64,000 bases of DNA from Nymphaea colorata. Lineage: Eukaryota > Streptophyta > Magnoliopsida > Nymphaeales > Nymphaeaceae. The stretch lies in assembly GCF_008831285.2 (NCBI RefSeq), contig NC_045146.1:16631289-16695288 (forward strand), written 5' to 3'. The notes under the pieces were generated by a model. It had not been told where the DNA came from. It ran no database searches and saw nothing but the letters and a program-made list of their open reading frames with translations. The translations under genes and the position numbers were made by a program. Positions 1 to 64,000 of the stretch are shown here, one piece after another (position 1 is the first letter of the stretch; each line of letters begins with the position of its first letter).

Positions 1-290
1 CTGGCGACAATTGTAGGGTAGGGAGAGAGAGAGAAAAAGAGATGCCCACTAGTTCTTATCTGATGGTGGACATTTTTGGGTCTACCAATCTATGATTTGG
101 TCGCGTTTAATCACCTCTGGAATTTCATTTGTTGAGGATATAAATAATCTCCAGGAAAACCTTTTTTTCACGACAGTAAGATGCTCGAATGCGTAAAAAT
201 ATTATATTTTATATAGCGTTTTCAAGATATCAGCAGTTTTGGCTACACCATGCTCAACTGACAAGAAGATTTTGGAAAACAAAATTTCAG

Positions 291-487
291 GGAGGAGATC
301 GATTTCAGGGAGCTTCATAGGGAGCATGGAAGAGACAGAGGAGCTGCTGAAGTTCTGCGCGGACAGAGGGGTGAGCTCCACCATCGAGATCGTTAAGATG
401 GACTACGTGAACAAGGCGATGGAGAGGTTGGAGAAGAACGACGTTCGATACAGGTTCGTGATAGATGTTGCTGCTAGCAACCTCTAA
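291..487 (+). CDS. Cinnamyl alcohol dehydrogenase family, last exon (gene partial, 5' part outside window)
   Basis: This is the C-terminal exon of a zinc-dependent medium-chain alcohol dehydrogenase of the CAD family, which reduces cinnamaldehydes or related aldehydes with NADPH in the cytosol. A TTTCAG acceptor ends at 290. The exon then reads [19 protein letters not shown], and ends with the family's terminal block ([17 protein letters not shown], then VIDVAASNL) before TAA at 485-487. The conserved SFIGS and [11 protein letters not shown] blocks place it closest to the CAD1-type clade rather than the core lignin CADs, but only about 65 residues are visible. The catalytic zinc ligands and the NADP fold lie in upstream exons outside the window. 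Bases 1-290 are its last intron. An AATAAA at 605-610 is a plausible poly(A) signal about 120 bases after the stop. No damage is seen. Confidence 0.9.
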
Positions 488-2533
488 GTGAATCTCACTT
501 TGGCATCTCCTCTGGCTTTTGTTTCTTCATATGCACCGAGTACATGAGAAGAAAGTGGTTTGTACAAGGTGCCAAAGCCCACCTTGTACGAATTTCAATT
601 GTGAAATAAATGTGTGCTTTTTACGCTTAGTTTCATGGGGAAAAAAAATTATATTCCTTTTTTTTTTGGGGTGTAAACTGTTCGATTTCGTGTTAGATCC
701 AGACTTTACAGAATTCAACTTATTTTGGATTTGACTATCTTTGTTTCTGTTGAGCGGTGCACAACTTGCTGAGCTCAATGGATTATGACTCACTTGAGGT
801 CGTTTATTGAAACCAGTCTGGCCGATTTCAGACATGATCTTGAAAAGCTTATTCCTGCAAACACGCCCAGGCTGAACAGGGGTCAAGTCTGATCTAATTT
901 AATAAGCTCAAACTGGGGTCCGTTGGCCCAATTTCTTTGTTAAGCCAACTGAAGACTCCTGTGTTATCTCTGATTATGTAAATATGGCGCTGAGTTGCGC
1001 GCATGAAATTCTGATTCAGCTAGTGTGAAGGAAACTCTTCATCCCGAGGCCACGTTTTTCGAGTTTGGCCTCAAAAAGAGATCTCCTGTTTTCCTCGGCT
1101 GCTAAATAAACACCTACTCCCAACAGTAGCCCTTCAAAATTTGTTTGGAATGAAATAATCAAAATGGCACCCAATCAGTCACTTTTTAACTTGAAACTCC
1201 AACGGGAAGACTGCTCGCTTCGCATCTTAACATGGGGTCACCTGTTGCATAATTGTAAAGGGAAGTGCTATGGGGTCACCTGTGCATTGCACCCTTCCCT
1301 TTATTAAGGAATATTATTAGCATGCCAGAAAAAGGAGGGCAGGCGAAAAAGCAGTGGGAGATATCAGCGCATTTGGCTGTATATATTTCTCATCACTTTC
1401 ACGTGCATTTTCATGCACCAGAAGTAGTACTCCAGCGATGCAATGCGGCCACCATTGGCTCCACAAGACAATGTCTCCAAAACCAACACTTTCGGCATTC
1501 AATAGACTTGAACAATTTGATTATGCTAGGTGTGAACAGTAGAGAGGTTAGACTACTGGACACACTCGAGTGCTGCAGGACCCGCTCGATGGACAGTGCT
1601 TTTATGAAGGTGCTGCGTTCGAGTGCTACATCTTGTCTCGTCTGAGCACGCAGACTGTGTTGTGCATTAGGTGAAAAAGGAAGAAGTCAGCTGGCGACGA
1701 CTGGGACCATCCGCAGACCCACACTCCAGACCATTCACGAGCCTCATGTCTTACTGTTGCTAACATCTTCAAGGCAAACACATTGGACTCGTTCACCAAC
1801 AGCTAGAACAGCCCAAAATAACTCGTGATCCAGGCCAACCGGAAAAGATGCTTTTGTCCTCAACCACACCTAATATACCAAATGTTATGTTAGCTAGCAT
1901 GCTCCATTAAAGTGACTAAAGAATGTAATCTTAAGCCGAGAAACCTTACGGGTTGATTTAATGTTATATACCTTTTTATGTAGACAGGAATGCGTCAGTT
2001 GGGAAAACCTTTGACGTCTTACTGTTGAGACGTCATAAATTCTCTTGGTTTTTTGCGTTCTCAAGCTTTCCAACGTGGTAGCCACATTTATAACTACATT
2101 GGGAGAACATATATATATATATATATATATATATAGGGAGAGAGAGAGAGAGAGAGATCAGCATCACACAAAGCAGACGTTTCAGATTTATAACCAAATA
2201 TCTACGTCCCCTGAGAAGAAAGACGATACAGAGCCGTTCTACTAATACAAACAGCATCAACTCCGGAGAAAATTGTTGAGACAATTACAACTCACAAGCA
2301 GCTAACCTCAGCATAAAAGATTTTGGTAACAGGTCATATGGTGGGGGAAATCGCACCATTGCTTTGCTCAGAGCATCAGGCCCCAACCCAGCCATGAGAT
2401 GGCATTGGGAAACATTAGCAAGTCGGGCTTGTCTGCAGTTGCCAAAAGCATATAGACATCCATCGAACCCCCAAACTTGAACAGTCAGTTATCTAAATCC
2501 TATCCTGATCAGCAGTATCTAACAACTTGGAGT
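488..2533. other. Intergenic spacer between two convergent genes
   Basis: This holds the 3' flank of the CAD gene on the plus strand and the 3' flank of HOS15 on the minus strand. A (TA)n/(GA)n microsatellite lies at 2108-2157. The open frames here (for example 1265-1645) lack recognisable domains, and I see no RNA gene. Confidence 0.6.
2108..2157. repeat. Compound (TA)n-(GA)n microsatellite
   Basis: About 27 bases of alternating TA are followed at once by about ten GA units. This is a simple-sequence repeat likely to vary in length. Confidence 0.9.
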
Positions 2534-4247
2534 TCACATTTTGAAATCCAAGACACAGACTGTATTGTTGGAAAAGCATGCAGCAACCTTATCACCTTCC
2601 TTGTTCCAGCACACCTCAAAGATGCCTCCATTCCCTTGGTACGTCTTCACAACCCTGCCATCTTTTACTGACCATATATGTAAACATTTATCCAATGATC
2701 CACTGGCTAGATACTCCCCATTTGGACTAAATGCAACCGAGTATACAGGATCTCTGTCATTTGCAAGTGAATACCAAGTTAACTATCACAACAATCACAG
2801 AGCTGCACATATCATCACACTCGAAAAACCAAAAGGAAGAAGGCTTTGAGAGGAGTACTTATGGGCATTCAAGCTGTACAATAGGCTACCTCTCTCCACA
2901 TCCCACAGCTTGATGGTCGAGTCAAAGGAAGCACTGAAGCAACAGAAACATCAAGCATTTATTAGCATAATTTTGCCTTTAACAGCCTTCTCAAATGACA
3001 TAAGGTGGCACCAATATACAGCTTGTCAAGGTCCGGTAGATCGTTAAAACAAATTAGAACCATCTCAACGGGAAAGCTCTTAAAACAAATTAAAACCAAA
3101 AAGTACTGAACATTCCAACCATATATGAGATGCACTAAATAGTGACAGCAACCAGCCCTATACTTCTAAAACACCACGTGCATACAAGAATCAGCTCACA
3201 TTTTTTTTTCAGTGTTGCATCAGGTTGTTTTATGGTTGAGAGCGTATAGATGACATTACTCTTTCTATCCCAGAAAATAAACGAGAAGAGCAAGAATAAT
3301 TATTCTTTGGCAAGCTTCACTGAATGACAGCATTGTAAAACAAATGAAACAGCTTAATAAACAAGAAAATTCTGGATAAACGAAAGCAATTCTTTGGCAC
3401 AAAAAACATATCAGCACAAAAACAGATTATTCTAATACTACTTCGGCATGATAACAGAGATCATTCTGATACCTACTTCAGCCCTATAAACACATCATGC
3501 ATCTTGCCCTAGAAACACATGCATGACAGAGAGGGTGCAGTGCAGGCACCTGATGTCAGAAAAAAGAATCCAGCACGTGGAAGATCCAACACTCAAAGAA
3601 AATAAAGAAAACTGAATCAAACATCAAGGGCTTGCAAAATGGAAAAGGCTTTCAACCTTGCTAAGAGTAACTGTTGATTTGGATTGTTGGTACCAGGCCC
3701 AGTAGGGCTCCATCTTATTGTATATATCTCCTGCACGTGACATAAGATGGTCATGTGCCATATTTTTTTTTCTAAGAAAATAAAAGCCTGCAGTATCAGT
3801 CCTGCAATCAACAAACTCAGAAATAAGAAAAGTAGCACTAAAGTTGAAAAAACCTGTGTGTGCTCCTTCAAATCATGTAAACATTTGTCCTGTTTCATAC
3901 TCCAAATCTGTACATGATGACAAAGTTAGCAAATTCAAACTTCACAAAGAATTATTGAAGAAAAACCAAACACAGAATCAAGCAAAAGCAAGACAAAGCC
4001 ACACCTATTCACATGGATGTGGGTGCAGAAACAATTTGGACAACAATTTTCGAGAAATGTGGGTACAGGAACACAACAGAGTATACCAGTGGCAGAGCCA
4101 GAAATTTTAGCTAAGGGGCACTACTTTAAAAATTTTCATTCATCAAGAGGTACAATATATATAAAAATAAGCAAATAATTATAAGGTATCCATATAAAAA
4201 TAAAAATAAAAATTTGGGGCTCATGTGGGCAACTGCTGGCACCAGTC

Positions 4248-4285
<38 letters not shown>

Positions 4286-7200
4286 ACAAAAATTCAAGCA
4301 GAATAAATTCATAGTCAATAATTTGCAATGGTCCAAAAAACAAGCAAATTAGTTTTATAAGTTCATATAAAATCCATTGTAATTAAAGATAGAAAACATG
4401 AAAGTCTAAAAAGATAAGGTCTCAGGTCTCGATCTGACCAAGACCCTGAGGTACCTAGCATGCTATAAGTACCTGTGTTCTAAATTGCCATAACGAAGTA
4501 TCCATGTGACTTAGAAGGCAACATGTCCCATTATCAGAATGTGCAAGTATTCGAGGACTATGATGTAAATTTGAGAGAAATACTAAAAAAAAAACTTAGA
4601 AAGCAGATAGCACCAATTAGAAGATTCAGCTAAAAATTCATCACCTTTGCTGTCACATCATCAGAGCATGAAGCCAATAGCGACCCAGTTGGATCCCATT
4701 TGATGGCATTGACTTCGCCCTGAAAGTAATACCAATTTCAAGATAGATTGAAAATAAAATGTGCGACTTTGAAATTGTAGCTACAACACGTGTGAACAGG
4801 ATTTTGTAATTCAACACGTGTAACTCCAATAAAACATGAAGAGAAACTCAAAAGGATTTGTAGTTCATTTGACAGCTTTCTTGGTTCTGGGGGTTCCAAC
4901 TTTGTACTCATTCACTTGTTCCTATACTGGAATATATGAGGGAAACTTTTTCTTTTAAGTGGTATTTGATGGCCTGAAAACAAAAGTTAATCATACACAA
5001 CTGTGGGGGTCGAAAAATGGAAAACCGGTAACAAATACATCTTAGAAGGGCAAAATATTTCAGTTATGGTGGAAGTTCTCTTAAGAAGTACACCAAGAAC
5101 AAGAGTCTCCAGCAAAACGCCCTTAAGTGCAGCTTCCCCAGTTCTATTTTTGTTCTTAGGGATTTCAAGACATTGCATCCATGTTGATTCTAAAACATAG
5201 CTGACAACAAGTGTTTTGATGCCATAGAAGAATAACACTCATAAAGTCAAAAGTTTTAGAGAAAAAGCTAATGAACAAACCTGGTGACCTGCGAAAGCTT
5301 TAACTGGACGAGTATCGCCGATCTTGCATACATATATCATGTTATCAGTTGAACAGGTGGCAAAGGAGACATTGTTACGCCAATCAACATCAAGTGTTGG
5401 TGCTACAGAAACACATGGCAAAACAGTATTCATTATAATGGAGCTTAAATAGCCTTATTTCATGTCAATGAAAAAAAGACAAAAAAAATTCACCTGAATG
5501 GAATTCAAACTGTTGCTTCCATTCTCCAGTTTTTACATCCCACACAATGGCAGTTTTATCAACACTCCCACTGAGAAGCAGATCCCCTTTCTTATTCCAT
5601 TTCAGAGAAAAGATGGGTCCTTTATGTTTGTTTAAGGTACTCCTCAATTCTCCTGATCAATGTAAGTATTTTCATATAAGGTAAACAGTGGGAATATAAA
5701 TGATATATCCCTGAAATAACTTACTGAATGCAATAAAAGAATCAGATCATATTATTTTTGTGAATACAAGATACCAGACAAATAAAAAGACCATAAAACA
5801 TGCTACAGTCTCATGTCCTAAAATATAAACAAAACTAGACACTGATAGTGAGAAGTTTAGTCAACCAGACTAACTGTATTACTGTTATTTTGATCCCAAA
5901 AACAAGTTAGAAAGAAGTAAAAGCTGGCTGACTTTACTCAAACTAGCTTAAGAAAAAGAAAAAGAACCATAGTGGGCCAAAATTGAAATCATGCAGATAT
6001 ATTCAGATAAACAGTCCGAACTCAGAAACACCTAAACATGCACAACCATCAAAGCTAAGCCCTTAATTATAGAGATTAAAGATAAATGCATAAACAGCAC
6101 GAATCTAGCTATTCATGCAAATCGAAAATAGGTACGGTGTATAGACAGACCAGAAAGACAAACATGAATTATAAATTAAATTCACTGTTATGGAAGAACC
6201 AAGCTGCCTATAGTTCATTAGGATACAAAAAGATAATGGAACATACTCAAATTTTATCTTGTCAAGATTATGCAAGATCAATCTAACTAAATGTTTGACT
6301 TCAAGGCTTCAAGCTTTAGGAATTTGTTAAGATCTAGCAGAGAGCACAATAGTCAGGAAAGATATTATACCTTCTCTGCTCCAAATTCTAGCTTGGCCAT
6401 CATAGGAACCAGTTGCAAGTAATGTTCCCTCACCCTGCATAAATTTTTTGACATATAAGTGTATCATACAAAATGCTTAAGGTCAGAATACATGAAAAGA
6501 ACGAACAAAATGCCTGACAAATTCAATGACCAGGCGAACTCCACAGTTCACTACTTAATCTGCAAACTATGTTTTGTGGAGTTAAGATTCCACTGATGCA
6601 AGGATACAAACAGAAATACCACCATCAAAAAGTACAGACACTTTGGATGTATTGCTCATGCAACACTCACATTCCAATCAAGTGTAGTAACATCCTTGCT
6701 CTTTTCATTGGTTCTACCCTTGAAATGCTTCAAAACCAGTGCCTTTGGAGGGCCACCATGCATACCACAAGGGCCATCAGCAATCATCCAAATTCGAGCT
6801 GTTGAATCTCCAGACCTGAATTTGCAATTAAATAGTAGATCAGCCTACCAGACAAGCAGAAGCATTTACAGCCAGTATTCTATGTGCTTCACTTGCACTG
6901 TGCTGGAACTCAAACAAATGGATCTGCATCAGTGTCCTAACTATGATTTTAAATTCTTCATTGTTCAGACTTAACAAAATGTAGATAAAGTATTTCTGTG
7001 ATCCAAAACCAACTCCACGCAGAGGTGATACATTAAATGGGTTCTTATTAAGGACATGAAACCAGAAAAAGAGAAGCTCCGGAACAGCAAATATATGAAA
7101 TAATAAAAGAATTGAAACTCTATGAAGCGTTTTAACGCAACGACAACAAGAAAACATGACTATTGCATAAAACAGCCAATAAGGAAACAGCAAAAAGAAA

Positions 7201-10200
7201 CACCAAGGCTTTTATGTAAAAGTTGCTCACCCAGAAGCTAGGAGCGAACCAGTTGGACTCCAAGCACAAGCAAAAACCTAAGAACAAACAAAGTTTTCAG
7301 GCTAAATAAAGTGAAATAATTGCCCCAAGTCCATTACTAAAAGAAAATCAATTAGTTGAAACAAGTCCAAGGCTCCAAAGATACTCCAGTGTTCGAACCT
7401 CTGAAGTATGTCCCTCCAAAATTAGTACATTAGAGCTAGGAATCTCATTGCCCAAAGCAGGTGAACTTGAACATATATCCATTGGTTCCGGCCCTACCAA
7501 AAAAAAATGCAGAGAATAATTTGAATATAAATAGAAGAAGGACATGCAAGCTGCTTGCCAAATAAAAAATCAACAGAAAAACAAATTTGTCAGCAGATAA
7601 CTAGCCACTTCATTTAACTTCAGGTCCACTTCATTTAACTTCAGGTCACATAACCATGACCCAGACAAGAAGAGATCTTTGATTGGGCACCTATGCATAT
7701 CAGTTACAAGCTCCATGACTTCCCAATAAGACCAAGTGACACTGGACTGCCGAAAGTTCGACCTGTAATTTTTTAAATTTTGGGTTGCACAACATAATAA
7801 GGCGAGGCTTCTAACAGCCTGTTTGTCATTGCTACCATGCCCATTTTTCTCATTGGTCAGTTTAAGCTAGCTGATGTGTTCCACAAGTGATGAATTTCAA
7901 ACTCCAAACCAGACTATCCCTGCTCATAGATATCAATGGGCATCTACTCCAAAACACCTGATCGATACAAGTTATATAACGCAAAAATCTTTGTATATTT
8001 TTTTTTATTTTATGTTTTCTTGTTTTGAGAGAGAAAGTAACACATGATAACAAAATGCACACATGAAGCTGTTACAATAAACTAACGGCCATGAAATTAT
8101 GTAACATAAAGAAAAGGTAGTTTTCTGTGAACCGGTTGGATCCTAGAGGAACATGAGATGAAAAAAGTAGTCTATATCCACAAACCATAGCAAATGATAT
8201 TTATAAGTTTTCTTGCCACCACAAAATTTGCATTGTTACATGAAGCTAATCTGTATTGTTCAGTTAAATGAACTCTACGAGAGATTATATCCTAAAAAAC
8301 TTTTGTTTTCCAGGTCAATAGGTTCCAATTACTGCCCATAGACCAACAAGGGTGGCATACAAACCCACTAAATTTTTTCCGTCTTTCCAAAAGAAAAACT
8401 TCTACATACACTTTGAAAACTGGCATTGCATGCTTAAGAAACACATACAAGATTTCCCTTCGTTACCAAAACTCAGAAAAGGAAGAGAAAAATCAGCCCA
8501 ATACACACCATGAGAAAAGAGAATCCTAAATGACCACTCAGGAACTTCCAATTGATTAAAAAAACAAGATAGTAAGAACTTAATTGAACTACCGAATGAA
8601 AATCACTTTCATCAACCTGCAAAAAAGAATGAGACAAGCTACCATAATTAGCACATCACTCACCTCCAGAGCCATCATTATCTTCTTGATTCAGTTTAGG
8701 TTTATCATCAGGTTCTCTATTCAATTGACGACCATTATACTCATCTTGCTGCTTTTCCTTTTCTTTCTCCTTTTCCTTTTCCTTTTCCTTTTCCTTCTCC
8801 TTCTCCTTCTCCTTCTCCCGCTCCTTCTCCCTTTCCTTTTCCTTGTCCTTTTCTCTCTCCTTTTCTTTTTCTCTTTCTCTTTCCCGTTCTCGTTCTCTTT
8901 CCTTCTCTAACCTCTCTCTTTCCCTCTCCTTTTCTTTTTCCCTTTCTTGCCTCTCTCTCTCCCTTTCCCTTTCCCTCCCACGTTCACGCTCTCGTTCATG
9001 CTCCCGTTCACGTTCTTTCTCTCTTTCTTTCTCTTTGTCTTTTTCTTTTTGAAGATTTTCTTTCTTCTCTTTTATGATTTTACGCAATTCACAGACATCC
9101 TTTGTAATAAGATCCAACGGTTGTAAAAAAGAGAAATCATCATCAACATCTGCATCATTCTGGCCAACTTGAAACAAGAATAGATCAGCACAAGCGAAAG
9201 TTACTAAGATTAGCAGTGTTAGTGTAGCATCAGGTTTGACAAATAAAAATTGAAAGCACCACCATGCGACAAGTATAAACAGAAAAATCAGAACCAGGAA
9301 TGTTATATTAATGAAACTCACATTAGTGAGGTTCGCTTCCAACTCTAAATACTGTAGCCCTTTCTGCACAAATGTCACAAGAGCACCTGGAGGAACTAAA
9401 TTGCCATCAATAGAACTTTTATTTATCCCTGCTTCATATCCTAGAACAAATGCCGAATGTGTAAATCCTGCACGAAAGCAAGATAAATAAGCTGTCGACA
9501 AGAAGTAAAAGATCCTAGCACTTTCCACTGACTAAGACATGCAAGCACCACGTCACACTCTTTAAGTACTTTCTACATACGGATATCGATCGGCAAGCAT
9601 AGGCAAGAATTGAAAGAGGTGGCAAACAGATAATAAATGGTAAACAGATTCCGGTTTGACTTAGAGACTCCATTCGTCGAAAATATAGTGTCCCTCACAC
9701 TTGACATGCTACTATACTTCAGCTCCCATTGAATTACTAACAAACCAGAAGATAAATATTCAGAACATTCACTAATAGGAGCAAGGAAAACAGCATAACA
9801 GTGCCAAAGCAAAGAACCTTAGAGCTACATCAACATGATGGTCTTGCCCTCAGCTCCCATAGACAAATTATAACAAACTAACCCTCAAACACACGCGCGC
9901 ACACAACTGAGTGATTTGGGCATGAATTTATTCCCCAACTAGGTCAGGGATGAGAAAATAGACCAATTTCAGTTCAGTTGAACGCCGAAAAATGCAATCT
10001 TAATACCAATACATTCCACCCCGAAATATTCCGGAGAATAAGAAACATTTTGCGACAGGCCAATCAATCCCATAAAATTAGTGACCGCTCAGATTACGTT
10101 CCCAATGTTGTGATGTTAATTAGAATATCCCGGAAAAGTAAAAACCCACAAAAGTACGAAACTAAAAACCATGCAACTCCCGAAGAAATCGAAGAAACAA

Positions 10201-10353
10201 TAGGGTTCGCGTTGCCCTAAACCCCAAATACCTCACAAGAACTTCGGACAAAAAAAAAAAAGAAACGGAAGGTGTTGAACTCATGAGCGTACCAGATTCG
10301 TGAAGGTAACGGAAGACCATGTAATTCAATTCGATGGAAGTGATCGTCGCCAT
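2534..10353 (-). CDS. HOS15: HOS15 / TBL1-type WD40 co-repressor, 14 coding exons
   Basis: LisH plus WD40 nuclear protein orthologous to Arabidopsis HOS15. HOS15 recruits histone deacetylases and acts as a CUL4-DDB1 substrate receptor in cold and other responses. Exons in gene order: 10353-10293, 9467-9322, 9159-8664, 7493-7399, 7277-7231, 6815-6671, 6434-6371, 5652-5494, 5402-5281, 4719-4645, 3907-3854, 3730-3657, 2933-2859, 2753-2534. All introns are GT-AG. The sum is 1833 bases, or 610 residues, close to the Arabidopsis length. The LisH motif is at about residues 5-34 ([20 protein letters not shown]). Residues about 100-205 are almost pure Lys/Glu/Arg, encoded by a hexamer-like microsatellite in exon 3. 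WD repeats run from about 255 to the end, with [23 protein letters not shown] and [12 protein letters not shown] blocks. The start is the ATG at 10353, where [11 protein letters not shown] matches the family N terminus. Confidence 0.95.
4088..4245. mobile_element. Degenerate GGCAGAGCCAG-type short repeat in HOS15 intron 10
   Basis: It begins AGTGGCAGAGCCAG, continues with AT-rich sequence and contains GTGGGCAACTGC near the end. The same head motif occurs at about 53970, 55750 and 57570, and the GGCAACTGC-type motif also at 53343 and 54102. This marks a dispersed non-autonomous repeat family. Ends and target duplications are not clear here. Confidence 0.45.
4252..4283. repeat. (GT)n microsatellite
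   Basis: About 16 GT units inside HOS15 intron 10, directly after the degenerate repeat at 4088-4245. Confidence 0.9.
7605..7646. repeat. 21-base perfect tandem duplication in HOS15 intron 3
   Basis: The unit CCACTTCATTTAACTTCAGG plus T occurs twice with no spacer. It looks like a recent slip duplication and lies about 110 bases upstream of the exon 4 acceptor. Confidence 0.9.
8755..9060 (-). repeat. Coding low-complexity tract in HOS15 exon 3
   Basis: About 300 bases of purine-rich (minus strand) hexamer-like repeats encode runs of KE, RE and KEREKE. The tract stays in frame through the whole exon. It links the LisH domain to the WD40 propeller and is expected to be helical or coiled and highly charged. 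Confidence 0.85.
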
Positions 10354-11773
10354 CGACGGCGCCACCTCGAGACCACCTTGAGCTCTCGCAGAGGAGGCCA
10401 CGGCTCATGGCCAAGGAGCAACGAGAGGTCGGACGTCGGACAGTCTTAGGGTCTCACAGAGCATGGAAGGAAGAAGAAGAGGAAGAGGAAGAGGAAGAGA
10501 GGACTCGTCGGCTGAGATTCGCTCGGCCACCGCCGGACGTCACGGCGACTCTCCCTCTCTCTTTAATGAGCTGGAGCAGTCGTCGGGCGGGAACGCCAGG
10601 GTCAGTTTTACTTTGGCCGAAGGGGATGAGCTTCCCAGCGGTTCTCTCTCCCTCTCTCTCTCTCTCTCTTCTGGGTTCGTTATAAGGGCGTCTGACCCGA
10701 AACCCTTCAGTTCCGGCCACATTTTTAAAAAAGGAGAAAAGAAAAACAATGCAATTCCTAGCCTTTGTATAAGCATATACCTTTAAAACTTGTCATGACT
10801 CTCAAATTTCGATCACAGGAATGGACAGTCCTCAGCCTAGCTCGACAAGAAGTCAGGCTCAGATCGAACCGCGCTGGAATCCATGCTCATAGTTTAATTC
10901 TGGCTCGTCCTTCGTATATAAGAAAAGAAATAGTTATCAGACCTTCATATGCCAAACTTGATGGAAATAATTTAAGAAAATAGATAGCGATCATACCCTC
11001 GTATGCCAAACTTAATGAGAATCATTTAAGTCATGGATTCAATAATATTAGATTGTAGAGATTCATATCATGGCGTCGTTTATAAACAGTAGACATTTCC
11101 TAGCATAAAATAACATTTTTCCCATGTGTGAACAAATGCAAGCAGAAGCTTGGTTATGAGTTCTATTTTTTCAACTGCAAATGATGGCAGGTATTACCTC
11201 GAGTAGCTCTAAGTTTCAAAGTAGTCGTAGACTTCGGAAGCAAGGGGAAGGATGGGCTTCGGCCTCGTTGGAGTATCTGCATCTCCCAGTCGATTAGAGA
11301 CATCATTAACAAGCACAGTTTAAAGCCGCGCTTGGAAATAAGGACCAGGGTTTGCACATTTTCGGCAGTTGTTGTCAGCATCTAAAGAGGCTCAAAACCT
11401 CTCGAATTAGCTCCCAAAGGATCAATGACAAATAAGAAACAAAATTGGCATATGAGCCCTAATATCAATTGCATTTTGCTACTTGGTAGTAACCAACTCA
11501 CGATGCTAATGACACAGTGTGTGCCCTAAAGCCACGAATTCTCGGTGACAAATTGTAAAATGTTGGCCCTTTGTGATAAAATATCAGCGACCAAGGTTCA
11601 AACCATGCCTTTATATGTGCGTGTGTGTTCGTGTGAAAGGTCAAATACAGCATCCTCATTTCTGAACCAAGGAAAACGGCTCTCTCTCCCCCCCTTTCTC
11701 TCTCTATTTCTGTGTGTATGTGTATTGTTCTGCGGGGACAGGACTTGGTTGGCTCGACCCACGTTGAATGATG

Positions 11774-11811
<38 letters not shown>

Positions 11812-12604
11812 CCCTTAAAACCTAAATCTTCAAACTAACCTTATGGACCAGAAGCTCTTTTATATCATGAAAAATAGTCAATTCGCAGGTCATGAATGTA
11901 TTAAGCAATATATATATATATATATATATAGTGAGTGAGCGATGACTCCAGTTATCTAGAGTCACTCAATCATCTAACTAATGCCGTCCATCTAAAGAGC
12001 AAATAGATGATTAAGAAAAAAATAAGAAGAAAAAATGTGAACTAACATTAGATGACGAAAATGCCTACATCTTTTTCTTTTATATCAGTCCATTATATTG
12101 GATCCAACAGTACATATTAAATAGGTGAGTGATTCTAAAAAGCTAGAATCACCATTCAATTTTTATATATATATATTAAGCAAGACCTAGAGTTCATTCC
12201 ATTGTTTTGAAGTTGAGGGTGTAAACCATGGTATCAGGGTGACAGCAGATTAACGACCATCACACACACACACATTTATTTGTTTATTTTATTTATATTT
12301 ATAGAAAGAGAGAGGCTACTAAAACATCAAAGCCAGAAAATATGAGAATCATTGAAAACCATTGAACGTTGTCAGCTATATCTCTCTTGCCAACTAAATT
12401 GTTTTTACTGCCGAAAAAAATGGCAGCCATTGATTTTCCAGACCAAGAAAAATCCATGACCTGCCTAGTCTAAGGCCTGAAACATGGTTCACCCATTAAG
12501 GCTTTACAAGACAAAGGTGGACATTTATTTATCTCCAAAATTAAGCTTTACAAATGGAGGTATATATATTATGTTGACGTTCATCTTCATCGTCGTCTGT
12601 CACA
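10354..12604. other. Spacer between HOS15 5' end and the 12.6-14.2 kb gene
   Basis: The first 350 bases form the HOS15 leader/promoter side, with GAAGAG-type repeats at about 10467-10500 and a CT microsatellite at about 10641-10670. Further on are (TA)n tracts at 11774-11810 and 11908-11930 and a MITE at 11909-12173. I see no convincing gene. The open frames at 10407-10786 only cross the purine/pyrimidine-rich leader. Confidence 0.6.
11909..12173. mobile_element. (TA)n-ended MITE with 9-10 base target duplication
   Basis: A block of about 265 bases is flanked by TATTAAGCAA at 11899-11908 and again at 12174-12183. Both ends carry TA dinucleotide tracts. Just inside each end is a small hairpin: TGACTC...GAGTCA on the left and GTGATTCTA...TAGAATCAC on the right. 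Each is next to a GTGAGTGA-like motif. A 9-10 base duplication fits a Mutator-type origin. TA-tract termini resemble the 'Micron' class of MITEs. There is no coding capacity. Confidence 0.65.
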
Positions 12605-14176
12605 CTAAACAGTGAAACTGAACTCCTCCTCCCACTGAACACAGCGTGTTTCAAGATATGAAGTCTTACAGTCGTTAGGTATGTATGTCAACCATACCCT
12701 GAATCCCACTTTCCACTGCAATTCTCTTCCTTCCGCTTCCTTCTTCAACCTCCAGCTCACTTGTTCTCCATATTCATCTCCAGCAAAAACCACGCCGCCC
12801 GCCTTCCCTAAGGCTCGATTCGCACCGGCATACCGCTTCCTGAAGCTGTTTCTCAGATCAACCTGCGTGTTGGCACCAGGCCTCCATGCAGCAACCTCCA
12901 CACCACTTGAATTATCACACAGGATCATGTCAAGGGTTGCAGTGTCGCCCTCTGCAGCCTGATCAACAGTCCAACTCTTCACCCTTCTCCTTGTTGCAGT
13001 CCTCGCAGTTGTCTTCAGAATTGGAAGCTTGGTTTTCACAAAGTTCCCTTTGATTGTCTTCTGTGCCTTGATCTCCTTTTCGTGGTTCGGCGTGGACCGG
13101 CCTAGGCTCGTGCTAACCACATAGCTCGAACCCAGTTCAGGTCCAAGTGTGATGCATACTCTTGAGGGAAAGTGCTTCTCATCACACAGGAGCTCGGATC
13201 CGTTGAACCGCAATTGTGAAACATTGATCCTTATATTATCAACCTTGAAATCGACCTTCAAGTAATTCTCCGTTCGATGGACAGAGTACTCAAATTGAGC
13301 CACAGCTTCAAGCTGTTGGTGTGCCAGAGTATACCTTAGCACCGACTCTGCTGTGTCAAGTAAAAGGCCTTGTTTGTTCTCATTGGTCCATTCCTGGTTC
13401 ATGGCTAACAGTGGTACGTAGCCCTTGAAGACCAGGAAATCATGAGATGCACTAGCATATGAGCTAGAGTAGATGCCCAAGTTTGGTTCTTTGCTTTTCA
13501 CATCAAAACTTCTCAGAATAAGTAATTTGGTGTATATATACGACAATGAACGCGTGAATTTCAGTTCGAAATCAGCTCCTATGGATGTCAGGAATGCTTT
13601 TAGTATCTGTTTGCAGGATGAAGCAACTAGTTTTGATGAAAATTTCTGGAAGAACAGGGAACCTATCTCTGAGGGAGCATTGCAAAGACAGAGCCAGAAG
13701 AACCTACATGTGAAAACGAAATCAAGGAAATGATAAAGTGACTCTGCAGGATAAGACAGAAAAGTGTCTGATAGATCAGTGGTGAGCTTGAACAGTGGGA
13801 CACTGGAGTTGTTGGGTGCTCTATTTATTATCTCCTCAAGAAGTTGAACCAACAAAGGAACAACTGTTTCTTCCATCACGTTTCCCGAGATAGAAAACGG
13901 ATTCGAAACCCACAAAGTTGTGGATTCATCTGCAGGAGCAGACAAGCCAAGGGAGAAGGTAACAAGTGCTTCTTGCTTAGAACCACTTGTTCTTTCAGCT
14001 CTGAGAATTAGAGACTTGCCTTGATCATCATGTGAGCCCATGAGCTCGAAGGTCTTCGATGAGGCGGCCGGACCCGACCAACCTTCCATGCTTGGAAGGT
14101 CTACAATCCACTTGGAGATCTCCATGGAGGAAGAAGAATGGCTTAGACAAGGGCCTATGCTTGTTTGTGATTTCAT
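12605..14176 (-). CDS. Intronless plant protein of unknown function, 523 residues
   Basis: One uninterrupted frame runs from ATG at 14176 to TAG at 12605. An alternative start at Met18 (MEISKWIVDLPSMEGW) is possible and reads more like a conserved N terminus. I recognise no catalytic motif and no signal peptide. A short hydrophobic aromatic/cysteine stretch (about residues 147-165, FLDFVFTCRFFWLCLC) may be buried or membrane-associated. The middle is rich in Lys, Arg and Thr (LPILKTTARTATRRRVKSW). The C terminus is better ordered, with several Trp (WKVGFRVWLTYIPNDCK, then YLETRCVQWEEEF). Codon usage and length argue for a real gene. Function is not assigned. Homology searching of the C-terminal 150 residues would be the most informative step. 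Confidence 0.8.
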   Translation of the reverse strand: MKSQTSIGPCLSHSSSSMEISKWIVDLPSMEGWSGPAASSKTFELMGSHDDQGKSLILRAERTSGSKQEALVTFSLGLSAPADESTTLWVSNPFSISGNVMEETVVPLLVQLLEEIINRAPNNSSVPLFKLTTDLSDTFLSYPAESLYHFLDFVFTCRFFWLCLCNAPSEIGSLFFQKFSSKLVASSCKQILKAFLTSIGADFELKFTRSLSYIYTKLLILRSFDVKSKEPNLGIYSSSYASASHDFLVFKGYVPLLAMNQEWTNENKQGLLLDTAESVLRYTLAHQQLEAVAQFEYSVHRTENYLKVDFKVDNIRINVSQLRFNGSELLCDEKHFPSRVCITLGPELGSSYVVSTSLGRSTPNHEKEIKAQKTIKGNFVKTKLPILKTTARTATRRRVKSWTVDQAAEGDTATLDMILCDNSSGVEVAAWRPGANTQVDLRNSFRKRYAGANRALGKAGGVVFAGDEYGEQVSWRLKKEAEGRELQWKVGFRVWLTYIPNDCKTSYLETRCVQWEEEFSFTV

Positions 14177-16811
14177 CCTGGACGATTCAGTTGGTTAGGT
14201 TTATATAGTGGTTTTCTTTGCCAAATGGGTACTACAAATTTTTCCCAATATGCAAAATTACTCATGAGTTATGCAGATTTGCAAACTCATCCCTCTCTTA
14301 GGCCTAACCATTGTACTGCCAATTTTTTGCAGCTGGGTTGCATGGAAGAGGATTCAGAAAGAGTAGAGAAGTTTTGGCTTAACCAAATAAATATTTGTGC
14401 TTTTGTGAAAAAAAGCTTCAACAAGGGAGCCATTTTGCAAAGATCCGTATGAAAAATATGTGATAGAGCTGAGGCCGATCACCATTGAATTGGAGCCACT
14501 GGATTTAGGGTTTGGCTCATTGAGTCCAGATGCTTGTGGGCCTCATATAAGAATTAGGTTTCACTCAATAAATGCCGGTGAAGAATGAATGTATAGGAAT
14601 TGGACAAGATGAGCCCGGTTGGGGCGTAGGCTGCATCTGTTCTTTGTTCCTCCACGTCCAACCAAACACGACGTGTTCTACGAGTCATGTGGGTGGCCAC
14701 AAATCGGTCAGGTAGTAAGAGAGACAAAAGATTTGAGGGACAAGTTTTGTCAGCACCGTCAATCAAGACAAATTAATCTCAGCTATTCAAATCGTTTCAA
14801 CAAAACCTCAAAGAAAAAAGTGACAACATGAGCCCATGACCAGGATGATGTCCCCAAGGTCAAGCCCCGAGATATTTAGAGGCAATTTTTGGAAGAAAAT
14901 TTTATATCGTCAACGTGGCAGCCATCGGCATTGAGGCCTTTACAAAGAGAGATGTGAGAAATTTCAGACATTCTTTGCATGCGAATGTATATGTGGCCAC
15001 AATTAAGTTCAAAGATGTCATTCTCAGGTTACATCCATAGACATTTTCATAATTTTTTGTAGTTTATGTTCACAAGTAATTAGAGATACCAATTATTTCC
15101 TCCATATATGTACATATAGTGATTTGGAAGTACTCATGAACGAGAAAAAAAAATTGCGTGGTTCGAAGTGGGAGAAAAAACGAAAACCACAAGTCTCGCT
15201 GTCTCAAAAATAAATCTCATGATGTTTTATGTTTTTCCTGTTTAATTGTCTTTACATGTCTTAGTCATAACAATATCTTTTAGTTTCACACAAAAAAATT
15301 GAGTGATGAAAACTTAATATCTTAGAACATTGTTTTTTTTTTTTCCATGGTTCATATATGTGCTGATGAGCGTCCAAACAATGTCACGTGATCCTGACCC
15401 AGTTTCGGTGTCTGTAGTGTGAAGCTGGATAAATACTTTCTCCAGCAATCCTGGAAAGCTTCTAGGATTTTTTCGAGAAAGGTTTTAGAATTTTCCCATA
15501 TTAGTCTTTAGGGGTCATAGACGTATTTCATCTATACCTTGTGGTTATGGACATATCCATTCCCACATTTTTCTAAGAATTTCAGTCGAGTTTTCAAGAT
15601 AAATCTAGTATCTATTTTAGACACTGTTTGATAGAACAAAGTCTTCGTTAAAAATAAGAGTTCCTTACTTCCTTTTGTAGGCTGATCATATAATTATCGC
15701 TATCAGGGTTTCCGCCTGTATGACAAAAACTTGGTGTTTTTTTTTCTTTGCAGGAGTGCAACAAGGCTTTGAGAGACAAGAAGCTCATGGGAGAGGAAAC
15801 CGTTTGAAGAAGTCCCGAAACCCTCTCCTTTCTCGTTTCCTTACTTCCAAGGTTTAACATTATTTTGGGATCTACATGATACCTTTAAAGAATGTTGCAT
15901 TATCACTATTTGCAGTCCAAAAGAGTAACACTTATATGAATCGAACTGACGACTCCTATTGGCCCACCAACCTAACTAGCCACACTTGTCGGACTTGAAA
16001 AAAAAAAAACTCAAGAAAGGGACCACTTAATAGAATAAGGTATGTAATTCCGGAAAAAGAAAAAAAATGAACAATAGAAGGATATAAAAGTTTCATTCAA
16101 TTGATAAATCATTTTTTGGTGATTACTATGGTAAAGCTACAAATCACGGTGAAATAACAGCATGACGGACTTGAATTCGAAGTGCAACGCCAATGAGAGC
16201 TTCGTCAATGGCAAGGAATGAATGTATTTACAAGGATAGGATGAACTTGAAAAACTCCTCGAAAGGACGGCGACTCGAGGCCCGTCTGTTGGAGTCCATA
16301 TAAACTATGTCACTAGAGTACGGGGTTGGGTGTTGGTGCCGATGCTGAAGCGGTACATCCCAAAAAATTTAGATGCGACTGTGCGGCAAAGGTATTTTAT
16401 TATTATTATTTTAATTTATTATATATATAACAGAATAAGCATGTATATATTATTATTACAATTTAGTTATTAATGTATATAACATACTTAAATAATTGTA
16501 TTTCATAAAAAAATATCAAAACAATATATATTATATAATAATTTAATAATATGACATTTTAACTGGGCTCAGATGTGAATCAGAGTCGCACTCATGTCTG
16601 GTGCGCACTCGAATGAGGCAGTAAAATAAAAGAGTCCGGTGACTTAACATAGAAACGAAACTCGCAGATGTTATTGCAGCACGTTACAGAGCGATGGTGA
16701 GGTTGAGCTCATTTTCTATTAACCCCTGAAACAGCCAGAACCAAGTCGTAATAAATTTCAATCATGGATGCCAACATCGAGCGAGCCTTCTCGGTGAGGG
16801 GTATTGTGGTT
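14177..16811. other. AT-rich spacer upstream of the 523-codon gene
   Basis: The first few hundred bases are the promoter side of the minus-strand gene at 12.6-14.2 kb. The rest is AT-rich with a SINE-like head at 15936-15990 and very AT-rich sequence at 16390-16560. I see no gene and no structured RNA. Confidence 0.55.
15936..15990 (-). mobile_element. tRNA-derived SINE head (A and B box-like)
   Basis: On the minus strand, GGCTAGTTAGGTTGGTGGG resembles a Pol III A box, and TCAGTTCGATTC about 30 bases later resembles a B box. Spacing and order fit a tRNA-derived SINE. The tail is not delimited. Confidence 0.4.
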
Positions 16812-17773
16812 TGTCAAAAATAAAAATAAATAAAATAAAATGATTTTAACACGGACTATCACAGCACAGAAGGCCACCATCGACTTCGAGTATAAGTCGA
16901 TAGTGCTAAGGCATTTCATATATATATATACACTTTGATTACAAAGATAAACAAAAATTACTGCCCGAATCAAGGAGCAGTTAAAAGAGGACTTAATTCA
17001 GAATCTATTTTAAAATATTTGAATAATGGGTCCCTCCTTTGCCTTGCATTACCATTTTGGTCACATAGATGCAATTTTATTGCATCGCTAGATATCTTGT
17101 GATTTCTGTGTGATATCAGCCTTGTCCTAATTAATGAATTGAAATAAAGACGTGATATTGGTTGTTTACATCCTCCCTCAAACTGCACGGTGGAATGGAT
17201 AGTCCAAGTTTTCTGCATTTTTTTTACAAACGTCAATCGCGCCATCACTCTGGTGCCGATCCGAAAAGCCAAATTTGCTCCTTGAAGATTTTGATCAAAA
17301 CCGGGTCAAGTCCTTGATTTGGTGAAGAAGGCAGCGATCTCCTTGGTCTGCAGGCTATCTTCAGGCTCCGATCTTCTTCAGCAAGCAACCTGCTTCATAC
17401 CATGTTGAAAAATGAAAAATTAGCAAATAAAATGATTTTAATGTGGGCCATTTATTTACCCATGGAAGGTCATCACCGACCTTGTGTCAATAGTGTTAAG
17501 GCATTTCATATACGTAGACTTTGATTACAACGTTAAGCAAGAATTACTCCCCAAATCATAGGGCAGTTATAAGAGGATTTATTTCAGAATCTGTTTCAAA
17601 ATTATTTAAATAACGGCTTCCTCCCTTGCCTTGCATTGTTGCCATTTTGGCAACATAAATGCAATATTATTTGCATGGCCTGATGTCTTGTGATTTCTGT
17701 GTCATATCAGTCTTATCCTAAGTAATTAGTTGAAACAGCCTTAGTTATAAAGACATTATGGTGGTTCTTTACA
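16812..17773 (-). mobile_element. TRIM-like miniature LTR retrotransposon fossil
   Basis: Two direct repeats of about 360-370 bases (16812-17170 and 17403-17773) flank only about 232 bases. Read on the minus strand, the upstream repeat (17773-17403) starts TGTAAAG and ends CAACA. It is followed at once by TGGTATGAAGCAGG (17402-17389), a plausible initiator-Met primer-binding site. A purine tract, TTTGAGGGAGGA, lies directly before the second repeat, which starts TGTAAAC at 17170. This is LTR, PBS, short interior, PPT, LTR, with no room for gag-pol. The LTRs look only about 80-85% identical by eye and no clear target duplication remains, so the insertion is old. Confidence 0.7.
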
Positions 17774-18319
17774 GTCACCTCATGCCGATAGCTTGAATCC
17801 ATGAGAGACTGTCACTACTGATCATCAAATGATTGGTTAAGGAGAGTTCTTGGCAATCCATTCACGGGAAATTCATGTTACAGGACAGCAGAATGTAGAA
17901 CTCATGTAGACGCAGATACTAGAGGAATGACTCGTACCTTTCACATTTTGTAGATGGCCCTTAGGGATTTTTGGACAGCAATCATAAACGTCAATTTCCA
18001 TTCCAGAACACAAATATCACCTCTTTTCTGGTTGTGAAAAATTCCTATCTGAAGTTTTTATTGAATACATATGCGCAAGCACGTGATAGTGAAAAATAAG
18101 ATCCCTTGGGTTACATACAGAAAATAATTTACATTGATGCAATCATCAAGAATTGGACATTGATAACATACGCACCTCCAAACACAGGCAGCAGGGGAAT
18201 TGATAGGCAAGCCAAGCAGCATTTAGGATCCATTTCATTTCACATCTGGTGAAAACGTACTTGAGTAAGCACAATTCAGCACTTCAAAGTACAGATGGGA
18301 CAAGCTATTGATATCACAT
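17774..18319. other. Spacer / 3' flank of the PPR-DYW gene
   Basis: Probably includes the 3' untranslated region of the minus-strand PPR gene. I see no separate gene here. Confidence 0.5.
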
Positions 18320-18369
18320 TCACCAGTAATCTCAACATGCACAAGTCCCGTCTATGAAATGGAAAACCG
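18320..18369 (-). pseudogene. Relic copy of the ELI1 DYW C-terminal codons
   Basis: About 160 bases beyond the real stop, the minus strand again reads VFHFIDGTCAC, one stop codon, then DYW and stop. This parallels the real C terminus FHHFIDGTCSCGDYW and stop. Surrounding bases (AGCACTTCAA.GTACAGA.G, then ACAAGCT.TTGAT) are also repeated at about 18275-18310 and 18390-18425. The 3' end of this gene was therefore tandemly duplicated and the extra copy has decayed. It lies in the likely 3' UTR. Confidence 0.7.
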
Positions 18370-18478
18370 ATACTTGAAGATGCGCAAATCAGCACTTCAA
18401 TGTACAGACGATACAAGCTTTTGATCTTTGCGCTTGGGGCAATGATGCAGCTAGTGAGGTCAAGCTTTGATACTACAC

Positions 18479-20392
18479 TCACCAATAATCTCCACATGAG
18501 CAAGTCCCATCAATGAAATGGTGAAATCGACTCCTATCTCGGACAACAATCTTACGACCAGTTATCTTGGAAATCATTTTAGTAACAGTATGGCAATCCA
18601 CGCAGACACGAAGATTTTTAACAATTTTAATGGTAGTCCCAGGTTCAGTGCTAATAAGTCCAAAAGCAATAGCCAGCCTCTCACTGTGAATGGCAAGTGA
18701 TTGCTCTTTATGCTTGTCTTCTATGTCATGCAACACGATCTCGGTTTGTGGAACATATCCTTCTAACTTTAGCAATTCATTTAGTTTATCCAACATAATA
18801 TGGATCTCCTTGCATCTTGGGTGGTTCATATCCCCTGCAAGAAACTCATGGGTTTTATTGTTCACTTCAATTGAACTACAGCCTGGTTCTTTATGAACCC
18901 CACTGTCTTTCATTAGAGTCCTCACTCTTGCTGCCTCTTTCCAATTGCCAGCAGCAGCAAACATGTTTGAAAGGAGAACATAAGTCCCAGAATTAGCAAG
19001 GCCATTCTCCATTAAAAATGAAGCTATCTGCTCACCAAGCTTAATATTACCATGAAGTCGACATGCACCAAGCAAACTTCCCCAAAGAACAGGATCAGGT
19101 GCAATTCGCATACTCTTTACAAGTTCGTAAGCTTCATCCAATAGTCCAGCCCTGCCAAGTAAATCCACCATGCAACCATAATGCTCAATCTTCGGCTCAA
19201 TCCCAAACTTATCCCTCATGGACTCAAAAAACTTGCGCCCGTCATTGACAAGACCTGCATGGCTACATGCATTCAGTAACCCAATGAAGGTTATGTCAGT
19301 TGGTTGAAATTCTAATTCAGTCAGCTCTGAGAACAGCTGCAAAGCCTCTTTGCTCTTGCCATGCATGGCATAGCCTGCAATCATGGCATTCCAAGACACT
19401 ATATCCCTCTCCTGCATATTGTCAAAGACATAGCAAGCATCATCCCAATCACCACACTTGCAGTACATATCTATCAAAGCCGTGTTCACACGCACCCTCG
19501 TATGAAGCCCAATATTCCTAACATACGAATGAACCCATCTTCCAGACTCAATAGAACCCAACTGGGCACAGGCTGATATAACCGAAAGCATTGTCACCTC
19601 ATTGGGCTTCATATTAAATTCCCTCAACATCGATTGAAACAGAGCCAACGCCTCGCTGCACTTGCCATGCTGGGTATAACCATCAATCATGGCATTCCAG
19701 CACACCACATCCCTCTCAGGCATTTTGTCAAACAGCATACGCGCTACATCAACATCACCCAATTTCGCATAGCACGTGATCATGGCAGTCCAAGCGACCA
19801 CATTTCTTTCTGTAATTTCGTCAAACAATTGGCGTGCAGACTGAACTCGTCCACACCTTGCATACATATCGATCAACACGGACTTCACAAACACATCGGA
19901 AACGAGCTGCAACTTCAGCGCATGCCCGTGAATGCATTCCCCATCTCTCAATGCGAAATCCACGGAACACGACTTCAAGACCGTAGACAAAGTGACTGCA
20001 TTTGGCTGGACCCCACGTCCCTGCATCTGGTAATACAAAGAGATAGCTTGAGGATGGTGACCATTAACAGAGTAAGACCGGATGAGGCCCGTCCAGAAGA
20101 AGACGTTCGGTTCTGCTATACGGTCGAAAACGAGGTGGGCGAGTCGGGTGCTCCCAGAATTCGAGTAGGAGCGGAGAAGCTTGAACATCAAAAGATCGTC
20201 TTGCACCAATCCTTGCTTGACGACAGCGGCATGGACTTGGAGGACGTGGTCAAGAGTCTTGCACCTCTCGAGGAGGACGGCAGGTGGGTGTGGAAGAGAA
20301 ACGCGAGAGGAAGGACGTTGGTCTTGAATAGTGGTGGCTGTGTGGTGAGGAAGTGGCGACAATGCTGTTGAGGCCATGGCGACTACCTCCAT
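18479..20392 (-). CDS. ELI1: PPR-DYW RNA-editing factor, ELI1 orthologue
   Basis: Intronless PLS-class pentatricopeptide repeat protein of 637 residues, ending in E, E+ and DYW domains. The order and wording match Arabidopsis ELI1, which edits the chloroplast ndhG transcript. Shared stretches include LIDMYCKCGDWDDA, DIVSWNAMIAGYAMHGKS, PTDITFIGLLNACSHAGLVN and KIEHYGCMVDLLGRAG. The DYW deaminase-like domain shows HSERLAIAFGLI (zinc-binding HxE), then CVDCHTVTKMISKITGR (CxxC type), and ends in CSCGDYW. The N terminus, rich in Ser, Thr, Pro and His, suits a plastid transit peptide. ATG 20392 gives MEVVAMAST. ATG 20377 (MASTAL) has a better start context and aligns with the family start, so 632 residues is equally possible. 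The frame is whole. Confidence 0.92.
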   Translation of the reverse strand: MEVVAMASTALSPLPHHTATTIQDQRPSSRVSLPHPPAVLLERCKTLDHVLQVHAAVVKQGLVQDDLLMFKLLRSYSNSGSTRLAHLVFDRIAEPNVFFWTGLIRSYSVNGHHPQAISLYYQMQGRGVQPNAVTLSTVLKSCSVDFALRDGECIHGHALKLQLVSDVFVKSVLIDMYARCGRVQSARQLFDEITERNVVAWTAMITCYAKLGDVDVARMLFDKMPERDVVCWNAMIDGYTQHGKCSEALALFQSMLREFNMKPNEVTMLSVISACAQLGSIESGRWVHSYVRNIGLHTRVRVNTALIDMYCKCGDWDDACYVFDNMQERDIVSWNAMIAGYAMHGKSKEALQLFSELTELEFQPTDITFIGLLNACSHAGLVNDGRKFFESMRDKFGIEPKIEHYGCMVDLLGRAGLLDEAYELVKSMRIAPDPVLWGSLLGACRLHGNIKLGEQIASFLMENGLANSGTYVLLSNMFAAAGNWKEAARVRTLMKDSGVHKEPGCSSIEVNNKTHEFLAGDMNHPRCKEIHIMLDKLNELLKLEGYVPQTEIVLHDIEDKHKEQSLAIHSERLAIAFGLISTEPGTTIKIVKNLRVCVDCHTVTKMISKITGRKIVVRDRSRFHHFIDGTCSCGDYW

Positions 20393-21930
20393 CAACAGCC
20401 CTCACCAGATTAATGTAAAGTGCGCGTAGCCAGGTTTCCATCCCTCTCTCAAACGGATGAGCTCTTTCAAGTTAACCGTTGGTGTCCCGGAAGTTATAAG
20501 ATAATTTTGTATTTCGCAACCCAGAGCTTGGGATAATTCATAAAACCGGCTTCATGTTTTCGAGTTTCTCATGACGCCTTTAAAAACGTCGTTATGACTT
20601 GCGTGGATACCAGGTGTTGCAGTGTCAGGTTTTCTAACGAGTAACTCGAACCTGCTTGTGAGTGAGAATAATAAAAACCTTTGCATAAAAAATTTGGGGG
20701 TGCCCATGTTATTCATTTTTTTTTAACACCGTTTTGTCAAACTGGGTTATGTACAATCGTCACCCATATACTCCTTAAGGACCATTTAAATACTTCATAT
20801 TTAAAAATTCATGAATTTGATGTGTCAAATTTAGTTTATTAAATTGAGGATATTAAGTCCAACCTAAAATCCACACTCGAAATTTTTATTTTTCCTTTTT
20901 GTATTGAGAAAATATCCAATTTAAGGTCAATGGTTCTGTATAGTTCTCAAATTTTAAAGATTTTAAATCAGTGGCAATCAAATGTCCGTTGAGGCTTTGT
21001 TTGGCCCACGGAACATATAACATTCAATCTGTTCGAAAGATTGAGATATATTCACAAAATATTAAAACTATTGTTCTATGAACCTACCTCAATCTTTCAA
21101 GAATTTTATAAGACAACAAAGTGCCTCTTTTGCCATACAACTACATTGAAAGTTGTCTCCAAAACAGTGTTTAAAGGGTGTCATTCATAAACGCTTTATA
21201 CTTTTCTTAACAAAAAAAAACAATATAATGTTCTCAAGTTCAAAAATTTGTGAAGTAACCAAATAGTTATCCACATGATTAGAATGTTAAATTTAAAACC
21301 TTTAAACTGAAAAGGGTTGAAAAATTAATGTTGAAGTAAATTTCTGTTATCATTGTCCGGCAATAACTCGCCCAAGATGTTCATTCTCATAAAAGGATGA
21401 AAAATGACAACGGTAGCTTATATTTGGTCATAGTCCTTTGTTCTTTTCCGATTCTGTGGTGGGATCGTTCCTTTTGATCACTTTGGCTGATAGTGTTCTT
21501 TTGGGTGAGCAGGAGAATTAATCTCAATATCGACACCAAAATTCTCCAAATGCTGGAACTTACTAGCGGTGTTCTTCGAGGATGAATCTTCCAGCTGAAT
21601 TTGCTAGGCTACCTTTTGGGTTTTTTGATGCGGTCCGCCCGTGATGGGTATGATCTGGTCCAGTTCCACAATCTAAGGAAAGTGGAGGGAGCAACCACTC
21701 CATCCAACTCCCCGCTCTCCGAAGCTGAGAAGAGCTCCTCCTCCATTCTTGGAATTGAGTTCTGTCCGTGTATGAGAGAGAGAAGAGGAAGAGAAAACGT
21801 GGTGGCTACGATCTCACTCTCTTCCCCTTTTCCATGGAAGATGAAGGATGAACAGTGCTCTCTTTAGATTCCTCCCATTAAACTACGAGCTCGCTGGATT
21901 TTCTGTTCGCGAGACCGTATATAGGTTAAG
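20393..21930. other. Divergent promoter spacer
   Basis: Lies between the 5' end of the minus-strand ELI1 gene and the candidate plus-strand small gene. It is AT-rich for the first kilobase. A GC-richer part from about 21560, with short open frames, is probably the leader of the plus-strand transcript. No other gene is seen. Confidence 0.5.
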
Positions 21931-24900
21931 ATGGCCGCCCTTGCAGTCAACGAGAGGCGCGTCAGTTTTTCCACATTTGAGTTGTGGGCATACGTGGCCA
22001 CTCCGCATGAGGACTGTCTTCCATGGAGCTCTCTCACACGACAAGATCCTGGGGAAGGGAAGCAAAGTAAGTTTCAATCTTCTGCAGAATAGTCATTGAT
22101 TATATTATAAAGGGGAGACTTTTCCCATTTGGTACTATTGATGATTGGTGTACTTTGTTTGGTTGTCGTTGATGTTCTGGAGATGAGGCATCAAAATCTT
22201 GCTAGCTAGTTTGGTGAAAGCAAATTATAAATGAAGCCTTTAAATTCTGATAGTTAGTCGAGTTCGTTTTTATTTGGATGAATGCACTCTCGTTTTTCTT
22301 TCCTTTTCTCGATGCCCTTTTCTCTGAGATTTTATGGAAGATCTTATGGAATATTCTTCAAAATTTCCGGGTTTCTATCATGCTACAGTGCATCTTAAAT
22401 TTTCATTGAACTGTGGGGAAAGGATCAGCAAAATTAACATTTTGGGCAGGAACAGTCTTTGTATGTCCTAGGAGTACTACTTTTGATATCGAGATGGTAG
22501 ATAGGTGACTGTTACTCGTGTATTGAATCTCATACGATGGTAGTTTTCAGTCTCCTGAATGCCAAAACATTCTCATGTATGTCTCAGCTACGTTGTAATT
22601 TTCTTCTTGATTCAACACGTTGCATCGACTTGATTGTCCTTTGTCGACCTTCTCAATTTATTTTCCTTTTTGGAGTAAGTCGGCATTTGCTTCTTGAGTC
22701 CATTACTTCCGGTGGAAGCTTATCCTTAGTTACAACTATAGGGAACATGAGTCCACTTTTAGCGGCTTTATCTTCTTAGCGAAAATCCAGATTAAAATAG
22801 TATAAACAATAAAACGTCAAGATAATTCTATCAAATTGAGATCATGTCTGTTTATACATATTTGTTGAATGATCTCCCACTTATGAAGTTCATTGGTCTG
22901 CCTTTTCTTTGACTGCCTTGTGAATGAGCAGCATATGAGCTACTCGTTTTGCTGGAGAAAAACTCCAAGGTTGTGGTGGCTTCTCTAGAAGATGACTAGA
23001 GCTCCCGACCAGGCAACTATCAGCTGATCTGAATATTTGTTGAGCTATGTGTGAAGAAGCAAAGCCCCGGACCCAAGTCTTCAGTCACTCTGAATTTGGC
23101 TAATGAAAATCCAAGCTTATGCTAATCGATCCTAAATGGTCTGATGCCGAATATTAAGCATGACTCTTTCAGCTTATTTACCAACCCTTGATACCTGACA
23201 GTGAATTTGGTTGGTGAAAGTGCTTTGGCCTAGTGGGTTAAATTATTCTGCTGTATGCGTGTGTTTGTATATCTATGTAGGCATAATGATTATGGATAAA
23301 CTCAGTTTCCTGGTCTTGGTCAGGGTATGCTTGATTCCACATCTAGATTTGGGATCAATAACTCTTAGAGTGTTGCAGGAATATATCTAGCTGGGGTAGT
23401 TAAGGTAAAGTGGTAACCATAGCAATTGGTTAATGTTTTGGATGTAGGGGCGTAAATAGTTTAGCTGTACCATTGCAACATTCGACTGATGGGTTGTTAT
23501 TTAATTGGATACAGACTAGGAATTATATTAGGATGGAGAAAAGCTGTTATCCACACTGCTAATGGCCTTATAATTAGCTTCATATATCTTTCTTCCAGTG
23601 TTATTTGTATCATGCGATACTGACTCGTATCATACGCTATGACTCGTTTGGGTGAAGAAAACTCAGACCATACGAGTTCGATAAGTGATACGCCTGCGCA
23701 TTGTGCCCCTATCGGGTGTATCATACCAGACAGGAGTTGTATCGTAGATACACCCCGTATCTTACATTATGGGGTTAAATTTAAAAAAGGGTCTCAAGGT
23801 CTCTTTTTACTTCATTCTTTTCAACCGAAACTCTTTCTCTGAACTTCTCTAAAGCCTGTGAGAGGGAGAGATTTTGCTGGTTTCTCCAAAAAATCACTGA
23901 TTTACGGAAGAAACCATCGATTTTATGAACTCGAGTTGTATTTTACTACATCGAAAGTCTAAACTCTACCTGATAGATGCTTTTTAAACTTGTGATAGAT
24001 GATGAATGTTTTAATATGTTATTTTGAATCTCTTATTCTTGCTTTTCATTTTTGGAATTTCTTGTTGTTATATATGTCTATGGTTTATGAATGATGAATC
24101 ATTAACGTTCTTTGTGTGTGATGAGTTTTTTTATATGAAATACATTTTTCTTAATTTTTTTGATTTTTTTGGCTATTTTTCATGATGTTTTACTCAATTT
24201 TTAGTGCCTTTTTATTTAAAAAAAAAACAATTTTACGATACGTTACGGTACATTTATGATACGTTACCAATTTACGATACAACATATAAGTTGGCCCGAC
24301 CAATACACGATATGATACGCCAACGACAACATTGCTTTCTTCAGTCGGTATTTCACTGGATTCACTCGTAAAATGATAACCAATGTGTATCTGATTACTG
24401 GTTGAGTTTGGTTTTTATGTCCAACTTATCAGAGTCGTGCTTTGGTTTGCAATTGAATAGATACAACATGTTCCTAGTCCTACTTGATACCATTGTCACA
24501 AAAAACGTGTATAAGTATTATACGGCAATGAATTTCTCGAGTATAATATGACAAAGTTGTATATCTCGAGAATAAAACGAGAAAATCTTGGCAAATTTTA
24601 AAAAATTTAAAACATTTACTGAAAATTATAAAAAACCATAAAAATATGAAAAAAACGCATATAATATGCATTTTTTTCATGTTTTTTTTATTTTCTGGCG
24701 TTTTTAAAAAAAAAAAACGTGTTTTGTACGGGTATTATACGACTGACTACGTTTTGGCGTATTATACATGTCTTCTTCCAATAAAATACGTTTTTTGTGA
24801 CAGTGGGACTCTATGGTTTATGAATGATGAATCGTTAAAGTTCTTTGTGTGTGATGAGTTTTTTTATATGAAATACATTTTTCTTAATTTTTTTGATTTT

Positions 24901-26180
24901 TTGGCTATTTTTCATGATGTTTTACTCATTTTTTAGTGTTCTTTTATTTAAAAAAAAAAACAATTTTACGATACGTTACGGTACGTTTATGATATGTTAC
25001 GAATTTACGATACAGCATATAGGTTGGCCCGACCAATACACGATATGATGCGCCAACGACAACATTGCTTCCTTCAGTTGGATGGAAACAGATTAATTAA
25101 GGAGAGAGAACGGACTTGTTCAAGCGCTTCTAAAGATTTGGAACTCATATTAATGAAATGTCAAACGGATACAAGCTACAAACAAAATGACTCAAACAAC
25201 TAAAACACAAACTAATCCACAATGTTCATTTGCCTTGGATTTGGGCTTTGATTGTATTAAACCAAAAACTGGCTTTTGGTTATATGCTGAAATTATAGTC
25301 ACTATTTTGCCAACGTTTGAAAATGATATTATTGACCTTTTCAGCTGGTCAGCATTTTAAGAGACTAAGGCCAAAAGTTCAAGTCCAGCAACTAGGTCTT
25401 TCATGTCTGGATATGTTTTTACCCCCACATTGTCTAGCCCTTCCTCTGGATGTTTAAAGGGCTTTGCTGGATATCAATGAGTTACAACCATTGAAGCAGA
25501 AATATTATAGCACCTTCATGATTCACTAAGTGATCCCTGTCATGTCTTATGGCCTATTCCTATGCTTTAAGCAATGAAGAAAAGGAACATGTCAGATCAG
25601 TAGAATTCTCAACCTGGCAGAAAATGATGCCTGGTAATATAGGATATCTATATTCCTAGTTTTTCGGTAATGTTTGCGTTGTGACTGACTTTTCCATCAT
25701 TTCTTTTCTGGGTTTATTTTGCATATTCTTATGCATATCATTGTGGGGCAATTATTTTCAGAAAATAAAATATGCATTATTGAAGAATAGCTGGACCTTT
25801 GTTCTTCATTTTCTTCCACGTTGATTTGTCTGGCTTTGATAGTCGTAGCAGAGCTAATTTTTGTTGTTGCTGTTCTTTTGGCAAGTTATCAGTCCTATCA
25901 CGTCATGTCACTACGTTGTAAACTTTACTCTTTAGGCTTTTGTTAAGTGATTTCTCTTAACTGGTGTCAAATCCTTTAGTTTAGGTCCTATATTTACTTA
26001 CAAGACTTCTTTTTGGAAGTTGTTACCATTATGCTTTTCACACCTCTCTCTCTCTCTCAAATACTTGCATGCACAGGTGAGCAGCAGGCAAAGAGGATGC
26101 CATGGCACAAAGTTTTCACATTCAACAACACCTCTAAGAGGGAATTTCGGTCACTCATGAATGGTGCAACAAATATGTAA
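21931..26180 (+). CDS. Candidate two-exon gene for a 79-residue protein of unknown function
   Basis: Proposed exons are 21931-22066 and 26077-26180. ATG 21931 sits in a strong context (AAGATGGCC). The first exon ends CAAA before GTAAGT, and the second follows a pyrimidine tract ending TGCACAG. The join gives 240 bases in frame: MAALAVNERRVSFSTFELW near the start, DPGEGKQSEQQAKRMPWHKV across the junction, and NNTSKREFRSLMNGATNM at the end, then TAA. The C-terminal half is basic. I recognise no family, signal peptide or membrane segment. The support is the matching phase, the good splice signals and the GC-rich first exon. The weakness is the 4-kb repeat-filled intron and the lack of a known homologue. 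Extra exons or a non-coding transcript are possible. Confidence 0.4.
23590..24345. repeat. GTATCATAC-rich dispersed repeat
   Basis: The left part has repeated GTATCATRCG-like motifs (23607-23760). The right end has the inverse (GATACGTTACGGTAC, then CACGATATGATACGCC at about 24307-24322). This suggests a non-autonomous element of roughly 730 bases with loose terminal inverted repeats. Its last 268 bases recur at 24811-25078. Confidence 0.45.
24078..24345 (+). repeat. Direct repeat, copy 1 (268 bases)
   Basis: Matches 24811-25078 along its whole length with only scattered differences, by eye above 90% identity. It includes the landmarks TTTATGAATGATGAATC, GATACGTTACGGTAC and GGCCCGACCAATACACGATA. 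Confidence 0.9.
24495..24801. mobile_element. MITE with 14-base perfect terminal inverted repeats
   Basis: GTCACAAAAAACGT at 24495-24508 is the exact inverse of 24788-24801. The interior of about 280 bases is AT-rich and itself partly palindromic (ATGAAAAAAACGCATATAATATGCATTTTTTTCAT region at about 24648-24682). It lies between the two 268-base direct repeats. A diverged relative may sit at about 45780-46080. No clear target duplication is seen. Confidence 0.6.
24811..25078 (+). repeat. Direct repeat, copy 2 (268 bases)
   Basis: Second copy of 24078-24345, offset by 733 bases. Differences are mostly single substitutions. Confidence 0.9.
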
Positions 26181-29100
26181 AATTGCATAGTTATCCATGT
26201 GCAATAAAACTATTAGATTTGGCATGGGCCTGCATTACTGCTAAAGTTTAGTGTCCAACCACCACCAGGCCTTTGTGACATGGACTAGAGTTTATGTCAT
26301 TTTATGCAACTTGGTGAGTTTTGTCATTACTGAAATTCGAAATGTAGCCTTCATGAAAGGGTAAGTGGACGTCTTACGGTCACCTTTGGTTTATGAAGGC
26401 GGGGTTTCTTGCTTACCTCTTTCTTTCATCTCTCTTATTACTGACTGTAGTCCAAGGTCCTCAAAAATTACAGTATCATGTATTGAGTCTGGTCAAAGTT
26501 AACAAGCCAATTCCATTTTCCGTTTCTTATTAAAGCACCATAAAAGATTACATTTCTTTGTCTTTTCTTGTTTGTAGTGTTAGAAGTGTTTATTGCTTCT
26601 CTTTTTGGGTGAAATCTATGGTTCTCTGAATTGCAATGTAACTGGCTTGTCCTTAATTATTGTTGCAGGTCCCTGATCTAAATGGGCGAAATTTACTGCG
26701 GGTGACATGCCAAATGAGCTCTTAGTCTCATTAGACGATGGTTCTCTTTTCATGTTGTAGCTGGAAGAAGAGGAGTAACTTGACCAGGTCCACCAGGACA
26801 TCATGCTGCATTCTTTTTTTTATTGGTTAGTTGATTTTTAGCTGAGTGAATGAAACTAACCACTACCCCTGGTTTGACGATTTGTCTGTCGTGTGTCATA
26901 ATAAATCATCCGTTGTACTTGCAACATCATCAACCCCTGGTGATTGCTTTTGGGCTGTAATCCAGTGTGATGAAGAAAACCTACTTTTTTGTTTTTAGCT
27001 GAACTATTATCAATTTTGTAGTCAGGCATGTGGGCATCACTAGAGTCTGGAAAATATGTCTATTTCTTTGGCGGTCTTGTCTTAGCTTGCTGACATTCTG
27101 TGCCAATAATAGTGCTGTAAGGATCAAGCCATCTTTGCTTGTTGGGAATTCGGTCTGGAAGGTAGGGCCAATTTCTTCCGTCAGAATGCAAGAATATGAC
27201 TGGATAGTATCTTTGGTGATCAAACATTCCAGTCAGCAGTCTCTTCAAGATTATTTTTTTATTTCATGCAAAGTGTAAGAACAAAGCGGTTAACTTGTTT
27301 GATGATGAAATGTTCATTGGCATAATATTCTATTCATGATATGCGAAATGTCAGAATACGCTACTTGAGCTCCTGATTGAAGACCCTGTGCTCTTGGAAT
27401 AAAGTGAAGATTTACTTTGTGGGTATAAGAATTATTTTCTCCTTATTTACCCCACTTGGCCATCTACAGATTCAGATGCATAGATTGGCAAAATTTTCGT
27501 TGTTTCTTTCTTCTTTAGCATGTCATTAGTATCTTGTTCTTGAACATGGAGGAGGAGTTTGTGGTTAATGCTATTAGTTGAGCATGAGCGTTGGACTTTC
27601 AACCTTCGAATGGAAGGAGGTCAAGAATTCAAAATCCGGAATGCATCTCTCTTGGCATAATCTGTAAAAAGTCCGCGTGACCCAGCTAGCCTATATGGGT
27701 TAAGAATGCACATCTAAAAGAATATGATAAAAAAAAATGGAAACGCGTGAGGTAGTGTTCCAATCATGCATTTTGTTTTCAATGAGGGATGTGAACATTG
27801 GGAATGCATCCATTGCCACATCTCCTTAGTCACACATTTTTTAAACAGTTAAGTGATTCAAGTTCAGATATGCATGGAGGAAAACCATCACTGTGTCCAG
27901 ACTAATTATCCTGTCATTCCGTTCTGGTATACGTCTAAATCATAAATTTGCTAAATTTGGACACTAAATCTTCAGCTGAATGAATATCCAATTATTAATT
28001 GGATTCAGTTGCCAAACCTAATTTATCTAAGCTTAGCTTAGTCTGGCAATTGAATAGTCCAACCCAATGACATCTGTATTTCACCACGATTCATGACACA
28101 TGCTCCTAAAAAATTCAATGGGTTCCTATTTTATTGTAAAAGAAGAATTTCCCTTGAACAATGTGAGAATCTTGGCAAGATACGCCTGTACCTTCTTTTA
28201 GCTTTTTCAATACCAACAAGAACTCCATCCATATGAGTCTAAGAAGTCAGATTTAAGGCCTTACAAGTCGAAAGAGACGAAGTTCAGTAAAGCCCGAGAA
28301 CATCTAGTGGCATAAACTGATTAAGAATCTGTCCAACCCTAGCTTGCACGTCTGTACAAATAATATTTGTCTTGTTACTGCCCACAACTTTTAACTGTGA
28401 CCCCAAAATTTAACTCAACAGCAAAAAACAAACTGAAACCTGTATGCGCTATGCACAGCATGGGCACTCACACACACACACACGCACAGCATCTTACTTC
28501 TCCTACGAACCTTAGTTTAAGAATTTCTTTACGCAGTGGTCCACTCTGACCCTTCTCAGACAAGGTATCCTTTTATACTCCTTTGAGCATACGAAAAGAA
28601 GATAGACAGGAGTGGTATTCAAAGATGATATGGTAGAATCGTTTACGTAATCAAGAATACAGGTAGTGGCCCGAGACATTCCAGTTGGAAAAAGGAAAAA
28701 GAAGGAATTTTAGAAGGGCCATCGGAAGCATGAGTTTGCTTTATATGCAGAAGCTTAGAACTCCCCTGCATATGTCTCTCTGTGTGACGCGTTCAAGCGC
28801 TCGCGCACATGCATACTTTGGCCTAGAAATTGGTCACATAGCATATAAAATGATGGTGCGGCATTTGGCAAATTATATCCCAAAGAATCCAGTTTGCTTT
28901 TGACAACTCAACCATAAGGAGCAGTTCCCGGATATTGGTTCTTGCTTTATCGAAGACATAATCCACCTTTTGCCAAGTTATCCTTCAATTCTTGTCGAAT
29001 CTTGTGACGCACTTGAGAAAGATTAAAAGTATATAAACCCAATCCTTGGCCAACTGGGTTGCAGAATTATTGCTGGTAGCATCGCTGCTGTAGCATATCC

Positions 29101-30278
29101 ATGGCACCGTCTGTCAAATGTGTGGCCATGGTTGAGACAAGTCTCCTCCACAAGTTTTTGTCATACCTATGGGAGGGGGGAGAGAGAGAGAGAAAACGAG
29201 TAATTCACATCAGTGAGCAATCAGAAATGAGAAGCAGGTGCTTTTGGGAGTTAGAAATGGGCCTGTTTATCTCCACATTCTGTGTAGTTCACAACAAAAA
29301 GACATCTGAGCATAGGTACAAGTGGTTCTGAATGGACTCCTCCAACTGCAGACATACTTCTGCCCACTACTACAGGGCAGCCGGAGCCCCCACATGGTGA
29401 CATCTCATAAGAATCCATACCAATAATGTGCCTAGTAATAAAGTGCACCTACTTTTCACATTTAGTCACCATTACTAATTGACTCCGCGGGGTCCAACTT
29501 ATATCGATTGGAAATGGCATCTCTGCTCCTACAGAAAAAAAGATTATGCTTAACCCCCTCCTATCCTGGACCAACCCGCTTTAACTAAAGCCATGTCCTG
29601 TCATCTACTGTTATGTATCTGTTTTGATCAAGTCGAACCATATGAATGCACTCAGCACCGCTGATGTGGTAGGAATTGAATCCCAAATCATATTTAGTGG
29701 CATAAAACAATGTTGGTTCTTGTCCTAGTGATTAAGAAACATCAAGTTTTTTCACTGGAAGAAATTCCTTCTGACTGCAGGATTGCGGTCCAGCAACTCA
29801 GATTACAACTACAGGGTCTGAATTAACTTAGGCAGCTTGCAACAGTGAAATTTCAGTAAGGATATGAAGAAACAGCCAAGGATACGAATTGATAAAATCT
29901 CGCTTGCAGTGGCCTGCTTCGCAGCATGTACAGTTCAAAGCAGATAAACATGAGCAACATGTCTGATGGCTTTTTTCTTTGACTTGACAGTTGACAGGAC
30001 CAACGGGCTGACCTTTGGCTTTGAGAACTTTGAGCTAGAGATTCAAAACTTGTAAAAACTTCTGCTGTTACTCATGGTGAAAGAGAATCAGAAACTCTCT
30101 CTAGATGTGCAACTGTGATGTAACAGTGGCATTGCTTCTACTATACCAAGCATCACCGTGGGTCCCAATGTGGGGGAAACCAGAGAACCCCAGAAAAGAA
30201 AAGTATAGTGAAGAACTTCACTTCTCTTCATTGGATGCTTGTTCTCCATTCCGTTCCACATATTCCTCCCTCTCCTCT
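26181..30278. other. Spacer before the zinc-finger gene
   Basis: The first kilobase may be 3' untranslated sequence or a downstream exon of the small plus-strand gene, since a good acceptor (TTGTTGCAG) ends at 26669. A SINE-like segment lies at about 27575-27720. The remainder shows no convincing coding region or RNA gene. Confidence 0.45.
27575..27720 (+). mobile_element. Degenerate SINE-like segment
   Basis: TGAGCATGAGCGTTGGACT resembles an A box. GGTCAAGAATTCAAAATCC, about 35 bases later, resembles a mutated B box (usual form GGTTCGAATCC). There are no clear ends. The segment is tRNA-like in order but badly decayed. Confidence 0.3.
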
Positions 30279-30280
30279 TT

Positions 30281-30289
30281 TATATAAGG
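30281..30289 (+). promoter_or_regulatory. TATA box of the C2H2 zinc-finger gene
   Basis: TATATAAGG stands about 100 bases before the ATG at 30383. A purine-rich GAGAGA leader (about 30329-30382) follows, so transcription probably begins near 30310. Confidence 0.7.
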
Positions 30290-30382
30290 CAGATTTGCAG
30301 AACCCTGCAAAAGCCTTCCAAATCCAACGAGAGAGAGACAGAGAAAGAGAGACAGAGGAGAGAGAAACAGAGAAAGAGAGAG

Positions 30383-30898
30383 ATGTCGTCAACAAGTAAA
30401 CCAACTGCAGTGGAGGATGACAGTGCGTCTTCATCATGGTTGAATTTGAGCCTAGGAGCCAGTGAAACAGATGGTGTGGATGCTTCATCAAAGGCACCTT
30501 CAAAAGTATTTTCCTGCAACTTTTGCATGAGGAAATTTTACAGTTCCCAGGCTTTAGGTGGCCATCAGAATGCTCATAAGAGAGAGAGGGGAGCGGCTAG
30601 GAGGACTCACAGGCATGGGTCTGGTGCAGCCATGGCCCTTCCTTTCCGCACTCCACATTTCCGGTCTCTAGGTGTTCATCCTCATGCACTTGTTCACAAG
30701 TCTGTGGGCAGAGACATCACCAGCGCGGCAAGGTTCGACGACAACTCGGCAAAAGCATGGTCTCCATTCATGATGGAAGAAGCCATGGATTTCTTGTGGC
30801 CTGGAAGCTTTCATGTGAACCTTGCTACTGTCAATTTGGTTCCTCACATGCCAATCGAACCAGAGATAGCAAAGCTTGACCTGTCCCTAAGCCTCTGA
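30383..30898 (+). CDS. Single C2H2 zinc finger EAR repressor (ZFP1/3/4/7 type)
   Basis: Intronless gene for 171 residues, a nuclear DNA-binding transcription factor of the plant Q-type family. The finger has Cys45, Cys48, His61 and His65 ([20 protein letters not shown]) with the diagnostic QALGGH. Two EAR-like repression motifs are visible: WLNLSLG at 19-25 and LDLSLSL at the very end (165-171), which recruit TOPLESS-type co-repressors in this family. FLWPGSF in the C-terminal half resembles the LWPGSF block of Arabidopsis ZFP4 and relatives, a group linked to ABA and light responses. The start is the ATG after the GA-rich leader. An upstream in-frame ATG at 30239 lies before the TATA box and is rejected. 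AATAAA at 31038-31043 is a possible poly(A) signal. Confidence 0.92.
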
Positions 30899-31385
30899 AA
30901 AGATGTAACACTTTTTTGTGCTTTCTCTGTAATTGATTTGTTATTTTCAAGGAAAAGCTTTATAGAAGAAATCAATTGGCATAAAATCTATGATTGGCAT
31001 TTCACGAAAGTCTATTATCTTTCACAATTCAAAGAAAAATAAACTGACTAACTAGGTAAAAGGTCTCCAGTCGATTAAGTTTTCGTTTCTGACGATCTCT
31101 CTCTCTCTTTCGTTTTGCTATCGGAGAAACGTTGAATCCAGTAGATCTTGGATCAACCTCCAAATATGAACTCCAAGGCTAGGATCCTCATGCCCAAGGC
31201 CAATACAGGGCGCTGATTTGTGCAGGAGAGAACGGCCTTAGGACTTAGGAGTCGAACTATTGAAGCTTCAGATCAATCAGATAGGAATGGACATGGGTGG
31301 TCGTTGCTTTTTATGGTCTTTTTTTTCCCTCAGAACTGAAATGGGGCAAAAGTACAGTCCTCAAGCTTCCATTCTTTGCAAAATT

Positions 31386-31440
31386 TTACGGACGCAGGAT
31401 TCGAACCCTTGATCCCTCATTGGTAGCCCCAGCACCTCGT
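31386..31440 (-). mobile_element. tRNA-derived SINE head
   Basis: Minus strand GGTGCTGGGGCTACCAATGA is followed by AAGGGTTCGAATCCTGCGTC. The GGGTTCGAATCC core is a near-consensus Pol III B box. The full cloverleaf of a tRNA is absent, so a SINE remnant is more likely than a tRNA gene. Confidence 0.5.
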
Positions 31441-32157
31441 TATTTCTTCAGTTATATAGCAAAAGTTCTTCCTTTTTCTTTTTGCCAAATTATGTACGTC
31501 AACATTTTACAATTGAACCAAGCTTATTTCAAAAAAGAGATGGTTTGTAAATTTTTCTCAATTAAATATTGTAAAAGTACCGAAAAAGCAAGACACTAAT
31601 CAATAATGGAGGCCATTATGTAAGCAATGTAGTGAAAGATCAGGAGAAGCAGACAGCCTTGAGTTGTATGGAACTGTTAAGCACAGTGATGACTTGCAGG
31701 CAATGAATGAGAGAGAAGGAAAGAGATTTTGTTCTTATTCTTCATGAAATTAATCATGCACGATCCAGGCCTCTTCAAGCATAGATGATCCATATGTGAT
31801 CCACCTACCAAATTCAATGCATTCAATATTTGCAAATATCCGCTCCTTGAAAGTTCCTTCCATTTATTTCTGAAAAAAACCGTCCATGAATTGTTATCTA
31901 CCGAATAATGGTAATACAAGGGATGCAGTCCGAGCTTGTGACATCTTTACTAGCAAGAGGATGAAGTCGCTAACCACAGTATATGGTGGTGAAAATCTTG
32001 CTATCTGAGGCTCTTGTTCATTGCAGAAAATTCCCCACGGCACAGAAGATTTAAGCGTCCAAAAACTGCTTTTTGAGGCATATGTCCTTGAGGCCAGAAG
32101 AAGCTGCTTCAGTTCCAGAAATGAGTTAAAGGTTTCTGCTGTCCAAACCAGGAACTC

Positions 32158-32231
32158 CGCTCTCTCTCTCTCTCTCTCTCTGCTGCTTGGCGTATGGCAA
32201 ACATGCACACATACACACACACACACACACA
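32158..32231. repeat. (CT)n and (AC)n microsatellites
   Basis: About ten CT units at 32160-32180 and about twelve CA units at 32205-32231, separated by about 24 bases. Confidence 0.85.
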
Positions 32232-33130
32232 AAGGGGAAAAGAAGGACTTTTATTGATAGGATCAAAGACCGGAAGACCCACCAAGTGCAATCATTGGAA
32301 AGCAAGAAAAATCATGCATGGCCCATTCTGTAGACATAAGCAGTAAAATAATAGAGCGCACAGACTATTGCGTAGCAAGGAAGCTGCATGTAGATCTTGA
32401 ATAGTCATTCACGCTAGGGATTTTCACATGAAAGAGATCGCACAGTAGCGTCTTGGCACGCGCCAAAGCTGTAATGAAATGATTTTCAAGCACATGCAAG
32501 AGCCTGTGGAAGACATGACACCATGACACCGATTTTCAGTTGGATGGGCCAAGCCTTTCAACTTTACACCATGAGACGTACTTATTTCCTTTTCCTCGTA
32601 TACAGAACATTCACCAAAGAAGAAAAGAACAAGTTTACATTATTGACATAGAGTAAACTAAGCTTACTGAGATTATGTAGGAAAACTCTTCCTAAGGCTG
32701 GCAGTACTTAGTACTGCTCAGTTACTGTTAAGGGTGGTTCCGTCGCTGATCTCCTTAGTAGGATGCTATGGTGTCTTTTCATGTCCTATAATTCAAATTA
32801 CTGTATTTTATGATTCTTAAAATTTGACTTTTAGATCAAGCCACAGATTCATCGACTCGCTCTGCTTTTTCTTTTCCTCGATCTACATTAGCATCTCCAC
32901 GGGACATACCCAAAAATTATGCTTTGGTTTAGTGTTGGGATTGTATCAAGCACGAAGAAATTTTCAAATCGAAGATTTGAACATCTCAATCAGATACATG
33001 CCTGTCGGATAACCTACATCAGAATTTCTTCACCAGATGTACTGCAATTTGGCATAGGCCAAGTTTTACAAACTTCCTATCTTTTACAGAAATGAACAGT
33101 AACTGCAGCATAACTCAATTGGAACATTGG

Positions 33131-36100
33131 TCATGAAGACAATGTCAACTTTTGAGTCTTCTGGACAACGACTGGAAGACGTTGGCTGATAAGATTTGGA
33201 TCACTATATGAAGCAGAATCAGATGGAAAACCCCTCTGTAAAACAGCAGATCAGTGGGTAAAGAATCTGAGTGACAGCATACCAACAGGAACTTCTAAAA
33301 AATTCATTAAGCGCAGAACCTCGGATGTACATCTTTTAGAAAATATTTACAAAACAAAATTCGTAACGCTGAGCAGCTGAAGTTACGAAGAAAAGGGCAA
33401 CTACAGATGAATGCGTATGAATAACCAGGCAACACAAGGCTTACTTGGCAGATAGACCTCAGAGTTGAGCCCCCAAGAAAGAATACGCCAATAGGGGCAT
33501 TCAGAAACTGACATACATCCAATGGGAGCTAAAAAAAGAAAGGCTCATCGATTACCCCCTCATTCAAATGCCTATGGACACCTTTTCAAACAGCCAGTCC
33601 GGCAAATAGCCTATTTATGCCATTGAAAACTGAGAAAAGTTTAGAATGGATGGAGGAAGCAGACTAATCTGTGACAAAAAAGGATACATTGGAAACAGAG
33701 AAAAAGGTTGACATAGATGAAGAATGCATGCTAATCTGTCACAAAAAAAGGACACAGAAAAAAAAAAAACAGTGGTTGTTGGCCTAACAAATTGCAAAAT
33801 ACTCTAGGAAACACACAAACCAGACCTTTCCGTATTGAGCTGAACATGGTGTCTTACATGAAACACATGAAAAGTGATAACTATGCTTATCTGAGCATCA
33901 TGCATTATGTACCTTTTATACCTTTATGGAAGAAGATGACCTTTCTACCGGAACTTTTTAATCGTGTGTGCAGGGGGTGTGGAGAAATGATGGTATACTC
34001 ACAGCAGATAAAGCCTTGAATGTGCACTCTCTCCAACAACATTCTCGTAGTACATAAGGTACCCTTTCATGATTATTTGTGAAAGCACAATACATTCTGG
34101 TGTCCCTTAATCGCACCAGCACACCATCCACTCTAAGCTGCAGGCAGGATAAATAACTCTATCAAGCAACATTACAAAATTTGGATTACAAACAAAACCA
34201 AAAAAAAAAAAAAAAAAACAGGCCTAGTGGTGTCACTGAATAAAACTAAATACTGATACAAAATTAACAACCAGAAACACGGATTCCTTTTCCTACTCCA
34301 CAAATGAAAGCATTAAATACTACTCAAATTAACAAAAAGCGCCTTTAGCTGAAATGAAAAGTTAAAAGCCCTCAAGGAATGTAGAAATAGGGCATTGGAA
34401 GAAACCAAGAAGAGGGTAAATAACAGCATACTTACCCAGAATCGCAAAAGAAGAAACCAGCAACTTGGCATTACTCTCTGTAAATCAGAGGAACAAAAAA
34501 TAGCTTAGAGTAATTGTTGCACCAAAAGCAACAGATCTGAGTCAGAAGAAACTCCTTCCAGCACTTACCACTTTTACGGTTAACAGTGACACACCATTAT
34601 CTGCCAGTTCATCTTCATACAGCAGCACCTGTTTGGATCAAGCAAAAACAGCCATGTCACGGACCCTACAGCAATTTTTCAGGACTGTCAACATGTCCTT
34701 CTGATTAAGCAGTACATAGCATATGACCAGAGCTATCAGTGAATTGGCCGTGAACATCAGGCCTAGTTCAAAGTAACATCAAAAACCTGAAAGATGGATC
34801 TGTAATTCAAGAACAGAAACATGCACGATTATAGTCCAACCCTTTCCTATGCAAGCCAAGAAAACACTCAAGGTTACTTATCAAATGAGAAATACAAAAG
34901 GAAACACATCGTAGGCTCCTAGCAGGACTGACATTGTCCAGTCTCATTGCACCTAAAAAGAAAATAGTTGTCATTCAGACAAATTTTGAAGCCACTGTCC
35001 CCCTCTTTGTTCAATTACACTGAAAAACAAAAAGGTAGAAATTTGAAAACTGCATTTTCCAAATAATATGACAAATCAGGGTCTGAATGTCAGCCACTCA
35101 ATTCCTTGCATTAGCAGCTGGAAGAGAGTAAAGCTAGACCATCTGCTCAGAACCACCCATTCCAGCTTCTTCTGTGGCAAAAAGTGGAGGAGAAGACATC
35201 GGTGCTCAAGTTTAACCCAATTTACAGCTAACATGTTTTGGAACTTAGCCGAGCAGGCTCCTCAACCATTGAAGAATTGCGCTGCACTTTCTTCCAGTTT
35301 CATTGCTGCTCTCTCTCTCTCTCCCTCCCCATCTTTCTCACTTACTGCAACCTTCCTCAGTTTCAATGGTTGGAGATTTCGTACATGCATGCAAATGTCA
35401 ACATGCACTATGTAACACAACATAAATAAGAATCTAACATATGAAATTTCAGTTATTTTTAATAAGGGTACATGCACACACAACACACATGATGATGTCA
35501 TTTTCCTAGATTTGATAAATCATAATCCCTCCTTCCTTCCAATGCACACACATTGAAAAAAAAAAAAAACTAAAATTCTCATAATAAATAACATTCTCAT
35601 TATAATTTTTCTAGATGACATACATAGTTATCCTTCTCTCCCTCTCACTTCCCCATTTAATGCTAGTAAAGTATGAGAATACCTCTACATCCAAGCGACA
35701 CGGGTGAATCTACAATGAGTGTAACATAATGGTTGTAAAGTATGTAAATAACTCTACATCCAAACACGACATGGGTGAACTGGAAACAAGTGGAACATAA
35801 TATCTAGAACGAGCGTAACATAGTCTCTAACATGGCGGTTACGTCATTAGTGATAGTAAAGTACAAGAACAGCTCTATATTAAAACATGATGATGAGTAA
35901 ATCCACAAGTGTGGGATACTGTTTAACAGGACAAATCATGTTGTAACAGATATGTCCATCGTCCCCGTAACAAAACATCATTAACATGCTCGAGTAGATA
36001 TATTCAGACAATGCAAGGACCCAGCCGTGCGTAGGAACAAAAGATACATGCACATGTGCACACATAAATGTCCTGAAATTTGAAATATCAAAATATATCT

Positions 36101-39100
36101 GCATGGACCAGCTTCCAAATAATCTGTTCCACCAACAAGAACAGATCCAATTGAAGCATACTACAGCCATATGAATATTGTATCAGCCAATTCATATTTA
36201 GTGTGATCCAACAAGAGTTAGAGATGTAAAGAAAAGGTATATGAAAGTTTCTGATACCTCATCAAAAAAATGTATAGGCTCTTTCGGAGATAAGGCAGCA
36301 AAATCAATGTGCTCATCACAATCCACCCAATGCAGAACTCCAGTTGAACCTTCAGGCTTAGTGCCCATAACCATCTGGTAATCCAATAAAATAAATTACT
36401 TTAAGGATTACTTAGAAGAATTTAAATTATCAATACCATGACTTCATCTAGAAAAACAGACCACATCCCATCCATTTGATGACTCATTCTCTAACCATGA
36501 GATTGGAGAAAATATGTATGTAGGGACTAGGGAGACTTGCAGTGAGATTAAGAAGAAAGGACAGAAAAAGAAGAAAGTATTGCAAACCTAGAAGGCTGTT
36601 ATAAGTAACTGAATGTCAAATGCTCATTTGGATGCAAAAACGTGTGAATTTCTGCATTGTAAATCAAACGTACAACAGTAACATGTTTCTGAACTGCACT
36701 TTTTTACAAGTTGAGCATTGAAATGTACTTCAGTCAGTGCTGGACAAATCGGAATACACAGTCCTGCTCAGCATTAGTAATATCATACTGTTCTATCACA
36801 TCTGAGTTGTGGAACCTATATAACATTCAAGGCTGGCTTGTTCTCTGCATGTGTTAGGTTGCTGCCATATGATTGTATTGTTGATGCTGCCTAATTGCAT
36901 CACTGTCCCATATAATGAATGACTTATTGAAGATTTACTTTGACCAGCAGCCTTTTTGAAGCTTTACGTGGAAAAATTGTAATGAAATTATTCACTGTCA
37001 CCACAAGTTTTCAAACTTATTTTATGAGAAATGCAGAAAACAAACCAGAAATAAAATCTAAACTTCAGAAAATCACAACTGCATGAATCAATGACTTTCG
37101 ATTAGCTAAATACTATACCCATTCTTTCACAGGAAAGGCATGGAGAGAGAAATTTTATTTGGTACAAACCTCTGCTCTTGGTTCTACAGCTTCACTACCA
37201 CAATATGGTGTTGTGAATGTATAATCATAATCAAGGATCACTTGCTGTTGAGGTTTACTGCATCAACAAACAGCAGTAAGACAGCGAGATGCTTAAATGT
37301 ATCACTGCACAGACGACAGTAAAAAGAGGTGACAAGGTACACAACATAACTGTCCCCAGTAATAAGTCACCGACAAAGATCCTCATGATATGAGTACACC
37401 TTATGCCAGTGAAAAACAAGAGTTCATACATTGGGACAAGATCAATAACCATCATAATGGACCACCTATCTGACATTGTTTTAAAACAATGATTAGAATC
37501 AAAATTTTTGCTTGCTCTGTTAGCTTTACATATCCGAAGATCGTAGATTAGAAATGTTGAAACTTGAAACTTCAGAGGGGAAGAAAGTGTTGGGCAGTTA
37601 TATATAGAACTGGTGATATGATGCGCCCATATGCTATTGCATGAGTCGATGCTGAAGTGGAGAGTCCACTAACTGTGGAAAAGCTTTAAAAAGTTGCAGC
37701 CGTTAGAATTGCTTGCATTTATTGCCTAATTTTATTGTTAGGAAAATTCACTACGTGGATTTGAACATGATGGTTGTAGATGGATATCGTACATTGACCA
37801 GAAACAATTAAGGCACTTTGACTAGAGAAGTGGTTATTAACCATTAATGTAGATTTGCAACGTTCAAATTCTCCAAGTAGTACTAAGTTGATATTTTGTC
37901 TTCCACCGTGCCGGATGGGTCCACACAGTGCAGCTCTGATCAGTGTCCCCATTGCCAAGCAAAAAGGACTTGAAGAAAGAAGGCAGACAGGAGCTTGTCA
38001 AGATCATATTTTTGGAATAGCTAAGCAAAAACAATATTCACCTATTTGTGAAACAATGAACAAACTGATCACGCAACAGTTTCTGAAACCAATTCTTGAA
38101 AAAATGGCAGAATAATGTCAGAAAAATTGAACCTTGTTTCCTAGCATTGGTAGGAAATTCATAAACAATCAAGTCAAATTTGTGGGGTCAATATGGTTAA
38201 AAAAAATTATTGAGACCTCCGCTTGGTGGGTCAAAGGACAGCGGTACTGAAGCCATAAAAAGGATTCAACAGCAATTGTCCTGTCTACTTTCTCCATAGT
38301 GAACGAGAATGAAGGAGAGATAATGAGAATCTACCTTCTGAATTTCCATTTTGCTGCTGCAGGGACTTCAACAGGTGGTAGTCGTTCCTGCTTCCACCCA
38401 GTAAGAGCATCAAAGGCATTGAAATAAATCTTAATCCCAGTTCCTACATGATGAAGAATTAAAGAACTCTCTCCAAAAACCATCTCAGGCATATGCCTGG
38501 TTCCAAGCTTTTCTTCCCATCTGCAAACATAACATCCCTCAGAATGCAGAGATGACAATCACAAAATAAAAGGAAAAGAAAATTATGAACCATCTTCTCA
38601 TGTTAGAGGAACTATTTCAGCCTTATGTTGCAATAAATAGAAGTTGCATCATCCACACCCTGAAGCACATGATATTTGCTTATGCCAATATATGATACAA
38701 AAAATTACAGTGCTTAATTGCTACAGAAATTGCAAGAGGCAGACAGTTTCGTACATGATGCCAAAACCTTCCCACAAGAAACCAAAGAAGAAAAATAAGG
38801 GTTTTCTTCTAACAAAAAGATCAATTCTTCAAAAATCGATTGATTTTTGCTTGAAGCAAAAAGGTGTTGTTGGCAGGTGATATATTGTCAAGAACAGTAT
38901 GTCCTCAATGTATACCAGCTTAGAGTTAATCAAACATATATGAGGGATCAAAAAGGGCTTGTAGAGGGAACTGGTGAAACTTAGTTACAAATTACAATTA
39001 ACCAGAGGGAGGTGCCGGAAATGTGCACCAAATACAACTGCAGATGGTGTCAATATGACATAATTGCATTTGCATGGGTAGATGGATAAGTTAGGATAGT

Positions 39101-40623
39101 ACTTAACCATAGATTAAAGCATTCGCAACACAAAACAAAGGTCAAAAATATAAGAATAGAATATAACAGTAATCACATAAATGAAATACTCTATTATGCA
39201 CCCATTGGAGTTAGCATTTCAAACAATTAACATGTAAAGCTTTCTATGCTAGTCAAAACAGGAACTTGGTTCAAGTTTTGTCCCCAATATGACACTGAAA
39301 ATTTGCTGACAGCTCATTAATTTTTTATTGTTTCCAGAGGAAAGACTACAGCTAATTTTGTAGGGGAAACTGGGTAAGACTATCAAGTTGGACAAGCACC
39401 TTCTGGCACTGGCAACAAGCCCCATATATTGTGCTAGGGATTTGCGCTCCAGTCAACCTGAACCAACCCCACGCTACTATGAAACAAATCAATTCATGGA
39501 GAACCAGAGGCATAGACTGTCAAGTCGCATTACACAGGGTGCTTGGTGAGCCTCAACTTGACTACACGGAATTACATCTGGATAAAGAAATACTTTTGTT
39601 GACAATTATGTAGACTTCAAGATGGATGCTTTACGGCGATTATGATATTTATTTGTTAATGGATATCAAACGTCTTTCATCATCATCATCGTCATCCTTA
39701 TTCCTTGAATTTCAAGTAAAGCCTTCTGAAGTAGACCACATCCGTTACTAAAGAACGATTGTGCATCAAAAGCCAACTTACGCACGAAGTGGTAACACAG
39801 AGTTCAATTCTTCGCAAGTGAAGCTTGATACCTGAAGAAGAAAAACTATCAAGCATGGCGGTGGTCCGGTGGAAGCAATAACCTTTCATCAAATCGAACA
39901 GCCGTAACATCCAGTTTAATATATTTCCTCATTAGAAACCAGCAATTGAAACCGACCAAAAAAAAAAAAAAAACTACAACGGTTCATAGCCGACCCCAAC
40001 TAAGAAGGTATGACATTTTAGCATTTTTTGCTCGTTGGAACTTGATTTTCAATAAGTCAGGCAAGTTCAAACCTTCATTACTTCATATCTAGGCGTTTTA
40101 TTAAGACCAAAAAACAAGTAATCATGTCGGAGAATTCCACTAAGAAGCAGCATAAATGGCAGGGAAAGATGAAGACCGCAATAACCACAAAATGCTAAAC
40201 GGAAGATCTCATTTCACGCCATTTCTCTATAAGCTTCAAACCCAACTGCCTTCATCCTTCACCCACCAACTATCTAAGAAACCAACCTCAAAACTCCAAC
40301 AGAGACATATGCCTTTCGCTATCCAACCAAACATTTCCTTCAAAAATGACTTTGTGGGTGTCTAAACTAGAGGCAGGCAATCAAATTATCACCCGATCGA
40401 TGAGATACAACACAAGGAAAACGGAAACAACAAAAAAAGAAACGGCAAAGACGGATTACTGTTCGAGTGATAGGGAACTGAGAATAGATTTCTTGTGGGT
40501 CTCAACGATCCATCCATTGAAGAGTACTCCGGTCCTCCCATCTGGCAGCGGCTGGGGAACTCCACCATCTTTCAGTTCTGTCGCCTCCTCTCCTGGCTGC
40601 CCATCTCCCTTGGCCTTCTCCAT
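33131..40623 (-). CDS. TIP41L: TIP41-like protein, PP2A/TOR pathway regulator
   Basis: Orthologue of yeast TIP41 (TAP42-interacting) and plant TIP41-like, a regulator of PP2A-type phosphatases and TOR signalling. Exons in gene order: 40623-40460, 38520-38335, 37257-37170, 36374-36258, 34628-34569, 34477-34436, 34137-34003, 33235-33131. They sum to 897 bases, or 298 residues, in frame with GT-AG introns. Family blocks are GWIVETHKKSILSSLSLEQW, then WEEKLGTRHMPEMVFGESS, FNAFDALTGWKQERLPPVEV, DYDYTFTTPYCGSE, FFDEVLLYEDELADNGVSL, VMPSCWFLLLRFWLRVDGVL and SYSDPNLISQRLPVV. The start is MEKAKGDG at 40623. An additional 84-base in-phase segment (33528-33445) has splice signals and could be a cassette exon. 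The normal family junction LSA-RGFPSD forms without it, so I leave it out of the main model. Confidence 0.94.
33445..33528 (-). other. Possible in-frame cassette exon of the TIP41-like gene
   Basis: Between exon 7 (ends 34003) and the last exon (starts 33235) lies an 84-base segment. It is preceded by TTTCTTTTTTTAG and followed by GTAAGCC, and is open in the correct phase. It would insert 28 residues (LPLDVCQFLNAPIGVFFLGG...). The insertion has no counterpart in the known family, so it may be a cryptic or alternative exon. Confidence 0.35.
35657..35920. repeat. Three diverged tandem repeats in TIP41 intron 4
   Basis: Units starting near 35660, 35733 and 35850 share AGTAAAGTA..(A)GAA, CTCTACATCCAA.C, GGGTGAA and GTAACATA motifs. 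They are unequal in length and clearly diverged. Confidence 0.6.
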
Positions 40624-42468
40624 CACCTCAAAGGCCACGAAGACCTCCCACCAAACTCCACCGTGGCTTTTAAGCGCTAAACAACAACTCGACCCTAGGC
40701 ACTGGAATTGACAAAAGAACCGCCTCAGTGAAAGCCCACGACAATGTCTCCGAGTTGTGAACTGATCGGACTTGTTCCGTGTCAATTTCTTCCTTGCATC
40801 ACCTTAAACAACATGCCGTCAACAGACTCAATACTGAGTATTGAGCGCGAATAATTTAATATGGAGAACATTCATACGAACGAGCCGGGCCCTGTTGGTT
40901 ATTTGCTAGACTTCGAAACTTTTGAACTCAACGATCACTCAGAACTAGTCAGAGCACCAGTTTAGTAAATCTTGTATCGCCTCGACGCTCTCTCGAGTTC
41001 GAGAAATACATAGCAACGAGTCTCGATATCTGATTGTTCTCAATCCATTTTCATATGCAAAAGTTGCAAATCAAAGGGACGAACAACGTAAGCATAATCC
41101 ATCCAGAGATTTAATAAATCAAGCGAACAACTTATTCACCGAAACGGAAAGTCTCCACCCGCCCCCAAGCAAGCAAAACTTGTGCGTTGCCCTTAGAGCG
41201 ACTCAACCCAAATACAAGATGTGGCCGACACACCCACTTGCCTTGGACCGGTGCTTGCCAGGTACCTTATAACTGACCTGACTCGGCTTGACCATGGTCC
41301 TTAAAATTAGGCATCAGGCTGGTCTGATAAATTATCGTTGAACCAGCTTGAGTTGGTCTGGTAACTTATTTATTAATATTATTTTAATTAAACATATATT
41401 ATTAGAATTAAATATATTTATATGTCATATTATATATACATGCATTTTATAATCTGGCCAGGCCAAACCAGGCTTAGGCCCAAGATGCATAGTTGGACAG
41501 GGCCACCGGCTGTACCACATCTGAAACGCAACTTCTTGTTGGGTTGGGCAAGCCAAGCTGATTCTTTATTTTCAAGGATAAGTGGAACATCTATCCTTAA
41601 GGTGGCATTTGAATGTCTGATATTAAATATTAAAACGTTTATCATTAAAATATATTAAGTATCTAATGCTAGGCTTTGAAGATCAGAATCAGTGTAGAAT
41701 TGAAAATGTTTTGTCCCGAAATCGATCCAAAGCTTGATTTCTATGTTGCTGCGTGAAACTCAAGGAAAGAATTTCCTCATTCTGGACTCTGCAATGGAAT
41801 CAGATGCAGTTCCAACACAAACATGAGGAACAGGCACCCTGAACATAATTAAAAATCAACACAAAGCACTTCCAATGCATGAGCAAGAGGGTCGTATTTA
41901 ACAGAAAGAATGGGCGGTCTGCATTTTACATCTCTAGGTTACAAACAATCGCAAGTGATATTACTCCAACTCCAAGCACTGTTACCCGTCCTACTTCAAA
42001 ATTTTCAGTCGTAAATCACAGACAAAAGCATATTTCAAGCATCATTCTTGCAACATTCATGTGAACAAACCTACTTTTCACTTCAGTTAGTTTTTACACG
42101 TACAGTATTGTTCATCTGGTAGCAAGATGGCCTGTTTCCTCCATCTTACAAGTTAGAATACAGTGGCCTCAGCAATGACCATATTTATCCCTTTTCTAGC
42201 AATTACAAATTCGGCACTTTATCTAGCATGATCATAAAAAGTCCCTTGCAGAAAGGGCTTGCTGAACCGCGTTGCTCACGGGAATCAAATCATTGTTAGG
42301 GAACTCCTTGCTCCCCATCATCAGCAAAGTGCTTGGTGTTTGAGATGAAAAACTCTTTCAAGTCTTCGGCAGTTCCTTGCATAGAGGCATCCACCAACAC
42401 CAGTTAGTGAAGCAGGTTTGGACTCCCCAGATAGTGAAACGTATCGCCGGAAGTTACTGGACAATCCA
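40624..42468. other. Spacer between TIP41 and cyclin A3 genes
   Basis: Begins with the TIP41 promoter side and ends with the cyclin 3' untranslated region. At 41240-41530 an AT-rich core is flanked by GC-richer arms (CTTGGACCGGTGCTTGCC; CTGGCCAGGCCAAACCAGG), which looks like a decayed hAT-like element, but I cannot define its ends. No gene is seen. Confidence 0.5.
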
Positions 42469-44302
42469 TCAGTTGAGGTCTTCAAAGAAGGTAGAAGGGA
42501 TCTTCTCAGGAAATGCCAAGGTTGACACAGACTTAAACTGTAACATAGATTCATGTTAATGAACGAATCAATTTCCAATACAGATGGCTGCAGGAGAATT
42601 TCTACCTTGTGCTGCTTGTATTTTTCCCTCACTGCCGCCAGAGTACAATTTTTGCTCTTCAGCTGCAAATCATGTATGACTTGGATGCACTCCCTAAGGT
42701 CTGATACTTTATAACCCGTTTGATTCTGCAGATGCTTGCTCTAAAAAATTTCAAGCAAATTAAATGCTCAGTTTCTCGTTCACCAATACATTAAACTGGT
42801 ATTTAGATAAGAGGGCAGGTTCTAGAAGTTTTACCCAAGGATGAGTCCTCGGACAAAGTGTGAATCTTGCTACAAAGACAATGGACGCAGCTATTTGAGA
42901 CGGCAAAAATTGAAGGCATCCATACTCTAATAAGCATACTTCTGCCAAGAAATTGCACAGATACTCCAAAGCCAAGTTGGGAGACTGCAAAAATAGTTCA
43001 AAAATAAGTCAACTGTGGAGGTAAGACGCACAAACATGTGACAATATAATAAATATAAAAAAAAACACAAGTGTGATCTTGCCCAAGTAGATAACACTAC
43101 ATACCTCAGTTTTCTGTCCAGCTGCCATTATGAACCCGCTGAGAAGGAAAATAAAAGAACACCAAGAAAGATCAATGACTCTACAATGGCATTGTTGTTA
43201 CAAAGTGTTGACAGAACTCAAATGTCAAAATTTTATTACCTTAAAAAAGTCTTGATTGTGGGTGTACTCATCTCAAAATTCAAGAGCATAAGTATTTTCC
43301 TCTCCATCTCTACCACCTTCACATGCAAACCAAGCCATCAGCTAATAAAAAAAGAATACAATATCCATTTCCAATTATCAAAGCCAATAATATTGAAAGG
43401 CCAAGACAAACAAGAAAACCCAATATACCTCTTGCTTGCTATAGGTATTATCAGTAATGTAGCAGAAATCCTCAACATGAGGAGGACAGATCTCTTCATG
43501 CTTGCTGAAAACAAGAAAGACTTCAAATTAATGAAACAAAACATAGCAAGAAAGAATAATAAAGAGCCAAGGAGAAAGAAACCTACGAAGCAATAAGCAT
43601 ACAAGAAACTCCCAACAATTGCAGTTTCTGCCTGTAGAGCGCGTTAGAGGACAGGAATCGGTCAAGGTAAGCGATGGTTAGATGCAGAGTATCAGGAAGA
43701 AGCTTGTATTCTTCTGCAACCTCGACCAACCAATCCACCAAAATCGATCTCATGTTCGCGTTAACGTCGTGCTGAAAGGACTCCATATAATTTGGGCTTG
43801 GCCTTCTCTTATTCTGCGCATCGGAAGACAAAAATGAAGTCGATCCCACAATCAATCCACATCATCTCGGAAGCGGTTAAACAAAAAAACAGACAAATTC
43901 CGAGCAATGCAGAAAAAATTGGTGATCGGTTGCAAAAATTGAGGAAGATAAGGACCGAAACCCCCAAATCCATTCGCTGGGGGTGAGTGGTACCTCTGAT
44001 TCTCGGAGATACTGATAGATCTCCGACGCGTATGGCCCGCACATCTGCGGGTCATCGCCACAGGGGTCGACATTATCGACGGCAACAACGGGCACCCCCA
44101 CCAGAGCCACCACCTTCTTCTTGGACGGAGCGGGGGTCGACGGAAGGATGCCGGAGTTGCCAACGATGGTGTTGGTGACGTCGCCCAAGACGGCGCGCTT
44201 CTTCCGGGGAGGAGCAGATGAAGAAAGAGAAGAGGAGGCGGCGGAAGCTCTCTTCGCGCTCGCCCTTGTGACTCGCACTCTGTTCTCCTGATCGGTCGAC
44301 AT
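42469..44302 (-). CDS. CYCA3: A3-type cyclin
   Basis: Plant cyclin A of the CYCA3 subgroup, partner of CDKA at G1/S and in S phase. Exons in gene order: 44302-43994, 43813-43587, 43504-43429, 43316-43240, 43138-43105, 42984-42835, 42740-42606, 42537-42469. They sum to 1077 bases, or 358 residues, the usual length for the subgroup, with GT-AG introns. A destruction box RAVLGDVTN lies at residues 36-44. The cyclin box shows [19 protein letters not shown], then [15 protein letters not shown] and [20 protein letters not shown]. The second fold has [15 protein letters not shown] and the end reads [20 protein letters not shown]. The N-terminal third is rich in Ala, Ser and Lys. The frame is whole. 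E2F-like sites occur upstream. Confidence 0.95.
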
Positions 44303-44646
44303 TGTTGCTGGTGCGAGATGAGGGAATAGTGTGGGGAAGAGGGGAGGAGAGCCGCTGTAGTTAGAGGTGCAGGCGTGTTCCCTTCTTCCTTGGAAGAGGG
44401 GGTGGCGGAGGAGCCCTTATCTATACACAGATCTCCCTCTCTCTCTCTCTCTGTGGGGATCTGCAGATGCAGAAGTAGGGAGGGAATGGAGTGGAGTGGA
44501 GATGAAGGCGCGCACTTTTCTCCTTGCCTTTCATGGACTGGTTCCCTCGAAATTTTGGAGTTTCCCACGCTTTCATTTTGGAGCTTCTGGTTTTGGCTCG
44601 TTGTCTCTCTCATTTTGAAAGTGGGGTTGGATTCGAAGGGCGGAGG

Positions 44647-44656
44647 TTTTCGCGGG
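44647..44656. promoter_or_regulatory. E2F-like site upstream of cyclin A3
   Basis: TTTTCGCGGG lies about 345 bases before the cyclin ATG. A second GC core in an AT setting (AAACCCGCGC) lies at 44720-44729. Both resemble E2F sites (TTTSSCGC) with a mismatch. A CT microsatellite lies between them and the start. Confidence 0.4.
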
Positions 44657-45540
44657 GGAAGAGGATGGCGCCCCTTTCTTTTTTGACTTTGGAATTTTTA
44701 TTTTCATAAAAGAAAGGAAAAACCCGCGCTTTCGTTTTCCATAACACTTGTACATATATGGATTTGAATTAGTTATGATGTGAGATTTGTTGTCTTACTT
44801 TGTCAAATTCAAATGTTGAGTTTACTTTTTGGATCTTGCAAATCTCGATCCGCATATTGCATATTGTTCTTGAGCAATTGCACGAAATATTTGTTGGATT
44901 GGATTTAGATTCATGAAAGGACATCCAATCACATTCGTATTTGGATTCACTTTTATGTATTTGTTAACCTTCAAATGAATATCTTTGTTTGTTCATCAAT
45001 ACAACTAGTTCGACTTTGTTTATAGATAGAAAAGTTGGACTTGGATTCAGGTGGGATTCAACCGAATCGGTTGTGCATCAGAAAAATCGAATAAATCAGA
45101 ACAATAAGTAATACATTTTGTGAAACAGCACATATAAATTGATTAAAATGAAAAATTCTTAAGGGGCGTTGAATGACACTCTCTACGATCTTTGGATCGT
45201 TAAATGGCACTATGCAAGCTTGAGATTGAATCGAGTTTAAGCTCAAGTTGTTATATTAATCAAACACATGATGAACAAGGACTAGTTCTCATAAAATCCA
45301 CCAAACCTTACATGTCATAACTAGGATCCATTAGTCCCATAACTGGATCCGATAATGCCCAAACCAACCATGCCTCAATACAATATTGATATACATTAAT
45401 CTAGCAACCGTGCCACATTTGGCAACCCAGATGTCATTAATCAGATCCAGATCGAACCATTTACACCGGTAATAAATCGCAATATTGGATCGACCACATA
45501 TGAATTAAAAGGCGACATAAAGGCAAAAGCAAATTTATCT

Positions 45541-45600
45541 CAAGGGGTTTGCCTAATGATTGGGGTGCGGGCCATCCTGTTTCGAATCCCCATAACATCA
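45541..45600 (+). mobile_element. SINE-like head
   Basis: GGTTTGCCTAATGATTGGGG (A box-like) is followed by CATCCTGTTTCGAATCCCCA (B box-like) at tRNA-like spacing. Ends are not defined. Confidence 0.4.
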
Positions 45601-45779
45601 ATCTGCGAAAGAAAAGTCACCCAAACAGATGATCTTAAGTTGGACTAATTGGCATTAGATGGCAATGGATCGATTAAAAGAATCTCACCTATAAAATAAT
45701 TATAAGAGTCATTAACACTCAAGCTGAATAAACCATGGTCCACATCTTGTTTACATGTTTTAGACGCCGTGCTTTTCTC

Positions 45780-46080
45780 AGGATAATATGGCAGAGTTGT
45801 TTTTATGGACAAAATCTTGGGAAAATCTCAGCAAAATTCAAAACAATAAAAAGGAAAATCTTAAGAGTAAAATGCAAAAATTAAAATGTCATAATAAAAA
45901 AAACGTGAAAATCAGGAACAAAATATATGAAAAAGGCACACAAAAATGTGAAAGAACATCTAAAATGAAAAAAATGCGAAAAAACACTTTTTTTTTTCGT
46001 GTTTGACAAACTTTTTGTTCAAAAAATGCATTTTTGCCCCTTTTTTTTACTGCTGAGCCGTTTTTCGTAGATCCTTTATT
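45780..46080. repeat. AT-rich palindromic repeat related to 24495-24801
   Basis: The run GATAATATGGCAGAGTTG...AAAATCTTGGGAAAATCTCAGC parallels GTATAATATGACAAAGTTG...GAAAATCTTGGCAAATTTTA at 24540. Both are followed by A-rich then T-rich halves. It appears to be a diverged family member without clear termini. Confidence 0.4.
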
Positions 46081-46758
46081 GGAATAGACCAATCTCTTGT
46101 TTTCATCAAACTCCTTAATTCATTACCGCCTCACAAGAGCTGCATGCGTGAGAGCAAAGGGATCATAAGCCAATATTATTTTAGTTTTGGAAAAACTGGC
46201 AGCAGAGAAACGAAGATTCTCGAGCATCACAATTTATCGTGCTCCAAATTCGATAATAGATAGAGCGTGTTTTGAGTAAAATATTCATGACCAACCCATG
46301 GTTTAGAAATGTATTAGATAGATCACAACTTATAAAAGTTCATGAGATAGAGAATTGATGATTAATCAGGAGAGAACCATATTACTGCGACACATTTGCA
46401 AAGCATACTTAGATGAAATAGGTTCAGGTCCTAAGAAGGAATCGTCCACGAACCTGATTCGTTTAAAATTCATAGTCATTGATCGGCTCCATGTAACATA
46501 GTTGTCAATGAGGAGCGGATGGAAACCAAGACAATTATAAGATTCTCTAAATGAGGGAGATACTAATGCCTTTGAATTCTTTACAATTAGATCTAAAGGA
46601 CACTTACACCGGAAAGGCTATAGTTACAGCAAGCACCGGAGAAATATGTACTTGGGTGAATAGGAAAAGCATTTCATTCACTGCATAAAAGGCAAGAAGA
46701 GAACCGAAGCCCCCACCCAATCCTCATCTTCTCATATTAATACAGTTTGGTTGTAAGA

Positions 46759-46785
46759 ACAACTGTTCCTACAACAGTTGTTCTT
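46759..46785. repeat. Perfect 11-base hairpin
   Basis: GAACAACTGTT, five bases, then AACAGTTGTTC. No T-run or gene follows, so it is noted only as structure. Confidence 0.7.
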
Positions 46786-47935
46786 AAAACAAGTGACACT
46801 AAGAACAAAGAGTCTCTGTCTATACGAACAAGTTGAAATTATGTTCAGTGTTTGTTTATAAATACAAAATGTTCAACTTATCTTCTCTACTGCTTATTTA
46901 AATGGCTAGATGGACAAGTTTAACATGTGTTTTGCATTTTTATATCTTTATATCTCTCTCTATAAAACACATGTTAAAATAAATGAAAAATATATGAACT
47001 AATAAAATGCTCTTCCTTTCCCTCAATAAAAAATTCACATATATGACAAGGAAAAAATACATTTGAAAACATATTAAAATTAGAGACAAATAAAAAATAT
47101 TCAGTGTTTCTTTCTTTTTCTCTCTCCACATATGAAAGACTTAAAATCAACATATAATGGAAAAAAAAAAATTGTCAAGAAACATCTCAGCCAACAAAAG
47201 TACTTTCTCTCTTGCTCTTTTTATCTCTACAAATACAAGTAACCTAAAATATACAACCCCAAAATTTTCACTCCCTCTAGAACGAAACTTCAACTCACTG
47301 TCGGGCTCCTCCAACTGAAAATCAAAAGAAGAATCACAGAGCCATTCACCGAACAGAGCTTATTCCTAGTCCTTAAGTCATGAATACCTGAAAAAAGAAG
47401 ATGATCTTACTGTTCTGGAAATTTCAAAATTAAATCAGAAGCTTTTACTGTCGTTCCAACTTGAACATGAATTAGGAGAAGAAATCCACTGATTGTTCGC
47501 CTGAGACTACACATTCATCACATACATTCTAATAGACCAGTGCTGGCATTATGTCGAGAGCAGGGGTCATGAGTATCTCGCTTAGATGGTATACAACCTC
47601 TTAGAGACATTTTAGCAAACACTTTAGTGCATGTCGCCTTGACAGCAATTTAGCAGCCATCGTATGCATCCCATGAATGTTATATACCCAAAGACGAACT
47701 TCATCGAAGCCTTATCAAATTGTGAAAGAAAAAGCCTCCATTATAATCAACGTCTTGAAATTCTATTGCTGAACTTCGGCGCTGGTAGACAACCATAGCC
47801 GGTGTGACTCAAATGAACCAACGACGCTTACCAACCAGGGCAGACGGGCTCAGTTGTGAAAGAGCACCTGGTTATGGTCGAGGGTTGAATTTTTTTAGGG
47901 CAACTGCCAAGCTACTGACTTTTGTGCCAGTCCCT

Positions 47936-47996
47936 TTGGAGATGATAGGTAAACATGTACTTCCCCTTGGAGATGATGGGAAAACATGTACTTGTA
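47936..47996 (+). repeat. 31-base tandem duplication
   Basis: TTGGAGATGATAGGTAAACA and its continuation to CATGTACTTCCCC recur at once as TTGGAGATGATGGGAAAACA to CATGTACTT, with about three differences. Confidence 0.8.
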
Positions 47997-48193
47997 ACAG
48001 AACAATATTGCAACAACAAGAAATTCTAGACAAAAAGCAAAGTTTGCAACAGATGACTGCAGCAACAACCGACAAGTAGTAGAAACAGAGCTCATAAAGA
48101 GAAGCACCAAAAACAACATTTTAATCACACTGCTGCAAGTTCATGCTATATATCGTGGAGAAGAATGTTCAGAGAACGATTTAGAAACCGTAA

Positions 48194-48508
48194 GGTTAGC
48201 GCCTTGATACCATGTGAAAATAAAAGAAAGGCAATACACGATACCACAAGATATTTGAAATGGTTAGATAGTAGATGCCATTGAGCTTGTTACCCTTGAG
48301 ACAGACGAACTCAAAGACGGATTTCTGGTGTACTCGTTGTTCTTCATCTATTCTTGAGAGAGAAATAGAAACTTGGCGGACTCTCCATTACCCGTTGCTC
48401 TTTTACATCCATCCCCTCTCTAAAAACCGCACATTTGTAGTTTTCTGTTTCTTCATATAAATCTCCTTTCTATACAAGCGAAAATCTAATCTTGTATATG
48501 GATATACA
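48194..48508 (-). mobile_element. Copia-type LTR with adjacent primer-binding site (fossil)
   Basis: On the minus strand a segment of about 296 bases (48508-48213) starts TGTATATCC and ends TTTTCACA. It is followed immediately by TGGTATCAAGGCGC, a good match to the initiator-Met primer-binding site used by Copia elements. A second LTR and an interior coding region are not recognisable to the left, so this is a remnant. Confidence 0.5.
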
Positions 48509-49066
48509 CGGGTGGAGATGTCAATGGATTGGATCGGATATATGACCAAACTGAATTCTGATATGAAAAGAATTTATTTAAACGAACTAGATTTGGATTC
48601 AAGAAATGACATCACATTGGGTTCAGATTCGATTATAAAAAAAAATATCTAATTGGTTTTGAATTTAAACTCAGTTTCAAATAAACATTCTATGTCCAAC
48701 ATTCATACATTTTAAAAGCTGGGTATTAACGTATGATAAAGCGGTTGAGATTTGGTTGTATATGTAAAAGTCGGAGTTGGATTGTACTCACATTGCGAAT
48801 TTAAAAATCAGATTTTGATATCTTATAGACTTTCCTTTATTCTTATTCGAATCCGAACATGCGAATAACCGATAAATCGGACATGGCGCATGAGATTCGT
48901 CCAATTCGAATCCAATATGTCATAACGTGAGCAGTTACCACATGTGACTTTTCCCACCAACTAAGTGGGTCCGGATCCTGCCCAGGGCAGATCTAGATCT
49001 CAGAATCCAGCAAGGTCTAATAGTATTACTTGTGATTGCCTCTATCACCATTAGTGCCTTGGACGC
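48509..49066. other. Spacer with GGATCGGATAT-type repeat sequence
   Basis: The text GATGTCAATGGATTGGATCGGATAT at about 48515, with repeated GATTCG/CGAATC motifs up to about 48920, resembles a common plant non-autonomous repeat. Its ends are not clear. No gene is seen. Confidence 0.4.
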
Positions 49067-49486
49067 AAGGGTAAAGACGAGTCGAGTCGAGCCCAAGTTC
49101 AGTCAGCTCGACAAAAGCAACTCGAGCTCGACTAGGCAAGGCAGTTACGTGTTGAGTTTGAGCTCGACTTGATTAAGGCTCGACAAACTCGTTTGAATAT
49201 ATGGACTATTTCTTTACCATAAATCAAGCTCGACTTGATTAAGACTCGACAAATTTGATTTGTAAAAGCTTACATAATTAATTAACGTTAATATACCGGG
49301 TTTTTAATTAAAAAAACGAGTTGGATATTTAAAAAATCGCTACACGTCATTTTTGACGACTCAATTATTTGAACGAGTGGACTCATGAACTTGAGTTCGA
49401 CTCATTAAGTGACTTGGCTCGAACTCGTTCACAAGGCCAGCTTTAATGAATCGAGCTCAAGCTTGAGCTCGTTGTTCACCCCCTAC
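49067..49486. mobile_element. hAT-type non-autonomous element, CGAGCTCG-rich
   Basis: About 420 bases flanked by TTGGACGC (49059-49066) and TTGGACGG (49487-49494), an 8-base target duplication with one mismatch. Terminal inverted repeats are imperfect: AAGGGTAAAGACGAG on the left against GTAGGGGGTGAACAACGAG read inward from the right. The interior has repeated GCTCGA/TCGAGC motifs and an AT-rich middle. An 8-base duplication and a GGGG-rich end fit hAT elements. Confidence 0.65.
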
Positions 49487-50519
49487 TTGGACGGATAGAT
49501 GCTGATGCATTTGGATAGCCCTTTTCTTCGCAGTCAATTAGCTCTTTGATTGTTACACATACATCGAGACTTCAGGTTCTGTCAATATTCGTCGGATTTT
49601 GGTTCTGCTACCATTTTCTTGCAGCATAAAGAAATCAACTCAGATTGAGTTTGATAGTCGATGGAATGACCAGAACATGATCTCCAAGCATCTACATGGG
49701 GCATGGAATGTGAGATGTGTACAGAAGGTGAAATCCTTGATCATGCCATGAGGATGTTTTCAATCACGCTGCTCGATGCAATTGATCAAACACACCATTT
49801 CAATGCATTGGATAAGTGTTGAAGCCTCATATCTGTCAACAAATGTGGAAAAAGGCTGTTTAGATTGCTATGAAAATGAAAATTTCTACCGGGAAATCTA
49901 AGTAAATTTTTAAAAAAGGTTGAGATTGCTAAGAAAATGAAAATTTCGACGGGGAAACTAAATAAATTTCTTAAAAAGAGACACCCTGATATCCAAAAAG
50001 CTATATCATTCAAAGTAACTTCAATGAAGGTAGATCATGATATTCAGCTTGCACTGGTGCAGACTCAAGCAACCCATTGATGGTATTAGACAGTCGGTGA
50101 AGTTGTTTGAGCCTGAACAATGTTCCTAGATCAAAATTATTGATCGAGTTCATTCGGTCTTGAAAGCCAACATGGTCTTTCACGAATATTTTTTTAGTTT
50201 CATAAACGAAGAGGCATTTTTCATATGAAATTTATCAAGTAGTTCTCCAAATAATTCCACCTGAAGTAACATATGCATCAGGAGTACTTTCAGTTCGTTC
50301 AGTTACTCCTGAACTTTTTTTCTGACAAAATTTACCTAAGAATTTAATCAATTATAAGAACCATTTACAGCCACAAGACTCGGATTCAAACGACTATAAG
50401 CAGGCAGTTTAATTTCGGAAACCCATTTGCACCGACATACAAACTGGGCGTGCATTTCTCCTTCGATTGCGACAAATCAATTCTGTGAGTCCATTTATGC
50501 AGACTCATTAACATTCTCC
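49487..50519. other. Spacer with a 60-base tandem duplication
   Basis: Nothing gene-like is seen apart from the tandem duplication at 49863-49980. Confidence 0.5.
49863..49980 (+). repeat. 60-base tandem duplication
   Basis: GATTGCTATGAAAATGAAAA...AAATTTTTAAAAAAGG is followed directly by GATTGCTAAGAAAATGAAAA...AAATTTCTTAAAAAGAG. The copies are about 85-90% identical. Confidence 0.8.
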
Positions 50520-51195
50520 TGGTTTGGTTTGGTTTGGTTTGGTTCGGTTCAGAAGGGACATCGATGAAGACCCAACAATACTTTGGCTTTGGCTTGACGA
50601 CGGCAAGTTTCAACCTGGCAATCAATGCTGTGTCGATTTGCCTCCCGAAGAGGCAGAGGAGTGGCCATAATGGCGTAGCTTACATTGACATGGAGAAGGC
50701 TCTGAAAGCGGACCGATATCTGGAGGTTCACGTGAACATGACCAGGCCGTGATGGAATGTGAAGACAATAAACCAGATGATCGTATTGATGTGCGTTTTT
50801 GATGAGGAAGCTTCCTCGTTTGACCCCTGTAATGTCCCAGTTGGGGGAGGTGAGATCCAGTGAGAACTCAATGCCGACCATGCATCAGATAGGTCAAGGG
50901 CAGGATGTGATCAGGGAATTCGACGTACAGTACATAAAGGAGGGAAGATCGTCATCAATGGCGATCCTCAACGTCGCTTAATGCCAAATTCGGGAAGAGA
51001 TGTGTCCTGGGGAGTCTCGCTAGCAACAGCCCATCGTCGTCATCTTCGGCGACACAGTCAATATCAACAGCGATGGCGGTCTGCCGTGGGAACATCGGCA
51101 TTTCGGCAGCAAGCACGTGGATATCAGCAGCAGATGTTTGTAGTAGCCGCATCTGATGACTGTACGTTTGGAAGCAAAGGAAAATTCTCATAAAC
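50520..51195. other. GC-richer island, unidentified, possibly a decayed gene
   Basis: Base composition rises against its surroundings. Open frames of 60-110 codons occur on both strands, for example + 50534-50752, ending in DRYLEVHVNMTRP, and + 50799-50981. No frame stays open through the island and I recognise no family. It starts next to a short (GGTTT)n run at 50521-50545. It could be a gene relic, a single exon of an unseen gene, or chance. Confidence 0.3.
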
Positions 51196-54172
51196 TGTTA
51201 CGTGCAATGCAATTATCGTGCATTGGTGATCAGATCCGTGCACATGTGTGTGGACGAGGGCATGTTCCTTTGACCACTGGGACACACTCAATGAATTTCT
51301 CAAATCCATAGCTAACCTTCCTTAGAAGTTTTTTGGTATCCATGCACCTAGCTGGTCATGAATGAGCAGAAGAAGTATTTCCTCCTATCATAAAAAAAAG
51401 CTGAAACACCACCATTTTTCTTCATCATTCCGCTGTATCAAACCTACTTTCAGTACTTGGTAGTGACGCCCTCCTATGCTTCAATTTGCACATTGCTTAA
51501 TGAAGTTGATGAAACTGTTATTGAGAAACCATTTCTAAATTCTAATGTGCATAGATCTTAGAAAGACAGAAAAAAGGAAACCTGAATCACCTGATGAAAG
51601 CAATTTCACAATAACTAGGTCCAGATCTTGCTCCCACGTGGTTTTCATTGGCACCAACAGTCAAAATTTATCAACTTAATTTGGTGTTAGCAAACTTGAA
51701 AATGATCTTCTAATTAAGCTTTGGACAAAACAGAGAAGATCTGTCGATTGTGTTATAGACTAATTCGATACAAATTGTTTTAGACACTTAAAAACGATCA
51801 TATGGAAGTTCACACATAGTTGATATCCCAGACAAATTTTAGACACTTAAAAACCGTACTTAAACATGTTCTTGACTCGATCTGACAAGTAAATGTCTTC
51901 ATGGATGGCCCAAAGTCTCATTACCAACTATGCTTAACTCGAGTTCACCTTTATTAAAGATCTTTTTTTGCATCCGGTGTTATTCATATATAATCTGGAC
52001 GCGTGATCTCGATTTGAGTTAGTCGCAAACATGATCTCCCGACAGCTTATGCAGCAATAAATCTAAAGGTCTAATTAGATCCACAGGCAGCTTGACCTAA
52101 AGCAGTGTGTGGTGTGTGGAATGGGGAAACAAAGTATAAATCAAGTCAGATTCTGCAGTGGAACAATATTTCAGATTTCTACGGCGCAACAGACATTAAA
52201 CATATAAACAACAACAGCTTGTAAATATACTAGTTGTAGGCAAAAGAAAAGACCAAGTTATCAGATGCTTGACTCCATCATGTAAGCCAGTCAAACCATC
52301 AAGAGCAAGCTTAGAAATAAAATAAATGCAAGATTTGATCATGAAAGATATGCTACACGCAAGTTGGTTGATTTAAAACTGAAAGAAATTAAGTGCAAAT
52401 TCGGTTTGTAATGCATGGGGGAACAGGATTGAGTCTCATGGAAGAAATTAGATACAATGCTTAATGAATGATCAAGGTGAATAAATTACAACTACTTACG
52501 ACCGTGTATACAGTTAGAATACATATATACGAAAATTGGTAGAAACCAGACCATTAGGTAAGAGACAAAAACTAGATCCTTTGGATAGGATGTTTAAGGC
52601 ATTTGTTTTGCAATCTCACTTTACCCATTCGATCTTAAGTTGGCCATCTTTTGGATTTTAATAGTGTTTTTATAATAAGTAGAAACTAATGGCTCCCAAG
52701 ATTTTGATAATAGAAAATTTCATATTTTCCATAAAAACAGCTTCAATAAAGCAAGTTTTATACCAAAATAGTTTTTATAAATATATTAAGATGTTTATAT
52801 TCTTTAAAATAAATTGTTAGCAAAAAATAAGGGGTCGGGTTGTTGTCTTTGACCTATTTTTAGCCAAAAATAAGTAAGTAAGTAAGTATATATATATATA
52901 TATACACACACACATTACTTGCTTGGTGTTCACCTTCACACAGTCAGTTTTCCCGTTTTGTTCTCGTAGGGAGCTGCGTTTCATCTTTTTGAGGGCATTC
53001 TCATAATGAACACCCGAACATCTTGAGCTCTATGTGCATATGTTTGCAATCACATTTGTGAACTTGATAGCTTGTTAGACACAACTTTTATGGAGTAAAG
53101 GGTTAAATTAAGACTTTAAAGTTGAAGGAAGTCAGTAGTTCTTTTAGCATAGGCTGATAGTAGGTTTGCCTAACCTCAGATTGTCTTATCATTTAAAAAA
53201 AAAGGTAGAGATGGAGCAAACAATTTTTGATTGATTGAGAGGCAGTAGTATACAAGTTTTAGATTTCTAAAAGCAGAAATATGTAAATGAAGAAAGTGGG
53301 TATGAGGTATTAATAGAGAAGTAACCAATCTTTGGATAGGTGTGGGCAACTGCCCGCACAAGCCTCCACCTGCCTCCACCTTCGGAAAAGGACAACACAC
53401 ATGGTTGTCTATGCCACGCAAGTGCATGCATGCATGAGGAGTGAACCATAAGGTCAGGTCAGGTCAAGCATGTTAGGTTAGGTTTCCAAAAGCAGGAGTT
53501 GTGGGTTCTGTTAGGTGCATGCATGCAATCAATGTGCACCGTAAGTAAGAGCAGTGGGGTTTTTTTTGTTGTTGTAATTTTCTAAAAAGAAGTGTCCTTT
53601 CTTGTCTTTTTACTTTTTTCGATTTTCATCACGAAAATTCATGCAAGCACATATAACCAGGTTTGCGTTGACAAACACACACATTAATCATTCTATTATT
53701 ATTAAATATTTTGAAAGTTCCCTTTTGTTTCATTGTTTTGTTTGTATATACATTTGAGATTTAAATAAATGGTTTTTTGAGTCTATGTCCCTCAATTTTA
53801 GATTTTTACAATACTGAAGGAGGTCAGGCTAACTGCTAGCCCGTTAATATGAAAGTCTTGATGTGACTCACTGGCAAGGCGCATGAATCTTTTTTTTTTC
53901 TCGTGGCTATGATGTAGGGTGGCATTTTGTGGAATCATCTAGCCTATCGCTTAATACTATAAGGCAAGGCAAGGAGGGAGCTAGAAAATTTTCAAAGAGA
54001 CATTAGTTATCAAAATTTGAAAGGAACACCAATATGTAAACCAGAAAAATTACTCTAAAATATCTAAAATATCAATATGAATTTTTTGTTGGTATGTGTA
54101 GACAACTGCCTGCACAGTCTTACAAGGACCTAAGTTCATTGAGACTGCGACGTTTCACTAACACCTGCATGC
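51196..54172. other. AT-rich spacer
   Basis: No gene is seen. It includes a (TA)n/(CA)n microsatellite at 52887-52914. A GGGCAACTGCCCGCAC motif at 53343-53358 and a degenerate element from about 53969 both belong to the dispersed repeat family described at 4088. Confidence 0.5.
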
Positions 54173-54329
54173 AGGGGCGGAGGGAGGGGAGGGCCCGCCT
54201 AGGCCATGGCCCCACCCTGGCCAATGAACAAAAAAATTATGCCATCTATTTTTTGGATTTGAATTCAATTTGGCCCTACCAGGTTAGGCTGTTGGCCCAC
54301 CCCTAAAGAAAATCCTGGCTCCGCCTATG
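54173..54329. mobile_element. 157-base MITE with 9-base target duplication
   Basis: Flanked by CCTGCATGC on both sides (54164-54172 and 54330-54338). The ends are imperfect inverted repeats, AGGGGCGGAGGGAGGGG and, read inward from the right, CATAGGCGGAGCCAGGA. A 9-base duplication suggests Mutator-type mobilisation. The interior is GC-rich on the left (GGGCCCGCCTAGGCCATGGC). Confidence 0.75.
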
Positions 54330-57300
54330 CCTGCATGCTTACATATATACTGAATTTCTTTAGTTCAGTGAATGCTAAGTAGCAACTGGTCTAAGTCCCC
54401 ATGTATTGTTGGTCATTGCCAATGTGTAAAAAAATATTGAAACTTTAGCATGTGAAACAACACTATTTTAACTAAACAGGCCCAAAAAATAATTGCTCCA
54501 CCGCCACTGTTCCATTATCACTACCCGAGTGAGAGCCGAAGCTTCATTAACACAAAGAAAAGTAATCGCACATTGGCGTAACTATTGCTTCCTAGTCTTG
54601 CCTTCAATTTTGATGATCATATTTTCCCACTTCTGGATTCCATGCTATAGCTAGTCTTCCATATTATAACATCTCTTTACATGTGACCTCTTAACCAACC
54701 GATAAGCCGTATCCATCTTTTTTTCTCCTTTTTTACTTGAACTTTTTTTTTTAGGTGAAAAACTGGTCGGCCAATTTCTTATATACAAATTAATCAGGTT
54801 TTTGTCTGGCCAGATGAGGAAATCCCCAGACCAAAACCAAACTGATTAATGCACCCTTGTTAATTAATGAATTTGTAGTTGGCAATGCCATGTGACGTCA
54901 AAGGTGGGGTTGCCGAAGAGTAGGATTAATTTATTCAAATTACCGCTCTAAATTCAACCATGAACGGCTATATGTATACATATCATATAAAATATTAGGA
55001 GCTAGCTGATTTTGACAAATATCTAAATCCAATCATAGGGAATTAGATTAACCACGTACGCAATAGCTTCCTCTATCCAAAGAAGAATCCTAAGCTGCAT
55101 CTGATTAGCTAACACATGTACATAGAACCTAGCTGAATGCAAGAATGATCATGTCAGATTCAAAAACAATATATTGTGCAGATAATCAATTATCATATAT
55201 AGTTCCAAAATGTTTAGGCAGATAGCTAGCGTTTCGGAAAAACTAGTAGCTGATCATGAGCTAGATTCCTGAATAAAAGAATTAATAAATGAAGCGATCG
55301 TCTTCTTCATAGCTCATGAATCATCAATGGGCAGAAAAAACATTTGGGCATTCGGCTTTTGATATAAAAATAGATATAGATAAACAATTGATTATTACAG
55401 TTGCATGGCACTGATGAGTCTATGTGGGTTCCCCGTTGTGCAGTGCAACACAGAGGCATTGGATAAGTAGGCGATGCAAAGGAAAAGATGACGGAGCCAT
55501 TGCCGGGAAAAGTTAGAGAATCTGCAGTTCTTTAGAGTGTGTCCTTTTCTGCTGCAAAAGATCTCCACTTACGGAGAGAAAGAGAGAGAGAAGAAGTACA
55601 TTTTGCAAGAGCCGTTTAAGGATCATATACAGATCAATTGCTGGTAACCTTTTTTTACGTTGAAGACAAGAATCCATCGTTTTTTCAGTTTAATCTACCA
55701 TGGTTAATAGCTTCAGTTGGAAAATGCTGAACTTGTAAGGGATATTGCCAGGGGCGGAGTTAGAATATTCTAGTTAAGAGGAAAAAATTGCTCAGAAATA
55801 TTAATATAAAAATAAGAAGTTTTTTTTTGTTGTCCATATGAATAATTGCCGACATGCAATCCACACCTGCGAGTCCTACCTTTCCTTGCAAGTTGAAGCT
55901 CTTTCATGGCCATGCCTTTCAAGGTTTCCTTGTAATCGGAAGAAGTCATATCAAGGGCACATGTGCCTCTTGGCAGCGAAAGATTTTGATCTTGCTTTCG
56001 ATGCCAGAGGGGAGACATGTTGAACGGGGAGAGAGCGACTGATAGAAACCAGACGTTGAGTGGAGACCGGTGATAAATTTCCGGTTGTTCACGCGACCAC
56101 CTCCGCGGTTGGGTGTTTTTCCCTACACGAACCAAATTCAAGTGTGCGTGCCCACGAGCACTAGCTAGCTACCTTCATCATCAGTCGTTCAAGTAGTCCA
56201 TCTTTGTTCAAACACGTCCACGTCTTCCAGTGAAGGAATCTTGTGAAGAACTCATCCCCAATGCAAATTTTTTTTGCGCACTGACATTATTAAAACACCA
56301 GTAAACGCGTTCTTCATGTCTAAGTCATTGGTTTTCTTTTTTGAGAATCGAAGATCCAGTTTCGGGCATATGTGTTGGTAAGTTATACCCTCGTGATAAT
56401 TTTCAAAGGTTTATTTATAAGTTATGAACTGTTATTCATTGTGTCCATCAGGTTCCTGATCACGTTGGTAAGATTAAAATCTTGAAGAGTTTAAATGATC
56501 TCATTCTCGAAATACAATTCAATCAATGATATGAAATACAGGGGATGCGATGATGAGCTCAAAGTGGCAGCACTCAATGGCTAGAACAAAAGCATCACAA
56601 ACGTGCACATCCTAAACCAGCTAGTACCGACAAATTCAAAAGTTGGTGGTTTTGCTTGTCATTGGAGGACAAAAAGCCACAAAAGCAAAAGAGGATATTA
56701 CTTAGCTTGTGGACCTTAGAGTGAGAGAGATTGAGAGAGAGAAAGCACTTTGAGTCATTGGCCCCGGTTTGGCGTAGACAAGATATGCAACCATACATGT
56801 GTCTAACTTCACTATAATGGGATTTTGAAAAAACTCGATGTGGGCGTTTGAGTCACTGCCGTGGATGCATCTGCAACTAGACCGGTGTCTAACTTCATTG
56901 GCCGACACCAGTCACACTGTAACTCCACTACTACCCCGGATCCTTGCAAAATGGCATAAGTTGTAGCATTCATAAATAAACAAGAGAGTAATTAAAGGAA
57001 TACCAGTCAATGGATGTCACACAAGTAGTTCTCAAAGAATATATATATATATATATTCACGTAGCTATATACAGGAAGAGTTGCTGGATATGATTAGCGT
57101 GCGAAAAGCATGAATGCCCTAGAAGAAGCAAATGTTGGGGATGTGTTTCAATCAGAACTAGGCAGGATAGGTTTTTCCATTGTCTACAAGGTCATAGATC
57201 ATCAGGTCAAAGAAGAGTGGAGAGCCTGTTTCTAGAAAATCGACTCGAATCTGATATCAACCTAACAATGTAATAGCTTAAGGCTTTTGCATTTGTCTTT

Positions 57301-57569
57301 TGCTCTGTTAATTCTGATCTAAACTCAAGCCTTGATGAACCTCCATGATCTAGAATTTGATCCGAATATAATACTTGAGCCTTGGTAACATGTTATCTAA
57401 TACGTGTTTGAGTTTCACAACTGTGAAAGGGACGGTCATGAGGATAAGTGATTCATGTTTGATTGAGTGGGTGTCAATTTTCACTTTTCTTATGAATACA
57501 AATCTTGCCAGGCAACTGCAGGAAATAAACTTCATCTTAAGGGTTTGCCAGATTCTTACGGTACCAAAC
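54330..57569. other. Spacer without recognised genes
   Basis: A degenerate GGGGCGGAGTTAG-type repeat starts at about 55752. The 123-codon frame at 55770-56141 (minus) overlaps it and has no known domain. An (AT)n run lies at 57040-57056. No RNA gene is seen. Confidence 0.5.
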
Positions 57570-57925
57570 AGTGGTAGAGCCACATGTGGGTTGCTCCTCA
57601 ATGCTTCCTTATTTCCACATTAACATATTTCAAATATTTTCTCTATTATATATATGAGTTAGCCTGGGCGTCGGGTCCGGTCGACCTGTTTAGATTAATT
57701 TTTTTTTTAATTTTTTTTTGTTTTAAAAATATATATTTATTATTAATAAATATATTTTATATTTAAAAAAATATTTTACATTAAAAAAATTATTTTTAAT
57801 TTTAAATGGACCGGGCCCGGGCCAGTCTCACTGGCCCGATGCCCACCCTTAATATGAGTGCCCATTCAAATGTCAAAATATGCGAACCAATGCCTTTTTA
57901 AAAATTTTTTTTTGGCTCTGCCACT
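57570..57925. mobile_element. MITE with AGTGGYAGAGCCA termini, interrupted by a second element
   Basis: AGTGGTAGAGCCA at 57570-57582 is the inverse of TGGCTCTGCCACT at 57913-57925 apart from one base. The element belongs to the same family as 4088-4245. About 190 bases of its length are an inserted hAT-like MITE (57660-57851). No clear target duplication of the outer element is seen. Confidence 0.65.
57660..57851. mobile_element. hAT-like MITE nested in another MITE
   Basis: The 192-base segment is flanked by ATATGAGT at 57652-57659 and 57852-57859, an exact 8-base target duplication. Termini are TAGCCTGGGCGTCGGG and, inverted, TAAGGGTGGGCATCGGG. The middle is almost pure A/T. All of this is typical of short hAT derivatives. 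Confidence 0.75.
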
Positions 57926-59742
57926 ATAATCAAACATGTACTTTGTTATAATTTTTTGTTTACAACTTTTAAGTCTATTGAAGTGACTGAGGGTAGTAAA
58001 AAGTCACATCACTCATCTACATGAAGAAAAAAGGAACAAAACTTAGGCTTGTATATGGTAATTATCATAAAATAAAAGTGCCTTAAAATGAAATATATAA
58101 ATAAATGAAATATATAAATATTGTGCCCCATCTAAGTCCTACCCAACCCCATGACCCCGGAAGCAAGAGAAACGGGATCCTTCTCACCGACAAATGAAAT
58201 ATATAAAATATTTGTCCCGAACCCTAAGCCTAGTAAGTCATGACCTTTGTAACACAATTGTGACAGTTTCAGGCTTTCTTCAGACAGTGGGTTGTTATAA
58301 CCTCCTACTCACCGACAAATGAAACATGTAAAATATTTGTCCCGAATATCCTAAGCCTAGTAAGTCATGACCTTTGTAACACACGAGAAGTTTCTTTTTA
58401 AGTCCCAAACCCTAAGCCACGTTGATCAAGATTTTCAAGCGCTGAGCAACCTAACACTTCCTTTAACGTAAGTCCCCTCAACTTTTTGAAAGTTTGCAAG
58501 TCATCAAAAGCATAAATCACAAAGCTACATCACGTAATGACGATTAGTCAAAAACCCAATTTGGAAAAGAGTTTGAAAAATGTTGATGAGGCGTAGACCT
58601 AACTGGTTCAAATCACACGAGTCCTACTCGTAATTATGAGGGGTGGGCTCAACCTAATCGTGCAAACTTCGCAATCTCGAGGTCTTTGTTGGGCATGGGT
58701 CCGGCGTCGACCGACCAGGCATGTGAGACCCATGGCTCGGTGTGGGTCAGTCCCCAGTCTTCACTTGACCACAAAAGCAACACGCCATGTCGTTTTTCAA
58801 CATGGCTTTCCATTGTGAAATTATTTGTGGTATTATTGGTGCTTCTTGTTGTTTTTTGTACTAATAATAAGCTGTTCTTCCTTCTTCTTTCTTTCTCCGA
58901 AAAGGAAAAGAAGTTGATCTCTCCCACAAAAGAGATGATCCAATACGTCACCTGACATGTCTATATATCTTAGGTTCTGGTAAGGCCTACAAGTAGAAGT
59001 ATTGATAATTGAGCACCTAAACATTTGTCCATTGTAAAGGCACCAAAAAATCTGAATCACATGGCAGTAAGTACAAGCCCTTCACTCTTGTCTTAATTCT
59101 ACCAAAATGCAACTCCCAAGAAGAAGAAGATATAAGAAAGAGAGACAGAGATAACTTGAGAGTGACAGAATTCATGGTTAAATATACTTGAAACTAGAGA
59201 GACAATGATCCAGAGAAACTTGTTTCGTTTTGAAACTAAACAAGGTGAAATTGGCATAGTTTACTTAACAGTGCACAATTCTTCTAAAAGATCCAAAACA
59301 ATAATTTGTGCAGAGAAAGGTGTAAATATATAGAAAAAGCAGTAATTTGGTATTCATAAAATATTGAAAATAAAGAAAGATATGTGGTTAAATAGAATGA
59401 ATATATTCTTTTATACAAAAGTGCAGGAACATGATTTGCAGTCAGCATTTGTCTCCGCACCACTGGACCACATGTCAAACGGATTCAAACATGCGCTACC
59501 TTGTCAAAGAGCGGACAAGTTGTCCCCGCCAAATGAGCGACGTTCCCACATTTTAAAGCTCCGCACGGACAACGTTAACGTGGAATAAGAAGCAACCAGG
59601 AGAGTTAAGAAAAAAAAAAATCCTATTTATCTTTCGTTCTTCCGACTCTCATCCTTTCCCAGGCCCTAAAAGGAAAAAAAAAAAAGACTTTTCTAAAGGA
59701 CTGTACTACCCAAAACTATATATATATAATTGGTAAAATAAT
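57926..59742. other. Spacer with a 75-base repeat pair
   Basis: Apart from the direct repeats at 58183-58384 nothing gene-like is seen. CCTAACTGGTTCAAATCACA at about 58599 resembles a weak Pol III B box. Confidence 0.45.
58183..58384 (+). repeat. Direct repeat pair of about 75 bases
   Basis: 58183-58256 and 58308-58384 share CTCACCGACAAATGAAA, AAAATATTTGTCCCGAA and CTAAGCCTAGTAAGTCATGA with few differences, separated by about 50 bases. Confidence 0.85.
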
Positions 59743-60086
59743 ATTTTAAATAAAACAAAAACATCTTAAATAGGAATCCCTACATGATCAAAATGTTGAT
59801 ATTATATGAGCGAGCCGTTCAATTTTACCTATTGTCAAAATACAATTAACTTAATATATGTTTCTATAAGTTGAGATCTTACCTGGAAGGTTAGATTAAT
59901 AAGGTATTTTTTATAATCTAACCTTCCAGGTAAGATCTCAACTTATAGAAACATATATTAAGTTAATTATTTTTTAAAGTTAATTGTATTTTGATAATAG
60001 GTAAAATTGAACGGCTCGCTCATATAATATCAACATTTTGATCATGTAGGGGTTCCTATGTAAGATGTTTTTGTTTTATTTAAAAT
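59743..60086. repeat. Foldback (hairpin) element, arms about 160-170 bases
   Basis: 59743-59898 is the inverse of 59914-60086, with a 15-base loop. The right arm carries an extra insert of about 17 bases. Landmarks such as GAGCGAGCCGTTCAATTTTA and its inverse TAAAATTGAACGGCTCGCTC match exactly. It is AT-rich with no coding capacity. If transcribed it would form a long, nearly perfect hairpin. It is probably a foldback MITE. Confidence 0.9.
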
Positions 60087-60270
60087 TAATTTTTTAGCAA
60101 CAATTTAAAACGAACTCCTTTTGAATCGCCGAAATTGTAGGACAGGTGGAGACGTTAGGTGTGCTCTTTGGTGTCGAGAGTATTACAAAACAATTCTTTT
60201 GTAAAACTTTCAATGAAATGTTCAAAATCTCAGCTTCCTTGCTAACTAGAGAAAACACACACACACACAG

Positions 60271-60799
60271 TGCCAGAGTCAAGTTTCTTACTTGGTGAAC
60301 TGTCGAAAGGATTTGTGTATTGTTTTCCGCTTCCAAAAGTTAAAAATAAAAACAGTCTGCATTGCCTTGACGTCTTGTAGTTGAAGACCTGCTGTCACAA
60401 GCAACTGCAAACCCTTTCATCTATCCTTCCTTCCTTGTCAAGTTCGCCTTCCCATTTGATCAGTTGCATTTCAAACGGACAGCACCTACTTTGTTCAAAA
60501 ACTTAACTTCCTTGCTCTCGACACCAAAGAGCACACCTACTATTGGCTGTTTGAAATGACCTGTGAAATGCGTTTTGCGTGGAGCTGCTGTCCGTTTGAA
60601 AAGCAACTGATCAAATGGGAAGGCGAACTTGACAAGGAAGGAGGGATAGATGAAAGGGTTTGCAGTTGCTTGTGACAGCAGGTCTTCAACTACAAGACGT
60701 CAAGGCAATGCAGACTGTTTTTATTTTTAACTTTTGGAAGCGGAAAACAATACACAAATCCTTTCGACAGTTCACCAAGTAAGAAACTTGACTCTGGCA
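60271..60799. repeat. Recent inverted duplication, 214-base arms with 101-base spacer
   Basis: 60271-60484 is the inverse of 60586-60799 with only two substitutions and no gap by eye. A further perfect 25-base inverted pair links 60156-60180 to 60515-60539 inside the spacer. Each arm opens the same 22-codon stretch (MEAENNTQILSTVHQVRNLT), so two open frames here are mirror copies and not evidence of coding. The right arm lies 238 bases beyond the GH3 stop and may fall in its 3' untranslated region. Confidence 0.92.
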
Positions 60800-61036
60800 G
60801 ATACTTTGCGTAAAACACAAATTAAGAGCATGAATCTCAACTCATCTCAATCAGAAGAGACAAATGAAGCTGGAGAAGGTAACGGGACATATTATGTTAA
60901 TCATTTAACTGAGACAGAAAGATGATGCAACACTATATGCTCGCTCAACAACATTTTTGACAGAATTTACTTTCAAGAGAAAACAAAAAGAAACACTAAC
61001 AAAACAAATATTTATGAAAGACGAGTAAACAGTAAA

Positions 61037-63780
61037 TCAATATTGGCGGCGATTTGGAGTCCAATGTGGGCAGGCGAGGCTGAAGTGTGAGCTCACAACC
61101 CTGGAGTGAAGAAGCTCCAAGATGGGCGTGAAGCTAACGCACCTAGGGACCTTGTATTGGTTAATGGAGGCGCCTCTGGAGATGGCATATTCCATCAGCT
61201 CCTCAAACGTCCCACTCTTCACCACCCTTATCTCCAGCGGCCCGATCGACTGGTCACACACCCTCCCCTGCCTGTACACCGAGTTGAACTCCTCCTCCAT
61301 GTCCAGGCAGCACTGTTCCATCACCCCTTCCGGCACCGGCCCGCTCTCCGACGCCAGTTCGAAGAACACGACGTAGTGTCCCGGTATCGTCTTGGTATCG
61401 GCGTAGCTCGTGTACTCCACGATACGGGTGCCGTAGTCCTTGATCAGCCGGTTCGATGCGGCCTCGACCGCCTTCTGCAGCTCCGCCTCGTCGGTCTTGT
61501 CGGAGTCGATGCTGAGGACGACGTTCTTCCTGCGGATGAACTTGAACTGGGGGGCCGCGTTGTGGAAGCCGCTCACCCGGAGGATGTCGCCGACTCGATA
61601 GCGGTACAGCCCGGCGTACGTCGTGATGACAAGCTCGTACTCCTTGCCGAGCTCCACGTCGGCGAGGTCGACGAGATCGGCGTGGCTCAGCTCCGGCCGG
61701 TTGGGGTCGTGGGGCAGGAACTCGAAGTAGCCCATGTTGGGCATGATGGTGTAGGTGACCTCCGACGGCTTGCACATGGGGTTCAGGTTCAGGCCGAAGT
61801 AGCACTCGGAGGAGGCATACATGGTGCACACGAGGGGCAGCCCGCCGCCGTAGTGATTGAGCGTGGGGATGTACTGAGCCATGGCGCCGGTGACGATGAC
61901 GTCCAGGTACTTGGTGTTGGGCCAGATCTTGGTGATGATCCCTTCCCAATTGGGGTCCGAGCACTTCTCCCGGACGAAGCGAGCCAGCGTCGGGTTCGGC
62001 CGGAGCAACTTGGCCACGGCGGCGCGGATGGATGGCTCGGTGACGCGGGAGCTCATGGTGCCGCGCTCGATGTCGTCGGCCAGTTCCTGCCAGTGGACCT
62101 GGAGGAAGCGGATGGCGCGGAGGAGGCCGGAGGCGAAGACGGCGCCGACGCGGAGGACCTGCTCCTGCTGGACGAGGCCGCAGAGCATCTGCGAGTACAT
62201 GCTCTGGAAGGAGTCAGAGCAGAGGATGGCCTCGGTGGGGCTGGTGTAGACGAGGTAGGGGTTGAACTTGCGGTGCTTGAAGATCTCGCTCTTGTAGTAG
62301 CTGGTCAGCACCGGGCGCGCCGGCAGCCCTCCCGGCGTCTTGGTGTCCGTCTTCACGAACAGGAAGTACAGACCTTTGCCCTTGTCCAGGCCTGGCACGA
62401 ACCTGCACCATTCATATTATTCCCCAACCCGTTAGATAAAGTTAAAGCCTGAAATATACAATTACATTCTCTCAGATACTTTGTTCATCTCATATGCATC
62501 TGCCATCTGCGCGTGTGATGTTTGTTCTCACTAAATTTATTAGAGCTATGAACAGATTTATGGGCAAGATGCAGGAAACCAAAAAGTTCTCTCTCTGAAA
62601 GCTGTCATTATCTATATAAACTATATGATAGTTGAAACACAATCTCGTGAGACGTTGAAACTGTTCCCATTTTTAGAGAAAAATTTGGAAAAGGTATCAG
62701 CATAAACCAATGAGCTGTAAAATTGTCAGTAGAATTAATTTGAATGAAATATATAGACAGACAGAGAAACTTTTATATTGTTGATATCAAGAGAATACGT
62801 GAATTCTTTTCATAATTAGAATATTCTGTATTTTTCAGGATTCAATCACCGGATGGGGATATGGGTGGGATGCTGCAACACATGGAGGGATGCAAAAGAA
62901 GATCCACGGCAACTTGTGTTGTCCCCCCCTTCTTTCTTTGTCTCAGAGATCAGACACAGGTGGGGGGTTGCATGCGGACCGACTTATATTTATTGATGAT
63001 TGTTTTCATTCATCGCCTACTGAGCACCACATACAGATTCCTCCAAAAGGTGGCAGCATCAGAGAGAAACAAACAAGAGAAGCACATGCCGAGATGACAG
63101 AGACACAAATACTCACTTGTTCATCACGGGTATGAGGAGGTCGTAGAGGAACTGACGGCGATCCAGCTCCTGCTGGATCGTCGGCATGAGCTTCCTTTCG
63201 CCGGCGGACGTTCCGGAGCTGCAAATCGGAAAAAGAAACAAAGAACACCGCAAAAGAGTCAGCACAAAGACGTAGACGGTAAGAACGCATCTTCTTTTAC
63301 GTGAACGAGCAGGAAGTTTGGCAAGCCTTCAGGAGAAATTAAAAACAAAAAAAATCCATCAGTGTTCACCTTGAATGAATATATTACGTAAGGACTCTAC
63401 GTCCCGTCAACTTGGGGAACAACGAGAATAACTCCGTGGACTTGACCCACAAAACGGATAGAAAAACAAAAAAAGAAAAAGGAGAAGAAAGAAGACCTGG
63501 TAAGGAACTCCGATACGGGGTGGGAGGAGAGGATGGGGGAGCGATCGCCATTAGCGATGCGCAGAATCTCAGGCTTGATGTCATCGTAGGTGACCATGGG
63601 GACCTTCTTCTTGAAGGACTCGCGGTAGGTGCAGCCGGCAAGGCCGTAGCGCTGCAGGTATTCAGTGTGCGCATTCTGGCTGAGGATCTCAGCCAGAACC
63701 CGCCGCTGCATCTGGTCAGCATTCTTGGTAGCGTCCTCTATGAATTGCAGCAGCTCGGAGTCCCTTCCGCTGGCACCCAT
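61037..63780 (-). CDS. GH3: GH3 acyl-acid amido synthetase (IAA-amido type), 3 exons
   Basis: Cytosolic adenylating enzyme that joins amino acids to auxin (IAA), lowering free hormone. Exons in gene order: 63780-63497, 63218-63117, 62402-61037. The sum is 1752 bases, or 583 residues, with GT-AG introns. The ATP/AMP-binding motifs are [10 protein letters not shown] at 95-104, YASSE at 324-328 and YRVGD at 397-401. The text [20 protein letters not shown], then [20 protein letters not shown], fits the group II IAA-conjugating enzymes (GH3.1/GH3.8 type). The first donor (AG before GTCTTC) is weak but the junction restores TSSGTS. The third exon is strikingly GC-rich, so a long open frame also appears on its opposite strand. 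Auxin-response cores stand just before the ATG. The enzyme looks complete. Confidence 0.95.
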
Positions 63781-63784
63781 CTCA

Positions 63785-63796
63785 GAGACAGAGACA
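63785..63796 (-). promoter_or_regulatory. Tandem TGTCTC auxin-response cores in GH3 leader
   Basis: On the gene strand TGTCTC occurs twice in direct succession (63796-63791 and 63790-63785), immediately before the ATG region. TGTCTC is the classic ARF-binding core of GH3 promoters. Here it lies downstream of the TATA box, in the leader, so its function is uncertain. Confidence 0.45.
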
Positions 63797-63892
63797 GAGA
63801 GAGGGAGACTAGAGTCGAAGGCGGGGAAAGGGAGAAGAACTCAGAGAGATGATGAGGAGTGGCGGTGGTGGGAGAGGAGGAGGAGGGGGGAG

Positions 63893-63900
63893 TATTTATA
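63893..63900 (-). promoter_or_regulatory. TATA box of GH3
   Basis: TATAAATA on the minus strand, about 115 bases before the GH3 ATG. Upstream are ACGT-core elements (GACGTGG at about 63928-63934, CACGTC at 63939-63944) that could bind bZIP factors. Confidence 0.7.
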
Positions 63901-64000
63901 GTGGTGGGGAGCGGGGCCCAGGAGACCGACGTGGATGACACGTCACAGTGGGGCCGAGGCAGTCGGCATGGTAAGGGCGGCCACGGAGGCGCTGCCTCTG

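Follow-up and report, generated by a model that had tools for sequence, protein, structure and literature searches.

The window analysed here is a 64,000-nucleotide stretch of the genome of Nymphaea colorata, and our subject is the DNA just past the 3' end of a GH3 gene that it contains. GH3 proteins are a family of hormone-conjugating enzymes. The gene lies on the minus strand, its stop codon is the TGA at 61037-61039, and beyond that stop stand two near-perfect inverted repeats. The features of the locus are as follows:

61037-62398, minus strand: the GH3 gene's final large open frame (Pfam GH3, E=6.1e-68; GH3_M, 1.5e-30; GH3_C, 1.1e-36)
60583-60799, minus strand: arm B', the right arm of the inverted duplication, 217 nt, pairing with arm B; its outer end is 237 nt from the GH3 stop codon
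60488-60582, no strand: loop between the arms, a 95-nt patchwork of C2, A' and then 60540-60582, which has no clear source
60515-60539, minus strand: A', an inverted 25-mer within the loop, matching A at 25/25
60492-60516, plus strand: C2, a direct match to C within the loop (22/25), sharing 2 nt (CT) with A'
60271-60487, plus strand: arm B, the left arm, complementary to 60583-60799 at 214/217 positions
60256-60269, plus strand: short CA run read from the sequence, a single base away from arm B's outer end
60219-60243, plus strand: C, 25 nt long and lying between A and arm B, a 22/25 direct match to 60492-60516
60176-60211, no strand: imperfect 36-nt palindrome between A and C, self-complementary at 30/36 positions
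60156-60180, plus strand: A, a 25-mer outside the left arm, a 25/25 inverted match to 60515-60539
59730-60100, no strand: second near-perfect inverted repeat, MITE-like, with arms 59730-59902 and 60100-59911

Far from this cluster, an open frame at 18479-20395 (minus strand, 638 aa) carries Pfam PPR, E-motif and DYW-deaminase matches. Together with GH3, this PPR-DYW gene points to a plant as the source of the DNA.

An earlier note on this DNA had described two 214-nt arms with two differences around a 101-nt spacer, interleaved with a 25-mer pair. Alignment confirmed both descriptions. The core arms, 60271-60484 and 60586-60799, are identical at 212/214 sites, the two differences falling at 60427/60643 (T/C) and 60468/60602 (A/T). 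When the alignment is extended, the arms grow to 217 nt with three mismatches (60427, 60468 and 60485 on the arm B side), and the loop shrinks to 95 nt. Both core-arm mismatches lie within the loop-side 58 nt; we do not claim conversion between the arms from their position. A chance origin of the arms is excluded: when 60101-60850 was dinucleotide-shuffled 300 times, the inverted self-score averaged 26.9 and was 45 at best, and the real arms score 419. The perfect 25-mer pair (60156-60180 and 60515-60539) by itself scores 50 against that same best value of 45.

The note had also called such near-identity unusual in otherwise decayed spacer DNA. The near-identity stands. The remainder of the statement is not quite right, since a second inverted repeat of 97-99% lies alongside: of the seven inverted pairs of at least 40 nt listed across the whole window, three reach 97-99%, one of them being arms B/B' and two belonging to the neighbouring repeat at 59730-60100, and the other four are at 70-74%. 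A weaker inverted repeat is also seen at 11918-12176, with 60-nt arms of 72% identity in TA-rich DNA; it is possibly an old MITE.

Neither arm has an open frame, as at least one stop interrupts each of the six frames in both, and a search of the 64-kb window found no sequence common to the arms and the GH3 exons or other genes. No further copy of the arms, the A 25-mer or the loop was found elsewhere in those 64 kb, where the best ungapped match to A other than A' has 9/25 mismatches. Exact arm patterns had 0 matches in a prokaryote genome collection, exact 25-mer and arm patterns had 0 matches in viral contigs, and blastn of 60100-60850 against plasmids gave no match; these are non-plant collections, so the absence of matches in them tells little about copies in plant DNA.

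The loop holds more information about the origin of the structure. Together, C2 and A' account for 48 of its 95 bases and resemble an 88-nt stretch of the left flank, 60156-60243, in both orientations. For each of the two pieces, none of 2000 loop shuffles reached the score of its match to the left flank, and a second control gave 0/1000. This resemblance to the adjacent flank marks half of the loop as local rather than foreign DNA. The 2-nt overlap of C2 and A' is too short to tell microhomology from chance. C and C2 differ at 3/25 sites, which has P=0.0016 at the per-site arm divergence of 2/214; their divergence thus exceeds the age of the arms, and the pair is either older or was inaccurately copied. 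The remaining 43 nt, 60540-60582, match DNA elsewhere in the window only as words of 11-13 nt. A weak inverted match at 60549-60570 might be taken for a third copy of the inner arm, but 30/2000 shuffles reach its score, and we do not claim it.

The high identity of the arms (212/214) is consistent with a recent inverted duplication, as the note had proposed; gene conversion or constraint, which it named as well, may also be at work. At assumed substitution rates of 1.3e-8, 4.5e-9 and 2.6e-9 per site per year, the two differences in 214 nt correspond to 0.36, 1.0 or 1.8 million years, with Poisson limits over all three rates of 0.04 to 6.5 million years; if the arms have undergone conversion, these figures are only lower bounds. 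Divergence does not place arms B/B' and the neighbouring repeat in order of age, because the difference between them (2/214 vs. 4/171) is not significant (Fisher p=0.41).

That neighbour spans 371 bp at 24% G+C and lies 170 bp from arm B. Its arms of 173 and 190 nt surround an 8-nt spacer and align with 167 identities, 4 mismatches and 21 gap columns. A single 17-nt gap accounts for most of these columns, and it falls on a short direct repeat of the right arm. The predicted fold has an energy of -230.1 kcal/mol (z -36.6, 0/100 shuffles). All 16 of the below-gathering Rfam matches listed fall within it, three families doing so on both strands. Most are miRNA families of unrelated hosts, and we read these weak matches as probable generic hits to a hairpin. 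No match to a MIRNA family reaches gathering level anywhere in the window. In its dimensions, the repeat recalls MuTAnT, a foldback Mutator-like element that the available part of PMC4486113 describes as 292 bp long, with almost identical 144-bp TIRs and a 9-nt target duplication. Both are foldbacks of about 300 bp (292 vs. 371) with near-identical long TIRs (144 vs. 173/190 bp), and both adjoin a TA run and lie near a gene. Unlike MuTAnT as presented there, the neighbour has a TA run on one side only, its TIR ends differ, and it lacks a 9-nt target duplication: its ends read TATATATAA and CAATTTAAA, and exact words shared within 12 nt reach 4-5 nt at best.

How might arms B and B' have arisen? 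We lean, with some reserve, towards a young, local, multi-step inverted duplication, not transposon-borne, that was produced by serial template switching during replication or repair. MMBIR and FoSTeS are longer-range mechanisms of this type, and it is a process like theirs that we have in mind. Two features that such switching should leave are present: a near-identical inverted copy of nearby DNA, and a junction composed of short pieces of adjacent DNA. Along the DNA, the order is A, C, B, then C2, inverted A and 43 nt of sourceless sequence, and then inverted B; every identified source lies inside 60156-60487. This order, with its strictly local sources, is a pattern that serial template switching could leave. 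We infer that the loop pieces are template-switch copies, and our account of the sequence of copying steps, their direction and any contribution of palindromes has the same standing. The copying strand would have jumped within a few hundred bases and put together, in the present loop, a piece resembling C and an inverted stretch of A; 217 nt of arm would then have been copied in reverse, and rejoining would have followed. Long palindromes can stall replication. The palindromes at 60176-60211 and 59730-60100 may therefore have assisted, the former as a possible stall site and the latter by helping to provoke the duplication of the arms, which is speculation; that the neighbour belongs to one and the same event is only conjectural. 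Against template switching are the 3/25 differences of C2 and the 43 loop nucleotides that have no clear source. According to the excerpted text of PMC8794818, replication-linked template switching can yield reverse-complement copies and hairpin stems in a single event.

The principal competing origin is transposition, which we regard as disfavoured and unlikely. The structure could be a transposon of foldback or MITE type whose long inverted repeats are subterminal; alternatively, A and A' could bound an older TIR element (60156-60539, 384 bp) whose interior was later reverse-duplicated. The second version draws on the perfect 25-bp inverted pair, which by eye loosely resembles some of the PIF/Harbinger TIRs in the accessible portion of PMC2213677. 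That portion gives TIRs of 14-25 bp, a TTA/TAA target-site duplication and a G(N)5GTT TIR motif for these Tourist-like elements. The length of A/A' (25 bp, 25/25) falls within this range, but its ends (GGTGTG...) are flanked by TTA on the left and TAC on the right, and the A 25-mer lacks the G(N)5GTT motif and indeed any GTT; on these grounds, a PIF/Harbinger assignment of A/A' is disfavoured. At the ends of arms B and B', an exact-word scan over +/-12 nt found no target-site duplication. What it did return was one 4-nt word and a direct word of 8 nt, AAAACACA (and, within it, a 7-nt word), at 60252-60259 and 60812-60819. This word leaves some room for a transposon-like insertion. Its length, however, is reached in 87/2000 shuffles of the two 31-nt flanks, a borderline result that disfavours the transposon reading; it is also CA-rich, has no matching termini at its borders, and is separated from the arms by 11-12 nt that do not match each other. 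The earlier contention that this is not a simple MITE is thus supported. The pieces of the loop match DNA lying outside the arms, and the 64 kb hold no second copy of the structure that we could find. Since those pieces resemble the flank in both orientations, a copying accident is favoured over transposition.

Near-identical, closely spaced inverted copies are also a known class of artefact, so that a chimeric inverted read, introduced in the library or the assembly, would account for the arms without any event in the plant. We give this explanation little credence: the arms differ at 2/214 (or 3/217) sites, and the loop is a patchwork that includes an older-looking piece.

With serial template switching as our preferred origin, the consequences of the duplication can be considered separately. 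Folded as RNA from the GH3 strand, the whole region has a predicted energy of -450.7 kcal/mol (z -42.7, 0/20 shuffles). A long dsRNA is therefore possible if the region is transcribed from end to end, and the earlier suggestion to that effect is physically sound. The proposed source of the transcript, read-through from GH3, fared less well. Between 60101 and 61060, the GH3 strand has a single canonical AATAAA, which falls inside the near arm, B' (60725-60720, minus strand); arm B carries the word on the plus strand. Plant poly(A) signals are loose, and a variant CATAAA is found 21 nt past the GH3 stop. Given the AATAAA in the near arm, an ordinary GH3 mRNA would probably end ahead of the second arm, carry at most one arm and form no hairpin, which weakens read-through as the source.

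The note had gone on to suggest a young miRNA locus. Beyond the hairpin, nothing supports this: the arms match no gene of the window, have stops in six frames and, searched against Rfam, return no family at E values up to 1. Of the attributes of a plant MIRNA, hairpin-capable arms are predicted by the fold, and a search for arm homology to a target, covering the genes of the window, gave no match. We thus view the structure as a long-hairpin-capable element whose transcript, if made from end to end, would by this model give dsRNA of the siRNA type rather than an miRNA. Production of small RNAs from the arms is plausible by analogy, and the element probably has no function yet.

We think it distinctly unlikely that the hairpin is a young locus for siRNAs, or a proto-miRNA, that acts on GH3 or on another gene. 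In favour of this reading are the long, near-perfect predicted hairpin, 237 nt beyond the GH3 stop, and a precedent: according to PMC12595863, gene-proximal inverted repeats in Arabidopsis often produce 24-nt siRNAs and have effects on chromatin; 634/885 inverted repeats lie no more than 3 kb from a gene, and about 486 of those 634 make 24-nt siRNAs (Arce et al. 2023, via PMC12595863). Opposed to it are the lack of sequence that the arms share with the exons of GH3 or with other genes of the window, the lack of a match to an RNA family and the position of the AATAAA. Its most specific form would unite origin and function. One replication accident would have created a near-perfect 217-bp hairpin containing the GH3 poly(A) signal region, its siRNAs would match the GH3 3' UTR and silence or methylate GH3 in cis, and the whole would be a newborn regulator: a gene-linked inverted repeat that is not a transposon. 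We consider this very improbable.

Hairpin siRNA loci and, in the inverted-duplication model, some miRNA loci can grow out of very young inverted duplications. Subsequent changes usually obscure how such duplications arose; at this join, flank-like pieces remain visible in both orientations. Should siRNAs be made from the arms, they could match the likely GH3 3' UTR and offer a route to new regulation; should none be made, the structure is an ordinary neutral structural mutation. One open-library search, covering titles and the openings of abstracts, had no title on an inverted repeat beside GH3 among those listed, a result that describes that search and makes no claim about print at large.

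The locus can be compared with three known systems. Like the gene-proximal inverted repeats of Arabidopsis, it is a long repeat that lies less than 3 kb from a gene and could form a dsRNA hairpin; about 68% of those repeats are likely transposon-derived by the figure in the available text (PMC12595863), whereas no transposon hallmark is clearly present here. It shares with the inverted-duplication model of MIRNA birth, as outlined in the part of PMC3237417 available, a segment that is present as two neighbouring copies in opposite orientation; in that model the copies derive from the target gene, and the search of the present window found no gene as their source. The hairpins attributed to template switching differ in scale: the largest pattern mentioned in the excerpt of PMC8794818 is 59 bp, and the arms here are of 217 nt, with a loop that resembles several stitched pieces, so that a longer-range form of the mechanism has to be assumed. 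In kind, the two are alike, as the hairpins described there also have near-perfect stems formed from a local reverse-complement copy, which changes in the loop can accompany.
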